A stretch of 64,000 nt of DNA, from the NCBI RefSeq assembly GCF_040529045.1, contig NZ_CP131914.1:1410501-1474500 (forward strand), written 5' to 3'. Below the pieces are notes generated by a model. It was not told the origin of the DNA. It made no database searches and was given only the letters and a program-made list of their open reading frames with translations. Numbering within the stretch: the first letter of the stretch is position 1; each line of letters starts with the position of its first letter. The stretch comes from Xanthomonas indica (GTDB lineage Bacteria; Pseudomonadota; Gammaproteobacteria; Xanthomonadales; Xanthomonadaceae). The translations under genes were made by a program, and so were the position numbers. Below, piece by piece: positions 1-64,000 of the stretch.

Positions 1-1228
1 CATGGCCGACCTCGATGCCGCGCGCCAGGCGGATCTCGCCGCCGTCGTGGGCGCGTTCGCCTTCGACCACGTTGCGCAGGTCGGCGACGGCGTCCGGTTC
101 CGGCAGGTCGCGGCCCCAGTTGACCCCGGCCAGGTGGAAGCCGGACTCGTTGGCGCCGACCACGAAGTCGGCCAGCGCCGCCACGTCGCGGTCGGCGACC
201 ACGCGGATCGGCTGGCGCGGGCTCAGCGGGCCGAGGAAGCCCGGTTCGCTGCCCAGGTGCGCGCGGATCTCGGCCTCGTTGGCCATGCGGTAACCGGCCA
301 GGCCGGCGACCTTGCCCAGCTTGATCTCGTTGATCGTGTGATCGCCGCGCACCAGCGCCAGCACGAAGGTCTCGCCGGCCATCACCGCCACCGACTTGAC
401 CGTGCGCTGCAGCGGGATGCCGAGCAGCTCGGCTACCGCCTCGCAGGTCTTCTGGGTGGGCGTGGCGACCTTGCGCAGGTCCTCGCCTGCCGCCGCGCGC
501 GGCGCCGGCGCTGCGGCGATCGCCGCCTCGACGTTGGCCGCGTAGTCCGAGCCGGTGGAGAACGCCAGCGAATCCTCGCCGGAGGCGGCCAGCACGTGGA
601 ATTCCTGCGAGGCGTCGCCGCCGATGTCGCCCGAATCGGCCTGCACCGCGCGGAACTGCAGGCCCAGGCGGGTGAAGATGCGGGTGTAGGCCGCCTTCAT
701 GTTCTCGTATTCGCGTGCCAGGTCCTCGTCGCTGAGGTGGAACGAATAGGCGTCCTTCATCAGGAACTCGCGCGCACGCATCACCCCGAAGCGCGGGCGG
801 ATCTCGTCGCGGAACTTGGTCTGGATCTGGTAGAAGTTGACCGGCAGCTGCTTGTAGCTGCTCAGCTCCTGCCGCGCGAAATCGGCGGCGGCCTCTTCGG
901 CGGTTGGGCTGTAGCAGTAGTCCTGTTCCTTGCGGTCCTGCATGCGCAGCATCAGCCCGCCGAACTTGCTCCAGCGTCCGGTGGCATCCCACAGCTCGCG
1001 CGGCTGGATGGTCGGGAACAGCACTTCCACCGCGCCGGCGCGGTTCATTTCCTCGCGCACCACGGTTTCCACCTTGCGCAGCACGCGCAGGCCCAGCGGC
1101 GACCAGGTGTACAGGCCGGAGGCGAGCTTGCGGATCATGCCCGCGCGCAGCATCAGCTGGTGGCTGACCAGTTCGGCGTCGGCCGGGGTTTCCTTGGTGG
1201 TGTGCAGGTGGAACTGGGAAAGGCGCAT
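1..1228 (-). CDS. proS: Prolyl-tRNA synthetase, partial (C-terminus beyond window)
   Basis: Charges tRNA-Pro with proline in the cytoplasm. The first 409 codons are visible from an ATG at 1228; the gene runs off the left edge, and bacterial-type ProS is usually about 565-570 residues. The N-terminus [20 protein letters not shown], the class II stretch around residues 95-150 ([19 protein letters not shown]), and the later YbaK-like editing insertion with [11 protein letters not shown] and HVLASSGED nearby identify the bacterial ProS type. The last visible residues ([10 protein letters not shown]) belong to the conserved segment after the editing domain. The frame is open throughout. It lies 100 bp downstream of a same-strand DUF4124 gene and may be co-transcribed with it. 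Confidence 0.95.
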
Positions 1229-1328
1229 CGAGGGGCTTCGCAGACGGCGGGTCGCCCATTTTGCCAGTCATTGCCGGCGCTGCGGGCATCGCCCGCGGCC
1301 GGCCCGGCGCGTTCGGGGTGCGTGCGGG

Positions 1329-1721
1329 TTACCTGGCGGGTGCGGCCGCCGGGGTGCAGTAGGCCTTGATCGCGGCCTCGGCCAGGGCCTTCTGCGAGGC
1401 GCGCTGGGATTCGTCCAGTTCCCCGTCCGGCTTGCCGTCGCCATCGCTGTCGGTGGTGATCTTGCCGGGCTTGTTGAGGATGTCCAGGTTCTTGCGCGCG
1501 GTCAGGCACTGGCCGTTCTCGGCCGGGGCCGCCGCGGGCGTCTCGGCCGGGGCGTCGCCGCGGGTGTCGACCTTGCGGACCTGGTACTTGCCGCCGGCGG
1601 GCGGGGTCTCGGCATAGTGGGTGACGCCCTGCGCGTCCTTCCATTGGTACAGGGTGGTGGCGCCGAGCATGCCGCTGACGGCGAGCAGGGGCAGGCAGCA
1701 AAGCCGGGGCAGGACGCGCAT
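1329..1721 (-). CDS. DUF4124-family periplasmic protein
   Basis: Small exported protein of 130 residues with unknown biochemical role. An N-terminal signal peptide (MRVLPRLCCLPLLAVSGMLG) is followed by the DUF4124 signature LYQWKDAQGVTHYAETPP (residues about 23-40), then an acidic stretch with TDSDGDGKPDGE that resembles a calcium-type loop. The ATG at 1721 was chosen because it begins the signal peptide; a longer in-frame start at 1808 would overlap divergent pssA and add an unlikely basic leader. It lies upstream of proS on the same strand and is divergent from pssA (77-bp gap). The family assignment is firm; no function can be inferred. Confidence 0.85.
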   Translation of the reverse strand: MRVLPRLCCLPLLAVSGMLGATTLYQWKDAQGVTHYAETPPAGGKYQVRKVDTRGDAPAETPAAAPAENGQCLTARKNLDILNKPGKITTDSDGDGKPDGELDESQRASQKALAEAAIKAYCTPAAAPAR

Positions 1722-1798
1722 CTCGGTCTCCAGGGCGCGGCGGGAGCGCCGATTGCAGCACCCGCCGACGGGCCTGGCAAGTCGATTAGACTGACGGG

Positions 1799-2575
1799 AT
1801 GGACCCATCCCGACCGCCCCCCCGTTCGCGCACCATCTACCTGCTGCCGAACCTGTTCACCACCGCCGGCCTGTTCTCCGGTTTCTACGCCATCATCGCC
1901 GCCGCCAACGGCCAGTTCGTGCACGCCAGCGTGGCGGTGTTCGTGGCCGCGGTGATGGACGGGCTGGACGGGCGCGTGGCGCGGCTGACCGGCACCAGCA
2001 GCGAATTCGGCGTGCAGTACGACTCGCTGGCCGACCTGGTCAGCTTCGGCATGGCGCCGGCGCTGGTGATGTACCACTGGTCGCTGTCGGCGCTGAAGTT
2101 CGACGGCAGCATGCTGGGCCGGGTCGGCTGGTCGGCGGCGTTCCTGTACGCGGCCTGCGCCGCGCTACGCCTGGCCCGCTTCAATACCCAGGTCGGCACG
2201 GTCGACAAGCGCTGGTTCGTGGGCCTGGCCAGCCCGGCCGCGGCCGGGCTGATGATGGCCTTCGTCTGGTCCTTCGCCGATGGCTCGCTGGGCTGGGACG
2301 GCGAACAGCTGCGCTACGTGGCCCTGGGCCTGACCGTGACCGCGGCGCTGCTGATGGTCAGCCGCATCCGCTTCTGGAGCTTCAAGGGCAGCGGCGAGAA
2401 GGGCCCGCGTACCGACCGGGTGCCGTTCCTGATGCTGGTGCTGGCGCCGATCGTGCTGGCGGTGCTGGTCATCGACCTGGCGCGGGCGCTGCTGGCGATC
2501 GGCGTGCTGTACGCGCTGTCCGGGCCGTGCCTGTGGCTGTGGCGGCGCTGGCGAAGGGTGCCGGACACGGCATGA
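1799..2575 (+). CDS. pssA: CDP-diacylglycerol-serine O-phosphatidyltransferase
   Basis: Makes phosphatidylserine from CDP-diacylglycerol and serine at the inner membrane, the first step towards phosphatidylethanolamine. The protein has 258 residues with several hydrophobic segments. The CDP-alcohol phosphotransferase motif DGx2ARx8Gx3Dx3D is intact around residues 45-75 (DGRVAR, then G, D and D in SSEFGVQYDSLAD). This is the membrane PssA type, not the E. coli phospholipase-D-like enzyme. The ATG is followed by MDPSRPPPRSRTIYLLPNLF. The stop codon overlaps the next start (ATGA at 2572), which indicates translational coupling with holD and rimI. Confidence 0.95.
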   Translation: MDPSRPPPRSRTIYLLPNLFTTAGLFSGFYAIIAAANGQFVHASVAVFVAAVMDGLDGRVARLTGTSSEFGVQYDSLADLVSFGMAPALVMYHWSLSALKFDGSMLGRVGWSAAFLYAACAALRLARFNTQVGTVDKRWFVGLASPAAAGLMMAFVWSFADGSLGWDGEQLRYVALGLTVTAALLMVSRIRFWSFKGSGEKGPRTDRVPFLMLVLAPIVLAVLVIDLARALLAIGVLYALSGPCLWLWRRWRRVPDTA

Positions 2576-3066
2576 GCGAGCACGCGTCCGGACATGCGCC
2601 GTTGTGGTCGGCCGAGCAGGTCGGCTGGCTGCAGGCGCTCGGCCACACCGTCTACGTGGACGCCGCGGCCGTGGTCGAGCCCGAGCCCGCCGCGTCGCCG
2701 GCGATCGAGCCGGCGGCGCCGGTGCAGCGCGCGCCATCGGCATCGGCGCCGCCACGTGGCGGCCACGCCGCCGACATGCCGGCCGGCGACGCACCGGAGC
2801 GGCGGCGGGCATCCGCGCCACCGGCGCCGACGGTGCAGCCGGACGCGGTGCGAGCGGCGCCCGCGGCAGGGGCGCGCCGGGTCGGGCTGCGCCTGCCCGA
2901 CCGCCTGCAGATCGCCCTGCTGCGCGCCTCCGGCCTCAATCCCAACGATCCGGCCACGCAGGCGCTGATGGCGACCTGGCCGCTGGACGAACTGCGTGGC
3001 AATGCCGCGGCCAAGCGCGCGCTGTGGCCGCAGCTGCGCGCGCTGCGCAAGCGGGTGCCGCGATGA
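2572..3066 (+). CDS. holD: Diverged DNA polymerase III psi subunit (HolD-like)
   Basis: Likely the psi subunit that links the chi subunit to the clamp loader of the replicative polymerase. The protein has 164 residues. Its C-terminus LDELRGNAAAKRALWPQL matches in spacing the E. coli HolD end as I recall it (LTDLRANPTARAALWQQI). The N-terminus SAEQVGWLQALGHTVY resembles the E. coli N-terminal segment with W, LQ, LG and T in register. LLRASGLNPNDPA (about residue 125) is similar to the E. coli LRALTVSPDQ region. Between the ends lies a long Ala/Pro-rich linker that hides the homology. Position supports it: holD lies directly upstream of rimI in E. coli, and the same order is seen here, with ATGA overlaps at both ends. 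The chi gene holC is 6 kb away. The call rests on remembered sequence and needs a profile search. Confidence 0.7.
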   Translation: MSEHASGHAPLWSAEQVGWLQALGHTVYVDAAAVVEPEPAASPAIEPAAPVQRAPSASAPPRGGHAADMPAGDAPERRRASAPPAPTVQPDAVRAAPAAGARRVGLRLPDRLQIALLRASGLNPNDPATQALMATWPLDELRGNAAAKRALWPQLRALRKRVPR

Positions 3067-3551
3067 GCGCGCTCGGCTCGGCACCGGCGCCGACGGCCAC
3101 GCTGCGTGCCTTGCGCGAGGCCGATCTGGACGCGGTGATGGAGATCGAGCGCCGCGCCTATCCGTTCCCCTGGACCCGCGGCATCTTCCGCGACTGCCTG
3201 CAGGCCGGCTATCCGGGCTGGGTGCTGGTGGAGGAGGGCACGATCGTCGGCTACGGGGTGATCAGCGTCGCCGCCGACGAGGCGCACATCCTCAACGTCT
3301 GCGTGGCGCCGGAGCGGCAGTCGCGCGGCTACGGCCGACTGCTGCTGCGCGCGCTGATCAAGTACGGCGTCGACCTCGGTGCGCGCCGGGTGTTCCTGGA
3401 AGTGCGCCCGTCCAATCCCAACGCGATCGCCCTGTACCACAGCGAAGGCTTCAACGAGATCGGCCGGCGCCCGCGCTACTACCCGGCCGCGAACGGTCGC
3501 GAGGACGCGCTGGTGATGGCGATCGAGCTGTTCTTCGATGGCATGTCCTGA
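3063..3551 (+). CDS. rimI: Ribosomal protein S18-alanine N-acetyltransferase (GNAT)
   Basis: GNAT acetyltransferase of 162 residues that acetylates the N-terminal alanine of ribosomal protein S18. Visible family features: LREADLDAVMEIERRAYPFP at the N-terminus; the acetyl-CoA binding motif QSRGYGRLLL (about residues 80-90, Q/R-x-x-G-x-G); LEVRPSNPNAIALYHSEGF, diagnostic of RimI; and YYPAANGREDALVMAIEL near the C-terminus. The start ATG overlaps the holD stop (ATGA). It is the last gene of the pssA-holD-rimI operon and is followed by about 630 bp without a recognisable gene. Confidence 0.93.
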   Translation: MSALGSAPAPTATLRALREADLDAVMEIERRAYPFPWTRGIFRDCLQAGYPGWVLVEEGTIVGYGVISVAADEAHILNVCVAPERQSRGYGRLLLRALIKYGVDLGARRVFLEVRPSNPNAIALYHSEGFNEIGRRPRYYPAANGREDALVMAIELFFDGMS

Positions 3552-4181
3552 GATCCCTGCGCGTCCGCCGCGGGCGACGTAGGGTCCTTCGTGCGCTGCT
3601 GTCGCTTGTGTGCGGACAGCGTCGGCGCACGCGGCCGATGAGGGGATGGTGGATGGTGCTGGCCTGTGCCCGGGCGGCGCAACGGCACTGCGCCGCGCGC
3701 CACACCACATGAGCTGAGCGATCCCGCTGCAGGCGGTCGGCGGTGGTGCCGGCAGCGTGTTCGCTGCGGTGATCGGGCCTGCGTGCCGCGCGCCGCTGGG
3801 CAAGGCCCGGCGCGCGCCCAATCGCCTTGGCGGCTTTTTCCGGTGTTTTTGCGCGGTTGCAGGCGAACCGCGCAATGTCGCTCACTGTCGGTGGGACAGC
3901 GTTGTTGTCCCGCAGCGATGGCGTCGCGGCGCACTGTCGCGCGCGGTCGATTCGTTCGATGCGGCTCACATATCGTGCGGTTGGATCGTGCGTTTCTCCA
4001 TCGTCTCTTTACACGGGCTACGCGCTCCCTACAGTGCGCGCCTCTTCGGCGCCTGCCTCCCACGAAGGCATGACCCGCAGTGTCCGAGGGGACAGCGATC
4101 GCGCAGGCGTCGCCGTGCATGCCGCTTTGGCGGAGCGCGCGCGCCTGCGTCCAAACCACGCATGCTCACGAGGTTTCCAGG
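3552..4181. other. Intergenic region, no supported gene
   Basis: About 630 bp between rimI and the pectate lyase gene. Several open frames occur on both strands, but none has a family signature or a good ribosome binding site. The right half (about 3940-4030) is slightly AT-richer and is the likely place for the pectate lyase promoter. No convincing plant-inducible-promoter box or Clp site was found. Confidence 0.6.
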
Positions 4182-5336
4182 ATGACCACGCAGTCCCGCA
4201 TCGCTCCATCGCCGCGCTCGCCGCTGCGCACGTTCGGCCTGGCCCTGTGCCTGGCCGGCATCGCTGGCGCCGCCCAGGCCGACGCCAGCCTGGAGGTCGC
4301 CAGCACCGGCTGGGCCACGCAGAACGGCGGCACCAAGGGCGGTTCCAAGGCCGCCGCGGCCGACGTCTACAGCGTCAGCACGGCGGCGCAGCTGAAGGCT
4401 GCGCTGAAGGCCAGCGCCGGCAGCAATGGCCGCATCATCAAGGTCAACGGCATCATCGACATCAGCGAAGGCACGCCGTACAGCACCACCGCGGACATGA
4501 AGAGCCGCGCACGCCTGGACATCCCGACCAAGACCACGCTGATCGGCGTGGGCAGCAACGCCGAGATCCGCGAGGGCTACTTCTACGTCAAGGCCAACGA
4601 CGTGATCGTGCGCAACCTGACCATCGAGAACCCGTGGGATCCGCAGCCGGTGTGGGATCCGGACGACGGCAGCGCCGGCAACTGGAATTCCGAATACGAC
4701 GGCATGACCATCGAGGGCGCCAGCAACGTGTGGGTAGACCATGTGACCTTCACCGACGGCCGCCGCACCGACGACCAGAACGGCACCGCCAACGGCCGGC
4801 CCAAGCAGCACCACGACGGCGCGCTGGACATCAAGAAGGGCGCCAACTACGTCACCGTGTCCTACTCGGCGTTCAAGTCGCACGAGAAGAACAACCTGAT
4901 CGGCTCCAGCGACAGCGCCTCCAGCACCGACAGCGGCAAGCTCAAGGTGACCATCCACAACACCCTGTTCGAGAACATCTCCGCGCGCGCGCCGCGTGTG
5001 CGCTTCGGCCAGGTGCACCTGTACAACAACTACCACGTGGGCAGCACCAGCCACGCGGTGTATCCGTTCTCCTACGCGCACGGCGTCGGAAAGGAGTCGA
5101 AGATCTTCTCCGAGAACAACGTCTTCGACATCAGTGGTGTGAGCAGCTGCGACAAGATCGCGGCCGACTACGGCGGCAGCGTCTACCGCGATTTCGGCTC
5201 GTTGCTCAACGGCAAGGCGCTGACCTGCTCCTGGAACAACAGCATCGGCTGGACCCCGCCGTACACCTACTCGCTGCTGCCGGCGAACAAGGTGGCCGCC
5301 GACGTCAAGGCCAAGGCCGGCGCCGGCAAGCTCTGA
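4182..5336 (+). CDS. Secreted pectate lyase (PL1 family)
   Basis: Cleaves polygalacturonate of plant cell walls by beta-elimination outside the cell. The protein has 384 residues. A signal peptide is evident ([19 protein letters not shown], about residues 15-35) when the ATG at 4182 is used; an upstream in-frame ATG at 4080 would bury it. PL1 features: WVDHVTF (about residue 185), the [20 protein letters not shown] calcium-site region, and the catalytic-arginine segment RAPRVRFG with R269, P271 and R274 in RxPxxR spacing, followed by [10 protein letters not shown]1 enzymes of xanthomonads are typical type II secretion substrates, and the xps operon lies 25 kb downstream. It is a single-gene unit followed by a perfect palindromic repeat that may end its transcript. 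Confidence 0.93.
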
Positions 5337-5405
5337 AGGATCGCTGCGCCGCCGCCTGGAAGACCGGGCGGCGGTGTGGTGGTGCGGCAATTTCGGCAGC
5401 GCGTC

Positions 5406-5473
5406 GTAGGAGCGGCTTCAGCCGCGACCGGGCGTTCCCATGAAAACCAGGTCGCGGCTGAAGCCGCTCCTAC
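5406..5473. repeat. REP-like palindrome downstream of pectate lyase
   Basis: Two perfect 24-bp inverted arms (5406-5429 and 5450-5473) begin GTAGGAGCGGCTTCAGCCGC and are separated by 20 bp. Each arm contains an internal palindrome, GCGGCTTCAGCCGC. It lies in the convergent gap between the pectate lyase gene and valS. Related arms recur near 20.7, 45.5 and 45.9 kb in this window. Bidirectional terminator activity is plausible but there is no U-tract. Confidence 0.85.
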
Positions 5474-5494
5474 GGTGGCGTGATCGCGCTGCTC

Positions 5495-8551
<3,057 letters not shown>

Positions 8552-8560
8552 GGAAAAGCC

Positions 8561-8660
8561 GGGATTGGGGATTGGTGATTCGGGATGTCTTGCCGTGCGG
8601 TGCCGATGAGGGAGCGGGGCAGGAATTCATCCGAATCCCCAATCCCCAATCCCGAATCCC
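8561..8660. repeat. Heptamer-array palindrome between valS and holC
   Basis: The left arm (8561-8586) is built of GGGATTG-type heptamers and the right arm (8629-8660) of their complement AATCCCC/AATCCCG, around a 42-bp unique loop. The transcript could form a long imperfect hairpin. It is one of at least eight related elements or single arms in the window. Confidence 0.8.
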
Positions 8661-8666
8661 GGCTCC

Positions 8667-9089
8667 TCACATATCGTGCTTGGTGACCGCGTAGCCCTGC
8701 GCCTTGTACTGCTTCCAGCGCTCGCGCAGCGGTTCGCGCGCGGATGGGTCGGCCGGGACCACTTCCAGGACGCGCTCGCAGGCGCCGAGGTAGGGCGCAT
8801 CGCGCAGGTTGATCACCAGCGGGCGCTCCGGCGCGTCGACGCCGGGCGGCACGATCAGCACCTGCGCCTCTTCTTCGTCGGCATCGGCGTCGGCGATCTG
8901 GTGCGGGATGTAGGCGTCGGCATCGAACGCCCACAGCAGTTCGTCCAGCTCCTCGGCCTGGGCCATGTCGCGCGCCAGCACCAGGGTCCATAGGTTGGCG
9001 TCGTTGGCCTTGCGCGCCAGCTCGCACACCAGCCGCAGCGGTTCGTTGAGGAACCGCGGCTTGGCGATCAGATAGAAGTCGGCGCGCAT
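8667..9089 (-). CDS. holC: DNA polymerase III chi subunit
   Basis: Chi subunit of the clamp-loader assembly (140 residues); it binds SSB and, through psi, the gamma/tau complex. The N-terminus MRADFYLIAKPRFLNEPLRL is typical of HolC (xxFYL followed by CELARKA). LWAFDADAYIPHQIA corresponds to the conserved LW-F-PH region, and LVINLRDAPY follows. The start ATG is at 9089. Heptamer palindromes flank it on both sides. Its predicted partner, psi, is proposed at 2572-3066. The usual pepA-holC-valS order is kept. Confidence 0.93.
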   Translation of the reverse strand: MRADFYLIAKPRFLNEPLRLVCELARKANDANLWTLVLARDMAQAEELDELLWAFDADAYIPHQIADADADEEEAQVLIVPPGVDAPERPLVINLRDAPYLGACERVLEVVPADPSAREPLRERWKQYKAQGYAVTKHDM

Positions 9090-9095
9090 CAGAGC

Positions 9096-9216
9096 GGGGA
9101 TTCGTTATTGGGGATTGGGGATTGGCAACCGCGGATCATGGTCGCCTGCTGGGGCAGGGGACACGCGAAGGAAACGCGGAGGCGCTTTTCACGAATCCCC
9201 AATCCCGACTCCCCAA

Positions 9217-9217
<1 letters not shown>
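9096..9217. repeat. Heptamer-array palindrome between pepA and holC
   Basis: The left arm (9096-9125) reads GGGGATTCG, TTATTGGGGATTGGGG and on. The complementary right arm (9192-9217) carries AATCCCC/AATCCCG units and runs up to the pepA stop codon at 9217-9219. It fills almost the whole intergenic gap. Confidence 0.8.
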
Positions 9218-10701
<1,484 letters not shown>

Positions 10702-10807
10702 TGATCAGATTCCGTTGGCAAATCCGTACAATCGCGACTCTTTACCCCCAGTCGGATAGGCTGGGTCCGCCGCGAACGAATCCGAGAGTTTAAATCAACC
10801 CACCCCC

Positions 10808-11893
10808 ATGCCGAAGCTCGATCGATACCTGCTGCGCGATTTCGTCCAGAGCTTCTCGGCCACCCTGATCGTGCTGCTGGTGGTCAGCGTCGGTGGTGTG
10901 CTGGTGGACATCCTGGGCAACATCGCCGATGGCCGCATCCCGGCCAAGTTGTTGTTTTCACAGCTGGGCCTGCAGTTCGTGGTGTACCTGCCGCTGATTC
11001 TGCCGCTGGCGCTGATGCTGGGCCTGCTGCTGGCGCTGGCGCGGCTGTACCGGGATTCGGAAATGGCGGTGATCACCGCCATCGGCGTGGGCCCGCGGCG
11101 CCTGCTGCGGCCGATCCTGATGCTGGTGATCCCGGTGGTGACCCTGGTTGGCATGTGCTCGCTGTGGCTGGGCCCCTGGGCCGACCGCACCTCCGACCGG
11201 CTGATCGACGAGGCCAACCATAGCCTGCTGATGGCCGGGCTGGAGGCCGGGCGCTTCACCCCGCTGTCCGACGGCGGCATCGTCTACATCAGCACCCTGT
11301 CCGGGGACGGCACCAAGCTCAGCAAGGTGTTCATGCAGCGGCAGAAGGACGGCCGCCTGGACGTGGTCACCGCGCAGCGCGGCGCCATGTTCTTCGAGGG
11401 CAAGGCCGACCGCTACCTGCGCCTGGAGGACGGCTACCGGGTCGAGGGGCCGCTGGCCGGCGACGGGCTGGACTACCGGATGATGCGCTTCGTCAGCAAC
11501 GACGTGGCGTTGCCGGACCGTGACGCCGCGCGCAAGGACGACGATCCGGAGCTGCTGCCCACCGCCAAGCTGATTGGCGATCCGCGGCCGCAGGCCAACG
11601 CGCAGTTGCATGCGCGCCTGGCGCCGCCGCTGCTGGCGCTGGCCTTCGCCCTGCTGACCCTGCCGCTGTCGCGCAGCTCGCCGCGACAGCAGCGCTATGG
11701 CCGGATCATGCTGGCGTTCCTGGCCTACCTGGTCGGCACCAACCTGATGTTCCTCGGCACGCAGTGGCTGAGCACCGAGAAGCTGCCGCGCGCGCTCGGC
11801 CTGTGGTGGCTGACCCTGCCGCTGCTGGCGTTGTCGGTGTGGATGTACCTGCGCGATGGCCGGCTGTCGCGGCCGCGGAGGCAGCCGGCATGA
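10808..11893 (+). CDS. lptF: LPS export system permease LptF
   Basis: Inner-membrane permease half of the LptB2FGC transporter that extracts lipopolysaccharide and passes it to the periplasmic bridge. The protein has 361 residues, with three predicted N-terminal membrane helices (including TLIVLLVVSVGGVLVDIL and LILPLALMLGLLLALARLY), a periplasmic beta-jellyroll region (about residues 120-260), and three C-terminal helices. LPLALMLGLLLALARLYRDSEM contains the conserved coupling-helix region of the YjgP/YjgQ family. The start ATG at 10808 gives MPKLDRYLLRDFVQSF. The stop overlaps the lptG start (ATGA). Confidence 0.95.
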   Translation: MPKLDRYLLRDFVQSFSATLIVLLVVSVGGVLVDILGNIADGRIPAKLLFSQLGLQFVVYLPLILPLALMLGLLLALARLYRDSEMAVITAIGVGPRRLLRPILMLVIPVVTLVGMCSLWLGPWADRTSDRLIDEANHSLLMAGLEAGRFTPLSDGGIVYISTLSGDGTKLSKVFMQRQKDGRLDVVTAQRGAMFFEGKADRYLRLEDGYRVEGPLAGDGLDYRMMRFVSNDVALPDRDAARKDDDPELLPTAKLIGDPRPQANAQLHARLAPPLLALAFALLTLPLSRSSPRQQRYGRIMLAFLAYLVGTNLMFLGTQWLSTEKLPRALGLWWLTLPLLALSVWMYLRDGRLSRPRRQPA

Positions 11894-12996
11894 GGCTGCG
11901 TCCGAACCTGCACGATGTGTACGTGGGCCGCGCCGTGCTCGGCACGGTGCTGCTGACCTGGGCGGTGCTGCTGGGCCTGGACGTGATCATGGCCCTGTCC
12001 AACGAGTTTAAGACGATCGGCACTGGCAGCTACAGCCTGGGCCATGCGGCCGCGTTCGTGGCCTACACGGTGCCGCGCCGCGCCTACACCCTGTTCCCCA
12101 CCGGCGCGGTGATCGGCGTGCTGATGGGCCTGGGCCAGCTCGCCGCCACCTCCGAGCTGACCGCGCTGCGCGCGCTGGGCCTGTCGCGGCGCCGGCTGAG
12201 CCTGGCCGCGGCGGCGACCATGGCGGTGCTGACCGTGGCCATGGTGGTCAACGGCGAGACCCTGGCGCCGTGGGCGCAGAACCAGGCCGATGCGATCAAG
12301 GCCAACGCCAAGTACAACGGCGACATGAGCATGGCCCGCTACTCCGGGCTGTGGGCGCGCGAGGGCAACACCTTCCTCAACGCGCAGGCCGGCGAAGAGC
12401 ACCTGGAAGACGACGGCGGCACCTGGCTGGAATTGCGCGACGTGCGCCTGTACACGCTGGACGAGAACGGCCGGCTGGCCTCGCTGACCCATGCCGCCAT
12501 CGCCGAGCACCGGCACAGCGGCTGGACCCTCAAGCAGGCCTACCGCGACACCTTCGCCGAGCGCTCGGTGCAGCGCGAGAAGTTCGACAGCCTGCCGTGG
12601 CAATCGCGGCTGGATGCGGCGGCGCTGGCCTCGGGCCTGGCCAAGCCGCGCAACCTGTCGGCGCGCGACCTGCACACCAGCATCGAGTACCGCCGCCGCA
12701 ACGGCCTGGACGCGCGCGACTACGAGGACCAGTACTGGAGCCGCTGGTTCTATCCGTTGAACGTGCTGGCGCTGTGCTTCGCCGCGATCCCGTTCGCGTT
12801 CGGCGCGCTGCGCAGCGGCGGCATGGGCAAGCGCCTGTTCCTGGGCATCCTGTTCGCCCTGGTGTTCTGGCTGCTGCAGCTGTTCTTCGGACGCATGGCC
12901 GGCGCGCTGAAGTTCGACTACCGCATCGCCTACGCCTTGCCGCCGCTGGTGATGCTCACTGTGTCCTGGTTGCTGTTCCGCAAACGCAGCAGTTAG
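11890..12996 (+). CDS. lptG: LPS export system permease LptG
   Basis: Second permease subunit of the LPS extractor, 368 residues. It has the same six-helix plus periplasmic domain layout as LptF: VGRAVLGTVLLTWAVLLGLD at the N-terminus, GQLAATSELTALRALGLSRR as the cytoplasmic coupling segment (E and ALG conserved), and PLNVLALCFAAIPFAFGALR and RIAYALPPLVMLTVSWLLF in the C-terminal helices. The start was chosen at 11890, where it overlaps the lptF stop; an earlier in-frame start lies inside lptF. Confidence 0.95.
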   Translation: MRLRPNLHDVYVGRAVLGTVLLTWAVLLGLDVIMALSNEFKTIGTGSYSLGHAAAFVAYTVPRRAYTLFPTGAVIGVLMGLGQLAATSELTALRALGLSRRRLSLAAAATMAVLTVAMVVNGETLAPWAQNQADAIKANAKYNGDMSMARYSGLWAREGNTFLNAQAGEEHLEDDGGTWLELRDVRLYTLDENGRLASLTHAAIAEHRHSGWTLKQAYRDTFAERSVQREKFDSLPWQSRLDAAALASGLAKPRNLSARDLHTSIEYRRRNGLDARDYEDQYWSRWFYPLNVLALCFAAIPFAFGALRSGGMGKRLFLGILFALVFWLLQLFFGRMAGALKFDYRIAYALPPLVMLTVSWLLFRKRSS

Positions 12997-12998
12997 TC

Positions 12999-13343
12999 AT
13001 GCGCCGGCGCGGCCTGCTCGGCTTCGGTCTGTGCATGCTGTACGCGGCGCTGGTGGCGTCATGCGTGTGGATGGCGCTTGGCGCCGATGAAAAGGGTCGC
13101 TTCGTATTTTTGCAGTTGCCGTTGACACCGCAGATGCTGGCATTGGAAGCGTTGGGCGTGGACCACGCGCTGCACGGACTGTCCTGGGTTGCCAGCTATC
13201 TGTTGCTGGTACCGCCGTTTCTGTTGCTGCTGTACTTGATGGGATGTGCGCTGCAAGCGCTGGGGCAGTGCACGATCATGCGCCTGGTGCATGCCGTGCG
13301 CGGCTCGGCGGCGAAGCAATCCCGAGGTCGTTTGCAGCCTTGA
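12999..13343 (+). CDS. Small membrane protein, function unknown
   Basis: A predicted 114-residue protein that begins with ATG 2 bp after the lptG stop, so it is likely co-transcribed and coupled. Two hydrophobic segments are visible: GFGLCMLYAALVASCVWMAL (near the N-terminus) and WVASYLLLVPPFLLLLYLMG (about residues 65-85), followed by a basic tail. I do not recognise a family. Codon use is less GC-biased at third positions than in lptG (many tta/ttg/cgt-type codons), which could mean a recent or poorly selected gene. Its position after lptFG suggests, but does not show, a link to envelope biogenesis. Confidence 0.55.
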   Translation: MRRRGLLGFGLCMLYAALVASCVWMALGADEKGRFVFLQLPLTPQMLALEALGVDHALHGLSWVASYLLLVPPFLLLLYLMGCALQALGQCTIMRLVHAVRGSAAKQSRGRLQP

Positions 13344-13391
13344 TCCAATAAGGCAAGAGCGGTTGTGCCGCCGCGCGCCCATGTCCTGCGG

Positions 13392-13868
13392 TCAGGGCTT
13401 TGCTTTCGGCAATCGTGTCAGATAGGTGCCGCTGGCCCTGTCGTGCCAGGTCAACCGTTCGCGATCAAAAAGCGCCCACCAGAACCCCAGCCCGCCCAGC
13501 AGCAACGACACGCTGCCCACCAGATAGCGCCGCCACAGCGCGCCCCAGCTCGGCGTGGTGCCGTCGGCGCCGTGCAGGCGCAGCCGCCACGGGCGCATCC
13601 CCAGGGTCTGGCCGCCGCGGCGCCAGCTCAGCGTGGCGTACAGCCCGGCCACCGCCCAGCAGCACAGCCACAGCAGCCACTGCAGGGCGCTGAAGGGCGC
13701 GATGTTCTCGCGCGGGGCATGGCCCTCCAGGGTGTAGCCGAGGGTGAACAGCGCCGAGACCGCGAACCACAGCGCCAGCACCGGCCAGGCGTCGTAGAAC
13801 AGTGCCAGCAGCCGCCACAGCAGCAGCGCGCGCGGACGGGGGACGGAAGCGGGAGGCGATGCGCTCAT
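13392..13868 (-). CDS. RDD-family membrane protein
   Basis: A polytopic membrane protein of 158 residues. The RDD signature is visible as RLLALFYDAWPVL (about residues 15-27), followed by hydrophobic segments (ALWFAVSALFTLGYTL, LLWLCCWAVAGLYATL, SVSLLLGGLGFWWALF), with GGQTLGMRPWRLRL before the last pair and a C-terminal WHDRASGTYL, typical of the family. RDD proteins are of mostly unknown function; some act in ion transport or as small accessory membrane proteins. The ATG at 13868 is preferred over a GTG at 13874. It converges on the lptG operon. Confidence 0.8.
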   Translation of the reverse strand: MSASPPASVPRPRALLLWRLLALFYDAWPVLALWFAVSALFTLGYTLEGHAPRENIAPFSALQWLLWLCCWAVAGLYATLSWRRGGQTLGMRPWRLRLHGADGTTPSWGALWRRYLVGSVSLLLGGLGFWWALFDRERLTWHDRASGTYLTRLPKAKP

Positions 13869-14004
13869 CGGCACAGCTTAGAGCCAGCCGCGCGCTTTGC
13901 GGTGGACGGGATGCGCCGCAGTCGAACTGCTCACGCATGCCATCCCGGTGCGCTGCCCGGGCACGTCGACCTTGCGCCCCCAGGCAAAGCGGCTAGGCTT
14001 TTCC

Positions 14005-14074
14005 AATCCCCAATCCCCAATCCCCAATCCCCAATCCCCAATCCCCAATCCCCAATCCCCAATCCCCAATCCCG
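14005..14074. repeat. Tandem heptamer array (AATCCCC)10 at the xerD start
   Basis: Ten contiguous 7-bp units: nine AATCCCC and a last AATCCCG, with no other mismatch. The array ends 6 bp before the xerD ATG and so occupies the ribosome-binding region. The opposite strand reads (GGGGATT)n, with ten runs of G that could form a G-quadruplex. Unlike the other heptamer elements it has no complementary arm nearby. Confidence 0.97.
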
Positions 14075-14080
14075 CCCAGC

Positions 14081-15055
14081 ATGCCCTCCCTGCATTCCCC
14101 CGCCGAGCGCCGCCAGCAGACGCAACGGCTCGCGCCGCTGCGCGAGGCCGATGCGGTCGCGATCCAGCAGTTCCTGGATGCTGCCTGGGCCGAGCAGGGC
14201 TTGGCGCGGCAGAGCCTGGACAGCTACCGCCGCGACCTGGAGGGTTTCGCGCGCTGGCGCGACGGCGCGGGCGGTGGCCTGGCCGGCGCCGATCGGCAGG
14301 CGCTGTTCGACTACCTGGCCTGGCGCACCGAACTGGGCTATTCGCCGCGCAGCAATGCGCGCTGGCTGTCGTCGCTGCGCGCGTTCTTCGCGCTGCGCGT
14401 GCGCCGCGGCGAGCGCAGCGACGACCCGACCGCGCTGCTGGAACCGCCACGGCTGCCGCGTTCGCTGCCCAAGGCGCTGGCCGAGAGCCAGGTCGATGCG
14501 TTGCTGGCGGCGCCGGACGCGACCGCGCCGGCCGGGCTGCGCGACCGCGCCATGCTTGAGTTGATGTATGCCGCCGGCCTGCGCGTCAGTGAGTTGGTGA
14601 ATCTGCCGGCCAATGCGGTGAACCTGCGCCAGGGCGTGCTGCGGGTCACCGGCAAGGGCAGCAAGGAGCGGCTGGTGCCGCTGGGCGAGGAATCGCAGCA
14701 CTGGCTGCAGTGCTACCTGGACAGCGCGCGGCCGGCGCTGGCGGCCGGGCAGGCGGTGCCGGCCAGCGACGGCGTGGTGCCGCTGTTCATCGATGCCGCC
14801 CGGCGCGCGCTGACCCGCCAGCAGTTCTGGGGGCTGGTCAAGCGTTATGCCGCGGTGGCCGGGATCGACCCGGCGCGGATCAGTCCGCACGGCCTGCGTC
14901 ACAGCTTCGCCACGCATCTGCTCAACCGCGGCGCCGACCTGCGCGCGCTGCAGATGCTGCTCGGCCACAGTTCGCTGTCCACCACCCAGATCTACACCCT
15001 GGTCGCGCGCGAGCACCTGCAGAGCCTGCACCGCAAGCATCATCCGCGCGGGTGA
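14081..15055 (+). CDS. xerD: Tyrosine recombinase XerD
   Basis: Site-specific recombinase that, with XerC, resolves chromosome dimers at dif. The protein has 324 residues (E. coli 298), the extra length being N-terminal. All catalytic residues are visible: R168 (GLRVSEL), K192 ([13 protein letters not shown]), H270 and R273 ([14 protein letters not shown]), H296 ([14 protein letters not shown]) and Tyr305. The N-terminal SAM-like core-binding domain spans about residues 25-115. The start ATG at 14081 is the only in-frame ATG before the core domain; no Shine-Dalgarno sequence is visible because the heptamer array lies there. dsbC follows after about 100 bp. Confidence 0.95.
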
Positions 15056-15153
15056 GCGCGGTCGCGGCGCGCGATGGCCGCTCAGCCTGTCTACATGGAC
15101 CGCGGTGGGGGGTATGCGACAATCGGGCGATTCGCAGCCCTCATGGATCGCCA

Positions 15154-15957
15154 ATGCTCCGTTTTGCTCTTTGCGCGCTGCTGGGCGCAGCTTCGCTCTC
15201 CGCCTGCGCACAGTCCACCTCCCCGGCGCCCGGCGCCGCCGCGGCCAAGGCCAGCCCCGCCGCCAGCGGCGCCCCGGGCGAGCAGCGCGTGCGTGCGGCG
15301 CTGCTGCAGCTGGACCCGAACTTCAAGCCCGACTACATCGGCGCCGCGCCGTTCCCCGGCTTCCGCGAGGTGGTGGTCGGCGGCCAGGTGCTGTACGTCT
15401 CCGACGACGGCCGCTACCTGTTCCAGGCGCAGCCGTTCGACATCCAGGAAAAGCAGTTCGCCTCCAGCGAGGGCCTGCTGAGCTACCGCCGCAAGCTGCT
15501 GGAATCGGCGCCGCGCGCCGACCGCATCGTGTTCGCCCCGGCCAATCCCAAGTACACCATCAGCGTGTTCACCGACATCGAATGCGGCTATTGCCGCAAG
15601 CTGCACAGCGAGATCGGCGAACTCAACAAGCAGGGCATCGCCGTGGAATACCTGGCGTTCCCGCGCATGGGCCTGGGCAGCCAGGACTACAAGGACATGG
15701 TCGCGGTGTGGTGCGCGGCGGACAAGAAGCAGGCGCTGACCGACGCCAAGGCCAGCGGCAAGGTGCCGAGCGCGGCCAACTGCAAGAACCCGGTGACCAT
15801 GCAGTACAACCTGGGCCAGCGCCTGGGCGTCAACGGCACCCCGGCGATCTTCGCCCCGGACGGCACCCAGCTCGGCGGCTACCTGCCCCCGGCCAAGCTG
15901 CGCGAAGCCCTGGACCAGCGCGCGGCGGAAGCGACCAAGGCTGGCGGAAGCCGCTGA
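15154..15957 (+). CDS. dsbC: Thiol:disulfide interchange protein DsbC
   Basis: Periplasmic disulfide isomerase of 267 residues. The signal sequence MLRFALCALLGAASLSAC contains a possible lipobox (LSAC), so the protein may be lipidated, which is not usual for E. coli DsbC. The N-terminal dimerisation domain covers about residues 45-115 (VRAALLQLDPNFKPDYIG onwards). The thioredoxin domain has the active site C144-G-Y-C147 in FTDIECGYCRKLHSEI and the cis-Pro region NGTPAIFAPDG. The xerD-dsbC order is the common one in gammaproteobacteria. The ATG at 15154 was chosen because it starts the signal peptide. Confidence 0.93.
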   Translation: MLRFALCALLGAASLSACAQSTSPAPGAAAAKASPAASGAPGEQRVRAALLQLDPNFKPDYIGAAPFPGFREVVVGGQVLYVSDDGRYLFQAQPFDIQEKQFASSEGLLSYRRKLLESAPRADRIVFAPANPKYTISVFTDIECGYCRKLHSEIGELNKQGIAVEYLAFPRMGLGSQDYKDMVAVWCAADKKQALTDAKASGKVPSAANCKNPVTMQYNLGQRLGVNGTPAIFAPDGTQLGGYLPPAKLREALDQRAAEATKAGGSR

Positions 15958-15963
15958 GCGGCC

Positions 15964-16214
15964 GGGAATGGGGAAACGGGAATCGGGAATGGGCGCGACT
16001 GCGCTCGTTTTTCCCCAGGCACGGCGTTTAACGCCGGTGTCTCCCCTTTGGGGCATCGGCGCGGTCTTTGCCGCTGCGTTATCGCGGGCGTCACACCGCA
16101 TTTTGTGTCCAGAGCGCCATTGCAACGGGCGTCCAACCACCGGTACGTCCGCTTGCGCCGACCCCGCTCGGCGGCCGGCTGTGCCGATTCCCCATTCCCG
16201 AATCCCCATTCCCA
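15964..16214. repeat. Heptamer-array palindrome between dsbC and purL
   Basis: The left arm (15964-15993, GGGAATGGGG..CGGGAATCGGGAATGGG) and right arm (16185-16214, GATTCCCCATTCCCG and on) are complementary and enclose about 190 bp. The purL promoter lies just to the right of the right arm. No gene was recognised in the 305-bp gap. Confidence 0.8.
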
Positions 16215-16223
16215 GCTCTCCGC

Positions 16224-16229
16224 TACAAT
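16224..16229 (+). promoter_or_regulatory. Candidate -10 box for purL
   Basis: TACAAT lies 33 bp upstream of the purL ATG. The matching -35 position falls inside the heptamer repeat arm and has no good TTGACA match, so the assignment is weak. Confidence 0.3.
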
Positions 16230-16262
16230 AGCCAGCCCGTTTCCTCACACGGTTCCCCGGAC

Positions 16263-20321
<4,059 letters not shown>

Positions 20322-20584
20322 CCCGCCCCCTGGCGCGCTCGCCGCGATGGCGACGCGCTTGCTCGGTCGGCGCCGACGGTGACGTGTTCTGCGACCTGAT
20401 CGCGAGCAGACGATGGCGCCCGCCAGGGCGCCGTCGGCAGCGCCCGCTGCCCCGATGTTGGGGCCGGCGCTGCCGGCTGCGTTGATCGAGGGTCTGTGCC
20501 GCGCTGCCATCGCTGTGGGATGCAGACTGCAGTGCCGGGATTCGTGGCGTGGCATGCGCCGAATCGCGCGTCGCTGTGTCCCAT

Positions 20585-20748
20585 GTGGGAGGGACTTCAG
20601 TCCCGACGCAGGACGGCCTCCAGGCCGGCCGAGCCGACGGTCTGACGGGCCGATGCCGTGATTTTTCCTGTGTGTCGAGTGGGTTTCCTCGGCCATCCCG
20701 CCTTCGGATGATCTGATCGCGCCCGGTCGCGGCTGAAGCCGCTCCCAC
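20585..20748. repeat. Two REP-type elements downstream of purL
   Basis: GTGGGAGGGACTTCAGTCCCG begins at 20585 (itself a palindrome, GGGACTTCAGTCCC). The arm GTCGCGGCTGAAGCCGCTCC at 20727 is a relative of the valS-side palindrome. Together they could pair imperfectly over about 115 bp. Confidence 0.7.
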
Positions 20749-21012
20749 GCAACGTCGCGGTGCGTCGCGCGCTGGCGTCATTGCGTCGGTGTGCTGGATC
20801 CGCCGTCGCACCCAGGCGCGCGGCGCGCGCCCACTCGCGGCGCTCTGCACTGTGTCGCCGCAACCCGGCAGCACCCATCCGTCGCCCGGCACCCAGGTCG
20901 CTCCGCCATGCGACCGCTCGCCCCATTTCGCGCAATCGGCGCGATCCGCATCCGTCTGGCGCCGTCGCCCGCCCTGCCTTGACGCGCTTTGGCGCCTCTA
21001 CCAGCTGTTTGC

Positions 21013-21026
21013 GTCAAGTCCTTGAC
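21013..21026. promoter_or_regulatory. Inverted repeat GTCAAGTCCTTGAC upstream of adhesin
   Basis: Perfect 6-bp arms with a 2-bp spacer. It shares the TCAAG..CTTGA half-sites with the repeat at 21176-21192. A possible regulator-binding site; no regulator is known. Confidence 0.35.
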
Positions 21027-21175
21027 AGAAAACGAAATCGCCCGACGCGTCGCGTGTCAAGGCTGGCAAGCTTCGTGCCGAAAAATTGGCGCGACCTGGT
21101 TGTTTTCATTGATATTTATCGAAAATTTAACGAAACCAGGCTGAATTCGCGGTCTTTGTCACGGCGCGTGGCGCA

Positions 21176-21217
21176 TCAAGTCAAAAACTTGACGTACTTG
21201 AGAGGCCGAGTTAACAC
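21176..21217 (+). promoter_or_regulatory. Candidate adhesin promoter with overlapping inverted repeat
   Basis: -35 TTGACG (21189-21194) and -10-like TAACAC (21212-21217) have a 17-bp spacer. An inverted repeat, TCAAGTCAAAAACTTGA (21176-21192), overlaps the -35 box, as expected for an operator. The resulting leader would be about 170 nt, with a perfect hairpin CGTCCCGGTCGGGACG at 21286-21301 and another, CCGACAGGGGGTCGG, at 21317-21331. Confidence 0.4.
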
Positions 21218-21397
21218 TCGAGTCAGTTCCGCATTCCACCTCGGTTCATCTACAGCTCCGAGCAGCGACAGGCGTGAGCCTCTCGCGTCCCGGTCGGGAC
21301 GTGCGGCACCAAAAAACCGACAGGGGGTCGGCCGGCCGGAACGCCGGGCGAGGGTGGCTTTTTGACCGAAACCAGCCGAATTGAGGAGCAGTCGTCG

Positions 21398-24300
21398 ATG
21401 AATCGGATTTATCGCAAGGTCTGGAACAACGCACTGGGGATGTGGGTGGTGGCATCGGAACTGGCCAGCGGGGATGCGCGCGGCGCGGTCGTCCGCGATC
21501 GCCGTGCCGCACGCGCACACGGCCTGGCCCTGGCCGGCGCGATCGCCCTGGCCTTGGGCGCCGGCGCCGTGGCGCTGCCCACCAGCGCCCAGGCGCAGGC
21601 CCTGCAGATCGGCGACAACGCCAGCGCCAGCGGCGACTACGCCACCGCGGTCGGCGCGGAGAGCAACGCCAGCGGCGCGCAGAGCACCGCGACCGGCGCG
21701 GCCAGCAATGCCAGCGGCGACGGCAGCGTGGCCAGCGGCACGCTCAGCGAAGCCAGCGGCGTGGAGGCCAGCGCGCTCGGCTACTACAGCACCGCCAGTG
21801 GCGATGGCGCGACCGCGCTGGGCGCCGAGAGCATCGCCTCCGGCGTCGCCAGCGCCGCGGTCGGCGTGGCGGCCGACGCGACCGGTGCGTACGCCACCGC
21901 GGTCGGCGGCTTCTCCAGCGCCAGCGGCTTCAACAGCACCGCACTGGGCAATAGCGCGGTCGCGCAGGGCCGCAACAGCGTGGCGCTGGGCGCCGACGCG
22001 GTGGCCGACCGCGACGACAGCGTCTCGGTCGGCAAGGCCGGCGGCGAACGCCAGATCACCAACGTGGCCGCCGGCACCGAGGCCACCGATGCGGTCAACG
22101 TGGCGCAGCTCGACGCGGTCAGGCAGACCGCCGACACCACCGCCAAGTACTTCCAGTCCAGCGGCAGCGATGCCAGCGATGCCGGGGCCTACGTCGAGGG
22201 CGCCAACGCGGTGGCCGCCGGCGAAGGCGCCAACGCCATCGGCGATGGTGCCAGCGCGCTGGGCAGCGGCGCCACCACCCTGGGCGGCAATGCCACCGCG
22301 GTCGGCAGCAACGCCACGGCCGTCGGCGCCTCGGCGACCGCGGTCGGCGGTGCGCTGTCGATCGTCGACGAGAACGGCGAGGTGCTGCTGGAAGGCACCA
22401 CCACCGCCGCCGAACAGGGCGCCAGCGCGTTCGGCGCCGGCGCGCAGGCCAATGGCGCGTTCTCCACCGCACTGGGTACCGCGGCGCGCGCCGACGGCAC
22501 GCAGAGCACCGCCACCGGCTTCTCCGCCGCCGCCACCGGGCTGGCCGCGACCGCCACCGGCGGCTTCAGCCAGGCCGGCGGCGATTTCGCCTCCGCGTTC
22601 GGCTACGGCGCCAACGCCAGCGGCGGCGATGCCGTGGCGGTGGGCTTTTCCAGCCTCGCCAGCGGCGTTTCCAGCACCGCCGTCGGCGGCAGCGTGCTCG
22701 GCCTGTTCACCACCGAGGCGCAGGGCGAAGGCGGCAGCGCGTTCGGCGCCGGCGCCTGGGCCAACGGCGACTTCTCCACCTCGGTCGGCTGGTTGAGTTC
22801 GGCCGACGGCGCGTCCAGCGCCGCGTTCGGTGCCGCGTCCTGGGCGCAGGCCGACGACTCCACCGCGCTGGGCTATGGCGCCAAGGCCGCGGCCAGCGGC
22901 AGCGTCGCGCTCGGCCAGGGATCGGTCGCCGATCGCGCCGACACCGTCTCGGTGGGCAGCGCCGGCAAGGAGCGGCAGATCGCCAACGTCGCCGCCGGCA
23001 CCGAGGGCACCGATGCGGTCAACGTGACGCAACTGGATGAGGTGAAGCAGGCCGCGGCCACCACCGGCAAGTACTTCCAGGCCAGCGGCAGCGCCAACAG
23101 CGATGCCGGCGCCTACGTCGAAGGGGACGACGCACTGGCCGCCGGCGAGGCCGCCAATGCCATCGGCAACGGCAGCACTGCGCTCGGCGCGGGTGCCGAC
23201 GCGCTCAACAGCGGCGCCACCGCGGTGGGTAGCGGCGCGGTCGCGGCCGGGCAGAACAGCGCCGCCTTCGGCACCAACGCGCAGGCCACCGGGCCGGCGG
23301 CGGTGGCGGTCGGTGGCGTGGCGGTGGACGCCAATGGCGAGCCGCTGATCACCAAGAGCGGGGTGGCGGTGGATACCGGCGCCACCAGCGCCGGGGTCGG
23401 CGGCACCGCGCTGGGCGCCAGCGCCGATGCCGGCGGGTTCGCCGCCTCGGCGGTGGGCGTGGGCGCCTACGCCGGCGGCGCGCAGGCATCGGCCTTCGGT
23501 GCGGTGGCCAATGCCACCGGCGACTACGCCACCGCGGTCGGCACGCAGAGCGTGGCCACCGGTACCAGCAGCGTCGCGGTCGGCGGTCCGGCCGACCTGA
23601 TCCCGGGCCTGGGCCTGTTCGTGCAGACCCAGGCCAGCGGGGCCAATGCCGCCGCGTTCGGCGCCGGCGCGATCGCTTCGGGCGACGAGTCCACCGCCAA
23701 CGGCAGCATGACCGAGGCCTCCGGCCTGCAGAGCACGGCGCTGGGCTACTTCGCCTACGCGCCGGGCGACTTCGCCAGCGCGGTGGGCGCGCAGGCCTGG
23801 GCCAGCGGCGCCAACAGCACCGCGCTCGGCTACTACAGCACCGCGTTTGCGGCCGACAGCGTGGCGCTGGGCGCCAACTCGGTGGCGCGCCGCGCCAACA
23901 CGGTCTCGGTCGGCGATGCCGGCAGCGAGCGGCAGGTCGTCAACGTCGCCGCGGGCACGCAGTCCACCGATGCGGTCAATCTCGCGCAGCTGGATGCGGT
24001 GCGCGCCACCGCCGAAGGCACCTCCAAGTTCTTCGCCCATGGCGGCAGCGGCGCGGTCGGCGCCTATGCCGACGGCGAGGGCGCGCTGGCCGCCGGGGAT
24101 GCGGCCAATGCCTACGGCGCCGGCGCGGCGGCGTTCGGCAGCGGCGCGGCGGCGATGGGCGATGACGCGGTGGCGCTGGGCAACGGCAGCAGTGCCAGCG
24201 GCACCGGCGGCACCGCCATCGGCGGCCGCGGCCAGGCCTACGACCAGTACAACCAGCCGATCGTCGATGCCGACGGCAAGCCGGTGCTGGTCGGCGCCAA

Positions 24301-27300
24301 TGCCGGCGAGAACGCCACCGCGCTCGGCGCGGGCGCGCAGGCCACCGGCAGCGTCGCCACCGCCACCGGCTACGGTGCGCAGGCCACCGGCGACCACAGC
24401 ACCGCCGGCGGCTACAAGGCGCGTGCCACCGGCAACTACAGCCTGGCGCAGGGCGACAATGCCTGGGCCAGCGGCGAGGACGCCAGTGCGGTCGGCGCCT
24501 ACGCCTGGGCCACGGCCGATGGCGCCTCGGCGTTCGGCACCTCGGCCTGGGCCACCGGCACCAATGCTTCGGCGTTCGGCACCGGGGCGTGGGCCAGCGG
24601 CAGCGGCGCCACCTCGATCGGCTTCAACAGCTGGGCGCCGGGGCTGAGCGCCACCGCGGTCGGCCGTGGCGCCTTCGGCTACGGCAACTACAGCGTGGCG
24701 CTGGGCTTCCAGGCGCTGGGCAACCAGGTCAATACCATCGCCATCGGCACCAACACCGTGGCCGACGCGGAAAGCGCGATCAGCCTCGGCGCCGGCAGCG
24801 AAGCCACCGCCGCGAACGCGGTGGCGCTGGGCGCCGGCGCGGTCGCCGACCGCGCCTACAGCGTGTCGGTGGGCAGTGCCGGCCAGGAGCGGCAGATCAC
24901 CAACGTCGCTGCCGGCACCGAGGCCACCGATGCGGTCAACGTCGCCCAGCTGGACGCGGTGAAGCAGGCGGCGGCGACCACCAGCAAGTACTTCCAGGCC
25001 AGCGGCAGCGCCGACAGCGATGCCGGCGCACTGGTCGACGGCGACAATGCGCTGGCCGCCGGCGAGGCGGCCAACGCCACCGCCGACGGCGCCACCGCAC
25101 TCGGCGGCGGCGCCAATGCGGTGGCCGCCGGGGCGACCGCGATCGGCTTCAACGCCGTCTCCAGCGGCGTCGATGCGATCGCGCTGGGCAATGCCAGCCA
25201 GGCGGCGGGCGAGAACAGCATCGCCATCGGCAGCAATGCCCAGGCCAGTGAGATCGGCGCCACCGCCAGCGGTGCCGGCGCGCAGGCCAGCGGCACCTAT
25301 TCCACCGCCACCGGCAACGAAGCGGTGGCCTCGGACAACCAGGCCACGGCCACCGGCTTCCGCAGCGCCGCCTCGGGCACCGGCGCCACCGCGCTGGGCG
25401 GCTACAGCGAGGCGACCGGCTACCTGTCCTCGGCACTGGGCTATGGCGCGCTGGCCTCCGGCAGCTACGGCACCGCGGTCGGCGTGTCCTCCACCGCCTC
25501 CGGCAGCGGCAGCGTCGCGGTGGGCGAGTACAGCGTGGCCTCCGGCGAGGAAAGCGTGGCGGTCGGCGGCACCTCGTTCTTCGGCCTGATCCCGGCCGAG
25601 GCCTCGGGCGCCAACAGCGCCGCGTTCGGTGCGGGTGCCGGCGCCACCGCCGACTTCAGCAGCGCGCTCGGCAGCCTCAGCTATGCCAGCGCCGACAGCG
25701 CCAGTGCGTTCGGCTACGGCGCGTATGCGTCCGGCGTCAACAGCGTGGCCCTGGGTGCCAACTCCGAGGCGGCGCGCGACAACACCGTCTCGGTGGGCAG
25801 CGCCGGCAAGGAGCGGCAGATCACCAGCGTCGCCGCCGGGACCGAGGCCACCGACGCGGTCAACGTCGCCCAGCTGGAGGCGGTGAAGCAGTCCGCCGAT
25901 GCCACCGGCAAGCAGTTCAAGGCCAGCGGCGGCAGCGATCCGGCCGACGATGTCGGCAGCTACGTGGAAGGCACCTACGCCACCGCCGCCGGCGAGGCCA
26001 GCAACGCCTACGGCACCGGTGCCTCGGCGTTCGGCAGCGGCGCGCTGGCCGGCGCCCGCTATGCCACCGCGTCCGGCTACAACGCCACCGCCACCGGCGA
26101 ATCCAGCACCGCGATCGGCGGCTCGCTGTACTACACCGATGCGAACGGCAATGTGCTGCTCGACAGCACCACCACCGCCAGCGCCGCCGGCGCCACCGCG
26201 CTGGGCGCGGGTGCGCAGGCCAGCGGCACGTTCAGCAGCGCCAGCGGTGCCGGCGCCATCGCCAGCGGGCTGCAGGCCACCGCCGACGGCTACAAGGCCA
26301 CCGCCGGCAGCGACTACAGCACCGCGGTCGGTGCCTTCAGTACCGCCAGCGGCACCCGCACCAGCGCGTTCGGCTACGGCGCGGCGGCGGCGGGCAACTA
26401 CGCCTCGGCGCTGGGCTGGGGCAGCACCGCGTCCGGCGCGTATGCCGCGGCGCTGGGCTACAGCGCCCGCGCCACCGGCGAGGACGCGACCGCGCTCGGC
26501 GCCTCGGCCTGGGCCACCGCGGCGCAGACCACCTCGGTCGGCCAGTTCGCCTGGGCCACCGCGCAGGGCGGCACCGCGATCGGCCAGAACGCCTTCGCCT
26601 ACGGCGGCACCAATGCCACGGCGCTGGGCATCAACGCCTCGGCCAGCGGCGCCGGCAGCGTCGCCTTGGGCTCTGGCGCGCGCACCAGCGAAGCCAACGT
26701 GGTGTCGGTGGGCGGCGGCAACGGCGTCAGCGCGCCGGCCACGCGCCGCATCACCAACGTCGGCGCGGCGGTCAACGCCACCGATGCGGTGAACAAGGCG
26801 CAGCTGGACGCGGTGGCCACCGCCGCCGGCGACACCAGCGCGCGCTTCCAGAGTTCCGGCACCGCGGTGGCCAGCGCCAGCGGCGTGGACAGCACTGCGG
26901 CCGGTGCCGGCGCCACCGCCAGCGGCCTGCGCAGTTCCGCGCTGGGCGTGGGTGCCGTCGCCGCCGGCGCCGGGGCCACCGCCAGCGGTGCCGGCAGCTC
27001 GGCGACCGGTGCGCGCAGCACCGCGATCGGCCTGCAGACCAATGCGATCGGCGAGAACGGCGTGGCGATGGGCTACAACAGCTTCGTCCGCAACAGCGGC
27101 AGCAACGGCGTCGCGCTCGGCGCCAATGCCGGCGTCTCCGCGGACAACGCGGTCGCGCTCGGTGCCGGCTCGCGGGTGTACGAGGCCGACACCGTGTCGC
27201 TGGGCAGCGGCAACGGCCGCGGCGGCCCGGCCACCCGGCGCATCGTCAACCTGACCGCCGGCAGCGTCGCCGCCGGCAGCACCGAGGCGATCAACGGCGG

Positions 27301-28396
27301 CCAGCTGTATCAGTCGCTGAGCAACATGGCGACGTTCCTGGGCGGCGGCGCCGGGCTCGGCGCGCAAGGGGTGTTCGTGGCGCCGACCTACGTGATCCAG
27401 GGCGCTAGCTACAACAACGTCGGCGCGGCGCTGGCGGCGCTGGACGGCAAGGTCAGCGAACTGGATGCGCGCAGCGGCGGCAGCGCCACCGCGGCACGCA
27501 GCGCGCGCATGGTCGGCACCAGTGCGGTGGCGGCGCAGGCTACCGAAGCGGCGCCGGCGGCGTCGGCCGCGACCGCTGCAACCGCGGCGGCAGCGACGCC
27601 GGTGTCCGGCAGCATCGACACCGCGCAGGTCGGCGAAAGCACGGCGGTGGCCTCCAGCGCCACCGCAGTCGGCACCGCCGCACGCGCCAACGACGTCACC
27701 GGCACCGCGATCGGCGGCAGCGCCTATGCGCACGGCCCCAACGACACCGCGATCGGCAGCAACGCCAAGGTCAACGCCGACGGCAGCACCGCGGTGGGCG
27801 CCAACAGCCACATCGCGGCGGTGGCGACCAACGCGGTGGCGATGGGCGAGGGCGCCAGCGTCAGCGCGGCCTCGGGCACCGCCCTCGGCCAGGGCGCCAG
27901 CGCCACGGCGCAGGGCGCGGTCGCACTGGGGCAGGGTTCGGTGGCCGATCGCGCGCAGACGGTCTCGATCGGCAGCGCCGGCAACGAGCGCCAGCTTGCC
28001 AACGTTGCCGCCGGCACCCAGGCCACCGATGCGGTCAACAAGAGCCAGCTCGACAACGGTGTGGCCACGGCCAAGTCGTACACCGATGCGCGCTTCGGCA
28101 CGATGGCCGACAGCTTCGAGGTGCTGCGCGGCGACGTCGATGCGCGGTTGCGCGACCAGGACCGTCGCATCGACCGCCAGGGCGCGATGAGTGCGGCCAT
28201 GCTCAACATGGCCACCAGCGCCGCCGGCATCCGCACCCAGAACCGGGTCGGCGCCGGCATCGGCTTCCAGAACGGCAAATCGGCGCTGTCGGTGGGCTAC
28301 CAGCGCGCCTTCAGCGACCGCGCCACGGTGACCATCGGTGGTGCCTTCAGCAGCGACGACAGCTCCATCGGCATCGGTGCCGGTTTCGGCTGGTGA
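21398..28396 (+). CDS. Giant trimeric autotransporter adhesin (YadA/Hia type)
   Basis: Outer-membrane adhesin of 2332 residues that should trimerise and be secreted through its own C-terminal barrel (type Vc). An extended signal peptide region is visible (MNRIYRKVWNNALGMWVVAS, then ALAGAIALALGAGAVALPTS, cleavage near AQA). The body is made of YadA-head repeats (SxAxG/AxAxG patterns such as ATAVGAESNASG). Eight necks occur (ERQITNVAAGTEATDAVN-like) near residues 216, 525, 843, 1163, 1471, 1782, 1947 and 2196; the first six are spaced about 310-320 residues apart. A short coiled coil (FEVLRGDVDARLRDQDRRID) precedes the anchor barrel (about 2262-2332, ending GIGIGAGFGW). The ATG at 21398 has a good GAGGAG site. 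It resembles XadA-type adhesins of plant pathogens. The very long open frame on the opposite strand is a shadow. Confidence 0.95.
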   Translation: MNRIYRKVWNNALGMWVVASELASGDARGAVVRDRRAARAHGLALAGAIALALGAGAVALPTSAQAQALQIGDNASASGDYATAVGAESNASGAQSTATGAASNASGDGSVASGTLSEASGVEASALGYYSTASGDGATALGAESIASGVASAAVGVAADATGAYATAVGGFSSASGFNSTALGNSAVAQGRNSVALGADAVADRDDSVSVGKAGGERQITNVAAGTEATDAVNVAQLDAVRQTADTTAKYFQSSGSDASDAGAYVEGANAVAAGEGANAIGDGASALGSGATTLGGNATAVGSNATAVGASATAVGGALSIVDENGEVLLEGTTTAAEQGASAFGAGAQANGAFSTALGTAARADGTQSTATGFSAAATGLAATATGGFSQAGGDFASAFGYGANASGGDAVAVGFSSLASGVSSTAVGGSVLGLFTTEAQGEGGSAFGAGAWANGDFSTSVGWLSSADGASSAAFGAASWAQADDSTALGYGAKAAASGSVALGQGSVADRADTVSVGSAGKERQIANVAAGTEGTDAVNVTQLDEVKQAAATTGKYFQASGSANSDAGAYVEGDDALAAGEAANAIGNGSTALGAGADALNSGATAVGSGAVAAGQNSAAFGTNAQATGPAAVAVGGVAVDANGEPLITKSGVAVDTGATSAGVGGTALGASADAGGFAASAVGVGAYAGGAQASAFGAVANATGDYATAVGTQSVATGTSSVAVGGPADLIPGLGLFVQTQASGANAAAFGAGAIASGDESTANGSMTEASGLQSTALGYFAYAPGDFASAVGAQAWASGANSTALGYYSTAFAADSVALGANSVARRANTVSVGDAGSERQVVNVAAGTQSTDAVNLAQLDAVRATAEGTSKFFAHGGSGAVGAYADGEGALAAGDAANAYGAGAAAFGSGAAAMGDDAVALGNGSSASGTGGTAIGGRGQAYDQYNQPIVDADGKPVLVGANAGENATALGAGAQATGSVATATGYGAQATGDHSTAGGYKARATGNYSLAQGDNAWASGEDASAVGAYAWATADGASAFGTSAWATGTNASAFGTGAWASGSGATSIGFNSWAPGLSATAVGRGAFGYGNYSVALGFQALGNQVNTIAIGTNTVADAESAISLGAGSEATAANAVALGAGAVADRAYSVSVGSAGQERQITNVAAGTEATDAVNVAQLDAVKQAAATTSKYFQASGSADSDAGALVDGDNALAAGEAANATADGATALGGGANAVAAGATAIGFNAVSSGVDAIALGNASQAAGENSIAIGSNAQASEIGATASGAGAQASGTYSTATGNEAVASDNQATATGFRSAASGTGATALGGYSEATGYLSSALGYGALASGSYGTAVGVSSTASGSGSVAVGEYSVASGEESVAVGGTSFFGLIPAEASGANSAAFGAGAGATADFSSALGSLSYASADSASAFGYGAYASGVNSVALGANSEAARDNTVSVGSAGKERQITSVAAGTEATDAVNVAQLEAVKQSADATGKQFKASGGSDPADDVGSYVEGTYATAAGEASNAYGTGASAFGSGALAGARYATASGYNATATGESSTAIGGSLYYTDANGNVLLDSTTTASAAGATALGAGAQASGTFSSASGAGAIASGLQATADGYKATAGSDYSTAVGAFSTASGTRTSAFGYGAAAAGNYASALGWGSTASGAYAAALGYSARATGEDATALGASAWATAAQTTSVGQFAWATAQGGTAIGQNAFAYGGTNATALGINASASGAGSVALGSGARTSEANVVSVGGGNGVSAPATRRITNVGAAVNATDAVNKAQLDAVATAAGDTSARFQSSGTAVASASGVDSTAAGAGATASGLRSSALGVGAVAAGAGATASGAGSSATGARSTAIGLQTNAIGENGVAMGYNSFVRNSGSNGVALGANAGVSADNAVALGAGSRVYEADTVSLGSGNGRGGPATRRIVNLTAGSVAAGSTEAINGGQLYQSLSNMATFLGGGAGLGAQGVFVAPTYVIQGASYNNVGAALAALDGKVSELDARSGGSATAARSARMVGTSAVAAQATEAAPAASAATAATAAAATPVSGSIDTAQVGESTAVASSATAVGTAARANDVTGTAIGGSAYAHGPNDTAIGSNAKVNADGSTAVGANSHIAAVATNAVAMGEGASVSAASGTALGQGASATAQGAVALGQGSVADRAQTVSIGSAGNERQLANVAAGTQATDAVNKSQLDNGVATAKSYTDARFGTMADSFEVLRGDVDARLRDQDRRIDRQGAMSAAMLNMATSAAGIRTQNRVGAGIGFQNGKSALSVGYQRAFSDRATVTIGGAFSSDDSSIGIGAGFGW

Positions 28397-28402
28397 TCCA
28401 TC

Positions 28403-28430
28403 GCGGACGGCGGCGCGTGCCGCCGTCCGC
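28403..28430. terminator. Perfect hairpin after the adhesin gene
   Basis: The 12-bp stem GCGGACGGCGGC with a GCGT loop begins 7 bp after the stop. There is no U-tract, so it may act as an mRNA-stabilising hairpin or a weak terminator. Confidence 0.5.
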
Positions 28431-28552
28431 CACGCAATGGCCTGAGGGGGCAGACCACAGGACCTTGGCTGGGCCGGCCAACGGATTCGAAAAAGGGAGT
28501 TTTACGGCCGCAACTGTCGCCTGATCCACGAAACTTTGAAGAGGACGTCAAC

Positions 28553-30448
28553 GTGATCGACAAGCAAAACCTTCGTATCAATGCCATCGCCGCCGCCATG
28601 CTGGCGATGTCGCTGGGAGCCTCGAGCGCGATCGCGGCCGGCGCTTCTGCGCCGCTGCCGGTCAAGGAACCGGGCAGGTCCGCGCCGGCCGATGCGGTGA
28701 CCTCCAACCGCATCCTGGTGCGCTACAACGCCGGCACCGCCGCGGCCAGCGACCGCAGCGCCAAGCTGTCGGCGGTGCAGTCGGCGGTGGGCCGCGCCAG
28801 CCTCGGCGGCGGCAACGGCATCTCGCGCGCGGCCGCGGCCAGCGTGCGCGCCGAGTACGTGCGCACCCTGGGCATCGGCGCGGACCTGATCCGCCTGACC
28901 GGCAAGCTGAGCAAGGCCGACCTGGACAAGGTGGTGGCCGAGATCGCCGCCGACCCGGCGGTGAAGTACGCGCAGGTCGACGCCAAGCTGCGGCCGGTCG
29001 AGGTGTTGCGCGCCAAGGCGCAGGTGCAGCCGCAGTTCGTGCCCAACGATCCGCTGTACGCGCAGTACCAGTGGCACTACAGCAACGCCACCGGCGGCAT
29101 CAACGCGCCGGCCGCGTGGGACGTGTCCAAGGGCGACGGCGTGGTGGTGGCGGTGCTCGATACCGGCATCCTGCCGAACCATCCGGACGTGGCGGTGAAC
29201 CTGCTGCAGGGCTACGACTTCATTTCCGACGCGGCGACCTCGCGGCGTCCGACGGACGCCCGCGTGCCGGGCGCGCTGGACTACGGCGACTGGGTCGAGA
29301 ACGACAACGAGTGCTACGCCGGTTCCGTCGCCGACGACAGTTCCTGGCACGGCAGCCACGTCGCCGGCACCGTCGCCGAAGCGACCAACAACGGCATCGG
29401 CATGGCCGGCGTGGCGCCCAACGCCACCGTGCTGCCGGTGCGCGTGCTCGGCAAGTGCGGCGGCTACACCTCCGACATCGCCGACGCCATCATCTGGGCC
29501 TCGGGCGGCACCGTGTCCGGCGTGCCGGCCAACCAGAACCCGGCCGAGATCATCAACATGAGCCTGGGCGGCGGCGGCGCCTGCGACAGCGTCACCCAGG
29601 ACGCGATCAACGGCGCGGTGTCGCGCGGCACCACGGTGGTGGTGGCCGCCGGCAACAACACCGCCAACGCCGCCAACTTCAGCCCGGCCAGCTGCGACAA
29701 CGTGATCGCGGTCGGCGCCACCCGCATCACCGGCGGCATCACCTACTACTCCAACTATGGCGCCAAGGTGGACCTGTCCGGTCCCGGCGGCGGCGGCAGC
29801 GTCGACGGCAACCCGGGCGGCTACATCTGGCAGAACGGCTACAGCGGTGCGACCACGCCGACCTCCGGCAACTACACCTACATGGGCCTGGGTGGCACCT
29901 CGATGGCCTCGCCGCACGTGGCCGCGGTGGCGGCGCTGGTGCAGAGCGCCCTGATCGCTGCGGGCAAGGCACCGTTGACCCCGGCGGCGCTGGAGACCCT
30001 GCTCAAGCAGACCGCGCGTCCGTTCCCGGTGTCGATCCCGTCCAGCACCCCGATCGGCACCGGTATCGTCGATGCCAAGGCCGCGCTGGCCAAGGCGCTG
30101 GAAGAGCCGTGCGATCCGGCCACCGAGCAGTGCGCGCCGACGGCCACCGCACTGACCAACAAGGTGGCAGTGGCCGGCCTGGCCGGCGCCGCCGGCAACG
30201 AGGCGCTGTACAGCTTCGAGGCCAAGGCCGGTGCGGTGCTGAGTTTCCTCACCTACGGCGGCAGCGGCAACGTGTCGTTGTACGTGAGCTTCGGCAAGGA
30301 GCCGAGTGCCGGCAACGCCGACGCCAAGTCGACCCGCCCGGGCAACAACGAGACGGTGCGCTTCACCGCGCCGCAGGCCGGCACGTACTACATCAAGCTG
30401 GTCGGCGAAAGCAGCTACACCGGCGTCAGCCTGGTCGCGCGCCAGTAA
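28553..30448 (+). CDS. Secreted subtilisin-like serine protease (S8) with PPC domain
   Basis: Extracellular endopeptidase precursor of 631 residues. The signal peptide spans about 1-29 (AAAMLAMSLGASSAIAAG). A propeptide follows (about 45-150, SNRILVRYNAG). The S8 catalytic domain has D203 (VVVAVLDTGILPNHPD), H266 (SSWHGSHVAGTVAE) and S450 (GGTSMASPHVAAVAAL), with the oxyanion Asn region VVVAAGNN. The C-terminus has a PPC (pre-peptidase C-terminal) fold, from about residue 545 to the end (FEAKAGAVLSFLTYGGSGNV). The start is GTG, preceded by GAGG at suitable spacing. It lies 156 bp after the adhesin gene and before the T2SS operon, so it is a plausible T2SS substrate and may act on surface proteins; both are inferences. 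Confidence 0.93.
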   Translation: MIDKQNLRINAIAAAMLAMSLGASSAIAAGASAPLPVKEPGRSAPADAVTSNRILVRYNAGTAAASDRSAKLSAVQSAVGRASLGGGNGISRAAAASVRAEYVRTLGIGADLIRLTGKLSKADLDKVVAEIAADPAVKYAQVDAKLRPVEVLRAKAQVQPQFVPNDPLYAQYQWHYSNATGGINAPAAWDVSKGDGVVVAVLDTGILPNHPDVAVNLLQGYDFISDAATSRRPTDARVPGALDYGDWVENDNECYAGSVADDSSWHGSHVAGTVAEATNNGIGMAGVAPNATVLPVRVLGKCGGYTSDIADAIIWASGGTVSGVPANQNPAEIINMSLGGGGACDSVTQDAINGAVSRGTTVVVAAGNNTANAANFSPASCDNVIAVGATRITGGITYYSNYGAKVDLSGPGGGGSVDGNPGGYIWQNGYSGATTPTSGNYTYMGLGGTSMASPHVAAVAALVQSALIAAGKAPLTPAALETLLKQTARPFPVSIPSSTPIGTGIVDAKAALAKALEEPCDPATEQCAPTATALTNKVAVAGLAGAAGNEALYSFEAKAGAVLSFLTYGGSGNVSLYVSFGKEPSAGNADAKSTRPGNNETVRFTAPQAGTYYIKLVGESSYTGVSLVARQ

Positions 30449-30481
30449 GCGCACGCCGCGCAGGGAGGCGCCATGTCGTCC

Positions 30482-30511
30482 CAGGAAACCCGGCTCCGGC
30501 CGGGTTTCCTG
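30482..30511 (+). terminator. Strong hairpin terminator after the S8 protease
   Basis: The 13-bp perfect stem CAGGAAACCCGGC with a TCCG loop lies 34 bp after the protease stop. It separates the protease from the xps operon. Only a short T-run (TTT inside the stem) is present. Confidence 0.65.
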
Positions 30512-30728
30512 CGTCTGGGGACAGCGCCGTGCCGGCCCGCCGTGCGGCTGGCCAAGGCGCGGCGCGACCGGCGAGCATCGCCTGCGCGGATGTCAGGCCG
30601 ATGACCGCCGCCGGCCTGCCGGAGCCGGCATCCCTGCCTCCCGGTAGACAGCGACAGGGGAGCGCGCCGGATTCGGCGTCGGGTCATGCCGAACTGCTAA
30701 AGTCGCACGGTCATCTGGGAGGGATCGC

Positions 30729-32459
30729 GTGAATGCGCTCGTGAAGGACACTGCCGTCGCCGTGGAGACGCCCGAAAGCCGCATCATCGCGGCATTGCTG
30801 GCCAAGGGCCGGCTCAAGGACGGCGACCTGGCGCGCGCGCGGCAGCTGCAGCGCGAGTCCGGCGGCGGCCTGCTGGCGCTGCTGGCGCGCCTGGGCCTGG
30901 TCTCCGAGCGCGACCATGCCGAGCTCAGCGCCGAGGTCCTGGGCCTGCCGCTGCTCGACGCCAAGCAGTTGCCGGCCACCGCGCCGGAGAGCCTGCCCGA
31001 GGCGCAACCGCTGTCGCTGCGCTTCCTCAAGCAATTCCATGTGTGCCCGCTGGGCGAACATGGCGGCGTGCTGGAACTGTGGATGGCCGATCCGCACGAT
31101 GCCTATGCCGCCGACGCGGTGCGCCTGGCCACCGGCCTGCAGGTGCTGCCGCGGGTCGGCCTGCGCTCGGAGATCGACGACCTGATCGAGCGCTGGTTCG
31201 GCCAGGGCCGCAGCGCGATGGGCGCGATCGTGGAAACCGCCGACGGCGACAGCGTCGCCGCCGACGACATCGAGCACCTGCGCGACCTGGCTTCCGAGGC
31301 GCCGGTGATCCGCCTGGTCAACCTGGTGATCCAGCGCGCGGTGGAACTGCGCGCCTCGGACATCCACATCGAGCCGTTCGAGAGCCGGCTGAAGGTGCGC
31401 TACCGCGTCGACGGCGTGCTGATCGACGGCGAGAGCCCGCCGGCCAATTTGACCGCGGCGGTGATCAGCCGCGTCAAGATCATGGCCAAGCTCAACATCG
31501 CCGAGCGCCGCCTGCCGCAGGACGGCCGCATCATGCTGCGGGTGCAGGGCAAGGAACTGGACCTGCGCGTGAGCACCGTGCCCACCGCGCACGGCGAGAG
31601 CGTGGTGATGCGCCTGCTCGACCGCGAGACCGTGGTGTTCGACTTCCACCGGCTCGGCTTCACCGACGCGTTCCTGCCGCAGTTCCGCAAGGTGCTCGAG
31701 CAACCGCACGGCATCCTGCTGGTCACCGGCCCCACCGGCTCGGGCAAGACCACCACGCTGTACACCGCGCTGAGCCAGCTCAACACCGCCGACGTCAAGA
31801 TCATCACCGTCGAGGATCCGGTCGAATACCAGATCGAAGGCATCAACCAGATCCAGGCCAAGCCGCAGATCGGCCTGGATTTCTCGCATGCGCTGCGCAG
31901 CATCGTGCGCCAGGACCCGGACATCATCATGATCGGCGAAATGCGCGACCTGGAGACGGCGCGCATCGCGATCCAGTCCGCGCTGACCGGCCACCTGGTG
32001 CTGTCCACCCTGCACACCAACAACGCCGCCGGCGGCATCACCCGCCTGCTCGACATGGGCGTGGAAGACTACCTGCTGACCTCCACCATCAACGGCATCC
32101 TCGCCCAGCGCCTGGTGCGGCGGCTGGAGCCCACCCATGCCGAGCGCTATGCGGCCTCGCCGGAGGAGATCGAGAAGTTCGAACTGCGCCGGCTGCAGCC
32201 GGAAGGCGAGATCTTCCTGTACCGCCCGCGGCCTTCGGCGATCGCGCCGACCGGCTACGTGGGCCGCACCACCATCATGGAATTCCTGGTGATGAACGAC
32301 GTGCTGCGGCGTGCGGTGATGCGCCACGCCGGCATGGGCGAGATCGAGCAACTGGCGCGCGAGGCCGGCATGCGCACCATGTACGAGGACGGCCTGGCCA
32401 AGGCGCTCAGCGGCCAGACCACGATCGAGGAAGTGCTGCGCGTGACGGAGGAAACCTGA
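30729..32459 (+). CDS. xpsE: Type II secretion ATPase XpsE (GspE)
   Basis: Cytoplasmic ATPase that powers pseudopilus assembly, 576 residues. The N-terminal GspE-N/MshEN domain spans about residues 15-150, and the N2E region contains PVIRLVNLVIQRAVELRASD, HIEPFESRLKVRYRVDGVL and on. Walker A is GPTGSGKTTTLY (about 332-343). The Asp boxes and Walker B lie in RQDPDIIMIGEMRD, and the His box is LSTLHTNNA. The zinc-binding tetracysteine segment found in many GspE proteins is replaced by RRLEPTHAERYAASPEEIEK with no cysteines. The GTG start at 30729 is preceded by GGGAGGGA. It is the first gene of the operon. Confidence 0.95.
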   Translation: MNALVKDTAVAVETPESRIIAALLAKGRLKDGDLARARQLQRESGGGLLALLARLGLVSERDHAELSAEVLGLPLLDAKQLPATAPESLPEAQPLSLRFLKQFHVCPLGEHGGVLELWMADPHDAYAADAVRLATGLQVLPRVGLRSEIDDLIERWFGQGRSAMGAIVETADGDSVAADDIEHLRDLASEAPVIRLVNLVIQRAVELRASDIHIEPFESRLKVRYRVDGVLIDGESPPANLTAAVISRVKIMAKLNIAERRLPQDGRIMLRVQGKELDLRVSTVPTAHGESVVMRLLDRETVVFDFHRLGFTDAFLPQFRKVLEQPHGILLVTGPTGSGKTTTLYTALSQLNTADVKIITVEDPVEYQIEGINQIQAKPQIGLDFSHALRSIVRQDPDIIMIGEMRDLETARIAIQSALTGHLVLSTLHTNNAAGGITRLLDMGVEDYLLTSTINGILAQRLVRRLEPTHAERYAASPEEIEKFELRRLQPEGEIFLYRPRPSAIAPTGYVGRTTIMEFLVMNDVLRRAVMRHAGMGEIEQLAREAGMRTMYEDGLAKALSGQTTIEEVLRVTEET

Positions 32460-32553
32460 TGCGCGCGGCGTGCGCTCCGGTGGTGACGACGTGTCGCTGC
32501 GCCATGCGCCGGCGGTCCGCGCTCGGGAACGCACGGACCGCGCACGACGCGCG

Positions 32554-32587
32554 TTCCCATTCCCGATTCCCCATTCCCCACTCCCAG
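32554..32587. repeat. Single heptamer arm between xpsE and xpsF
   Basis: TTCCCATTCCCGATTCCCCA and following units form an arm like those of the intergenic palindromes, with no evident left partner. It ends 5 bp before the xpsF start codon, inside the T2SS operon. Confidence 0.75.
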
Positions 32588-32592
32588 CCCTG

Positions 32593-33807
32593 ATGCCCCT
32601 GTATCGCTACAAGGCCCTGGACTCGCACGGCGAGATCCTGGAAGGGCAGATGGAAGCCGCCAGCGAGGCGGAAGTGGCGCTGCGCCTGCAGGAGCAGGGG
32701 CACATGCCGATGCAGGCCAGGCTGGCCGCCGAGGGCGGCGGCACCTCGCTGCGCGGGCTGTTCCGGCCCAAGCCGTTCGACGGCGCGGCGCTGGTGCAGT
32801 TCACTCAGCAACTGGCGACCCTGCTCGGCGCCGGTCAGCCGCTGGATCGCGCGCTGTCGATCCTGCTCGAACTGCCCGAGGACGAACGCTCCAAGCGCAC
32901 CGTCGGCGACATCCGTGATGCGGTGCGCGGCGGCGCGCCGCTGTCCACCGCGCTGGAGCGCCAGCACGGGCTGTTCTCGCGCCTGTACATCAACATGGTG
33001 CGCGCCGGTGAGGCCGGTGGCAGCCTGCACGACACCCTGCAACGCCTGGCCGAGTACCTGGAGCGCAGCCGCGAGTTGCGCGGGCGGGTGATCAACGCGC
33101 TGATCTACCCGGCGATCCTGGTCAGCGTGGTCGGCTGCGCGCTGCTGTTCCTGCTCGGCTACGTGGTGCCGCAGTTCGCGCAGATGTACGAGAGCCTGGA
33201 CGTGGCCCTGCCGTGGTTCACCCAGGCGGTGCTGAGCGTGGGCCTGTTCGTGCGCGACTGGTGGATCGTGCTGCTGGTGGTGCCGGGCGTGACCATCCTG
33301 GCGGTGGATCGCAAGCGCCGCGATCCCGCCTTCCGTGCCCGCTTCGACGCCTGGCTGCTGCGCCAGCGCTTCGTCGGCGTGCTGATTTCGCGGCTGGAGA
33401 CCGCGCGCCTGACCCGCACGCTCGGCACCCTGCTGCGCAACGGCGTGCCACTGCTGGCGGCGCTGGGCATCTCCCGCAACGTGCTGTCGAACCTGGCGCT
33501 GACCGCCGACGTCGGCGCCGCCGCCGACGACGTCAAGAACGGCCACGGCCTGTCGGCCTCGCTGTCCAAGGGCAAGCGCTTCCCGCGCCTGGCGCTGCAG
33601 ATGATCCAGGTCGGCGAGGAATCGGGCGCGCTCGACATCATGCTGCTGAAGACCGCCGACACCTTCGAACAGGAGACCGCACAGGCCATCGACCGCCTGC
33701 TGGCGGCGATGGTGCCGGCGATCACCTTGGTCCTGGCCTCGGTGGTCGGCCTGGTGATCATCTCCGTCCTCGTCCCCCTCTACGACCTCACCAATGCGAT
33801 TGGGTGA
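32593..33807 (+). CDS. xpsF: Type II secretion inner-membrane platform protein XpsF (GspF)
   Basis: Polytopic platform protein of 404 residues that works with XpsE. The N-terminus MPLYRYKALDSHGEILEGQM is typical of GspF. Two T2SSF cytoplasmic domains are visible (about residues 70-190, FTQQLATLLGAGQPLDRALS; about 270-390, RLTRTLGTLLRNGVPLLAAL). Membrane helices follow, including ILVSVVGCALLFLLGYVVPQ and a C-terminal VPAITLVLASVVGLVIISVL. The ATG at 32593 was chosen because upstream in-frame codons translate the repeat arm ([11 protein letters not shown]). Confidence 0.95.
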   Translation: MPLYRYKALDSHGEILEGQMEAASEAEVALRLQEQGHMPMQARLAAEGGGTSLRGLFRPKPFDGAALVQFTQQLATLLGAGQPLDRALSILLELPEDERSKRTVGDIRDAVRGGAPLSTALERQHGLFSRLYINMVRAGEAGGSLHDTLQRLAEYLERSRELRGRVINALIYPAILVSVVGCALLFLLGYVVPQFAQMYESLDVALPWFTQAVLSVGLFVRDWWIVLLVVPGVTILAVDRKRRDPAFRARFDAWLLRQRFVGVLISRLETARLTRTLGTLLRNGVPLLAALGISRNVLSNLALTADVGAAADDVKNGHGLSASLSKGKRFPRLALQMIQVGEESGALDIMLLKTADTFEQETAQAIDRLLAAMVPAITLVLASVVGLVIISVLVPLYDLTNAIG

Positions 33808-34623
33808 GGTGCCACGCTTATGCGCCATGGCGCATGTGGCGCCGAACGCCCGGCCAGGGATGGCCGGGCCGGTGGTTCCGGCGCTCGCGATGTCACGCCA
33901 TGGACGGCTGCGCAGTCATCTGGCGCAGCGGACGAATGAATCACAGGAGGCCATGCGCTTGCGAACCGCAGGTTCGTGCATGGCCGAACGCCCGGCCATG
34001 GATAGCCGGGCCGGTCTATCCGGAGCCGGCAATGCGACGCCATGGAGGGCCGCGGCCTCGCCTGACACGCCCGCGAGGTGCGCCATGGCGCATGTGGCGC
34101 CGAACGCCCGGCCAAGGATGGCCGGGCCGGTGGTTCCGGCGCTCGCGATGTCACGCCATGGACGGCTGCGCAGTCATCTGGCGCAGCGGACGAATGAATC
34201 AAAGGAGGCCATGCGCTTGCGAACCGCAGGTTCGTGCATGGCCGAACGCCCGGCCATGGAGGGCCGGGCCGGTCTATCCGGCGCCGGCAATGCGACGCCA
34301 TGGAGGGCCGCGGCCTCGCCTGACACGCCCGCGCGGTGCGCCATGGCGCATGTGGCGCCGAACGCCCGGCCTCGGCCGGGCTTCGGGCGACTGCCGCGGA
34401 CTGTGACGCCACGCCTTCTCGCGCGGGAACCTTCGGCCGCTGCCCCTGTCCCATTGCCAGCGGCGCCGTGCGCGCCGGTCGCGGCCGTGCGTGCGCGCGG
34501 CACGGATCCTCCGGCGGCAGGTGTGACGGCGTGCGTGACGCGCCGCTGTACCGCCGGCCGGCCCCGGCTGCCATCGTCACCGTGTTCGGCTACATAGGTC
34601 TTCCACCGCAAGGATCCGATGCA
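33808..34623. other. Unusual 816-bp gap inside the T2SS operon
   Basis: The gap between xpsF and xpsG holds a tandem 258-bp repeat (33822-34371) and then about 250 bp with no recognised gene. Because 258 is a multiple of three, long open frames appear on both strands. They carry no signal, family motif or convincing start and are not called as genes. A second promoter for xpsG could lie in 34372-34623. Confidence 0.7.
33822..34371. repeat. 258-bp tandem direct repeat, 2.1 copies, in the xpsF-xpsG gap
   Basis: Copy 1 is 33822-34079, copy 2 is 34080-34337, and a 34-bp third start is 34338-34371. The copies are nearly identical, with only scattered single-base differences. Each unit contains two diverged half-units that both carry GCCGAACGCCCGGCC followed by a GGCCGGGC arm, so the transcript can form a row of GC-rich hairpins. 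The third start diverges right after GAACGCCCGGCC. Confidence 0.95.
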
Positions 34624-35061
34624 ATGCGCACTCTCCGCCGCTCCCTCACCCGTTCCCCGTCCGCCGCACGCCAGGCGGGCATGAGCCTGCTGGAAATCAT
34701 CATCGTCATCGTGCTGATCGGCGCGGTGCTGACCCTGGTCGGCAGCCGCGTGCTCGGCGGCGCCGACCGCGGCAAGGCCAACCTGGCCAAGTCGCAGATC
34801 CAGACCCTGGCCGGCAAGGTCGACAACTACCAGCTCGATACCGGCAAGCTGCCGTCCAAGCTCGACGACCTGGTCACCGCGCCGGGCGGCGTCAGCGGCT
34901 GGCTCGGCCCGTACGCCAAGCCTGCCGAACTGAACGACCCCTGGGGCCACCCGATCGAGTACAAGGTGCCCGGCGAAGGCCGTCCGTTCGACCTGATCAG
35001 CCTGGGCAAGGATGGCCAGCCCGGCGGCAGCAGTTACGACGCCGACATCAAGTACGAGTGA
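34624..35061 (+). CDS. xpsG: Major pseudopilin XpsG (GspG)
   Basis: Main subunit of the T2SS pseudopilus, 145 residues. A basic leader is followed by the prepilin peptidase site, cleaved after Gly in RQAG/MSLLEIIIVIVLIG, then the hydrophobic helix and a GspG fold with the calcium-loop segment near DPWGHPIEYKVPGEGRPFDL and the C-terminal SYDADIKYE. The ATG at 34624 gives a 19-residue leader, MRTLRRSLTRSPSAARQAG. It is separated from xpsF by the repeat-rich gap, so its expression may be partly independent. Confidence 0.95.
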   Translation: MRTLRRSLTRSPSAARQAGMSLLEIIIVIVLIGAVLTLVGSRVLGGADRGKANLAKSQIQTLAGKVDNYQLDTGKLPSKLDDLVTAPGGVSGWLGPYAKPAELNDPWGHPIEYKVPGEGRPFDLISLGKDGQPGGSSYDADIKYE

Positions 35062-35070
35062 TCCGGCGCC

Positions 35071-35589
35071 GTGATCCGGGCCCCTGCCGGCGCGCTGCGC
35101 TTCGGCGCGCCGGCGTGCGTGCCGGCGGCGCGTGCGCGCATGCGCGGCGTGTCGCTGCTGGAGATGCTGCTGGTGGTGGGCCTGATCGCGATCGCCGCGC
35201 TGCTGGCGGCCTCGGTGCTGACCGGCGGCATCGACGGCATGCGCCTGCGCTCGGCGGCCAAGGAGATCGCGTCGCAACTGCGCTACACCCGCACCCAGGC
35301 GATCGCCAGCGGCCTGCCGCAGCGCTTCCTGATCGATCCGCAGGCGCACCGCTGGCAGGCGCCCAACGGCCGCCACGGCGAGATCCCCCCGTCGCTGACG
35401 ATCCGCTTCACCGGCGCACGCCAGGCGCAGCGCCGCGACGGCGAGGGCGCGATCCAGTTCTTCGAGGACGGCGCGTCCACCGGCGGCCGCATCGAGCTGC
35501 AGGCGCGGCAGGCGCGCTGGCGCATCGACGTGACCTGGCTGACCGGCGAGGTCACGGTGGGGCGTGCGCCGGAGCAGGCGGCGCCATGA
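35071..35589 (+). CDS. xpsH: Minor pseudopilin XpsH (GspH)
   Basis: Minor pseudopilin, up to 172 residues. The prepilin site is ARMRG/VSLLEMLLVVGLIAI, followed by the N-terminal helix and a GspH-like body (LRSAAKEIASQLRYTRTQAI). The start is uncertain: GTG at 35071 gives a 26-residue leader, while ATG at 35140 would give only MRG before the cleavage site, which is very short. Val at mature +1 instead of Phe or Met is unusual but tolerated among minor pseudopilins. Its stop overlaps the xpsI start. Confidence 0.9.
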   Translation: MIRAPAGALRFGAPACVPAARARMRGVSLLEMLLVVGLIAIAALLAASVLTGGIDGMRLRSAAKEIASQLRYTRTQAIASGLPQRFLIDPQAHRWQAPNGRHGEIPPSLTIRFTGARQAQRRDGEGAIQFFEDGASTGGRIELQARQARWRIDVTWLTGEVTVGRAPEQAAP

Positions 35590-36002
35590 ACCGTCAGCGC
35601 GGCTACACCCTGATCGAGGTGATCGTGGCGTTCGCCTTGCTGGCGCTGGCGCTGACCCTGCTGCTCGGTTCGCTGTCCGGCGCGGCGCGGCAGGTGCAGC
35701 GTGCCGACCAGTTGAGCCGCGCCACCCTGTATGCGCAGTCGCTGCTGGCCGCGCAGGGCGTGGAGCAGCCGCTGCAGCCGGGGCGCAGCCAGGGCACCCT
35801 GGATCAGGGCCACTACCGCTGGACGCTGGACGTGGCGCCCTATGCGGACCCGCGGCGGCCGCCCGATGCCGCGGTGGTGCCCGGCGCGCCGACCTTGCTG
35901 CAACTGACCCTGCAGGTGCGCTGGGGCGATGCACCGGCGCAGGCGCTGCAGTGGAAGACGCTGCGCCTGGTCGCGCCGCAGGCCGCCGGGGTGCCGCAAT
36001 GA
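35586..36002 (+). CDS. xpsI: Minor pseudopilin XpsI (GspI)
   Basis: Minor pseudopilin of 138 residues that forms the tip complex with J and K. The leader MNRQRG is followed by [20 protein letters not shown] (cleavage after Gly6; Glu5 of the mature form present). The GspI body has [24 protein letters not shown] overlaps link it to xpsH upstream, and its stop overlaps xpsJ. Confidence 0.93.
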
Positions 36003-36652
36003 CCCGGCATGCGCCGCGCCGCGCCACCGCGCGCGGCTTCACCCTGATCGAAGTGCTGCTGGCCACGGTGTTGCTGGTCGGCGGCCTGACCCTGGCCTTC
36101 GCCACGCTGCGCTCGGCGATGGCGATCAGCGGCCGCGGCGAGGCGATCGCCGGGCGCAGCGAACGCATGCGCGCGGTCGAGGGTTTCCTGCGTCGGCGCC
36201 TGAGCGGCGCGCAGTCGCTGCCGCTGGACATCGACACGCAGACCCTGCAGCCGGTGCGCTTCGTCGGCGAACCGCAGCGCATGCAGTTCGTGGCCGATCT
36301 GCCCGACTACCTCGGCCGCGGCGGCCCCTACCTGCACGACCTGCGGGTCAGCGGCGAGGGCGACCATCGGCAACTGGCGATCGCGCTGGTGCAGGTGCAG
36401 GCCGGCAAGCAACTGGCCGAGACGCCGCCGCGCCCGCCCGAGCCGCTGGCGCGCGACCTGCGCGAGGTGCGCTTCCGCTACCGCGGCCTGGACCCGGAGC
36501 GCGGCACCATCGGCCCCTGGCAGGAGCGCTGGGAGCGCACCGACACGCTGCCGCTGCTGGTCTCGATCGAGTTGCGCAGCGGCGACGGCACGGCGTGGCC
36601 GCCGCTGGTGGTGGCGCTGCGCCAGGCCGGCGGCGCGGAGATGCGGCAATGA
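35999..36652 (+). CDS. xpsJ: Minor pseudopilin XpsJ (GspJ)
   Basis: Minor pseudopilin of 217 residues. The prepilin site is [22 protein letters not shown]. The body contains [20 protein letters not shown] and a C-terminal [20 protein letters not shown], consistent with GspJ of the tip complex. The start overlaps the xpsI stop and the stop overlaps the xpsK start, consistent with tight coupling. Confidence 0.93.
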
Positions 36653-37506
36653 GCGCGGCGCGTCGCGACCGCGGCGCCGCGCTGGTGCTGGTGCTGTGGC
36701 TGATCGCGCTGCTGACCGCGTTGATCGGCGCGTTCGCGCTGACCGCGCGCACCGAGAACCTGCAGGGCAAGGTGCTGGGCGACGGCGCCGAGGCGCAGGA
36801 GCGCGCGCGCGCCGGCCTGGAATACGCGCTGACCCGGCTCGCCGGCACGCCCACGCAGCCGGGCTGGCGTGCCGACGGCCGGCGCTACCGCTGGCAGTAC
36901 GAAGGCGCCACCGTCGACCTGCGCGTCACCGACGAGAGCGGCAAGGTCGATCTGAACATGGCCGATGCGACGCTGCTGGCGGCGCTGGTGCGCGCGGTCG
37001 GCGAGGATCCGCAGCGCGCCGAGCGCATCGCCGCGGCGATCGTGGACTGGCGCGATCCGGACAACCTGACCCAGCCCAACGGCGCCGAGGATCCGGACTA
37101 TGCCGCCGCCGGCCTGCCCTATGGCGCCAAGGATGCGCCGTTCGAGAGCCTGGCCGAGCTGCAGCTGGTGCTGGGCATGGACCCCGAGCTGTACGCCAAG
37201 CTGCTGCCCAACCTGACCCTGTACGGCGGCGTGTCGCGGCCGACACCGGACTTCGCGCCGGGGCCGGTGCTGACCGCGCTCGGCCTGGACGCGCAGCAGG
37301 TGCTGGCGCAGCGCGAACGCACCGACCAGACCCAGCTCGGCATGGTCGGCATGGGCGGGGGCGGCACCTACAGCATCGAAAGCCGGGCACGGCTGGGCAA
37401 TGGCCGCGAGGGCGTGTTGCGCGCGGTGGTGCGCCCAGGCTCGTCGGCGCTGCCGGGCTCCGCCTACACTGTGTTGCGTTGGGAAGAAGGAACGACGGTG
37501 CGATGA
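36649..37506 (+). CDS. xpsK: Minor pseudopilin XpsK (GspK)
   Basis: Largest minor pseudopilin, 285 residues, at the pseudopilus tip. The leader MSAARRDRG is followed by [20 protein letters not shown], where the usual Glu5 of the mature form is absent, as is characteristic of GspK. The large insert domain has [20 protein letters not shown] and the SAM-like region [20 protein letters not shown]. Start and stop overlap the neighbours. Confidence 0.94.
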
Positions 37507-38627
37507 CGGCGTGGCGCGACACGATGGACAAACTTGGCGTACGCATCGCCCCCGGTGCGGGCGGGCTGCTGGCCTGGTGGCAGCGCTCGCTGATGGCGTG
37601 GCTGCCGCCGCGCTGGCAACTGCAGCTGGGCTGGTCGCAGGCGCGGCTGCTGCTGTGGCGCGAGGGCGAGCAGCTGATGCTGGCGCGGCAGGTCGAGTCC
37701 GAGCTGGGCGCGCCGCTGGCGCTGCCGTGGCCGCTGTTGCCCGCCGAACTGGAGGCGCTGCTGGGGCCGCGCCTGGCGGCGTTGCCGCGGGTCTGGCTGC
37801 TGCCGGCCGAGGCGGCGCTGCAACGCCGGCTGCGCCTGCCGGCGGCGGCGGCCGAGCACCTGCGCGAGGTGGTCAAGTTCGAGATCGACCGGCAGACTCC
37901 GTTCCAGGCCGACCAGGTGATCTACGACGTGCGCGCCGACGGCCGCCGCGACGACGCCCAGCTCGATGCCGAACTGGTGGTGGCCCCGCGCCGCGTGCTG
38001 GACGATCTGCAGGCCAGTGCCGGTGCGCTGCGCCCGACCCTGGCCGGCATCGACGTCGCCGGCAGCGATGGCGCGCCGCTGGGGGTGAACCTGCTGCCGC
38101 AGGAACAGCGCCACCGCCGCGCCGACCCGATGCGGCGCTGGAACGCGATCCTCGCCGTCACCGCGCTGCTGGCGCTGTGCGCGGCCGGCTGGCAGTTGCT
38201 GGACAACCGCCGCGATGCGCTGGAGCACCTGCGCGCGCAGGTGGACAGCGGCGCGCAGCGCGCGCGCGGGGTCGCCGCGCAGCGCCAGCAACTGGTCGAC
38301 CTGGTCGAAGGCGCCGCTTTCTTCGAGCAGTTGCGCGCCGAGCGCCCGGCCTCGGTGGAGGTCTGGAACGAACTGAGCAAGCGCCTGCCGGAGGGCACCT
38401 ATCTGGAGAAGTTCTCGATCGAGGGCAACCAGCTGCAGTTGATCGGCCTCAGCAGCGAAGCCTCGTCGCTGGTCGGGCGCCTGGAAGGCTCGCCGCTGTG
38501 GCGCACGCCGTCGCTGACCGGCGTGCTGCAGGCCGACCCGGGCAGCCACCGCGACCGGTTCACCCTCACCGCCGAACTGGCCGGGACCAAGCGCAAGGAG
38601 GCCGCCGATGCCGGTGCAGGTCGATAA
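37503..38627 (+). CDS. xpsL: Type II secretion protein XpsL (GspL)
   Basis: Bitopic inner-membrane protein of 374 residues that ties the XpsE ATPase to the platform. The cytoplasmic actin-like domain covers about residues 1-215 ([38 protein letters not shown]). A single membrane helix lies near 220-240 ([20 protein letters not shown]), followed by a periplasmic coiled and ferredoxin-like domain ([34 protein letters not shown]). The ATG overlaps the xpsK stop; its 3' end overlaps xpsM by 20 bp. Confidence 0.92.
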
Positions 38628-39432
38628 GCGCGACCGCTGGCTGGCGCTGGGCCTGCTGCTGGCGGCGCTGGCGCTGGGCTACCTGGTGCTGGTGCATCCG
38701 TGGTGGACCGTGCCGATGCTCGAGGTCGATACGCAGATCCAGGAACTGCAGCAGCGCGAACTGCGCGTGCGCATGCAGTTGCAGCAGGCGCCGCAGGTGG
38801 CGCAACGGCTGCAGCAGGCGCAGCGCGAGCTGGCCACGCGCCCGGGCTTCCTGCGCGAGACCTCGGCCGAGCTGGCCTCGGCCGGCCTGGTACAGCGCCT
38901 GGAAAGCGCCGTGGCCACGGCCAGCCCCGGCAACCGCAGCTGCGCGATCAGCAACCGCTCGCCGCTGGCCGCCGACAACCGCAGCGACCGCTTCACCCGC
39001 GTCGCGGTGCAGGTGCGCCTGCGCTGCGGCACGCCGGAACTGGCGGCCGTGCTGCATGCGCTGGAGAGCGGCACGCCGGCATTGTTCATCGACAACCTCA
39101 ACGTGATGGCGCAGCGCTACCAGCTCTCGCCGGGCGAAAGCGGCAACGGCCTGGACGTGGCCTTCGAGCTGGCCGGCTACCTGCGCCCGAACGCGATGCC
39201 GGCGCCGCCGGCGGCGTCCGCCACGCCGGACCCGTCGGCAGCGGCGGCACCTGCCGCGGCCACGCCGGTGATGAATGCCGGCGGTTCCGCCGGCGCCGGG
39301 CCGAGCGAGCCGGCCACCGCACCAGCGCCGCCGGCCGCGCCCAGCGCGACCAACCTGCCGGGCACGCCTGGCGCCGCGAATGCCGCGCCGGCGGACCTGC
39401 CGCAACAGGTGGAGGGACGCCATGCGAATTGA
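38608..39432 (+). CDS. xpsM: Type II secretion protein XpsM (GspM)
   Basis: Bitopic inner-membrane partner of XpsL, 274 residues. A short cytoplasmic start ([14 protein letters not shown]) is followed by a helix (LGLLLAALALGYLVLVHPW), a periplasmic coiled coil (QIQELQQRELRVRMQLQQAP) and a ferredoxin-like domain. The last roughly 75 residues are an Ala/Pro-rich low-complexity tail not needed by the fold. The start lies inside xpsL; the end overlaps xpsN. Confidence 0.92.
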   Translation: MPVQVDKRDRWLALGLLLAALALGYLVLVHPWWTVPMLEVDTQIQELQQRELRVRMQLQQAPQVAQRLQQAQRELATRPGFLRETSAELASAGLVQRLESAVATASPGNRSCAISNRSPLAADNRSDRFTRVAVQVRLRCGTPELAAVLHALESGTPALFIDNLNVMAQRYQLSPGESGNGLDVAFELAGYLRPNAMPAPPAASATPDPSAAAAPAAATPVMNAGGSAGAGPSEPATAPAPPAAPSATNLPGTPGAANAAPADLPQQVEGRHAN

Positions 39433-40195
39433 AGCGATGGGCCTGCGCACCGTGTGGCTGGGCACGTTGGCGCTGTGGGGGCTGCTGGTCTGGGCGCTGG
39501 GCCTGGGCGGGCTCGGCGAACGCGTGGCGCCGCTGCCCGACGATCCGTCGATGCTGCAGCGGCTGCCGGGCCTGCCCGCGGCCACTGCGCATCGCCTGGG
39601 CGATTTCTCGCAGTACGGCGAGATCGCCGCGCGCCCGGTGTTCGCCGAGGATCGCCGCCCGCATCCGTTCTTCCTCAGCGCCGACAACGGCCAGGCCGCC
39701 GCCCCCAACGTGCGCCTGACCGGCGTGCTGCTCACCGACCGCTTCAAGATGGCCACGCTGACCACCGAGCAGGGCGAATCGCTGCGCCTGCAGGAAGGCG
39801 GCGACGCGGTGCAGGGCTGGCGGCTGCTGTCGCTGGCCCCGCGCCAGGCCACGGTCAGCGGTTCCGGCGGCACCCAGACCCTGGAGTTGAAGGTGTTCGA
39901 CGGCAAGGGCGGGCAACCCCCGACCGTGCTCGGCCAGGCCGGGCGCGCGGCCGCCGCGCAGGGGCAGATGCCGGGAGCTGCGAGCAACGGCCAGTCCAAC
40001 CCCAATGCGCCGCGCCCGCCGCCCCAATCCGCCCCCAACCCGGTGCCGAACCAGGCACCAACCCCGAGCGCCCCCCCGCCGTCGTCGCCGGCCCCGTCGT
40101 CGGAGCAACTGCAGGCCATCCGCGAGCGGATCGAAGCGCGCCGCCGGCAATTGCAGCAACAGCGCCAGAACAACCCCTCAGGTCAGAACCCTTGA
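39422..40195 (+). CDS. xpsN: Type II secretion protein XpsN (GspC/N-like)
   Basis: Inner-membrane protein of 257 residues in the position of XpsN, which in Xanthomonas forms a complex with XpsL and XpsM and contacts the secretin. An N-terminal membrane helix (LGTLALWGLLVWALGLGGLG) is followed by a homology-region-like domain (ARPVFAEDRRPHPFFLSADN, VRLTGVLLTDRFKMATLTT; about residues 65-160). A Pro/Ala/Gln-rich tail with a basic helix (IRERIEARRRQLQQQRQ) ends the protein. The start was chosen at ATG 39422, which overlaps the xpsM stop. Confidence 0.9.
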   Translation: MRIEAMGLRTVWLGTLALWGLLVWALGLGGLGERVAPLPDDPSMLQRLPGLPAATAHRLGDFSQYGEIAARPVFAEDRRPHPFFLSADNGQAAAPNVRLTGVLLTDRFKMATLTTEQGESLRLQEGGDAVQGWRLLSLAPRQATVSGSGGTQTLELKVFDGKGGQPPTVLGQAGRAAAAQGQMPGAASNGQSNPNAPRPPPQSAPNPVPNQAPTPSAPPPSSPAPSSEQLQAIRERIEARRRQLQQQRQNNPSGQNP

Positions 40196-40206
40196 AGAGT
40201 GATCGC

Positions 40207-42516
40207 ATGACGCCGCGTCTGTTTTCCCTGTTCCTCGCCATCGGCCTGGTGGCCGGCTGCGCCACCACGCCCTCGCCGGACATCCGTCGCGGCGCCGCGA
40301 TCAACCCCCAGGTCGGCGCGGCCGGCAGCACCCAGACCGACGGCCAGGGCGGCCCGGCCGATCCCAATGCCTTGCCCGAGCGCGCCGCCCCGGTGATCCG
40401 CCGCGGCAGCGGCACCATGATCAATTCCGCGGCCGCCGCGGCGCCGGCACCGTCGCTGGGCAACGCCAGCAGCGGCAGCGCCACCTTCAACTTCGAGGGC
40501 GAATCGCTGCAGGCGGTGGTCAAGGCCATCCTCGGCGACATGCTCGGGCAGAACTACGTGATCGCGCCGGGCGTGCAGGGCACGGTGACCCTGGCCACGC
40601 CCAAGCCGGTATCGCCGGCGCAGGCGCTGAACCTGCTGGAGATGGTGCTGGGCTGGAACAACGCGCGCATGGTCTACAGCGGCGGCCGCTACAACATCGT
40701 CCCCGCCGACCAGGCCCTGGCCGGCACGGTGGCGCCGAGCACCGCCTCGCCGGCCAACGCGCGCGGCTTCGAGGTGCGCGTGGTGCCGCTGAAATACATC
40801 TCCGCCAGCGAGATGAAGAAGGTGCTGGAGCCGTATGCGCGGCCGAACGCCATCGTCGGCATCGACAGCTCGCGCAACGTCATCACCCTGGGCGGCACCC
40901 GCGCCGAACTGGAGAACTACCTGCGCACGGTGCAGATCTTCGACGTCGACTGGCTGTCGGGCATGTCGGTGGGCGTGTTCCCGATCCAGTCGGGCAAGGC
41001 CGAACAGGTCGCGGCCGACCTGGAGAAGGTGTTCGGCGAGAACAGCAAGACCCCCAGCGCCGGCATGTTCCGCTTCATGCCGCTGGAGAATGCCAACGCG
41101 GTGCTGGTGATCACCCCGCAGGCGCGCTACCTGGACCAGATCCAGGAGTGGCTGGACCGCATCGACAGCGCCGGCGGCGGCGCGCGGCTGTTCTCCTACG
41201 AACTCAAGTACATCAAGGCCAAGGACCTGGCCGACCGCCTGGCCGAGGTGTTCGGCGCCGGCGGCGGCAACCGTGGCGACTCCAACGCCTCGCTGATGCC
41301 GGGCTCGCAGATGAGCCAGTTGAACGGCGGCGGCCTGGGCGGCTTCAACGGCAGCGACAGCAGCAGCCTGGGTGGCGGCAGCTTGGGCGGCAGCCTGGGC
41401 AGCAGCGGCAGCGACAGCCTGTCGGGTAGCAGCGGTTCTTCCGGCAGCAGCAGCGGCGGCTTCGGCAGCGGCAGCCTGCAGCTGTCGCCGCGCACCGCCG
41501 GCAACGGCAGCGTGACCCTGGAAGTGCAGGGCGACAAGGTCGGCGTGTCGGCGGTGGAGGAAACCAACACCCTGCTGGTGCGTTCGACCCCGCAGGCGTG
41601 GCGCTCGATCCGCGACGTGGTCGAGAAGCTCGACGTGATGCCGATGCAGGTGCATATCGAGGCGCAGGTGGCGGAGGTCAGTCTGACCGGTGATCTGCAG
41701 TACGGCGTGAACTGGTTCTTCGAGAATTCGGTCAACGCCTCTGCCGATTCCACCGTGGCGAATTCCACCGGCCTTGGAGCGGGCGCGGGCTTGCCCAGTG
41801 CACAGGGCCGCAAGATCTGGGGCGATATCGCCGGCAAGATCACCGGCAGCAGCGGCCTCGGCTGGACCTTCCTCGGCACCAATGCTGCGGCGGTCATCAC
41901 CGCCCTGGACAAGGTCACCAACCTCAAGCTGCTGCAGACCCCGTCGGTGTTCGTGCGCAACAACGCCGAAGCCACCCTCAATGTCGGCACGCGGATTCCG
42001 ATTAATTCGACCTCGATCAATACCGGCATCGGCACCGATACCAGCTACTCGTCTGTGCAGTACATCGACACCGGCGTGATCCTCAAGGTGCGTCCACGGG
42101 TCACCAAGGACGGCATGGTGTTCCTCGACATCGTGCAGGAGGTCAGCACGCCCGGCGCGCGGCCGGCCGCATGCACCTCCTCTACCACCGTCGTCAACAG
42201 CTCTGCCTGTAACGTCGATATCAACACCCGCCGGGTCAAGACCGAGGCGGCGGTGCAGAGCGGCGACACCATCATGCTCGCCGGCCTGATCAACGACAGC
42301 ACCACCGACGGCAGCAGCGGCGTGCCGTACCTGAGCAAGTTGCCTGTGGTCGGCGCCTTGTTCGGACAGAAGACCCAGCAGAAGAACCGCAACGAAGTGA
42401 TCGTGCTGCTGACCCCGACGATCGTGCGCAACCCGCAGGAAGCGCGCAATCTCACCGACGAGTACGGGCAGAAGTTCAAGGCCATGGAGCCGCTGCCGGC
42501 ACGCGGCAAGAAGTAA
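40207..42516 (+). CDS. xpsD: Type II secretion secretin XpsD (GspD), lipoprotein
   Basis: Outer-membrane secretin of 769 residues through which folded enzymes leave. The signal peptide ends in a lipobox (AIGLVAGC, Cys about 18), as known for XpsD. N0-like and N1-N3 domains are visible (FNFEGESLQAVVKAILGDML, VVPLKYISASEMKKVLEPYA, VFPIQSGKAEQVAADLEKVF). A Gly/Ser-rich linker of about 50 residues (about 372-424) lies inside the N3 region. The C-terminal secretin domain has VHIEAQVAEVSLTGDLQYGV, YIDTGVILKVRPRVTKDGMV and the signature around IMLAGLINDS through LLTPTIVRNP. It is the last core gene of the operon, 11 bp after xpsN. Confidence 0.95.
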   Translation: MTPRLFSLFLAIGLVAGCATTPSPDIRRGAAINPQVGAAGSTQTDGQGGPADPNALPERAAPVIRRGSGTMINSAAAAAPAPSLGNASSGSATFNFEGESLQAVVKAILGDMLGQNYVIAPGVQGTVTLATPKPVSPAQALNLLEMVLGWNNARMVYSGGRYNIVPADQALAGTVAPSTASPANARGFEVRVVPLKYISASEMKKVLEPYARPNAIVGIDSSRNVITLGGTRAELENYLRTVQIFDVDWLSGMSVGVFPIQSGKAEQVAADLEKVFGENSKTPSAGMFRFMPLENANAVLVITPQARYLDQIQEWLDRIDSAGGGARLFSYELKYIKAKDLADRLAEVFGAGGGNRGDSNASLMPGSQMSQLNGGGLGGFNGSDSSSLGGGSLGGSLGSSGSDSLSGSSGSSGSSSGGFGSGSLQLSPRTAGNGSVTLEVQGDKVGVSAVEETNTLLVRSTPQAWRSIRDVVEKLDVMPMQVHIEAQVAEVSLTGDLQYGVNWFFENSVNASADSTVANSTGLGAGAGLPSAQGRKIWGDIAGKITGSSGLGWTFLGTNAAAVITALDKVTNLKLLQTPSVFVRNNAEATLNVGTRIPINSTSINTGIGTDTSYSSVQYIDTGVILKVRPRVTKDGMVFLDIVQEVSTPGARPAACTSSTTVVNSSACNVDINTRRVKTEAAVQSGDTIMLAGLINDSTTDGSSGVPYLSKLPVVGALFGQKTQQKNRNEVIVLLTPTIVRNPQEARNLTDEYGQKFKAMEPLPARGKK

Positions 42517-42520
42517 GCGG

Positions 42521-43354
42521 GTGAGCCTGCCCATCGTGCTGCTGGCGGTCGGCGTCGACGACGTCGCGCTGGACGCCTGCCTGGGCGCGCTGGAAGCGAA
42601 CACGCCGGCCGGCACCCGCGTGTGGCTGGCCGACGATGCGCAGGCCGGCCCGCGCGGCATCCGCGTGATCGAGGCCTGGCTGGCGCGCACGCGCCTGCAG
42701 GCCGACTACACGCGGCGGCCGCGCATGCTCGGCGAGGTCGCGCATGTGGACGAGATGCTGCGCGCCTGCGGCGATGCCGACGTGGCGGTGCTGGCCGCCG
42801 ACGCGCAGCCCGCGCCGGGCTGGTTGCTGCAGTTGAGCGCCTGCCTGGCGCGCGATGCGGCCATTGCCAGCGCCACGCCATGGAGCAATGCCGGCGAGGC
42901 CTGCGCGTGGCCGCGGCTGGGCGAGATCAATCCGCTGCCCGAGGATCCCGAGCGCCTGGCCCGCGCCTGCGCGTCCCTGCCGCCGCTGCATCCGGAACTG
43001 CCGTCGGCGGTGTGCCACGCGGTGGTGCTGCGCGGGGTGGCGCGGCAGCGCGCCGGCGGCCTGGACGCCAGCAGCTACGGCTCCTGGTATGCGGCGCTGA
43101 CCGACCTGTCGCTGCGCATGGCCGGACTCGGCTGGCGCAACGTGCTGTGCGAGACCGCGCATGTCGCGTGCAGCGGCGAAGGCCGCGCCGCCGACGGTGA
43201 CATGGATGCGCTGGCCACGCGCTGGCCTGCCTGGCACGCGCGCCTGGCCGGCTTCCTGATGCACGATCCGCTACGCGCCTGCCGCGAGGAGTTGCAGCGC
43301 CTGTACGACACGTTGCCGCCGCCGGATCCGCAGCGCGCGCTGTTCGATGCCTAG
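42521..43354 (+). CDS. GT2-like glycosyltransferase domain protein
   Basis: A protein of 277 residues that starts with GTG 4 bp after the xpsD stop, so it is probably co-transcribed with the T2SS operon. The N-terminus LPIVLLAVGVDDVALDACLG and the segment ADVAVLAADAQPAPGWLLQL resemble the nucleotide-sugar domain of GT2 enzymes, but a clear DxD metal motif is missing (AADAQ in its place). No membrane helix is evident. A glycosyltransferase-like fold is likely; catalytic activity and substrate are unknown. Confidence 0.7.
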   Translation: MSLPIVLLAVGVDDVALDACLGALEANTPAGTRVWLADDAQAGPRGIRVIEAWLARTRLQADYTRRPRMLGEVAHVDEMLRACGDADVAVLAADAQPAPGWLLQLSACLARDAAIASATPWSNAGEACAWPRLGEINPLPEDPERLARACASLPPLHPELPSAVCHAVVLRGVARQRAGGLDASSYGSWYAALTDLSLRMAGLGWRNVLCETAHVACSGEGRAADGDMDALATRWPAWHARLAGFLMHDPLRACREELQRLYDTLPPPDPQRALFDA

Positions 43355-43433
43355 TGCGTCTCGTGTCGAGGTCGCTCCTACAATTCAGCCATGTGACAAC
43401 AAGTGCAAGAGCAAAGCTTTCGCCTTACGGCGA

Positions 43434-43467
43434 GTTACTTTTCTTTGCTCGCGCAAAGAAAAGTAAC
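43434..43467. repeat. Perfect 15-bp hairpin GTTACTTTTCTTTGC/GCAAAGAAAAGTAAC
   Basis: The perfect inverted repeat has a TCGC loop and is followed by CAAAAGAAG. Sequences of this form (CTTTTCTTTG..CAAAGAAAAG followed by AACCAAAAGAA) are, from memory, common dispersed repeats in proteobacteria. It may act as a bidirectional terminator for the xps operon, because one strand gives a T-rich arm. Confidence 0.8.
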
Positions 43468-43842
43468 CAAAAGAAGCGCTTTACCACAGCCGAAGGCTGG
43501 TCAAGCGCGCCCTGCCTCGCGCCCTCCGCGCTGCGCGCTCCGGGTCCGCGTCCATCGCGGGGATCCGCGGAAGGGGCATCCTGCCCCTGCCGCGGACGGC
43601 GCACATCCCTGTGCGCCGCCCTTCGGGTGTTTCCCCGCGATGGCCGCCGCTTCGGAAGGGAACCCGGGAAGTCAAAAGCAAGAGCAACAGCCAAAGCCAA
43701 GCGACCATGCGATGATCGGTGTCCGGGTGCGATGTGGGAGAGACTCTCCTCCCCTTTGTAGGATCAGTCCCGACGGCTTTCGAGGTCCGGTCGTCCACCT
43801 ACTCCGTTCGTCGTGGTTGCAGGACAGTTGACTCTCACAGCG

Positions 43843-43961
43843 GCTTGCGGCAAGCCCGCCGGATGCACTGTGGGAGGGACTTCAGTCCCGACGCATTGCG
43901 CCATCGGAAATTACGCACCGCTTTGCGCGTCAAGGCTGCATGACAGTTGACTCCCACAACC
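43843..43961. repeat. Dispersed ~120-bp repeat, copy 1
   Basis: It contains CTTGCGGCAAGCCCGCCGG, then GTGGGAGGGACTTCAGTCCC, then CAGTTGACTCCCACA. A closely similar copy lies at 45601-45717, and the CAGTTGACT motif also occurs just upstream of this copy. Confidence 0.85.
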
Positions 43962-43993
43962 TCCGTGCCTGGTTGACATCGCCGCAGATCGGC

Positions 43994-44725
43994 TTACTCC
44001 GATGGCGCGAACACGTCCACCGAGACTTCCAACACGTCGTGACGCCAGGATTCGATGTCGAACTCCACGGCGCGTCCAGCGGGATCGTAGCTGACGCGCT
44101 GCAGGCGGAAGCAGGGCGTGCCGGTGGTGGATTGCAGCAGTGCGGCCTGCTCGGCGTCGAGCGTGGCCGGATACATCGACAGCCGGCTGCGCGCCTGCCG
44201 CAAGCCCAGGCGCTGGGTCAGCACCGCGCTCAGCGAGCCGGCCAGGTCGTGGTCGAGCAGGCGCGGTGCCCACGCGGCGAGGATCGCGTTGGTCTCCAGC
44301 AGCACCGCGCGGCGCCCGATCCAGCGGCGGCGGCGCAGCACGAACACCTCGGTCGTGGGATCGTCCAATTGCAGGTGCCGGGCGAGCGCCGGGCCGGCCG
44401 GCTGGCGCTGCGCGGCGAGCAGTTCGGTGCGCGGCACGCCGCCCTGTGCCGCCACGTACTGCATGAAGCCGGCGATGCTGTTGGGGTCGTGGCGCACCCG
44501 CGGCGCGCTGACGAACCAGCCGCGGCGGTTCTCGCGGTAGATGTGGCCGTCCGATTCGAGTTGCTGCAGGGCTTCGCGCAGGGTGATGCGGGTGCAGCCG
44601 AACAGCGCGGCCAGTTCCCGCTCCACCGGCAGGCGCTGGTCCGCCCGCCATTCGCCGGCGGCGATGCGCGCCAGCAGCGCATCGGCGATGCGCTGGGCGA
44701 AGCCGGCGGGGGTGGCGAAGCTCAT
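43994..44725 (-). CDS. GntR-family regulator (HutC subfamily, UTRA domain)
   Basis: DNA-binding repressor-type regulator of 243 residues. The N-terminal winged helix (about 8-75) has LPVERELAALFGCTRITLRE, LQQLESDGHIYRENRRGWFV. The C-terminal UTRA ligand domain has EVFVLRRRRWIGRRAVLLET, then NAILAAWAPRL, and CFRLQRVSYDPAGRAVEFD. The ATG at 44725 was chosen; the upstream in-frame extension (to 44884) has no homology and nearly touches pnuC. It is the last gene of the minus-strand cluster of kinase, receptor and pnuC. The palindrome at 49498-49511, of the type bound by HutC/DasR proteins, is the likely operator. The effector is unknown. Confidence 0.9.
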   Translation of the reverse strand: MSFATPAGFAQRIADALLARIAAGEWRADQRLPVERELAALFGCTRITLREALQQLESDGHIYRENRRGWFVSAPRVRHDPNSIAGFMQYVAAQGGVPRTELLAAQRQPAGPALARHLQLDDPTTEVFVLRRRRWIGRRAVLLETNAILAAWAPRLLDHDLAGSLSAVLTQRLGLRQARSRLSMYPATLDAEQAALLQSTTGTPCFRLQRVSYDPAGRAVEFDIESWRHDVLEVSVDVFAPSE

Positions 44726-44884
44726 GCGAAGTCCAGGGCGGGGCGCAGCGTGGCTGACAAGACTACGCTGCCGGCAGGCATGCGGGCGATGTGGGGCGCC
44801 TGACGGTTGAGGGCTTCCGGTGTGCCGATTGCCCGACCTTCGCGCGTGCAGTGTCGCTGACAGCACGGAAGGATCTGGGCGCAC

Positions 44885-45457
44885 TCAGCTGATCGCACGC
44901 GCGCGACGCAGATCCGCCTGCCACAGGCGCAATCCGTACACCGCCAGCACCACGAATCCGGCGTACAGCGCCGCGGTGGGGTACAGCCCCTTGTACAGGA
45001 ACACGCCGACGTAGACGCAGTCCAGCACGATCCACAGGCCCCAGTTGGCGATGCGCTTGCGCGCGGCCCAGACGCTGGCGACCACGCTGAACGCCGACAG
45101 CGCGGCATCCAGCCACGGCAGCGCCGCATCGGTGTGCCGGTGCATCCACCAGCCCAGCAGCACCGCGCCGGCGGCGCCGGCCAGCACCGAGCGCAGCCCT
45201 TCGGCCCACGGCAGCGGCCCGACCTGGACCTTGCCGTCGTCGCCGAGCCCTTTGCTCCAGCGCCACCAGCCGTAGCCCTGCAGGACCACGTACAGGCCCT
45301 GCAGCAGCATGTCCGAATACAGCTTCCACTGATAGAACAGCCACGCGTACAGCAGCACCGCGACCACGTTGACCGGCCAGCACCAGCGCACCCGCCGCGC
45401 GGTCAGCCACACACCCACGACGTTGACCAGCACGGCGAGCAGTTCGAGGGGAGACAT
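44885..45457 (-). CDS. pnuC: PnuC-family vitamin/nucleoside permease
   Basis: Inner-membrane facilitator of 190 residues. The PnuC family takes up nicotinamide riboside, and close relatives (PnuT, PnuX) take up thiamine or riboflavin. Family features: LLAVLVNVVGVWLTARRVRW, CWPVNVVAVLLYAWLFYQWK, YSDMLLQGLYVVLQGYGWWR (W-x-x-W-type substrate region), and NWGLWIVLDCVYVGVFLYKG. About seven membrane helices are present. The ATG at 45457 follows GGGG. It sits between a TonB-dependent receptor and a GntR regulator on the same strand, which fits a two-membrane uptake path. Substrate specificity cannot be read from the sequence. Confidence 0.9.
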   Translation of the reverse strand: MSPLELLAVLVNVVGVWLTARRVRWCWPVNVVAVLLYAWLFYQWKLYSDMLLQGLYVVLQGYGWWRWSKGLGDDGKVQVGPLPWAEGLRSVLAGAAGAVLLGWWMHRHTDAALPWLDAALSAFSVVASVWAARKRIANWGLWIVLDCVYVGVFLYKGLYPTAALYAGFVVLAVYGLRLWQADLRRARAIS

Positions 45458-45469
45458 GGTGGGGTGGCC

Positions 45470-45498
45470 GGGATTGGGGAGTGGGGATTCTGGATGGG
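45470..45498. repeat. Heptamer array arm, left
   Basis: GGGATTGGGGAGTGGGGATT and on; complementary to the arm at 45944-45973, so the two could be the arms of one element later split by other repeats. Confidence 0.7.
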
Positions 45499-45533
45499 AT
45501 GTGGTGCGCGAGCGCGTTGCATCGCGCGCGTTT

Positions 45534-45599
45534 GTAGGAGCGGCTTCAGCCGCGACAAGCATTACCAGGAACGCCCGTCGCGGCTGAAGCCGCTCCCAC
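45534..45599. repeat. REP-like palindrome
   Basis: The arms at 45534-45556 and 45577-45599 begin GTAGGAGCGGCTTCAGCCGC and end GCGGCTGAAGCCGCTCCCAC. It is the same family as 5406-5473, with one changed base near the tip. Confidence 0.85.
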
Positions 45600-45600
45600 A

Positions 45601-45717
45601 CGGGCTTGCGGCAAGCCCGCCGGGTGCACTGTGGGAGGGACTTCAGTCCCGACGCATTGCGCCACCGGAACGCATGCCACTTCGCGCGTCGCGGCTGCAT
45701 GCCAGTTGACTCCCACA
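45601..45717. repeat. Dispersed ~120-bp repeat, copy 2
   Basis: It matches 43843-43961 over almost its full length, with scattered substitutions. It includes GGCTTGCGGCAAGCCC, GTGGGAGGGACTTCAGTCCC and CAGTTGACTCCCACA. Confidence 0.85.
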
Positions 45718-45885
45718 TTGGTCATCCGCGTGGCTTGTGTTCGAGAGGGGACACGAATGGATGAAGTCATGGTGGATCCGGAGAACAGGGTCAAGCGCTT
45801 TTTGCGAGCGAAGAAGACAGTGTTTGTTGAAGGAGCAGCGCTTGCCCCACTGTGGGGATCAGCCGTAACCCGTTAGCAACAGCGC

Positions 45886-45973
45886 GTCGCGGCTGAAGCC
45901 GCTCCTACACAGGCGACGCGCCATGTTCCGCTTTTGGCTTTTACCAATCCCGAATCCCGATTCCCCAATCCCC
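45886..45973. repeat. REP arm and right heptamer arm
   Basis: The REP arm GTCGCGGCTGAAGCCGCTCC starts at 45886. The heptamer arm CCAATCCCGAATCCCGATTC (45944-45973) ends 5 bp before the stop codon of the TonB receptor gene. Confidence 0.75.
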
Positions 45974-45978
45974 GCTAT

Positions 45979-48159
45979 TCAAAAATCGAACTGCACCGCC
46001 AACCGCGCCGTCCGCGGCGCACCCAGGAACAGGTAGTCGTCGCCTTCGTAGGCGCCGACATCGCGCCAGTAACGCTTGTCGGTGAGGTTGTCCACGCTCA
46101 GCCGCAGCGTGGTCGGCACAGCGCCCAGCCGCGTCGCGTAGCGGGCGCCCAGGGTGTAGACGCTGTAGCCGCCGACGGCGACCTGGCCGCTGCGATCGGC
46201 GTACTTGGCGCCGCTGTACTGCGCGCCGCCCAGCAGCGCCAGGCCGTTGATGCCGGGCACGTCCCAGGTGGCCTGCGCGCTGGCGCGCAAGCGCGGCACG
46301 TTCAACGCCTGGTGGCCTTCGTCGCCCGGCGTGCCGGTGTCCTCGGCGCGCGCGCGGATGCCGGCGACGCTGGCCTGCAGGTGCAGGCCGGCGCCGAGCG
46401 TGCCGGCGGCGGACAGTTCGATGCCGCGGTTGTGCAGGCGGCCCTGCTGCACGAACAGGAAGCTGCCGTCGGCCTGCGGTTGCGCGTACTGGTACGCCTG
46501 GCGCATGTCGAACAGCGCCGCGCCCAGGGTCACGCCGTCGCGCTCGTACTTCATGCCGGCCTCGCGCTGGTAGGCGCTGGTGGGGGCGAGGATGCTGTCG
46601 GCGTTGCTGGCGAACCAGGGCGCGGTGCCGCCCGGGGCCAGGCCCTTGGCGAAGCTGGCGTACAGCGACAGCGAGGGCTGCACCTTGAACAGCAGCGCCG
46701 CCTGCGGCAGAAACACGGAGCGACGGGTGCGCCGGGTCAGGGTGCCGTCGCGGTCCCAGGCGCGTTCGTCGTAGCGCACCTGGCGCGCGCCCAGCAGCAG
46801 CTGCCAGGCATCGCCGATGCCGATGCGGTCACTGGCCAACAGGGCGGTCTGCGCGCTGTCCAGACGCCGGCGCTTGGGGCCGAGGACGGCGTCGGCCGGT
46901 GCCAGCAGCGGCGGATCGGCGTCGATGTTGCCGCTGCCGATCATTTCATTGATCGAGCCGTGGCGGTCGATGGTGCGATGCAGATAGTCGACGCCGACCT
47001 GGAACTGGTGCTGCAACACGCCGGTGCTGGCGCTGCCGCTGGCGATCGCCTGCAGTTCGTCGTTGCGGCGGCTGTCGGCGGGGCTGCGGTAGTCGTAGAT
47101 GTCGTAGTCGCCTTCGCGGCTGAAGTGATTGGGCACGGCGTCGCCGGCGCAGCTGGCCGCGCCGTAGCAGCCCCAGGCGAAGCTGGAGTAATCGTCGATC
47201 AGGGCGCGGCTGTGCGACGCGGCGACATGCACGTTCCAGGCGTCGCTGAAGCGGTATTCGTAGCGCACCTGTGCATTCAGTGCCTCGATGCCGACCGGCC
47301 TGGACCACGGCTGGTAGGCGAGCAGGCGATGCACCGACACCCCGCTCGGCAGCTGCGTGCCGCCGAGCAACTGGTAGCCCGGCACCGAACGCTGCTGGCG
47401 GTCCTGGTACTCCACGTCCAGCTGCAGGGCCGACTGCGGATCGATGTTCCAGTCCGCGGCCAGCGACAGGAAGTTGCGGTGCCCGTCGGCGTGATCGACA
47501 TGGCTGCGCAGCGTCTCGTGCGCGGCGTTGACGCGCAGGCCGAACTGGCGCTCGCTGCCGAACCAGTCGCCCAGGTCCACCGCCGCGCCGCGGCTGCCGT
47601 CGTCGTCGCCGCTCAGCACCAGGCTGCGCACGTGCTGCGGGCGCTTGGTCTGGTAGTCGATCACCCCGGCTGGGGTGGTGATGCCGGACAGCACCCCGGA
47701 CAGGCCCTTGAGCACCTGCACCTGCTCCTTGTTCTCCAGCGCCACGTTCTGTTCGCCGGCGATGGTCAGGCCGTTGATGCGGTAGCTGTTGGCCGCATCG
47801 AGCGAATAGCCGCGGACCAGGAAGTTCTCGTAGTAGCCGATCGGCGCGTAGCTGTCGCCGACCGCGGCGTCGGCGCGCAGCACCTCGCTGAGCACGCGCA
47901 CCTGGCGGTCGGCCAGCTGGGTGCGGTCGATGGTGTCGATCGCCATCGGCGTGTCCAGCAGCGGCGCGTCGCCGTAGCCGCTCAGGCTGCTGCGGTTGTG
48001 CGGCTGGCGGCCCTGCACGTTGACCGCGTCCAGTTCGACCGGGGTCTGCGCGGCGGCGGATGCCGGCGCATCGTCGGCGGCCAGGGCCGGCAGCGGCAGG
48101 GCGATGGCCAGGCCCAGCGCAAGCGCGTGCGGGGTGGGGAAGCGGCGGGTGGGAAGCAT
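45979..48159 (-). CDS. TonB-dependent outer-membrane receptor
   Basis: Energised outer-membrane transporter of 726 residues. The signal peptide is ALALGLAIALPLPALAA. The plug domain covers about residues 50-180 (TPMAIDTIDRTQLADRQVRV, NSYRINGLTIAGEQNVALEN, EQVQVLKGLSGVLSGITTPA). A 22-strand barrel follows and ends in aromatic AVQFDF, the outer-membrane targeting signature. By sequence it looks like the siderophore-receptor subgroup, but its neighbours (PnuC permease and small-molecule kinase) suggest a vitamin or nucleoside as the real ligand. The ATG at 48159 starts MLPTRRFPTPHALALG. It lies 104 bp downstream of the kinase gene. Confidence 0.93.
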   Translation of the reverse strand: MLPTRRFPTPHALALGLAIALPLPALAADDAPASAAAQTPVELDAVNVQGRQPHNRSSLSGYGDAPLLDTPMAIDTIDRTQLADRQVRVLSEVLRADAAVGDSYAPIGYYENFLVRGYSLDAANSYRINGLTIAGEQNVALENKEQVQVLKGLSGVLSGITTPAGVIDYQTKRPQHVRSLVLSGDDDGSRGAAVDLGDWFGSERQFGLRVNAAHETLRSHVDHADGHRNFLSLAADWNIDPQSALQLDVEYQDRQQRSVPGYQLLGGTQLPSGVSVHRLLAYQPWSRPVGIEALNAQVRYEYRFSDAWNVHVAASHSRALIDDYSSFAWGCYGAASCAGDAVPNHFSREGDYDIYDYRSPADSRRNDELQAIASGSASTGVLQHQFQVGVDYLHRTIDRHGSINEMIGSGNIDADPPLLAPADAVLGPKRRRLDSAQTALLASDRIGIGDAWQLLLGARQVRYDERAWDRDGTLTRRTRRSVFLPQAALLFKVQPSLSLYASFAKGLAPGGTAPWFASNADSILAPTSAYQREAGMKYERDGVTLGAALFDMRQAYQYAQPQADGSFLFVQQGRLHNRGIELSAAGTLGAGLHLQASVAGIRARAEDTGTPGDEGHQALNVPRLRASAQATWDVPGINGLALLGGAQYSGAKYADRSGQVAVGGYSVYTLGARYATRLGAVPTTLRLSVDNLTDKRYWRDVGAYEGDDYLFLGAPRTARLAVQFDF

Positions 48160-48263
48160 GCGGAACGACCTCGGGCAAACGAAACGAAAGAGGGAAGCGG
48201 CAGCGCCGCGCGGCGTGCGCGCGGCAGCCGTGACGGCGGATGGGGCGGGGTGGATGCGACGGT

Positions 48264-49415
48264 TCATGGCGCGGCCGCGGCGCGCCGCCGCAGGTGCCGC
48301 AGCAGGCGCTGGCCTTCGCGCTCGCCGTACCAGGTGGCGTGGCCGAGCAGGTAGCGGCGGTAGGCGATCTCGGCGTGCGTGTCCGAACCGGTGATGCCGG
48401 CGAAGTAGTCGATCTCGCTGAGCGCGAAGTCGGCATGCACCAGCGGCAGCAGCGCGGTCAGCAAGCGCAGTTGCGCCGCGTCCAGCGGCAGCAGGGTGGC
48501 GTAGCCGTGCAGCAGCGCATCGAGCTGGTCGAGTTCGGCGACCGCTTCGCCGCCGTCGTCCAGTTGCAGCCACGGGATCAGGTTGCGTTCGATCGCGGTG
48601 GCCAGGTCGAACAGGGCGAAGGTCCGGTCGGCCAGGCCGAAATCGAACGCCGCGCTGACCGTGCTGGTGGCGCCGTGGCCGCGCCACAGCAGGTTGGAGG
48701 CGTGCCAGTCGCCATGCGTCCACAGCGCCGGCGGCGGCGCCTGCAGCAGCGGCCACGCCTGCGCGTGCCAGGGCAGCAGGTGCGCGCGCAGGTCGTCCTG
48801 CCAGTCGTGCCGCTGCAGCCATGTCGCCAGCGCCGGGCGCCGCGCGAGATCCTGCTGCAGCGCCTGCACCGGCTGCGGCTGGGCGAACAGGCGCAGGTTG
48901 GCGACCAGCACGGTGGTGCTGCGCGGGGGCGCGGTGTAGCCGGCGGCGGCGCGATGCAGTGCCGCCAGCGCGCGGCCGGCGGCGGCGGCATGGGTGGTGT
49001 CGGCGAACGGCGTCCACGACACCGCCTCACGGTAGCGGTCCTCGCCGTCGCCGGCGCGCATCACCTCGTAGGTCCAGTGGCCGCGCCGCACCGCGCTGGC
49101 GCCGTCGCGGTCGCGCAGCACCTCCGGCACCGGCACGCCGTGCGCGCGCAGGTGGGCGATGAAGGCGTGTTCCTCGCCCAGCGCGTGCAGGTCGCGCACG
49201 CGGCGGTGGTGGCGCTTGACGAACAGCGTGCCGGCCGCGGTCTCCACCTCCGCCGCCGCGGAGAACGGGCGCGGGCTGTGCCAGCGCAGTGCGCGCAGCT
49301 GGCCGGGCAAGGCGTACTGCTGCAGCAGCGCCTCCACCTCGCCGTCGGACAGCGGCGGCCAGTCGGCAGCCACGGTCTGCAGGCCCATGCCGTGCATCTG
49401 GTGGCGCGCGCTCAT
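48264..49415 (-). CDS. APH-fold small-molecule kinase
   Basis: Cytoplasmic phosphotransferase of the aminoglycoside/choline/thiamine kinase superfamily, 383 residues. The N-lobe has TLFVKRHHRRVRDL, with the ATP-binding Lys. The catalytic loop is H234-G-D236-x4-N241 in THGDWHASNLLW. The metal site lies in AFDFGLADR. It is the first gene of the minus-strand cluster with the TonB receptor, pnuC and gntR, so its substrate is probably the imported compound, trapped by phosphorylation (ThiK, a thiamine kinase, belongs to this superfamily). It might instead phosphorylate another alcohol. The ATG is at 49415; a second ATG 27 bp inside is also possible. Confidence 0.88.
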   Translation of the reverse strand: MSARHQMHGMGLQTVAADWPPLSDGEVEALLQQYALPGQLRALRWHSPRPFSAAAEVETAAGTLFVKRHHRRVRDLHALGEEHAFIAHLRAHGVPVPEVLRDRDGASAVRRGHWTYEVMRAGDGEDRYREAVSWTPFADTTHAAAAGRALAALHRAAAGYTAPPRSTTVLVANLRLFAQPQPVQALQQDLARRPALATWLQRHDWQDDLRAHLLPWHAQAWPLLQAPPPALWTHGDWHASNLLWRGHGATSTVSAAFDFGLADRTFALFDLATAIERNLIPWLQLDDGGEAVAELDQLDALLHGYATLLPLDAAQLRLLTALLPLVHADFALSEIDYFAGITGSDTHAEIAYRRYLLGHATWYGEREGQRLLRHLRRRAAAAP

Positions 49416-49823
49416 GCGCGTGTCTCGCGGTGGTGGTGCGCCCGGGCGCGCCGCATGCTGGTCGCGCGATGCGCACCGTCGCGGCGGCTGTGCGCGGCTG
49501 GTCTAGACCAGAGGCGGGGAGGCCTGGGGCAGGGCCCGGTCGCACGATCGGGAGCGGGGACGGTGGCGCCGCCGGCGTCTCGGCATGCGCGCGGGCTCAG
49601 GCGGCGCGCGCGGTCTGCGGGGTGGGGCGGCAGCCTGGGACAGGAAACAACGCTGACCGGCATCTGCACTGGGCGAAGGAAAGGACACGGATCGCTCCGT
49701 CTCCCGCGCGTGCGGGCCGCAAACGGCCGCGCAGTGCACGGGGCGCAGAGTATGCGCGGCAATCGCCGCCGCCGCCATGCCTGCTGCGCGCGTGGCGGGC
49801 GGCGCATGCGGGATAATCGGCGG
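49416..49823. other. Divergent intergenic region between the kinase and EPS-type genes
   Basis: About 408 bp. It holds the operator-like palindrome at 49498-49511 and otherwise GC-rich sequence without a recognised gene. It must contain the promoters for both divergent units. Confidence 0.7.
49498..49511. promoter_or_regulatory. GntR/HutC-type operator palindrome CTGGTCTAGACCAG
   Basis: A perfect 14-bp palindrome 83 bp upstream of the kinase start. It contains TGGTCTAGACCA, the core of the site bound by DasR/NagR-class HutC regulators (DasR consensus ACTGGTCTAGACCACT). The cluster's own GntR/UTRA protein is the natural candidate to bind it. I saw no second copy in the window. Confidence 0.7.
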
Positions 49824-50669
49824 ATGAGCGAACAGCAGATAGCCGTGGTGGTGGTGACCTACGAGAGCGGCAGCACCATCGATGCCTGTCTGCAGCGGCT
49901 GCGCGCGGCCGCCGAGGTGGCGCAGATCCGGGTGGTCGACAACGCCTCGCGCGACGACACCCTGGCGGTGGTGCAGCGGCATGCGCTGGACGATGCGCGG
50001 GTGCGCTTCATCGCCAATCCCGACAATCCCGGCTTCGCCACCGCCTGCAATCAGGGGGCCGCGGCCAGCGATGCGCCATGGCTGGCCTTCGTCAATCCCG
50101 ACCTGATGGTCGAGCCCGACACCCTGGCGCAGTTGCGCGCACAGGCCGCCGCGCTCGGCGAGGCGCTGCTGGGCGTGGAGCAGGTCGACGAACACGGCCG
50201 CGCCGACGCCGCGGTGCGGCGCCGCGACCCGGACTTCGCGGCGATGCTGCGGCATCCGCTGGCCGGCTCGCGGCTGGCGCTGGCGGCCGACCCGGCGCAG
50301 CCGCTGCAGCCGGTGCCGGCGCTGTCCGGCGCGCTGATGCTGTTGCCGCGCGCGCTGTTTGTGCGCATCGGCGGTTGGGACGCCGGCTATCGGCTGCATG
50401 CCGAAGACCTGGACCTGTGCCGCCGGGTCCGCCAGGCCGGGGCCACGGTGGCGGTGCTGAACACCCTGCGCGTGCTGCATGTACGCGGCGTGTCCAGCCG
50501 CAAGCGGCCGTGGTTCGTCGAGTGGCACAAGCACCGCGGGCTGTGGCGCTACTTCCGCAAGTTCGAGGCGCCCAGCCGGGCGTGGCCGGTGCGGGCGGCG
50601 GTGTGGGCGGTGATCTGGCTGCACGCCTGGGTCACCTTCGCCCGGTTGTGCTGGCGGCGCCCAGGCTGA
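49824..50669 (+). CDS. Family 2 glycosyltransferase
   Basis: A cytoplasmic or membrane-peripheral sugar transferase of 281 residues. The GT-A domain shows AVVVVTYESGSTIDACLQRL, IRVVDNASRDDTLAVVQRH, NPDNPGFATACNQGAAASDA and the metal motif region WLAFVNPDLMVEPD (NPD in DxD position). HAEDLDLCRRVRQAG is the ED motif typical of rhamnosyltransferase-like GT2 enzymes. It ends with a hydrophobic segment (AAVWAVIWLHAWVTFARLC). The ATG is at 49824. It precedes the putative exopolysaccharide genes by 149 bp and may belong with them. Confidence 0.88.
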   Translation: MSEQQIAVVVVTYESGSTIDACLQRLRAAAEVAQIRVVDNASRDDTLAVVQRHALDDARVRFIANPDNPGFATACNQGAAASDAPWLAFVNPDLMVEPDTLAQLRAQAAALGEALLGVEQVDEHGRADAAVRRRDPDFAAMLRHPLAGSRLALAADPAQPLQPVPALSGALMLLPRALFVRIGGWDAGYRLHAEDLDLCRRVRQAGATVAVLNTLRVLHVRGVSSRKRPWFVEWHKHRGLWRYFRKFEAPSRAWPVRAAVWAVIWLHAWVTFARLCWRRPG

Positions 50670-50719
50670 ACGAAATCTGCCGCGTTGCGCGCGCGTGCGG
50701 CATGGCAACATAAATTCGC

Positions 50720-50725
50720 TATATT
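50720..50725 (+). promoter_or_regulatory. Candidate -10 box for the exopolysaccharide module
   Basis: TATATT lies in the only AT-rich patch upstream of the outer-membrane protein gene, about 99 bp before its start. No good -35 was found at proper spacing. Confidence 0.25.
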
Positions 50726-50818
50726 GGGAAGTGCGTCACTTAACAAATGGCGTGTTCCGCCGATCACCCCTGAACCGTGCCCGCTTTCTGGTTCGGGGGC
50801 CCCACCAGGAACTCAACC

Positions 50819-51769
50819 ATGCTTGATCTCGACGGCGTGCGCTCGCGCACCCACGCGCGCGCCTGCGCGTCCGCTGTGCCTATGGCCGCTGCCGGCAGCG
50901 CCACGCCTGCGCGCCGCGCGCGGCTGGCACTGGCCCTGCTCGCGCTGGCGGCCGGCCCCTGCTACGCCAGCGCCTGGGTCGACGAGGCCGGCCACGGGCT
51001 GGTGATCCTCAAGGCCAGCCATACCGACGGCGGCGCGGTGTTCAACAGCCACGGCCAGTCCGGCAACTTCCCCGACGCCGGGCGCAGCCGCCAGGACCAG
51101 CTCAATCTCTACGGCGAATACGCGCTGAGCTCGGACCTGACCCTGGTCGGCAATTTCTATTTCAGCAAGGTCGGCTACCGCAACGACAGCGGCTACGGCG
51201 ACCGCCACAGAAGCGGCTGGTCCGACCAGGAAATCGGCCTGCGCTACCGGCTCGACCCGGATGGCCGCGACGGTCCCTGGCAGGGCGCGTTGCAGGTGCT
51301 GGCGCTGGTGCCCGCCTATGCGCGCCAGCGCGACGGCGCGCGGCCGGCGCTGGGCCAGGGCGACTACGGCGCCGAGTTGCGCTACAGCGTCGGCCGCGGC
51401 TACCGCCTGGGCGAGCACGACGGCTATGTCGACCTGGGCACGGCGGTGCGCCTGCGCGGCGGCGACGCCTCCGACGAGGCGCGGCTGGACGTGTCCAGCG
51501 GCCTGGCGCTGGCGCCGCGCTGGATGCTGATCGGCGAGTTCAACGTGATCCAGAGCCTGGGCAACGGCAAGGGCCCGAACCGGATCTACGCGCCCGGCGA
51601 CAACACGCCGATCCGCGGCAACAACTTCGATTTCAGCAAGCTGCAGGCCTCGGTGCTGTACACGCTGCCCGGCGGCACGCAGCTGCAGCTCGGCTACCAG
51701 CAGCCGGTGGCCGGGCGCAACACCGGCGGCGCGGGCGGCCCGTTCGTGGCCGCCTGGTGGCGGTTCTAG
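50819..51769 (+). CDS. Outer-membrane beta-barrel protein of the exopolysaccharide module
   Basis: A predicted exported barrel of up to 316 residues. A hydrophobic signal segment ARLALALLALAAGPCYASA is preceded by a long leader if ATG 50819 is used; the ATG at 50882 gives a normal-length signal peptide and may be the true start. The mature part is rich in alternating strands (QLNLYGEYALSSDLTLVGNF, EIGLRYRLDPDG, ASVLYTLPGGTQLQLGYQQP) and ends in WWRF, a terminal aromatic typical of outer-membrane proteins. It may form the export pore or an accessory barrel for the polymer made by the next gene, which it overlaps or abuts. Confidence 0.75.
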   Translation: MLDLDGVRSRTHARACASAVPMAAAGSATPARRARLALALLALAAGPCYASAWVDEAGHGLVILKASHTDGGAVFNSHGQSGNFPDAGRSRQDQLNLYGEYALSSDLTLVGNFYFSKVGYRNDSGYGDRHRSGWSDQEIGLRYRLDPDGRDGPWQGALQVLALVPAYARQRDGARPALGQGDYGAELRYSVGRGYRLGEHDGYVDLGTAVRLRGGDASDEARLDVSSGLALAPRWMLIGEFNVIQSLGNGKGPNRIYAPGDNTPIRGNNFDFSKLQASVLYTLPGGTQLQLGYQQPVAGRNTGGAGGPFVAAWWRF

Positions 51770-51771
51770 CC

Positions 51772-53703
51772 GTGTCCGGCGAACACGACAGCGTCGCCGC
51801 CGAGGCGAGCGCCCCGGGCCGGTTCGGGCGGCTGCCGACCGAGGGCGGCCTGCAGGCGCCGATCGGCGAGGCGCTGGTCGCCGCGGGGGTGATCGACCCG
51901 CCGCAACTGCAGAATGCGCTGACCCTGCAGTCGCGCTGGCGCTCGCGACTGGGCGACGTGGTGCTGGCCCAGCGTGGCGTCGCCGCGCTGCGTTTCTACA
52001 CGGTGCTGGCGCAGCATTTCGGGCTGCATTTCGTCAATCTGCTCAAGCAACCGATCGACCCGGCCCTGTTCCAGCCGGAGCGGCTGGCCGACTACGCGCA
52101 GCGCCTGGTGCTGCCGTGGCGCGAGGAGGACGGCCAGCTGGTGCTGGCGGTGGCCGATCCCGGCCCGGAGATCTTCGCCTGGGCGCGCGCCACCTATGGC
52201 GAGCAGGTGCGCTTCGTCGGCACCTCCAAGTTCGACATCGTGTGGAGCCTGCAGCAGCACGCCGACGCGCAGCTCACCCACGACGCGCTGAACCTGCTGG
52301 CCGAACATGCACCGGAGCATTCGGCGCGGCAGGTGATCACCCGTGCGCAGTCCGCCTTCCTGGTGGTGTTGACCGTGGTGCTGGCCGCGGCCCTGGCGCT
52401 GTGGCCGCTGGTCACCCTGATCGCGCTCAACACGCTGATCGCGGTGGCGTTCCTGGCCACCTTCGGGCTGAAGCTGGTGCTGGCCTGGCGCGGTGCGCGG
52501 CGCCGCATCGACATCAAGGTCAGCGACGAGGAAGTGGCCGCGCTCGGCGACGAGGACCTGCCGGTCTACACGGTGCTGGTGCCGATGTACAAGGAACCGG
52601 ACGTGCTGCCGATCCTGGCCAACGCGCTGCGCCGGCTCGACTACCCGACCTCCAAGCTGGACGTGAAGCTGGTGCTGGAGGCCGACGACACCGAGACCAT
52701 CGAGGCGGCCAAGGCGCTGGGCCTGGAGGCGTTCTTCGAGATCATCCGGGTGCCGCCGTCGCAGCCCAAGACCAAGCCCAAGGCCTGCAACTACGCGCTG
52801 CGCTTCGCCCGCGGGCAGATGCTCACCATCTACGACGCCGAGGACAAGCCGGAGCCGGACCAGCTCAAGCGCGTGGTCGCCGCGTTCCGCAAGTCGCCGG
52901 CCGACGTGGCCTGCATCCAGGCGCGGCTGAACTACTACAACGCCGACGAGAACTGGCTCACGCGCATGTTCACGCTGGAATACACGTTGTGGTTCGACTT
53001 CTACCTGCCGGCGCTGGAAACCCTGCGCATCCCGATTCCGCTCGGCGGCACCTCCAACCACTTCCGCCTGGACATCCTGCGCAAGGTCCACGCCTGGGAT
53101 CCGTACAACGTCACCGAGGACGCCGACCTGGGCGTGCGCCTGACCCAGCAGGGCTACCGGGTCAGCGTGGTCAACTCGACCACGTTCGAGGAAGCCAACG
53201 TCAGCATCCCCAACTGGATCCGGCAGCGCTCGCGCTGGCTCAAGGGCTACATGCAGACCTGGCTGGTGCACATGCGCAACCCGGTGCAGTTGTACCGCTC
53301 CACCGGCGTGCGCGGGTTCTGGGGCTTCCAGCTGTTCGTCGGCGGCACCTTCTTCACCGCACTGGCCGCGCCGCTGATGTGGCTGAGCTACGGGCTGTGG
53401 CTGGCGGTGGGCTCGAAATTCTTCGATCCGTTCTTCCCGCCGGCGCTGCTGTACCTGAGCCTGCTCAACCTGCTGCTCGGCAACGGCTTCCTGATCTACA
53501 TGACCCTGGTGGCGGCGTTCAAGCGCGACTACTTCCGCCTGGCGCCCTACGCGCTGACCGTGCCGCTGTACTGGCTGTTGCAGTCCATCGCCGCCTACAA
53601 GGGCCTGTGGCAGCTCATCCGCAACCCGTTCTACTGGGAAAAGACCACCCATGGCATCAGCAAGCACATGGCCGAAGAGCGCCGCGCCGCGCTCGACGAC
53701 TGA
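51772..53703 (+). CDS. Membrane GT2 polysaccharide synthase with N-terminal MshEN domain
   Basis: Likely processive glycosyltransferase of 643 residues. The N-terminal MshEN/GspE-N-like domain (about 20-150) has two half-motifs, IGEALVAAGVIDPPQLQNAL and RLGDVVLAQRGVAALRF. Domains of this family bind c-di-GMP in MshE and NfrB. Two membrane helices follow (SAFLVVLTVVLAAALALWPL and on). The GT2 core has the metal motif D355-A-E-D358 in MLTIYDAEDKPEPD, T448-E-D450, and Q485-RSR-W489, the QxxRW motif of cellulose- and curdlan-type synthases. C-terminal membrane helices complete it. GTG at 51772 is 3 bp after the upstream stop; GTG at 51757 is also possible. The overall plan is like NfrB but with the MshEN domain at the opposite end. 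Confidence 0.9.
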   Translation: MSGEHDSVAAEASAPGRFGRLPTEGGLQAPIGEALVAAGVIDPPQLQNALTLQSRWRSRLGDVVLAQRGVAALRFYTVLAQHFGLHFVNLLKQPIDPALFQPERLADYAQRLVLPWREEDGQLVLAVADPGPEIFAWARATYGEQVRFVGTSKFDIVWSLQQHADAQLTHDALNLLAEHAPEHSARQVITRAQSAFLVVLTVVLAAALALWPLVTLIALNTLIAVAFLATFGLKLVLAWRGARRRIDIKVSDEEVAALGDEDLPVYTVLVPMYKEPDVLPILANALRRLDYPTSKLDVKLVLEADDTETIEAAKALGLEAFFEIIRVPPSQPKTKPKACNYALRFARGQMLTIYDAEDKPEPDQLKRVVAAFRKSPADVACIQARLNYYNADENWLTRMFTLEYTLWFDFYLPALETLRIPIPLGGTSNHFRLDILRKVHAWDPYNVTEDADLGVRLTQQGYRVSVVNSTTFEEANVSIPNWIRQRSRWLKGYMQTWLVHMRNPVQLYRSTGVRGFWGFQLFVGGTFFTALAAPLMWLSYGLWLAVGSKFFDPFFPPALLYLSLLNLLLGNGFLIYMTLVAAFKRDYFRLAPYALTVPLYWLLQSIAAYKGLWQLIRNPFYWEKTTHGISKHMAEERRAALDD

Positions 53704-55165
53704 CGCGCCGCCGCGCGCGCGCGGCACCGCGGTGTTCGTGCTCACCGCGGCGCTGCTGGCGCTGCTGTGCCACCGGTTGCTCGCGCACGGCTACATGAGC
53801 GACGACGCGATGGCGCAGTACGCCAAGCTGCTGCTGTTGCGCGACGCGGCCGGCTTCCGCATCGAGTACCTGGGCTTTCTGTACGCGCAGGCCTCGCTTT
53901 ACCTGGGCGTGCTGATCGGCGGCCTGCCGGGCCTGTCCACGCCGCTGCTGCCGTACCTGGTCGACGTGCTGGCGGGGGCGACGCTGGTGACCCTGCTGTG
54001 GCGCGACATTGCCGCCGGGCTGGGGCGCGGTTGGGCGTGGGCGCTGAGCGCGGGCCTGGTGTTGCAGCCGTTCTTCCTGTGGCCGACGTTGTCCGGCAAC
54101 AACCAGGGCCTGGGCCTGCTGGTGTTCTACGTGGCCGCGCGCGCACTGCGCCACTTCCGCGGCGATCCGGAAGCCTTCGCCTACCTGCGCCTGGCGGCGA
54201 GCCTGTGCCTGCTGTTCTTCGTTGACGAGCGCGCCTGCTTCCTGGCGGTGGCGCTGGCACCGTGGCTGTTCCTGATCGCGCCGCCGCGGCTGATGCGGCA
54301 GGCGCCGCTGGCGTTCTACCTGGTGTGCTACCTGCCGTTCTTGTTCGCGGTGGCGGCGTGGATGTACCTCAACTACATGTTCTTCGGCGACCCGCTGCTG
54401 TTCGTGCGCGACGCCAACTCGGCCTTCCGCGGCATCTATGCGCAGGCGGCGCTGCAGCCGTGGCTGCAGCAGGCCGCGGCGCAGCCGTGGTGGCCGCCGC
54501 TGTGGCTGTCGCTGGCCGGGCTGGTCAGCGCGCCGCTGTTGCTGTTGCTGCGCCACACCCGCACCGGCGACACCTGGCGCAGCGTGCTGGCCGCCACCTT
54601 GACCGTGATCGGCGCCGGCACGCTGGCCACCTGGGCGCGTTTCACTGCGCAGCCGCTGGACTTCCTGGCCCTGCTGCTGGTGCCGGTGGCGCTGGTGCTG
54701 GGCGACCTGCGCCGCGACCTGCGCTGGCTGGGCCTGGTGCTGCTGCTGGCCGGCGCGGTGTCCAGCGGCTGGGTGATCGCCCGCACCGCCACCTCCACCA
54801 CCCGCGACTGGATCGCCGCGCTGCAGGCGCCGGCGCCGCCACGGCATGCCGATGCCGCACGGCTGGGCGCGTGGCTGGCCGAGGCGCGGCTGCCGACCCT
54901 GCTCGACGACCGCGCCAGCTACCCGGTGATCGTCGCCCGCGGCGACGCCAGGCAACTGATCCTGCCGTTCGACCCGCGCTTCAAGCAGGCGCTGGTCGAT
55001 CCGCGGCAGATGCCGGCGCAGGTGGTGGTGAGCGACCCGGCCAGCCAGGCTGGCACCCTGGACAGCCTCAACCGGCGCTTCCCGCAGCTATGGCAACAGG
55101 GCCTGCCGGGCTACAGTCTGGTCTACCACCAGGGCATCTACCGGGTATGGCGCCGATCGCCGTGA
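53651..55165 (+). CDS. Polytopic membrane protein, GT-C-like or polymer-transfer role
   Basis: A protein of 504 residues with about ten membrane helices (GTAVFVLTAALLALLCHRLL, AFYLVCYLPFLFAVAAWMYL, LDFLALLLVPVALVLGDLRR) and a soluble C-terminal domain of about 110 residues (LLDDRASYPVIVARGDARQL). An early HGYMSDDAMAQYAK segment, with acidic residues after the first helix, is reminiscent of GT-C enzymes of the PMT/ArnT type, but I do not recognise the family with certainty. It overlaps the MshEN-GT2 gene by 53 bp and the next gene by 19 bp, so it is part of one translational unit. Confidence 0.75.
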   Translation: MASASTWPKSAAPRSTTDAPPRARGTAVFVLTAALLALLCHRLLAHGYMSDDAMAQYAKLLLLRDAAGFRIEYLGFLYAQASLYLGVLIGGLPGLSTPLLPYLVDVLAGATLVTLLWRDIAAGLGRGWAWALSAGLVLQPFFLWPTLSGNNQGLGLLVFYVAARALRHFRGDPEAFAYLRLAASLCLLFFVDERACFLAVALAPWLFLIAPPRLMRQAPLAFYLVCYLPFLFAVAAWMYLNYMFFGDPLLFVRDANSAFRGIYAQAALQPWLQQAAAQPWWPPLWLSLAGLVSAPLLLLLRHTRTGDTWRSVLAATLTVIGAGTLATWARFTAQPLDFLALLLVPVALVLGDLRRDLRWLGLVLLLAGAVSSGWVIARTATSTTRDWIAALQAPAPPRHADAARLGAWLAEARLPTLLDDRASYPVIVARGDARQLILPFDPRFKQALVDPRQMPAQVVVSDPASQAGTLDSLNRRFPQLWQQGLPGYSLVYHQGIYRVWRRSP

Positions 55166-56121
55166 GACTGCTGGCCGCACTGCTGTTGGCGCTGAGCGCC
55201 GGCGGCTGCAGTGCGGCGCCGGCGCCGCCGTGGTTGGGCGCCAACGTCAAGGTCTCGCCGCAGGCGCCATGGGGCAGCGCGGCGGCGCAGCAGTCGCTGC
55301 GGCAACTGGCCGATGCCGGCGCCTCGCGCGCGCTGCTGGTCGCCTTCGTCTGGCAGGCCGCGCCGCAGTCCTCGGCACCGGTGCTGGGCAGCGACAGCAG
55401 CCCGGCGCTGATCCGCGCCGGACTGCGGCAGATGCGCGCCGCGGGCCTGCAGCCGGTGCTGAAAGTGCATCTGTGGATTCCCGGGCACTGGGCCGGCGAG
55501 GCCGCGCCGGCCGATCGCGATGCCTGGTTCGCCGCCTACCAGCGCGCGCTGCTGCAACTGGCGCAGGTCGCCGCCGAGGAACGCGCCAGCGCGCTGATCG
55601 TCGGCACCGAACTGCGCCAGTTGCAGGATGCGCCGCAATGGCCGGCCCTGCTGGCGGCGGTGCGCCAGGTCTATCGCGGCCCGATCGGCTACGTCGCCGA
55701 TGGCCTGGAGCAGGCCGAGCGCTTCGGCTACTGGGACCGCTTCGATTTCGTCGGCACCAGTCTGTACCCGGCGCTTTCCGCCACGCCGGCGCAGCGGCGC
55801 GCGCAGATGCATGCGGCGGCGGCGCGCGTGCAGGCGCTGGGCGAGCGCAGCGGCCGCCCGGTGTGGGTGGCCGAGCTGGGCTTGCGCTCGGCGCACGGCA
55901 GCCTGGCGGCGCCATGGGAAAGCCCGGAGCAGCGCACCGCCGACGTCGACACCGCGTTGCAGGCGCAGGTGTTGCGCGAGTGGCGCGACGTGCTCGACGC
56001 GCAGCCGCGCATCGCCGGCATCGCGCTGTGGTGCTGGTACACCGACCCGGATGCCGGCGGCGCGCAGGATAGCGATTTCACCGTGCAGCACAAGCCGGCG
56101 CAGGCGGTGCTGAAGCGCTGA
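55147..56121 (+). CDS. GH113-like TIM-barrel lipoprotein (putative exopolysaccharide hydrolase)
   Basis: A predicted lipoprotein of 324 residues; the signal ends in LALSAGGC. The TIM-barrel region resembles glycoside hydrolase family 113 (beta-mannanase type): GANVKVSP at the barrel entry, LIVGTEL with E155, [31 protein letters not shown] with E243, and [11 protein letters not shown] near the end. E155 and E243 are the candidate acid/base and nucleophile. It may trim or release polymer in the periplasm, as BcsZ does for cellulose. It overlaps the upstream membrane-protein gene and is the last gene of the module. Confidence 0.8.
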
Positions 56122-56194
56122 GTGGCACGCGCATATCGCGCCATCTGCCATCGGTGACAACGGAGCCGCAACGCAGCGAGCGCATAATCGGCGG

Positions 56195-57379
56195 ATGATC
56201 ATCGATTCGTTGCTGGACACCGACCTCTACAAGTTCACCATGATGCAGGCGGTGCTGCATCAGCATCCCGGCGCGCAGGTGGAGTACCGCTTCAAGTGCC
56301 GCACCCCGGGCATCGACCTGGCGCAGTACCTGCCGCAGATCTCGGCGGAGATCGACGCGCTGTGTGCGCTGCGCTTCCGCGAGGAGGAGCTGGACTACCT
56401 GCGTGCGATGCGCTTCATCAAGCCGGACTTCGTCGATTTCCTGGCGCTGTTCCACCTGGACCGCAAGTATCTGCAGGTGCAGGCCTCGACCAGCGTGCCC
56501 GGCGAGATCGAACTGCACATCCGCGGGCCGTGGCTGCACACCATCCTGTTCGAGGTGCCGCTGCTGGCGATCGTCAACGAGGTGTGGTTCCGCAATGCCG
56601 GTGGCGCCGAGCATGCCGAAGGCCTGCGCCGCCTGCAGGCCAAGATCGCGCTGCTGCGCGACACCCCGGGCTACGACGGCTGCGCCATCGCCGACTACGG
56701 CACCCGCCGCCGCTATTCGCGGGCCTGGCACGGCGAGCTGCTGCCGGTGCTGCAGCAGACTTTGGGCAAGCAGTTCGTCGGCACCAGCAACGTGCACTTC
56801 GCCCGCCGCTACGGGCTGACCCCGCTGGGCACGATGGCCCACGAGTACCTGCAGGCGTTCCAGGCGCTGGGGCCGCGGCTGCGCGATTCGCAGGCGGCGG
56901 CGCTGGAATCGTGGGCGCGCGAGTACCGCGGCGACCTCGGCATCGCGCTGTCGGACGTGGTCGGCCTGGACGCGTTCCTGCGCGATTTCGATCTGTATTT
57001 CTGCAAGTTGTTCGACGGCATGCGCCACGATTCCGGCGATCCGTTCGACTGGGGCGAGCGGATCCTGGCGCACCTGCAGCGGCATCGGGTGGATCCGCGC
57101 AGCAAGATCCTGGTGTTCAGCGACGGCCTGGACATCGACAAGGTGATGCGGCTGTACGCGCATTTCCGCGATCGCTGCATGCTGGCGTTCGGCGTCGGCA
57201 CCCACCTGACCAACGACCTGGGCCTGGTGCCGCTGCAGATCGTGATCAAGATGGTCCGCTGCAATGGCCAGCCGGTGGCCAAGCTCAGCGACTCGCCGGG
57301 CAAGACCCTGTGCGACGACCCGGCCTATCTGGCGTACCTGCGCCAGGTGTTCGAGGTGCCTGCCGAGGACCCGCGCTGA
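56195..57379 (+). CDS. pncB: Nicotinate phosphoribosyltransferase
   Basis: First step of the Preiss-Handler route of NAD salvage (nicotinate plus PRPP to nicotinate mononucleotide), 394 residues. PncB features: [20 protein letters not shown] at the N-terminus, [39 protein letters not shown] with the conserved His, [16 protein letters not shown], and [14 protein letters not shown]. The ATG is at 56195, 73 bp after the GH113-like gene. No NrtR-type box was found. The PnuC-type permease gene is 11 kb away; whether the two share a pathway is open. Confidence 0.95.
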
Positions 57380-57461
57380 GTGCTGCGGCGGTGCGCCGAC
57401 GCGGCGGACGCCGCGGTCCCGGGGCGGCCGGACAGGCGTCGCAGTTCGGCGCATCGGGACT

Positions 57462-57489
57462 TTGCGGTGAAGAAGGAGTGAGATACACT
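57462..57489 (+). promoter_or_regulatory. Candidate sigma-70 promoter for the bcs operon
   Basis: TTGCGG (57462-57467), a 16-bp spacer, then TACACT (57484-57489), each with four of six consensus bases. It lies 109 bp upstream of the bcsD start in a locally AT-richer stretch. Only a weak prediction. Confidence 0.35.
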
Positions 57490-57597
57490 TCGCCATAAAG
57501 TGAGAACTGTGTCGCAATAGTGACGGTCGACAACGGCCGGCCAGGCGCCGCAGCCGCTACGCCGTTGTCGTTCCGTCCCTGCCCAGAGACTTCCTCG

Positions 57598-58056
57598 ATG
57601 AGCGCTCACGCGTTGCAGACCCATTACCGCACCCAGGCCTGTTCGCGGCAGTGGCGTGGCTTTCTGCGCGCGTTGGCCGAGGAGTTCGCCGCCGAACTCG
57701 GGGCCGAGGACCTGGCGCTGCTGCTGGCGCGCATCGGCCGCCGCTTCGCCGCCGAACATCCGGTCGGCGCCTGCGCCACCCTGCAGGACCTGGAGGAAGC
57801 GGCCAACCGCCTCTGGGACCAGTTGGAATGGGGCTATGCGCGGTTCGAGGAACATGCCGACCGCGTCGAACTGCTGCACGCCGGTTCGCCGCTGCACATC
57901 GGCCTGGCCGGGCAGGCCACCGGCGCCGACGGCTTCCTGGAAGGGGTGTATCAGGCATGGTTCGTGCAGGTAGGCATGTCGGCCGGGCTGGGCGTGCGTG
58001 CGTTGTCGTCCGGGAACGAAGACCTGCGGCGCTTCGTGCTGGCCAGGATCGGCTGA
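57598..58056 (+). CDS. bcsD: Cellulose synthase subunit BcsD
   Basis: Periplasmic subunit that in Komagataeibacter organises cellulose chains into crystalline ribbons; 152 residues, close to the family length of about 156. Visible features: LQTHYRTQACSRQWRGFLRA at the N-terminus, LEEAANRLWDQLEWGYARFE, and HADRVELLHAGSPLHIGLAG. No signal peptide, as usual for BcsD. The ATG at 57598 was chosen because the in-frame extension upstream to 57520 has no homology. It is the first gene of the cellulose operon, which differs from the Acetobacter order where D is last. Confidence 0.88.
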   Translation: MSAHALQTHYRTQACSRQWRGFLRALAEEFAAELGAEDLALLLARIGRRFAAEHPVGACATLQDLEEAANRLWDQLEWGYARFEEHADRVELLHAGSPLHIGLAGQATGADGFLEGVYQAWFVQVGMSAGLGVRALSSGNEDLRRFVLARIG

Positions 58057-58103
58057 GCGCGGCGGCGGCGACCCATTATTTTCAGATCGTCATGAGGGGA
58101 GTC

Positions 58104-58505
58104 ATGTCCAAGAAGTCCAAGCAGACGGGTGCCGAAACCGGCGATGACGTCTCCAGCCTGTTCGCCAAGCTCGGCAGCAGCGGCGCCACCGCCTACCAGG
58201 ATTTCTCCGCCGACCGGCTCAGCGCCGTGGAGCCGGCCGCGGTGGCGCCGCCAGCGCCTGCCGTCCCGGCACCGGTGCTGTCGGTGGTGCGCGCCGCGGT
58301 CGAGCCCAGGCCGGGCGCCCCGTTGCCGGTTGCGCCGCTGCCGCTGGCGCCTGTCGCCCCGGCTGCGCCGGCGCCGGCCGCGGTCGTGGCGGGAACTGGC
58401 AGCGGCACGCCGTTGCAGCAGCTGTTCCAGCGCCTGCTCGAGGTCGGCCGCGAGGCCGCCGTGCCGGCGCCGGGCGGTCCGCTCAAGCGCTTCTTGAATC
58501 GTTGA
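58104..58505 (+). CDS. Proline-rich cellulose biosynthesis accessory protein (BcsP-like)
   Basis: Small accessory protein of 133 residues. The N-terminal segment DDVSSLFAKLGSSGATAYQD resembles the short conserved head seen in BcsP/BcsO/BcsR-type accessory proteins. An Ala/Pro-rich linker (about 50-100) and a C-terminal helix with TPLQQLFQRLLEVG and LKRFLNR follow. No membrane helix or signal. The ATG at 58104 has a good GAGGGGAG site. Position between bcsD and bcsA supports a cellulose role; the exact family name is uncertain. Confidence 0.65.
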   Translation: MSKKSKQTGAETGDDVSSLFAKLGSSGATAYQDFSADRLSAVEPAAVAPPAPAVPAPVLSVVRAAVEPRPGAPLPVAPLPLAPVAPAAPAPAAVVAGTGSGTPLQQLFQRLLEVGREAAVPAPGGPLKRFLNR

Positions 58506-58599
58506 TGCCGCGCGGCGCCTCGGGCGCCGCGCTGTTTGCCGTCGCCGCGTGGTGGGGAAGACCGCGCGGCGACCTCCTCCCCCTTGTTAGGAACCGCCG

Positions 58600-60750
58600 A
58601 TGAGCGCTGCCTCCGCGTCGCATGCCGCGCGCCCGCTGCATGTCCTGGCCAACTGGTCGCTGTGGCTGCTGGGCGCCGTGTTGCTGGTCTTCGTCGTCGC
58701 CATCCCCATGGATGTGCCGCAGCAACTGGTGTTCTCGCTGGTGGTGTTCGTCGCGGCCATGCTGCTGCGGCGCAGTGGCAGCCGCCTGGCGATCCTGGTG
58801 ATGATGGCGCTGTCGCTGGCGGTGTCCTCGCGCTACATCTGGTGGCGCCTGACCCAGACCGTGGGCATGAGCAGCCCGATCGACCTGAGCCTGGGCCTGG
58901 GCCTGCTGCTGGCCGAACTGTACGCATTCGTGATCCTGGCCCTGGGCTATTTCCAGGTGCTGTGGCCGCTGAACCGGCGGCCGCTGCCGCTGCCGGCCGA
59001 CCAGCGGCAATGGCCCAGCGTCGACCTGTTCATCCCCACCTACAACGAACCGTTGTCGGTGGTGCGCTCGACCATCCTCGCCGCCAGCGTGATGGACTGG
59101 CCGGCCGACAAGCTCAACATCTACCTGCTCGACGACGGCCGCCGCGAGGAGTTTCGCGCGTTCTGCGCGCAGGCCGGCATCCACTACATCACCCGCACCA
59201 ACAACTTCCACGCCAAGGCCGGCAACATCAATGCCGCGCTGAAGAAGTCCAGCGGCGAGTACGTGGCGATCTTCGACTGCGACCACATCCCCACGCGCTC
59301 GTTCCTGCAGGTGGCGATGGGCTGGTTCCTGCGCGACGCCAAGCTGGCGGTAGTGCAGATGCCGCACTACTTCTTCTCGGCCGATCCGTTCGAGCGCAAC
59401 CTCGGCAACCACGGCAAGGTGCCCAACGAGGGCGAGCTGTTCTACGGCCTGCTGCAGGACGGCAACGACCAGTGGGACGCCACCTTCTTCTGCGGCTCGT
59501 GCACGGTGATCAAGCGCAAGCCGCTGGAGGAAGTGGGCGGGGTGGCGGTGGAGACCGTCACCGAGGACGCGCACACCGCGCTGAAGCTGCACCGTCGCGG
59601 TTACCGCAGCGCCTACATCGCGGTGCCGCAGGCCGCCGGCCTGGCGACCGAGAGCCTGTCCGGCCACGTCGCCCAGCGCATCCGCTGGGCGCGCGGCATG
59701 GCGCAGATCGCGCGGCTGGACAATCCGCTGCTGGGCAAGGGCCTGCGCCTGTCGCAGCGGCTGTGCTACGCCAACGCGATGCTGCATTTCTTCTATGGGC
59801 TGCCGCGGATCGTCTACCTCACCGCGCCGCTGGCCTTCCTGTTCTTCGGCGCGCACGTGATCCACGCCTCGGCGCTGATGATCCTGGCCTACGCGCTGCC
59901 GCACATCCTGCAGGCCAACCTGACCAACCTGCGCACCCAGGGCAAGTTCCGCCACCTGCTGTGGAACGAGGTCTACGAGACCACCCTGGCCTGGTACATC
60001 CTGCGCCCGACGCTGGTGGCGCTGTTCAATCCCAAGCTCGGCAAGTTCAACGTCACCCCCAAGGGCGGCCTGGTGCCGCGCAGCTACTTCGACGGGCAGA
60101 TCGCCAAGCCCTACCTGTTCCTGCTGGTGCTCAACCTGGCCGGCGTGGTCGCGGGCGTGATGCGCCTGCTCAGCGTGCAGGCCGGCGGCGAGGCGCAGAC
60201 CATCTGGTTCAACCTGGCGTGGACCGCCTACAACGTGCTGCTGCTCGGCGCCACCATCGCCACCGCCAGCGAGATGCGCCAGGTGCGCCGTTCGCACCGC
60301 GTGCCGCTGGACATCCCGGCCACCCTGCACCTGGCCGATGGCCGCGAACTGGCCTGTCGCACCGTCAACTTCTCCACCGGCGGCATGGCCCTGCGCCTGC
60401 TCGCGCCGGTGCCGGTGGAGCCGGACCTGCCGGTGGAGATCGCGCTGCCGCAGCGCGGCAGTTCCAAGCGCCTGCCGGCGATGGTGCGCCACGACCGCGA
60501 CGGCGAAATCAGCATCCAGTTCCGGCCGATGTCGATCGAGCAGGAGCGCTGGCTGGTGGCCTGCACCTTCGCCCGCGCCGACATCTGGGTGTCGCAGTGG
60601 GGCCGCCACGACCGCGATCGCTTCTGGGTGTCGCTGGGGCGCGTGTTCGCGGCCAGCATGCGCGGCTTCCGGCGTCTCGGTCAGCACATCGCCAGCAGCG
60701 CGCGCAGCGGCTGGCGCGGCCGCGCCACCGGCGAGGAGGCGGCGCCGTGA
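58600..60750 (+). CDS. bcsA: Cellulose synthase catalytic subunit with PilZ domain
   Basis: Makes beta-1,4-glucan from UDP-glucose and moves it across the inner membrane; 716 residues. N-terminal membrane helices are followed by the GT2 core with D142 region (FIPTYNEP), D178-D179-G (LLDDG), D226-C-D228 (IFDCDHIPTR), FFCGS, T321-E-D323 and Q359-RI-R362-W363. C-terminal helices are followed by a PilZ domain with R563-RSH-R567 and N590-x-S592-x-x-G595, both c-di-GMP contacts intact, so allosteric activation is expected. It lies 94 bp after the BcsP-like gene and is followed directly by bcsB. Confidence 0.96.
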   Translation: MSAASASHAARPLHVLANWSLWLLGAVLLVFVVAIPMDVPQQLVFSLVVFVAAMLLRRSGSRLAILVMMALSLAVSSRYIWWRLTQTVGMSSPIDLSLGLGLLLAELYAFVILALGYFQVLWPLNRRPLPLPADQRQWPSVDLFIPTYNEPLSVVRSTILAASVMDWPADKLNIYLLDDGRREEFRAFCAQAGIHYITRTNNFHAKAGNINAALKKSSGEYVAIFDCDHIPTRSFLQVAMGWFLRDAKLAVVQMPHYFFSADPFERNLGNHGKVPNEGELFYGLLQDGNDQWDATFFCGSCTVIKRKPLEEVGGVAVETVTEDAHTALKLHRRGYRSAYIAVPQAAGLATESLSGHVAQRIRWARGMAQIARLDNPLLGKGLRLSQRLCYANAMLHFFYGLPRIVYLTAPLAFLFFGAHVIHASALMILAYALPHILQANLTNLRTQGKFRHLLWNEVYETTLAWYILRPTLVALFNPKLGKFNVTPKGGLVPRSYFDGQIAKPYLFLLVLNLAGVVAGVMRLLSVQAGGEAQTIWFNLAWTAYNVLLLGATIATASEMRQVRRSHRVPLDIPATLHLADGRELACRTVNFSTGGMALRLLAPVPVEPDLPVEIALPQRGSSKRLPAMVRHDRDGEISIQFRPMSIEQERWLVACTFARADIWVSQWGRHDRDRFWVSLGRVFAASMRGFRRLGQHIASSARSGWRGRATGEEAAP

Positions 60751-60809
60751 GTCGTCGTCCCGCGGTGGTGCGTTGCTCCCTCTCTTTCCCTTCTTTCCGG
60801 TTGCCGTCG

Positions 60810-63098
60810 ATGCGTTTCCCTGCCCTGGCTGCGTGCTGTCTCACGGTCCTGTCCGGCCTCGCCCTGGCCCAGGAGCCGACCCTTCCCGCCACCGCACCGG
60901 CGCCGGCCGCCGCCGCGACCGCCACGCCGCTGCCGTCGCCGGCCGAACGCGAGCGCTCGGCCACGCTCAAGCAACTCGGCGTGGACTACGAGATGACCCT
61001 GCGCGGCATCCAGGGCAGCGCCGGCATTCCCTTCAGCACCCGCACCGACGAAGTGGTGCAGGCGGCGAACCTGCACCTGGTGTACAGCTATTCGCCGGCG
61101 CTGCTGCCGGACCTGTCGCACCTGAAGGTCAGCGTCAACGGCGTCACCGTGGCGACCCTGCCGGTCAGCCGCGAGAACGCCGGCAAGCTGCAGCAGAGCG
61201 ACGTGCCGATCGATCCGCGCCTGATCAGCGACTACAACCGGCTCAACCTGCAGCTGATCGGTCACTACACCCGCGACTGCGAGGACCCGGACCACACCAG
61301 CCTGTGGGCCAACATCGATCCGTCCACGCGGCTGTCGCTGACCGCCACCCCGCTGGTGCTGCGCAACGACCTGGCGCTGCTGCCGGTGCCGTTCTACGAC
61401 AAGCGCGACACGCGCCGCCTGGAACTGCCGTTCGTGTTCCCGCAGCGCCCGGACCTGCCCACGCTGCGCAGCGCTGGCATCGTCGCCTCCTGGTTCGGCG
61501 CGCAGGCCGGCTACCGCGGCGCGTCGTTCGGCGTGGCCATCGGCGACGTGCCGGCCACCGGCAATGCGGTGCTGTTCGCCACCGCTGCGACCCTGCCGGC
61601 GGAACTGGCCGCGACCCAGGCCGGCTTGAGCGAGATATCCGGTCCGACCCTGGCGATGGTCGCCAACCCGCGCGATGCCACCGGCAAGCTGCTGCTGGTG
61701 CTGGGCCGCGACGACGCCGACCTGCAGCAGGCCGCCACCGCGCTGAGCCTGGGTACGCCGTTCAACGGCCCGGTGGCGCGCATCGGCGAGCTCAAGCAGG
61801 CGCAGCCGCGCAAGCCCTACGACGCGCCCAACTGGATCTCCAGCGACAGGCCCGTGCGCTTCGGCGACCTGGTCGCGCAGACCGCGCAACTGAATGTCAG
61901 CGGCTACCACCCCGACCTGATCCGGGTCGGCCTGCAACTGCCGCCGGATCTGTTCGTGTGGCAGCGCGACGGCATCCCGATCAACCTGCGCTACCGCTAC
62001 ACGGTGCCGGAGACGCAGAACAAGTCCGCGCTCAACGTCAGCATCAACGAGGCCTTCGTGACCACGCTGCCGCTGACCGGTCACGCCTACGCCGAGTCGT
62101 TGCCGCTGCGCTGGTGGCACGAGCTCTCGCCCAAGGGCGCGATGCCGGTGGAGCAGAAGCTGCTGCTGCCGACCGGGCCGTTCTCGGCCAACAGCCAGCT
62201 GCGCTTCCACTTCTTCTTCGACCGTCCGCAGGCGGAGGCGTGCAAGAACACCTTCCCCGACGTGTCCGGCGCGATCGATGCGGATTCCAGCGTGGACCTG
62301 CGCTCGTTCCATCACTACATGGCGATGCCGAACCTGGCCGCGTTCGGCAATGCCGGCTTCCCGTTCACGCGCCTGGCCGACCTGTCCGAATCCACCGTGG
62401 TGGTGCCGGACGAGATCGGCGATCAGGACATGGCCAACCTGCTGACTCTGCTCGGCCGGCTCGGCGCGTCCACCGGCTATCCGGCGCTGCGGGTGACCCT
62501 GATCCACGCCGCCGAGGTCGACAAGCACGCCGACAGCGACCTGCTGGTGTTCGGCAGCCTGCGCTCGCAGCCGCTGTTCCAGCGCTGGAGCGCGGCGCTG
62601 CCGATCGGCGACGGCGCCAGCGGACAGCGGTTTTCGATGAGCGACTGGGTGCTGGACAAGCTGCCCGGTTTCCTGTCGTTCGATCCGCGCCGCACCGACC
62701 TGCCGACCACCGCCGAGGTCGCGGTGAAGCCGGCGCCCGGCGACGTGGTGCTGATGGGCTTCCAGTCGCCGCTGAAGGCCGGGCGCAGCGTGGTCGCGTT
62801 GCTGGCCGAGGACCCGGCCAGCGTCGAGGACTTCTTCGACGCCTGGTTCGAACCGGCCACGCTGAAGGATTTCCAGGGCAGCGTGGTGCTGCTGCAGAAG
62901 GGCAAGGTGCGCAGCCTGGCCGGCAACCAGACCTACTACGTCGGCCACCTGCCGCTGCCGACTTGGGCGCGCTGGTACTTCTCGCAGCATCCGCTGCTGC
63001 TCGGCCTGGCGGTGGTGGCGCTGAGCGTGCTGCTGGCACTGGCCGCGCGCGTGGTGCTGCGCCGGCATTCGGCGGCGCGGCTGCAGGAAGGGCAGTGA
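60810..63098 (+). CDS. bcsB: Cellulose synthase regulatory subunit BcsB
   Basis: Periplasmic partner of BcsA anchored by one C-terminal helix; 762 residues from ATG 60810, which starts a clean signal peptide (MRFPALAACCLTVLSGLALA). A GTG at 60747 overlapping the bcsA stop is an alternative start. BcsB features: carbohydrate-binding-like domains with LKQLGVDYEMTLRGIQGSAG, LNLQLIGHYTRDCEDPDHTS (conserved CEDP), FDRPQAEACKNTFPDVSGAI, DSSVDLRSFHHYMAMPNLAA, and the terminal helix LLLGLAVVALSVLLALAARV. The stop overlaps the bcsZ start. Confidence 0.94.
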   Translation: MRFPALAACCLTVLSGLALAQEPTLPATAPAPAAAATATPLPSPAERERSATLKQLGVDYEMTLRGIQGSAGIPFSTRTDEVVQAANLHLVYSYSPALLPDLSHLKVSVNGVTVATLPVSRENAGKLQQSDVPIDPRLISDYNRLNLQLIGHYTRDCEDPDHTSLWANIDPSTRLSLTATPLVLRNDLALLPVPFYDKRDTRRLELPFVFPQRPDLPTLRSAGIVASWFGAQAGYRGASFGVAIGDVPATGNAVLFATAATLPAELAATQAGLSEISGPTLAMVANPRDATGKLLLVLGRDDADLQQAATALSLGTPFNGPVARIGELKQAQPRKPYDAPNWISSDRPVRFGDLVAQTAQLNVSGYHPDLIRVGLQLPPDLFVWQRDGIPINLRYRYTVPETQNKSALNVSINEAFVTTLPLTGHAYAESLPLRWWHELSPKGAMPVEQKLLLPTGPFSANSQLRFHFFFDRPQAEACKNTFPDVSGAIDADSSVDLRSFHHYMAMPNLAAFGNAGFPFTRLADLSESTVVVPDEIGDQDMANLLTLLGRLGASTGYPALRVTLIHAAEVDKHADSDLLVFGSLRSQPLFQRWSAALPIGDGASGQRFSMSDWVLDKLPGFLSFDPRRTDLPTTAEVAVKPAPGDVVLMGFQSPLKAGRSVVALLAEDPASVEDFFDAWFEPATLKDFQGSVVLLQKGKVRSLAGNQTYYVGHLPLPTWARWYFSQHPLLLGLAVVALSVLLALAARVVLRRHSAARLQEGQ

Positions 63099-64000
63099 AC
63101 GCACACATCGGCCAACGCCGGCGCCTGCTCGGCGGCCTGCTCGCCGCCGGTGCGGCCACGCTGCTGCCGCCGGCGCGCGCCGCGCTCGCCGCAGCGCCGG
63201 CCTGCGCGCCGTGGCGCGAGTGGACCGCGTTCGTCGGCAAGCACCTCGATGCCGGCGGGCGGGTGATCGATTTCCAGCACGCCGACCAGCGCAGCACCTC
63301 CGAAGGCCAGTCCTACGCGCTGTTCTTCGCGCTGGTGGCCAACGACCAGGTGCTGTTCGAGCGCGTGCTCGGCTGGACCCGGCACAACCTGTGCGGTGGC
63401 CGCCCGCAGCAAGTGCTGCCGGCGTGGCTGTGGGGCCGCGCCAGCGACGGCAGTTGGCGCGTGCTCGACGGCAACACCGCCAGCGATGCCGACCTGTGGA
63501 TCGCCTACGTGCTGCTCGAGGCCGGGCGCCTGTGGCAGCGGCCCGGCTACACCCAGGCCGGCCTGCAGACGCTGGCGCTGGTGCGGCGCACCGAGCTTGC
63601 CGAGTTGCCCGGGTTCGGCAGCATGGTCTTGCCGGCGGCCAAGGGCTTCGTCAAGCCGCAGCGCTGGACGCTCAACCCCAGCTACCTGCCGATCCAGTTG
63701 CTGCGGCGCTTCGCCGCGGTCGATCCGAAGGGGCCATGGGCCGGCCTGGCCACGCGCAGCGCGCGCCTGCTGCGCGACAGCGCGCCGGTCGGCTTCGCCC
63801 CGGACTGGATCGCCTGGAACGGCCGCGAGTTCGGCGTCGATCCGGACAAGGGGGCGCTGGGCAGCTACGACGCAATCCGCGTGTACCTGTGGGCCGGCAT
63901 GCTCGACGCGGCCGAGCCGCTGCGCAAGGCACTGCTCGACGATCTGTCCGGCCCGCTGCAGCAACTGCGTGCGCAGGGCCGCCTCGACGAGAAGATCGAC
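63095..64000 (+). CDS. bcsZ: Periplasmic endo-beta-1,4-glucanase (GH8), partial
   Basis: Cellulase that trims the nascent glucan; 302 codons are visible and the gene runs off the right edge (family about 370-400). The GTG start overlaps the bcsB stop. The N-terminus RRRLLGGLLAAGAATLLPPA looks like a twin-arginine signal. GH8 features: STSEGQSYALFFALVAND with the acid E70, and DGNTASDADLWIAYVLLEAG (residues about 126-145), then RWTLNPSYLPIQLLRRFA and LGSYDAIRVYLWAGM. Confidence 0.93.
   Translation, partial: MNAHIGQRRRLLGGLLAAGAATLLPPARAALAAAPACAPWREWTAFVGKHLDAGGRVIDFQHADQRSTSEGQSYALFFALVANDQVLFERVLGWTRHNLCGGRPQQVLPAWLWGRASDGSWRVLDGNTASDADLWIAYVLLEAGRLWQRPGYTQAGLQTLALVRRTELAELPGFGSMVLPAAKGFVKPQRWTLNPSYLPIQLLRRFAAVDPKGPWAGLATRSARLLRDSAPVGFAPDWIAWNGREFGVDPDKGALGSYDAIRVYLWAGMLDAAEPLRKALLDDLSGPLQQLRAQGRLDEKID

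Follow-up and report, generated by a model that had tools for sequence, protein, structure and literature searches.

The founding paper on the xag genes is reportedly that of Tao (2010). Earlier work describes xag as needed for biofilm in X. campestris and its transcription as repressed by Clp, with c-di-GMP relieving the repression; xagABCD is named in several papers (PMC3609779, PMC3528676, PMC4643136), and a 2019 review calls the chemistry of the Xag polymer uncharacterised. Stalk-forming iron oxidisers carry bcsB-xagBCD, sfz and sfb clusters (PMC4643136, PMC8250860) that share the XagB-XagC-XagD order and the MshEN motif region but include a BcsB-like subunit and lack XagA. The NGR system of E. 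coli (NfrB, NfrA and YbcH; PMC8669469) likewise joins an MshEN-GT2 membrane synthase to an outer-membrane partner under c-di-GMP control, and the accessible text of that paper names no GT-C or GH113 component. Cellulose synthase (BcsA, BcsB, BcsZ and BcsC) has in common with xag a processive GT2, c-di-GMP control and a periplasmic hydrolase, and with most XagB relatives a BcsB-like subunit, but it uses PilZ, GH8 and the TPR-barrel BcsC.

We analysed a 64,000-nt stretch of Xanthomonas DNA (here called the window), in which the following features, all on the + strand, concern us.

49824..50669, +: GT2 glycosyltransferase, conserved xag neighbour (PF00535, 1.7e-19)
50670..50818, +: GT2-xagA intergenic gap, 149 nt, candidate xagA promoter region
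50819..51769, +: xagA, small outer-membrane beta-barrel, COG4313-like, proposed export channel (profile match to 4rl8)
51757..53703, +: xagB, MshEN plus membrane GT2, putative processive synthase (Pfam; MshEN 2.2e-11, GT2 1.4e-25)
51859..52017, +: MshEN_N c-di-GMP motif pair of XagB (residues 35-58, 5-residue spacer, 64-87; NF053729)
52567..53244, +: GT2 catalytic domain of XagB (residues 271-496; PF13641, 9.6e-20)
53651..55165, +: xagC, putative membrane glycosyltransferase of GT-C fold, full-length form (predicted structure)
53786..53944, +: first outer loop of XagC (residues 46-98; loop HMM)
54848..55162, +: C-terminal, presumably periplasmic domain of XagC (residues 400-504; domain HMM)
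55162..56121, +: xagD, GH113 hydrolase with signal sequence and lipobox-like AGGC (PF22612, 1.9e-31)
56195..57379, +: pncB, nicotinate phosphoribosyltransferase, conserved neighbour outside the system (PF04095, 1.1e-71)
57520..64000, +: cellulose operon, bcsD, bcsA and bcsB, then bcsZ and bcsC past the window end (Pfam)

A sequence-only reading of this DNA had taken the first GT2 gene and the four genes after it for an unnamed exopolysaccharide module. The five genes are all present as described, the last four overlapping by 13, 53 and 4 nt with the start codons used, and the parts (MshEN/GT2 synthase, outer-membrane barrel and GH113 hydrolase) do fit a synthase-dependent system. The module is already in print: barrel, MshEN/GT2 synthase, membrane protein and GH113-like protein follow each other in the order and number of the published xagABCD, so that genes 2 to 5 (50819-56121, +) are the xagABCD operon, with the same gene order, synthase and hydrolase as in X. 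campestris, X. oryzae pv. oryzicola and X. citri.

The set recurs widely. From 538 XagB relatives we kept 80 loci (28 from Xanthomonas and 52 others) with XagB identities of 52-100%; XagC stands beside XagB in 79 of them, as judged by a profile made from 39 of 43 XagC rows, 38 of which came from loci then counted, while XagD was found in 65 and XagA in 52. These identities, together with the near-constant adjacency of XagC, indicate that the gene set is not due to chance. The window XagB also retrieves the iron oxidisers Ferriphaselus R-1 (60% identity) and Mariprofundus PV-1 (L062; 57%); the Ferriphaselus locus (L053) has the order bcsB-xagB-xagC-xagD, as named by Kato 2015, with XagC and XagD in the same order as in the window at 31% and 39% identity. 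The window strain is a Xanthomonas outside the clade of better-studied species; the tree covered 65 rows, made up of 61 from the 81 and 4 from a further 10 regions of the same genus. Genes on L121 and L122 were taken as plain open reading frames with Pfam matches, the codon-position G+C caller being unreliable there.

Membership of the first GT2 gene, which we take to be COG1216-like, is doubtful, and this part of the five-gene claim was not supported. The possibility that all five genes form one system, with this GT2 doing one step of the same polymer, draws on its place beside xagA in 27/28 Xanthomonas loci (the one without it, L030, sits on a short contig) and in 10/10 further same-genus regions, and on Pseudoxanthomonas composti (L036), where it directly adjoins a BcsB-like gene lying ahead of xagA. 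That locus, however, is the only one of the 52 outside Xanthomonas in which the gene was found, and in the window a gap of 149 nt separates it from xagA, which is not translationally coupled to it; the gap lies where a promoter has been published in a relative, the 211-nt stretch bound by Clp upstream of X. campestris xagA (PMC3528676). We regard the single five-gene system as possible but doubtful, and the gap as the probable site of the xagA promoter. Its best Clp-like site has 2 mismatches against TGTGA-N6-TCACA, a weak match with a roughly estimated chance of ~6%, and we do not claim it as a Clp site.

On the other side pncB follows xag in 28/28 Xanthomonas loci, and beyond it lies the cellulose operon that had been noted as a full neighbour: BcsD starts at 57520, BcsA-PilZ at 58600 and BcsB at 60810, and BcsZ (GH8) and BcsC lie in a region (L123) that begins within the window and extends past its end. 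That xag is separate from cellulose was also borne out. Where cellulose synthase has the parts named above, the window xag has MshEN, GH113, a small barrel and no BcsB of its own; XagB gave no PilZ match, and we reject an identification of xag with cellulose synthase on the absence of PilZ and of an own BcsB. A BcsB-like gene lies upstream of xag in 48/52 non-Xanthomonas loci and in 0/28 Xanthomonas loci, and the one BcsB match in the window genome is the neighbouring cellulose copy, a pattern expected if the Xag synthase borrowed the cellulose BcsB in place of its relatives' subunit. Against such borrowing, nine sister-clade genomes (G388-G396) and the genome of locus L035 (G402) all retain xag yet have no match to either the Pfam BcsB or the xag-type BcsB profile. 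We consider borrowing very improbable and have rejected it on the nine sister-clade genomes.

XagB itself appears to be a polymerase, with D360, E362, D363, E454, D455, Q490, R493 and W494 in 81/81 rows. Pfam confirms the suggestion that its domain order reverses that of NfrB, which has GT2 first and MshEN last; NfrA is moreover a TPR barrel, whereas XagA shows no TPR match, and with domain order and partner both different we reject the view that xag is an NfrB system. XagB has both 24-residue MshEN motifs with the 5-residue spacer, and on NF053729 it scores 39.1 bits as a whole protein, just 1.1 bits above the curated cut-off of 38, and 41.6 bits as a fragment. The model detects 79 of the 81 XagB rows at E<=1e-3, while among own-genome controls XpsE reaches 16.3, PilB 14.2 and TfpB is not listed. 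Contact residues are largely kept across the 81 rows (G37 in 80, G66 in 72, Q58 in 67, R64 in 64), and the remaining contacts of the window XagB are hydrophobic residues (I36, L51 and L55; L65, F80 and L84). The departures from the MshE motif are P35 for R9, F80 for L54 and H87 for Q61, with R73 replacing an MshE glycine in the second motif; the R9 counterpart is arginine in just 11/81 rows. The predicted c-di-GMP sensor retains the majority of its contact positions rather than all.

In V. cholerae MshE, R9A cut c-di-GMP binding by 83% and abolished function and Q32A cut binding by 61% (PMC4624772). Another paper gives changes at Arg9, Asp12 and Gln32 an effect of at most about fivefold, with hydrophobic contacts dominating and perfect conservation maybe unnecessary (PMC5013675). 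The two sources differ in the weight that they give to R9. The latter paper mentions MshEN-glycosyltransferase fusions in general and presents XpsE of Xanthomonas as a case of lost c-di-GMP binding. XagB may accordingly not sense c-di-GMP at all, its MshEN being a structural relic and c-di-GMP acting only via Clp on transcription: several motif positions have changed, above all R9, the score barely passes the cut-off, and XpsE offers a precedent within the genus. Yet XpsE falls far lower on the same model, both glycines, R64 and Q58 are kept, the other contacts are still hydrophobic, and the effects that PMC5013675 reports for changes at R9, D12 and Q32 are at most about fivefold. We therefore think loss of sensing rather unlikely, and that XagB probably carries its own c-di-GMP sensor, a reading drawn from its sequence. 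In the open-access literature we found nothing joining xag, Xanthomonas and MshEN, or reporting c-di-GMP binding by XagB. For the iron-oxidiser proteins, PMC8250860 describes the N-terminal domain as EpsE-like and considers, but doubts, a part in translocation; we read this domain as a c-di-GMP sensor.

The window XagA (316 aa) matches no Pfam or NCBIfam family, and PF13557 was detected in 3/30 XagA rows. A family profile of these 30 rows finds a single PDB match at E<=1, the solved barrel 4rl8 (5.2e-6), and its family suggests that XagA may be the channel through which the polymer is exported. A TPR-type export pore was rejected for xag: XagA is small, and its 30 rows have no TPR or NfrA_C match among the families listed. 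By profile XagA resembles Pput2725, of the 12-stranded COG4313 barrels, which is in turn the closest solved relative of FapF, an exporter of a matrix polymer (PMC5557850). The cargo of Pput2725 and FapF is hydrophobic compounds or amyloid, as against the polysaccharide proposed for XagA, and the solved relative of XagA has been judged unlikely to pass hydrophilic molecules (PMC4493636).

XagD bears out the description of a GH113-like lipoprotein, with its PF22612 match and a signal sequence that ends in the cysteine of the lipobox-like motif. It resembles the mannanases 4cd6 (2.6e-12) and 3civ (2.7e-12), and E150 and E238, which we take to be the GH113 catalytic pair, are present in 66/66 rows. 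Its family suggests that XagD trims or clears polymer outside the inner membrane. The GH113 family and the published link between the mannanase ManA and biofilm dispersal lead us to guess that the Xag polymer contains mannose.

For XagC, so far described only as polytopic and membrane-bound, structure prediction supplies a fold. The window XagC matches no Pfam or NCBIfam family, one of 43 XagC rows gives a weak PMT_2 match (0.0015), and an XagC profile finds nothing at E<=1 among PDB sequences; these searches gave no usable match, so it is the fold that supports the GT-C reading. The predicted structure is a helical membrane model whose residues 20-504 match the ArnT GT-C fold over 398 residues (VIA-align), at 11% identity. 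Prediction shows a GT-C transmembrane fold, from which we infer a glycosyltransferase activity. The window protein has acids D51 and D52 in its first outer loop; position 51, presumed to be the GT-C catalytic one, is D or E in just 27 of the 39 full-length XagC rows and so not universally acidic, while D471 in the C-terminal domain is present in 39/39.

The loop and C-terminal domain divide the genus. Their HMMs score 53-56 and 120-123 bits, respectively, in the window, L005-L007 and L100-L109, and neither has a match in any of the 25 loci of the sister Xanthomonas clade, whose XagC is shortened; the named loci do not include X. campestris, X. oryzae or X. citri themselves. Purifying selection nevertheless acts on the shortened form (median omega of 0.25 over 45 pairs drawn from 10 of the 25 loci), and values in the window's clade (XagC 0.37, XagB 0.34) come from 3 rows, too few for weight. 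That XagC is selected without loop and C-terminal domain, and accompanies XagB more steadily than XagA or XagD does, would suit a non-catalytic synthase partner that uses the GT-C fold as a channel, a scaffold or an aid to assembly, with the polymer an undecorated homopolymer. We give this appreciable weight while holding it short of probable: the full-length form retains the outer loop, the acid at D51 in most rows and the invariant D471, as expected if chemistry occurs there.

Taken together, we hypothesize that XagB works in the inner membrane as a processive GT2 polymerase and would be switched directly and allosterically by c-di-GMP through its N-terminal MshEN; that XagC faces the periplasm, where it probably transfers a sugar from a lipid-phosphate donor onto the chain as this emerges; that XagD would trim or clear the polymer outside the inner membrane; and that XagA, a small COG4313-type barrel, may export it. 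We think this joint reading reasonably probable. In X. oryzae pv. oryzicola, deleting xagA or xagB singly left biofilm and total EPS of the wild type undiminished, and in an rpfG mutant it lowered biofilm only. We count these deletions against the joint reading, along with the imperfect motif pair, the incomplete D51 acid, the statement in PMC4493636 and the weak Clp site. A broader and more tentative idea is that of a two-enzyme synthase (GT2 plus decorating GT-C) whose decorating half was lost in the studied clade, with two chemical forms of the polymer, and of an iron-oxidiser stalk polysaccharide that this machine, joined by a BcsB-like subunit, would bring under direct c-di-GMP control; we see it as possible, with the odds against it.

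The Xag polymer is a further Xanthomonas biofilm polysaccharide besides xanthan. A sensor on XagB, if true, would answer PMC4624772, which says of operons like xagABC that they 'likely encode a c-di-GMP binding protein' with post-translational action, and would place a second c-di-GMP hold on a Clp-controlled pathway, so that c-di-GMP would work at two levels, that of expression and that of the enzyme. The same reading suggests a different interpretation of the domain called EpsE-like in the stalk cluster of iron oxidisers. With a GT-C fold, XagC acquires a role that can be tested, and since XagC is shortened in the sister clade, results from that clade may not carry over; if the two-enzyme reading is true, genetics in the studied clade describes a reduced machine.

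The window corresponds to C1:1410501-1474500 of a one-contig genome of 4.8 Mb; among named records, Xanthomonas sp. F10 comes closest (99% for XagB). Gene and domain searches of the window bore out the positions that a sequence-only reading had assigned to all five genes of a putative exopolysaccharide module, four of which are xagABCD, with starts as follows:

50819 (ATG), XagA, small barrel
51757 (GTG), XagB, MshEN-GT2 synthase; a later start is possible and would leave the sensor unaffected
53651 (ATG), XagC, membrane protein of predicted GT-C fold
55162 (GTG), XagD, GH113 hydrolase

A gap of 149 nt separates the first gene, a GT2 gene (49824-50669), from xagA, and on its other side the GT2 gene adjoins a divergently oriented APH-type phosphotransferase family gene (48264-49415, minus strand). 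The xagABCD genes have been described as an operon for extracellular polysaccharide whose expression rises on loss of the c-di-GMP phosphodiesterase RpfG and on which the raised biofilm of the RpfG-less mutant depends; deleting xagA or xagB singly had no effect in the wild type (PMC3609779). Clp binds and represses xagA, and c-di-GMP relieves this repression (PMC3528676); the polysaccharide is termed uncharacterized in that paper and its nature still to be established in PMC8042644. The gene order bcsB-xagB-xagC-xagD is so named in stalk-forming iron oxidizers (PMC4643136), and the window XagB found a Ferriphaselus R-1 contig (60% identity) with its genes in this order.

We kept 80 of 538 XagB relatives, 28 from Xanthomonas and 52 from other groups, which include Pseudomonas, Halopseudomonas, Pseudoxanthomonas, Acetobacteraceae, Azospirillaceae, Roseobacter-type, Mariprofundus, Gallionella-type, and other loci; two (L065 and L066) are single metagenome-assembled genome (MAG) contigs from other phyla. 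XagB was present in 15 of 20 genomes with the same genus code; a class-wide draw of 369 genomes, own genome counted, had it in 7, and a family-wide draw of 119 had XagC in 9. The XagC HMM matched 79 of the 80 loci at E<=1e-3, all except L066, with weak matches (25-36 bits) in L051, L060, and L077, those of L051 and L060 at contig ends, and with two of the 79 in open reading frames (ORFs) starting within the xagB span; phmmer found XagD in 65 and XagA in 52 of the 80. Downstream of xagC lie a receiver-GGDEF protein in Aurantimonas (L071, 13514-14458) and a response regulator with a histidine kinase in Salipiger (L079, 13279-16198), hinting at local control. A Thiobacillus MAG (L037, 14177-16129) has a CotH-kinase family protein 3' of xagBC and no XagD match.

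The Pfam MshEN model covers XagB residues 88-174, the C-terminal subdomain, and the ligand site precedes that span: the two 24-residue motifs described in PMC5013675 map to residues 35-58 and 64-87, and the spacer between them has exactly the 5 residues given there. Most c-di-GMP contact positions are kept, namely the glycines (MshE numbering; G11 in 80 of 81 rows, G40 in 72), R38 (64), Q32 (67), and the hydrophobic contacts in kind, but R9 is R in just 11 rows and P in the window. D41 is D in 72 rows, and the L54 and Q61 positions are F in 58 and H in 50, respectively. In MshE, R9A cut binding by 83% and abolished function, and Q32A cut binding by 61% (PMC4624772); PMC5013675 reports that charged-residue changes of this kind cost up to fivefold and that binding depends on hydrophobic contacts and glycines, which XagB retains in kind. 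The NCBI c-di-GMP motif model NF053729 scored 39.1 bits on whole XagB and 41.6 on the fragment (cut-off, 38), and matched 79 of 81 rows at E<=1e-3, which is not equivalent to passing the cut-off. Among own-genome controls, XpsE, a published nonbinder (PMC5013675), scored 16.3 bits, PilB scored 14.2 with a match away from the N-terminus, and TfpB was not listed among the matches. Weighing the motif pair, the model score, and the low control scores against the proline at the R9 position, we consider it likely that XagB senses c-di-GMP directly.

Our search of the open-access literature returned no paper joining xag, Xanthomonas, and MshEN. In a 2019 inventory that lists the c-di-GMP components of Xanthomonas, the XpsE domain appears and xag is nowhere mentioned; its organism is X. 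oryzae pv. oryzae, reported to lack xag (PMC3609779). The stalk-cluster synthases of the iron oxidizers Mariprofundus PV-1 (L062) and Ferriphaselus R-1 (L053) have the same motif pair region, and PMC8250860 (2021) described that part as EpsE-like, weighing a role in translocation and finding it questionable.

The acidic motifs and the QxxRW typical of processive GT2 enzymes occur in 81 of 81 rows (T453 in 79). Solved relatives of XagB are PilF/MshE/PilB domains for its N-terminus and GT2 enzymes for the part that follows. Nearly all non-Xanthomonas loci carry a gene of ∼640 to 830 codons 5' of xagA or xagB. Nine of 10 such genes tested exceed the Pfam BcsB cut-off, as does that of L084; the L071 gene has no Pfam BcsB match yet fits a profile built with it, and L066 has a peptidase at this position. 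Profile A3 found a BcsB-like gene in 48 of the 52 non-Xanthomonas loci (29 in the profile, 19 not), with none in L035, L046 (where the contig starts), L066, or L077. No such gene lies 5' of xagA in the 28 Xanthomonas loci (the L030 contig is too short to tell), and the sole BcsB match in the window genome is that of cellulose. Nine genomes of the sister Xanthomonas clade (G388-G396) and the L035 genome, of unstated completeness and some of them drafts, retain xag yet match neither BcsB model; XagB there therefore either functions without BcsB or does not function. Another BcsB-like gene is present in G003, G004, and G015/L007. That of G004 falls just below the Pfam cut-off and belongs to an nfr-type locus (L122, 7282-15718) with a UDP-GlcNAc 2-epimerase, a GT2, and an NfrA_C protein, situated just past pncB, a place taken by cellulose genes in the window. 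In G003, which has cellulose genes too, and in G015/L007, the check covered the BcsB-like gene alone, which is of the G004 type.

HMMs built on the first outer loop and on the C-terminal domain of XagC scored 53-56 and 120-123 bits in the window, L005-L007, and 10 further same-genus regions, none of which was a training row, and matched none of the 25 sister-clade loci (L008-L030, L034, and L052) across the whole locus (E<=1). Among the other 52 loci, both parts are absent in L035 (Pseudoxanthomonas winnipegensis), L077 (a Roseomonas MAG), and L066; short contigs at that place account for the missing C-terminal domain of L051, L060, and L065. A broader sample gave XagC matches in 33 of 35 sister-clade genomes, at 282-319 bits versus 585-592 in the five genomes of the window's genus. 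Five of the 33 alignments extend to profile position 486-502 because the profile contains short-form rows; in four of the five, the locus gave no match to the C-terminal domain HMM. The median omega of shortened XagC is 0.25 versus 0.09 for XagB, a value that indicates it is not a dead gene. On the XagB tree, the shortening amounts to two changes without L077 and three with it. From their clade, we infer that X. campestris, X. citri, and X. oryzae, none among the named loci, carry the short form.

XagD, the sole GH113 match in the genome, aligns at full length with GH113 beta-1,4-mannanases, with glutamates at the catalytic places in 66 of 66 rows. The XagA profile had a single match, Pput2725 (4rl8), the closest solved relative of the matrix-amyloid exporter FapF (PMC5557850), a kinship that offers a precedent for export. 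Pput2725 was judged unlikely to pass hydrophilic molecules (PMC4493636), which speaks against a simple open pore. In X. phaseoli (L014, 7691-8882), xagA is spread over two ORFs and pncB is likewise split; a broken xagA has been published for X. fuscans.

The window carries a known operon, more complete than its counterpart in the sister clade, with an XagB that is probably a direct c-di-GMP switch and, probably, a second glycosyltransferase; that its polymer might contain mannose is a guess.
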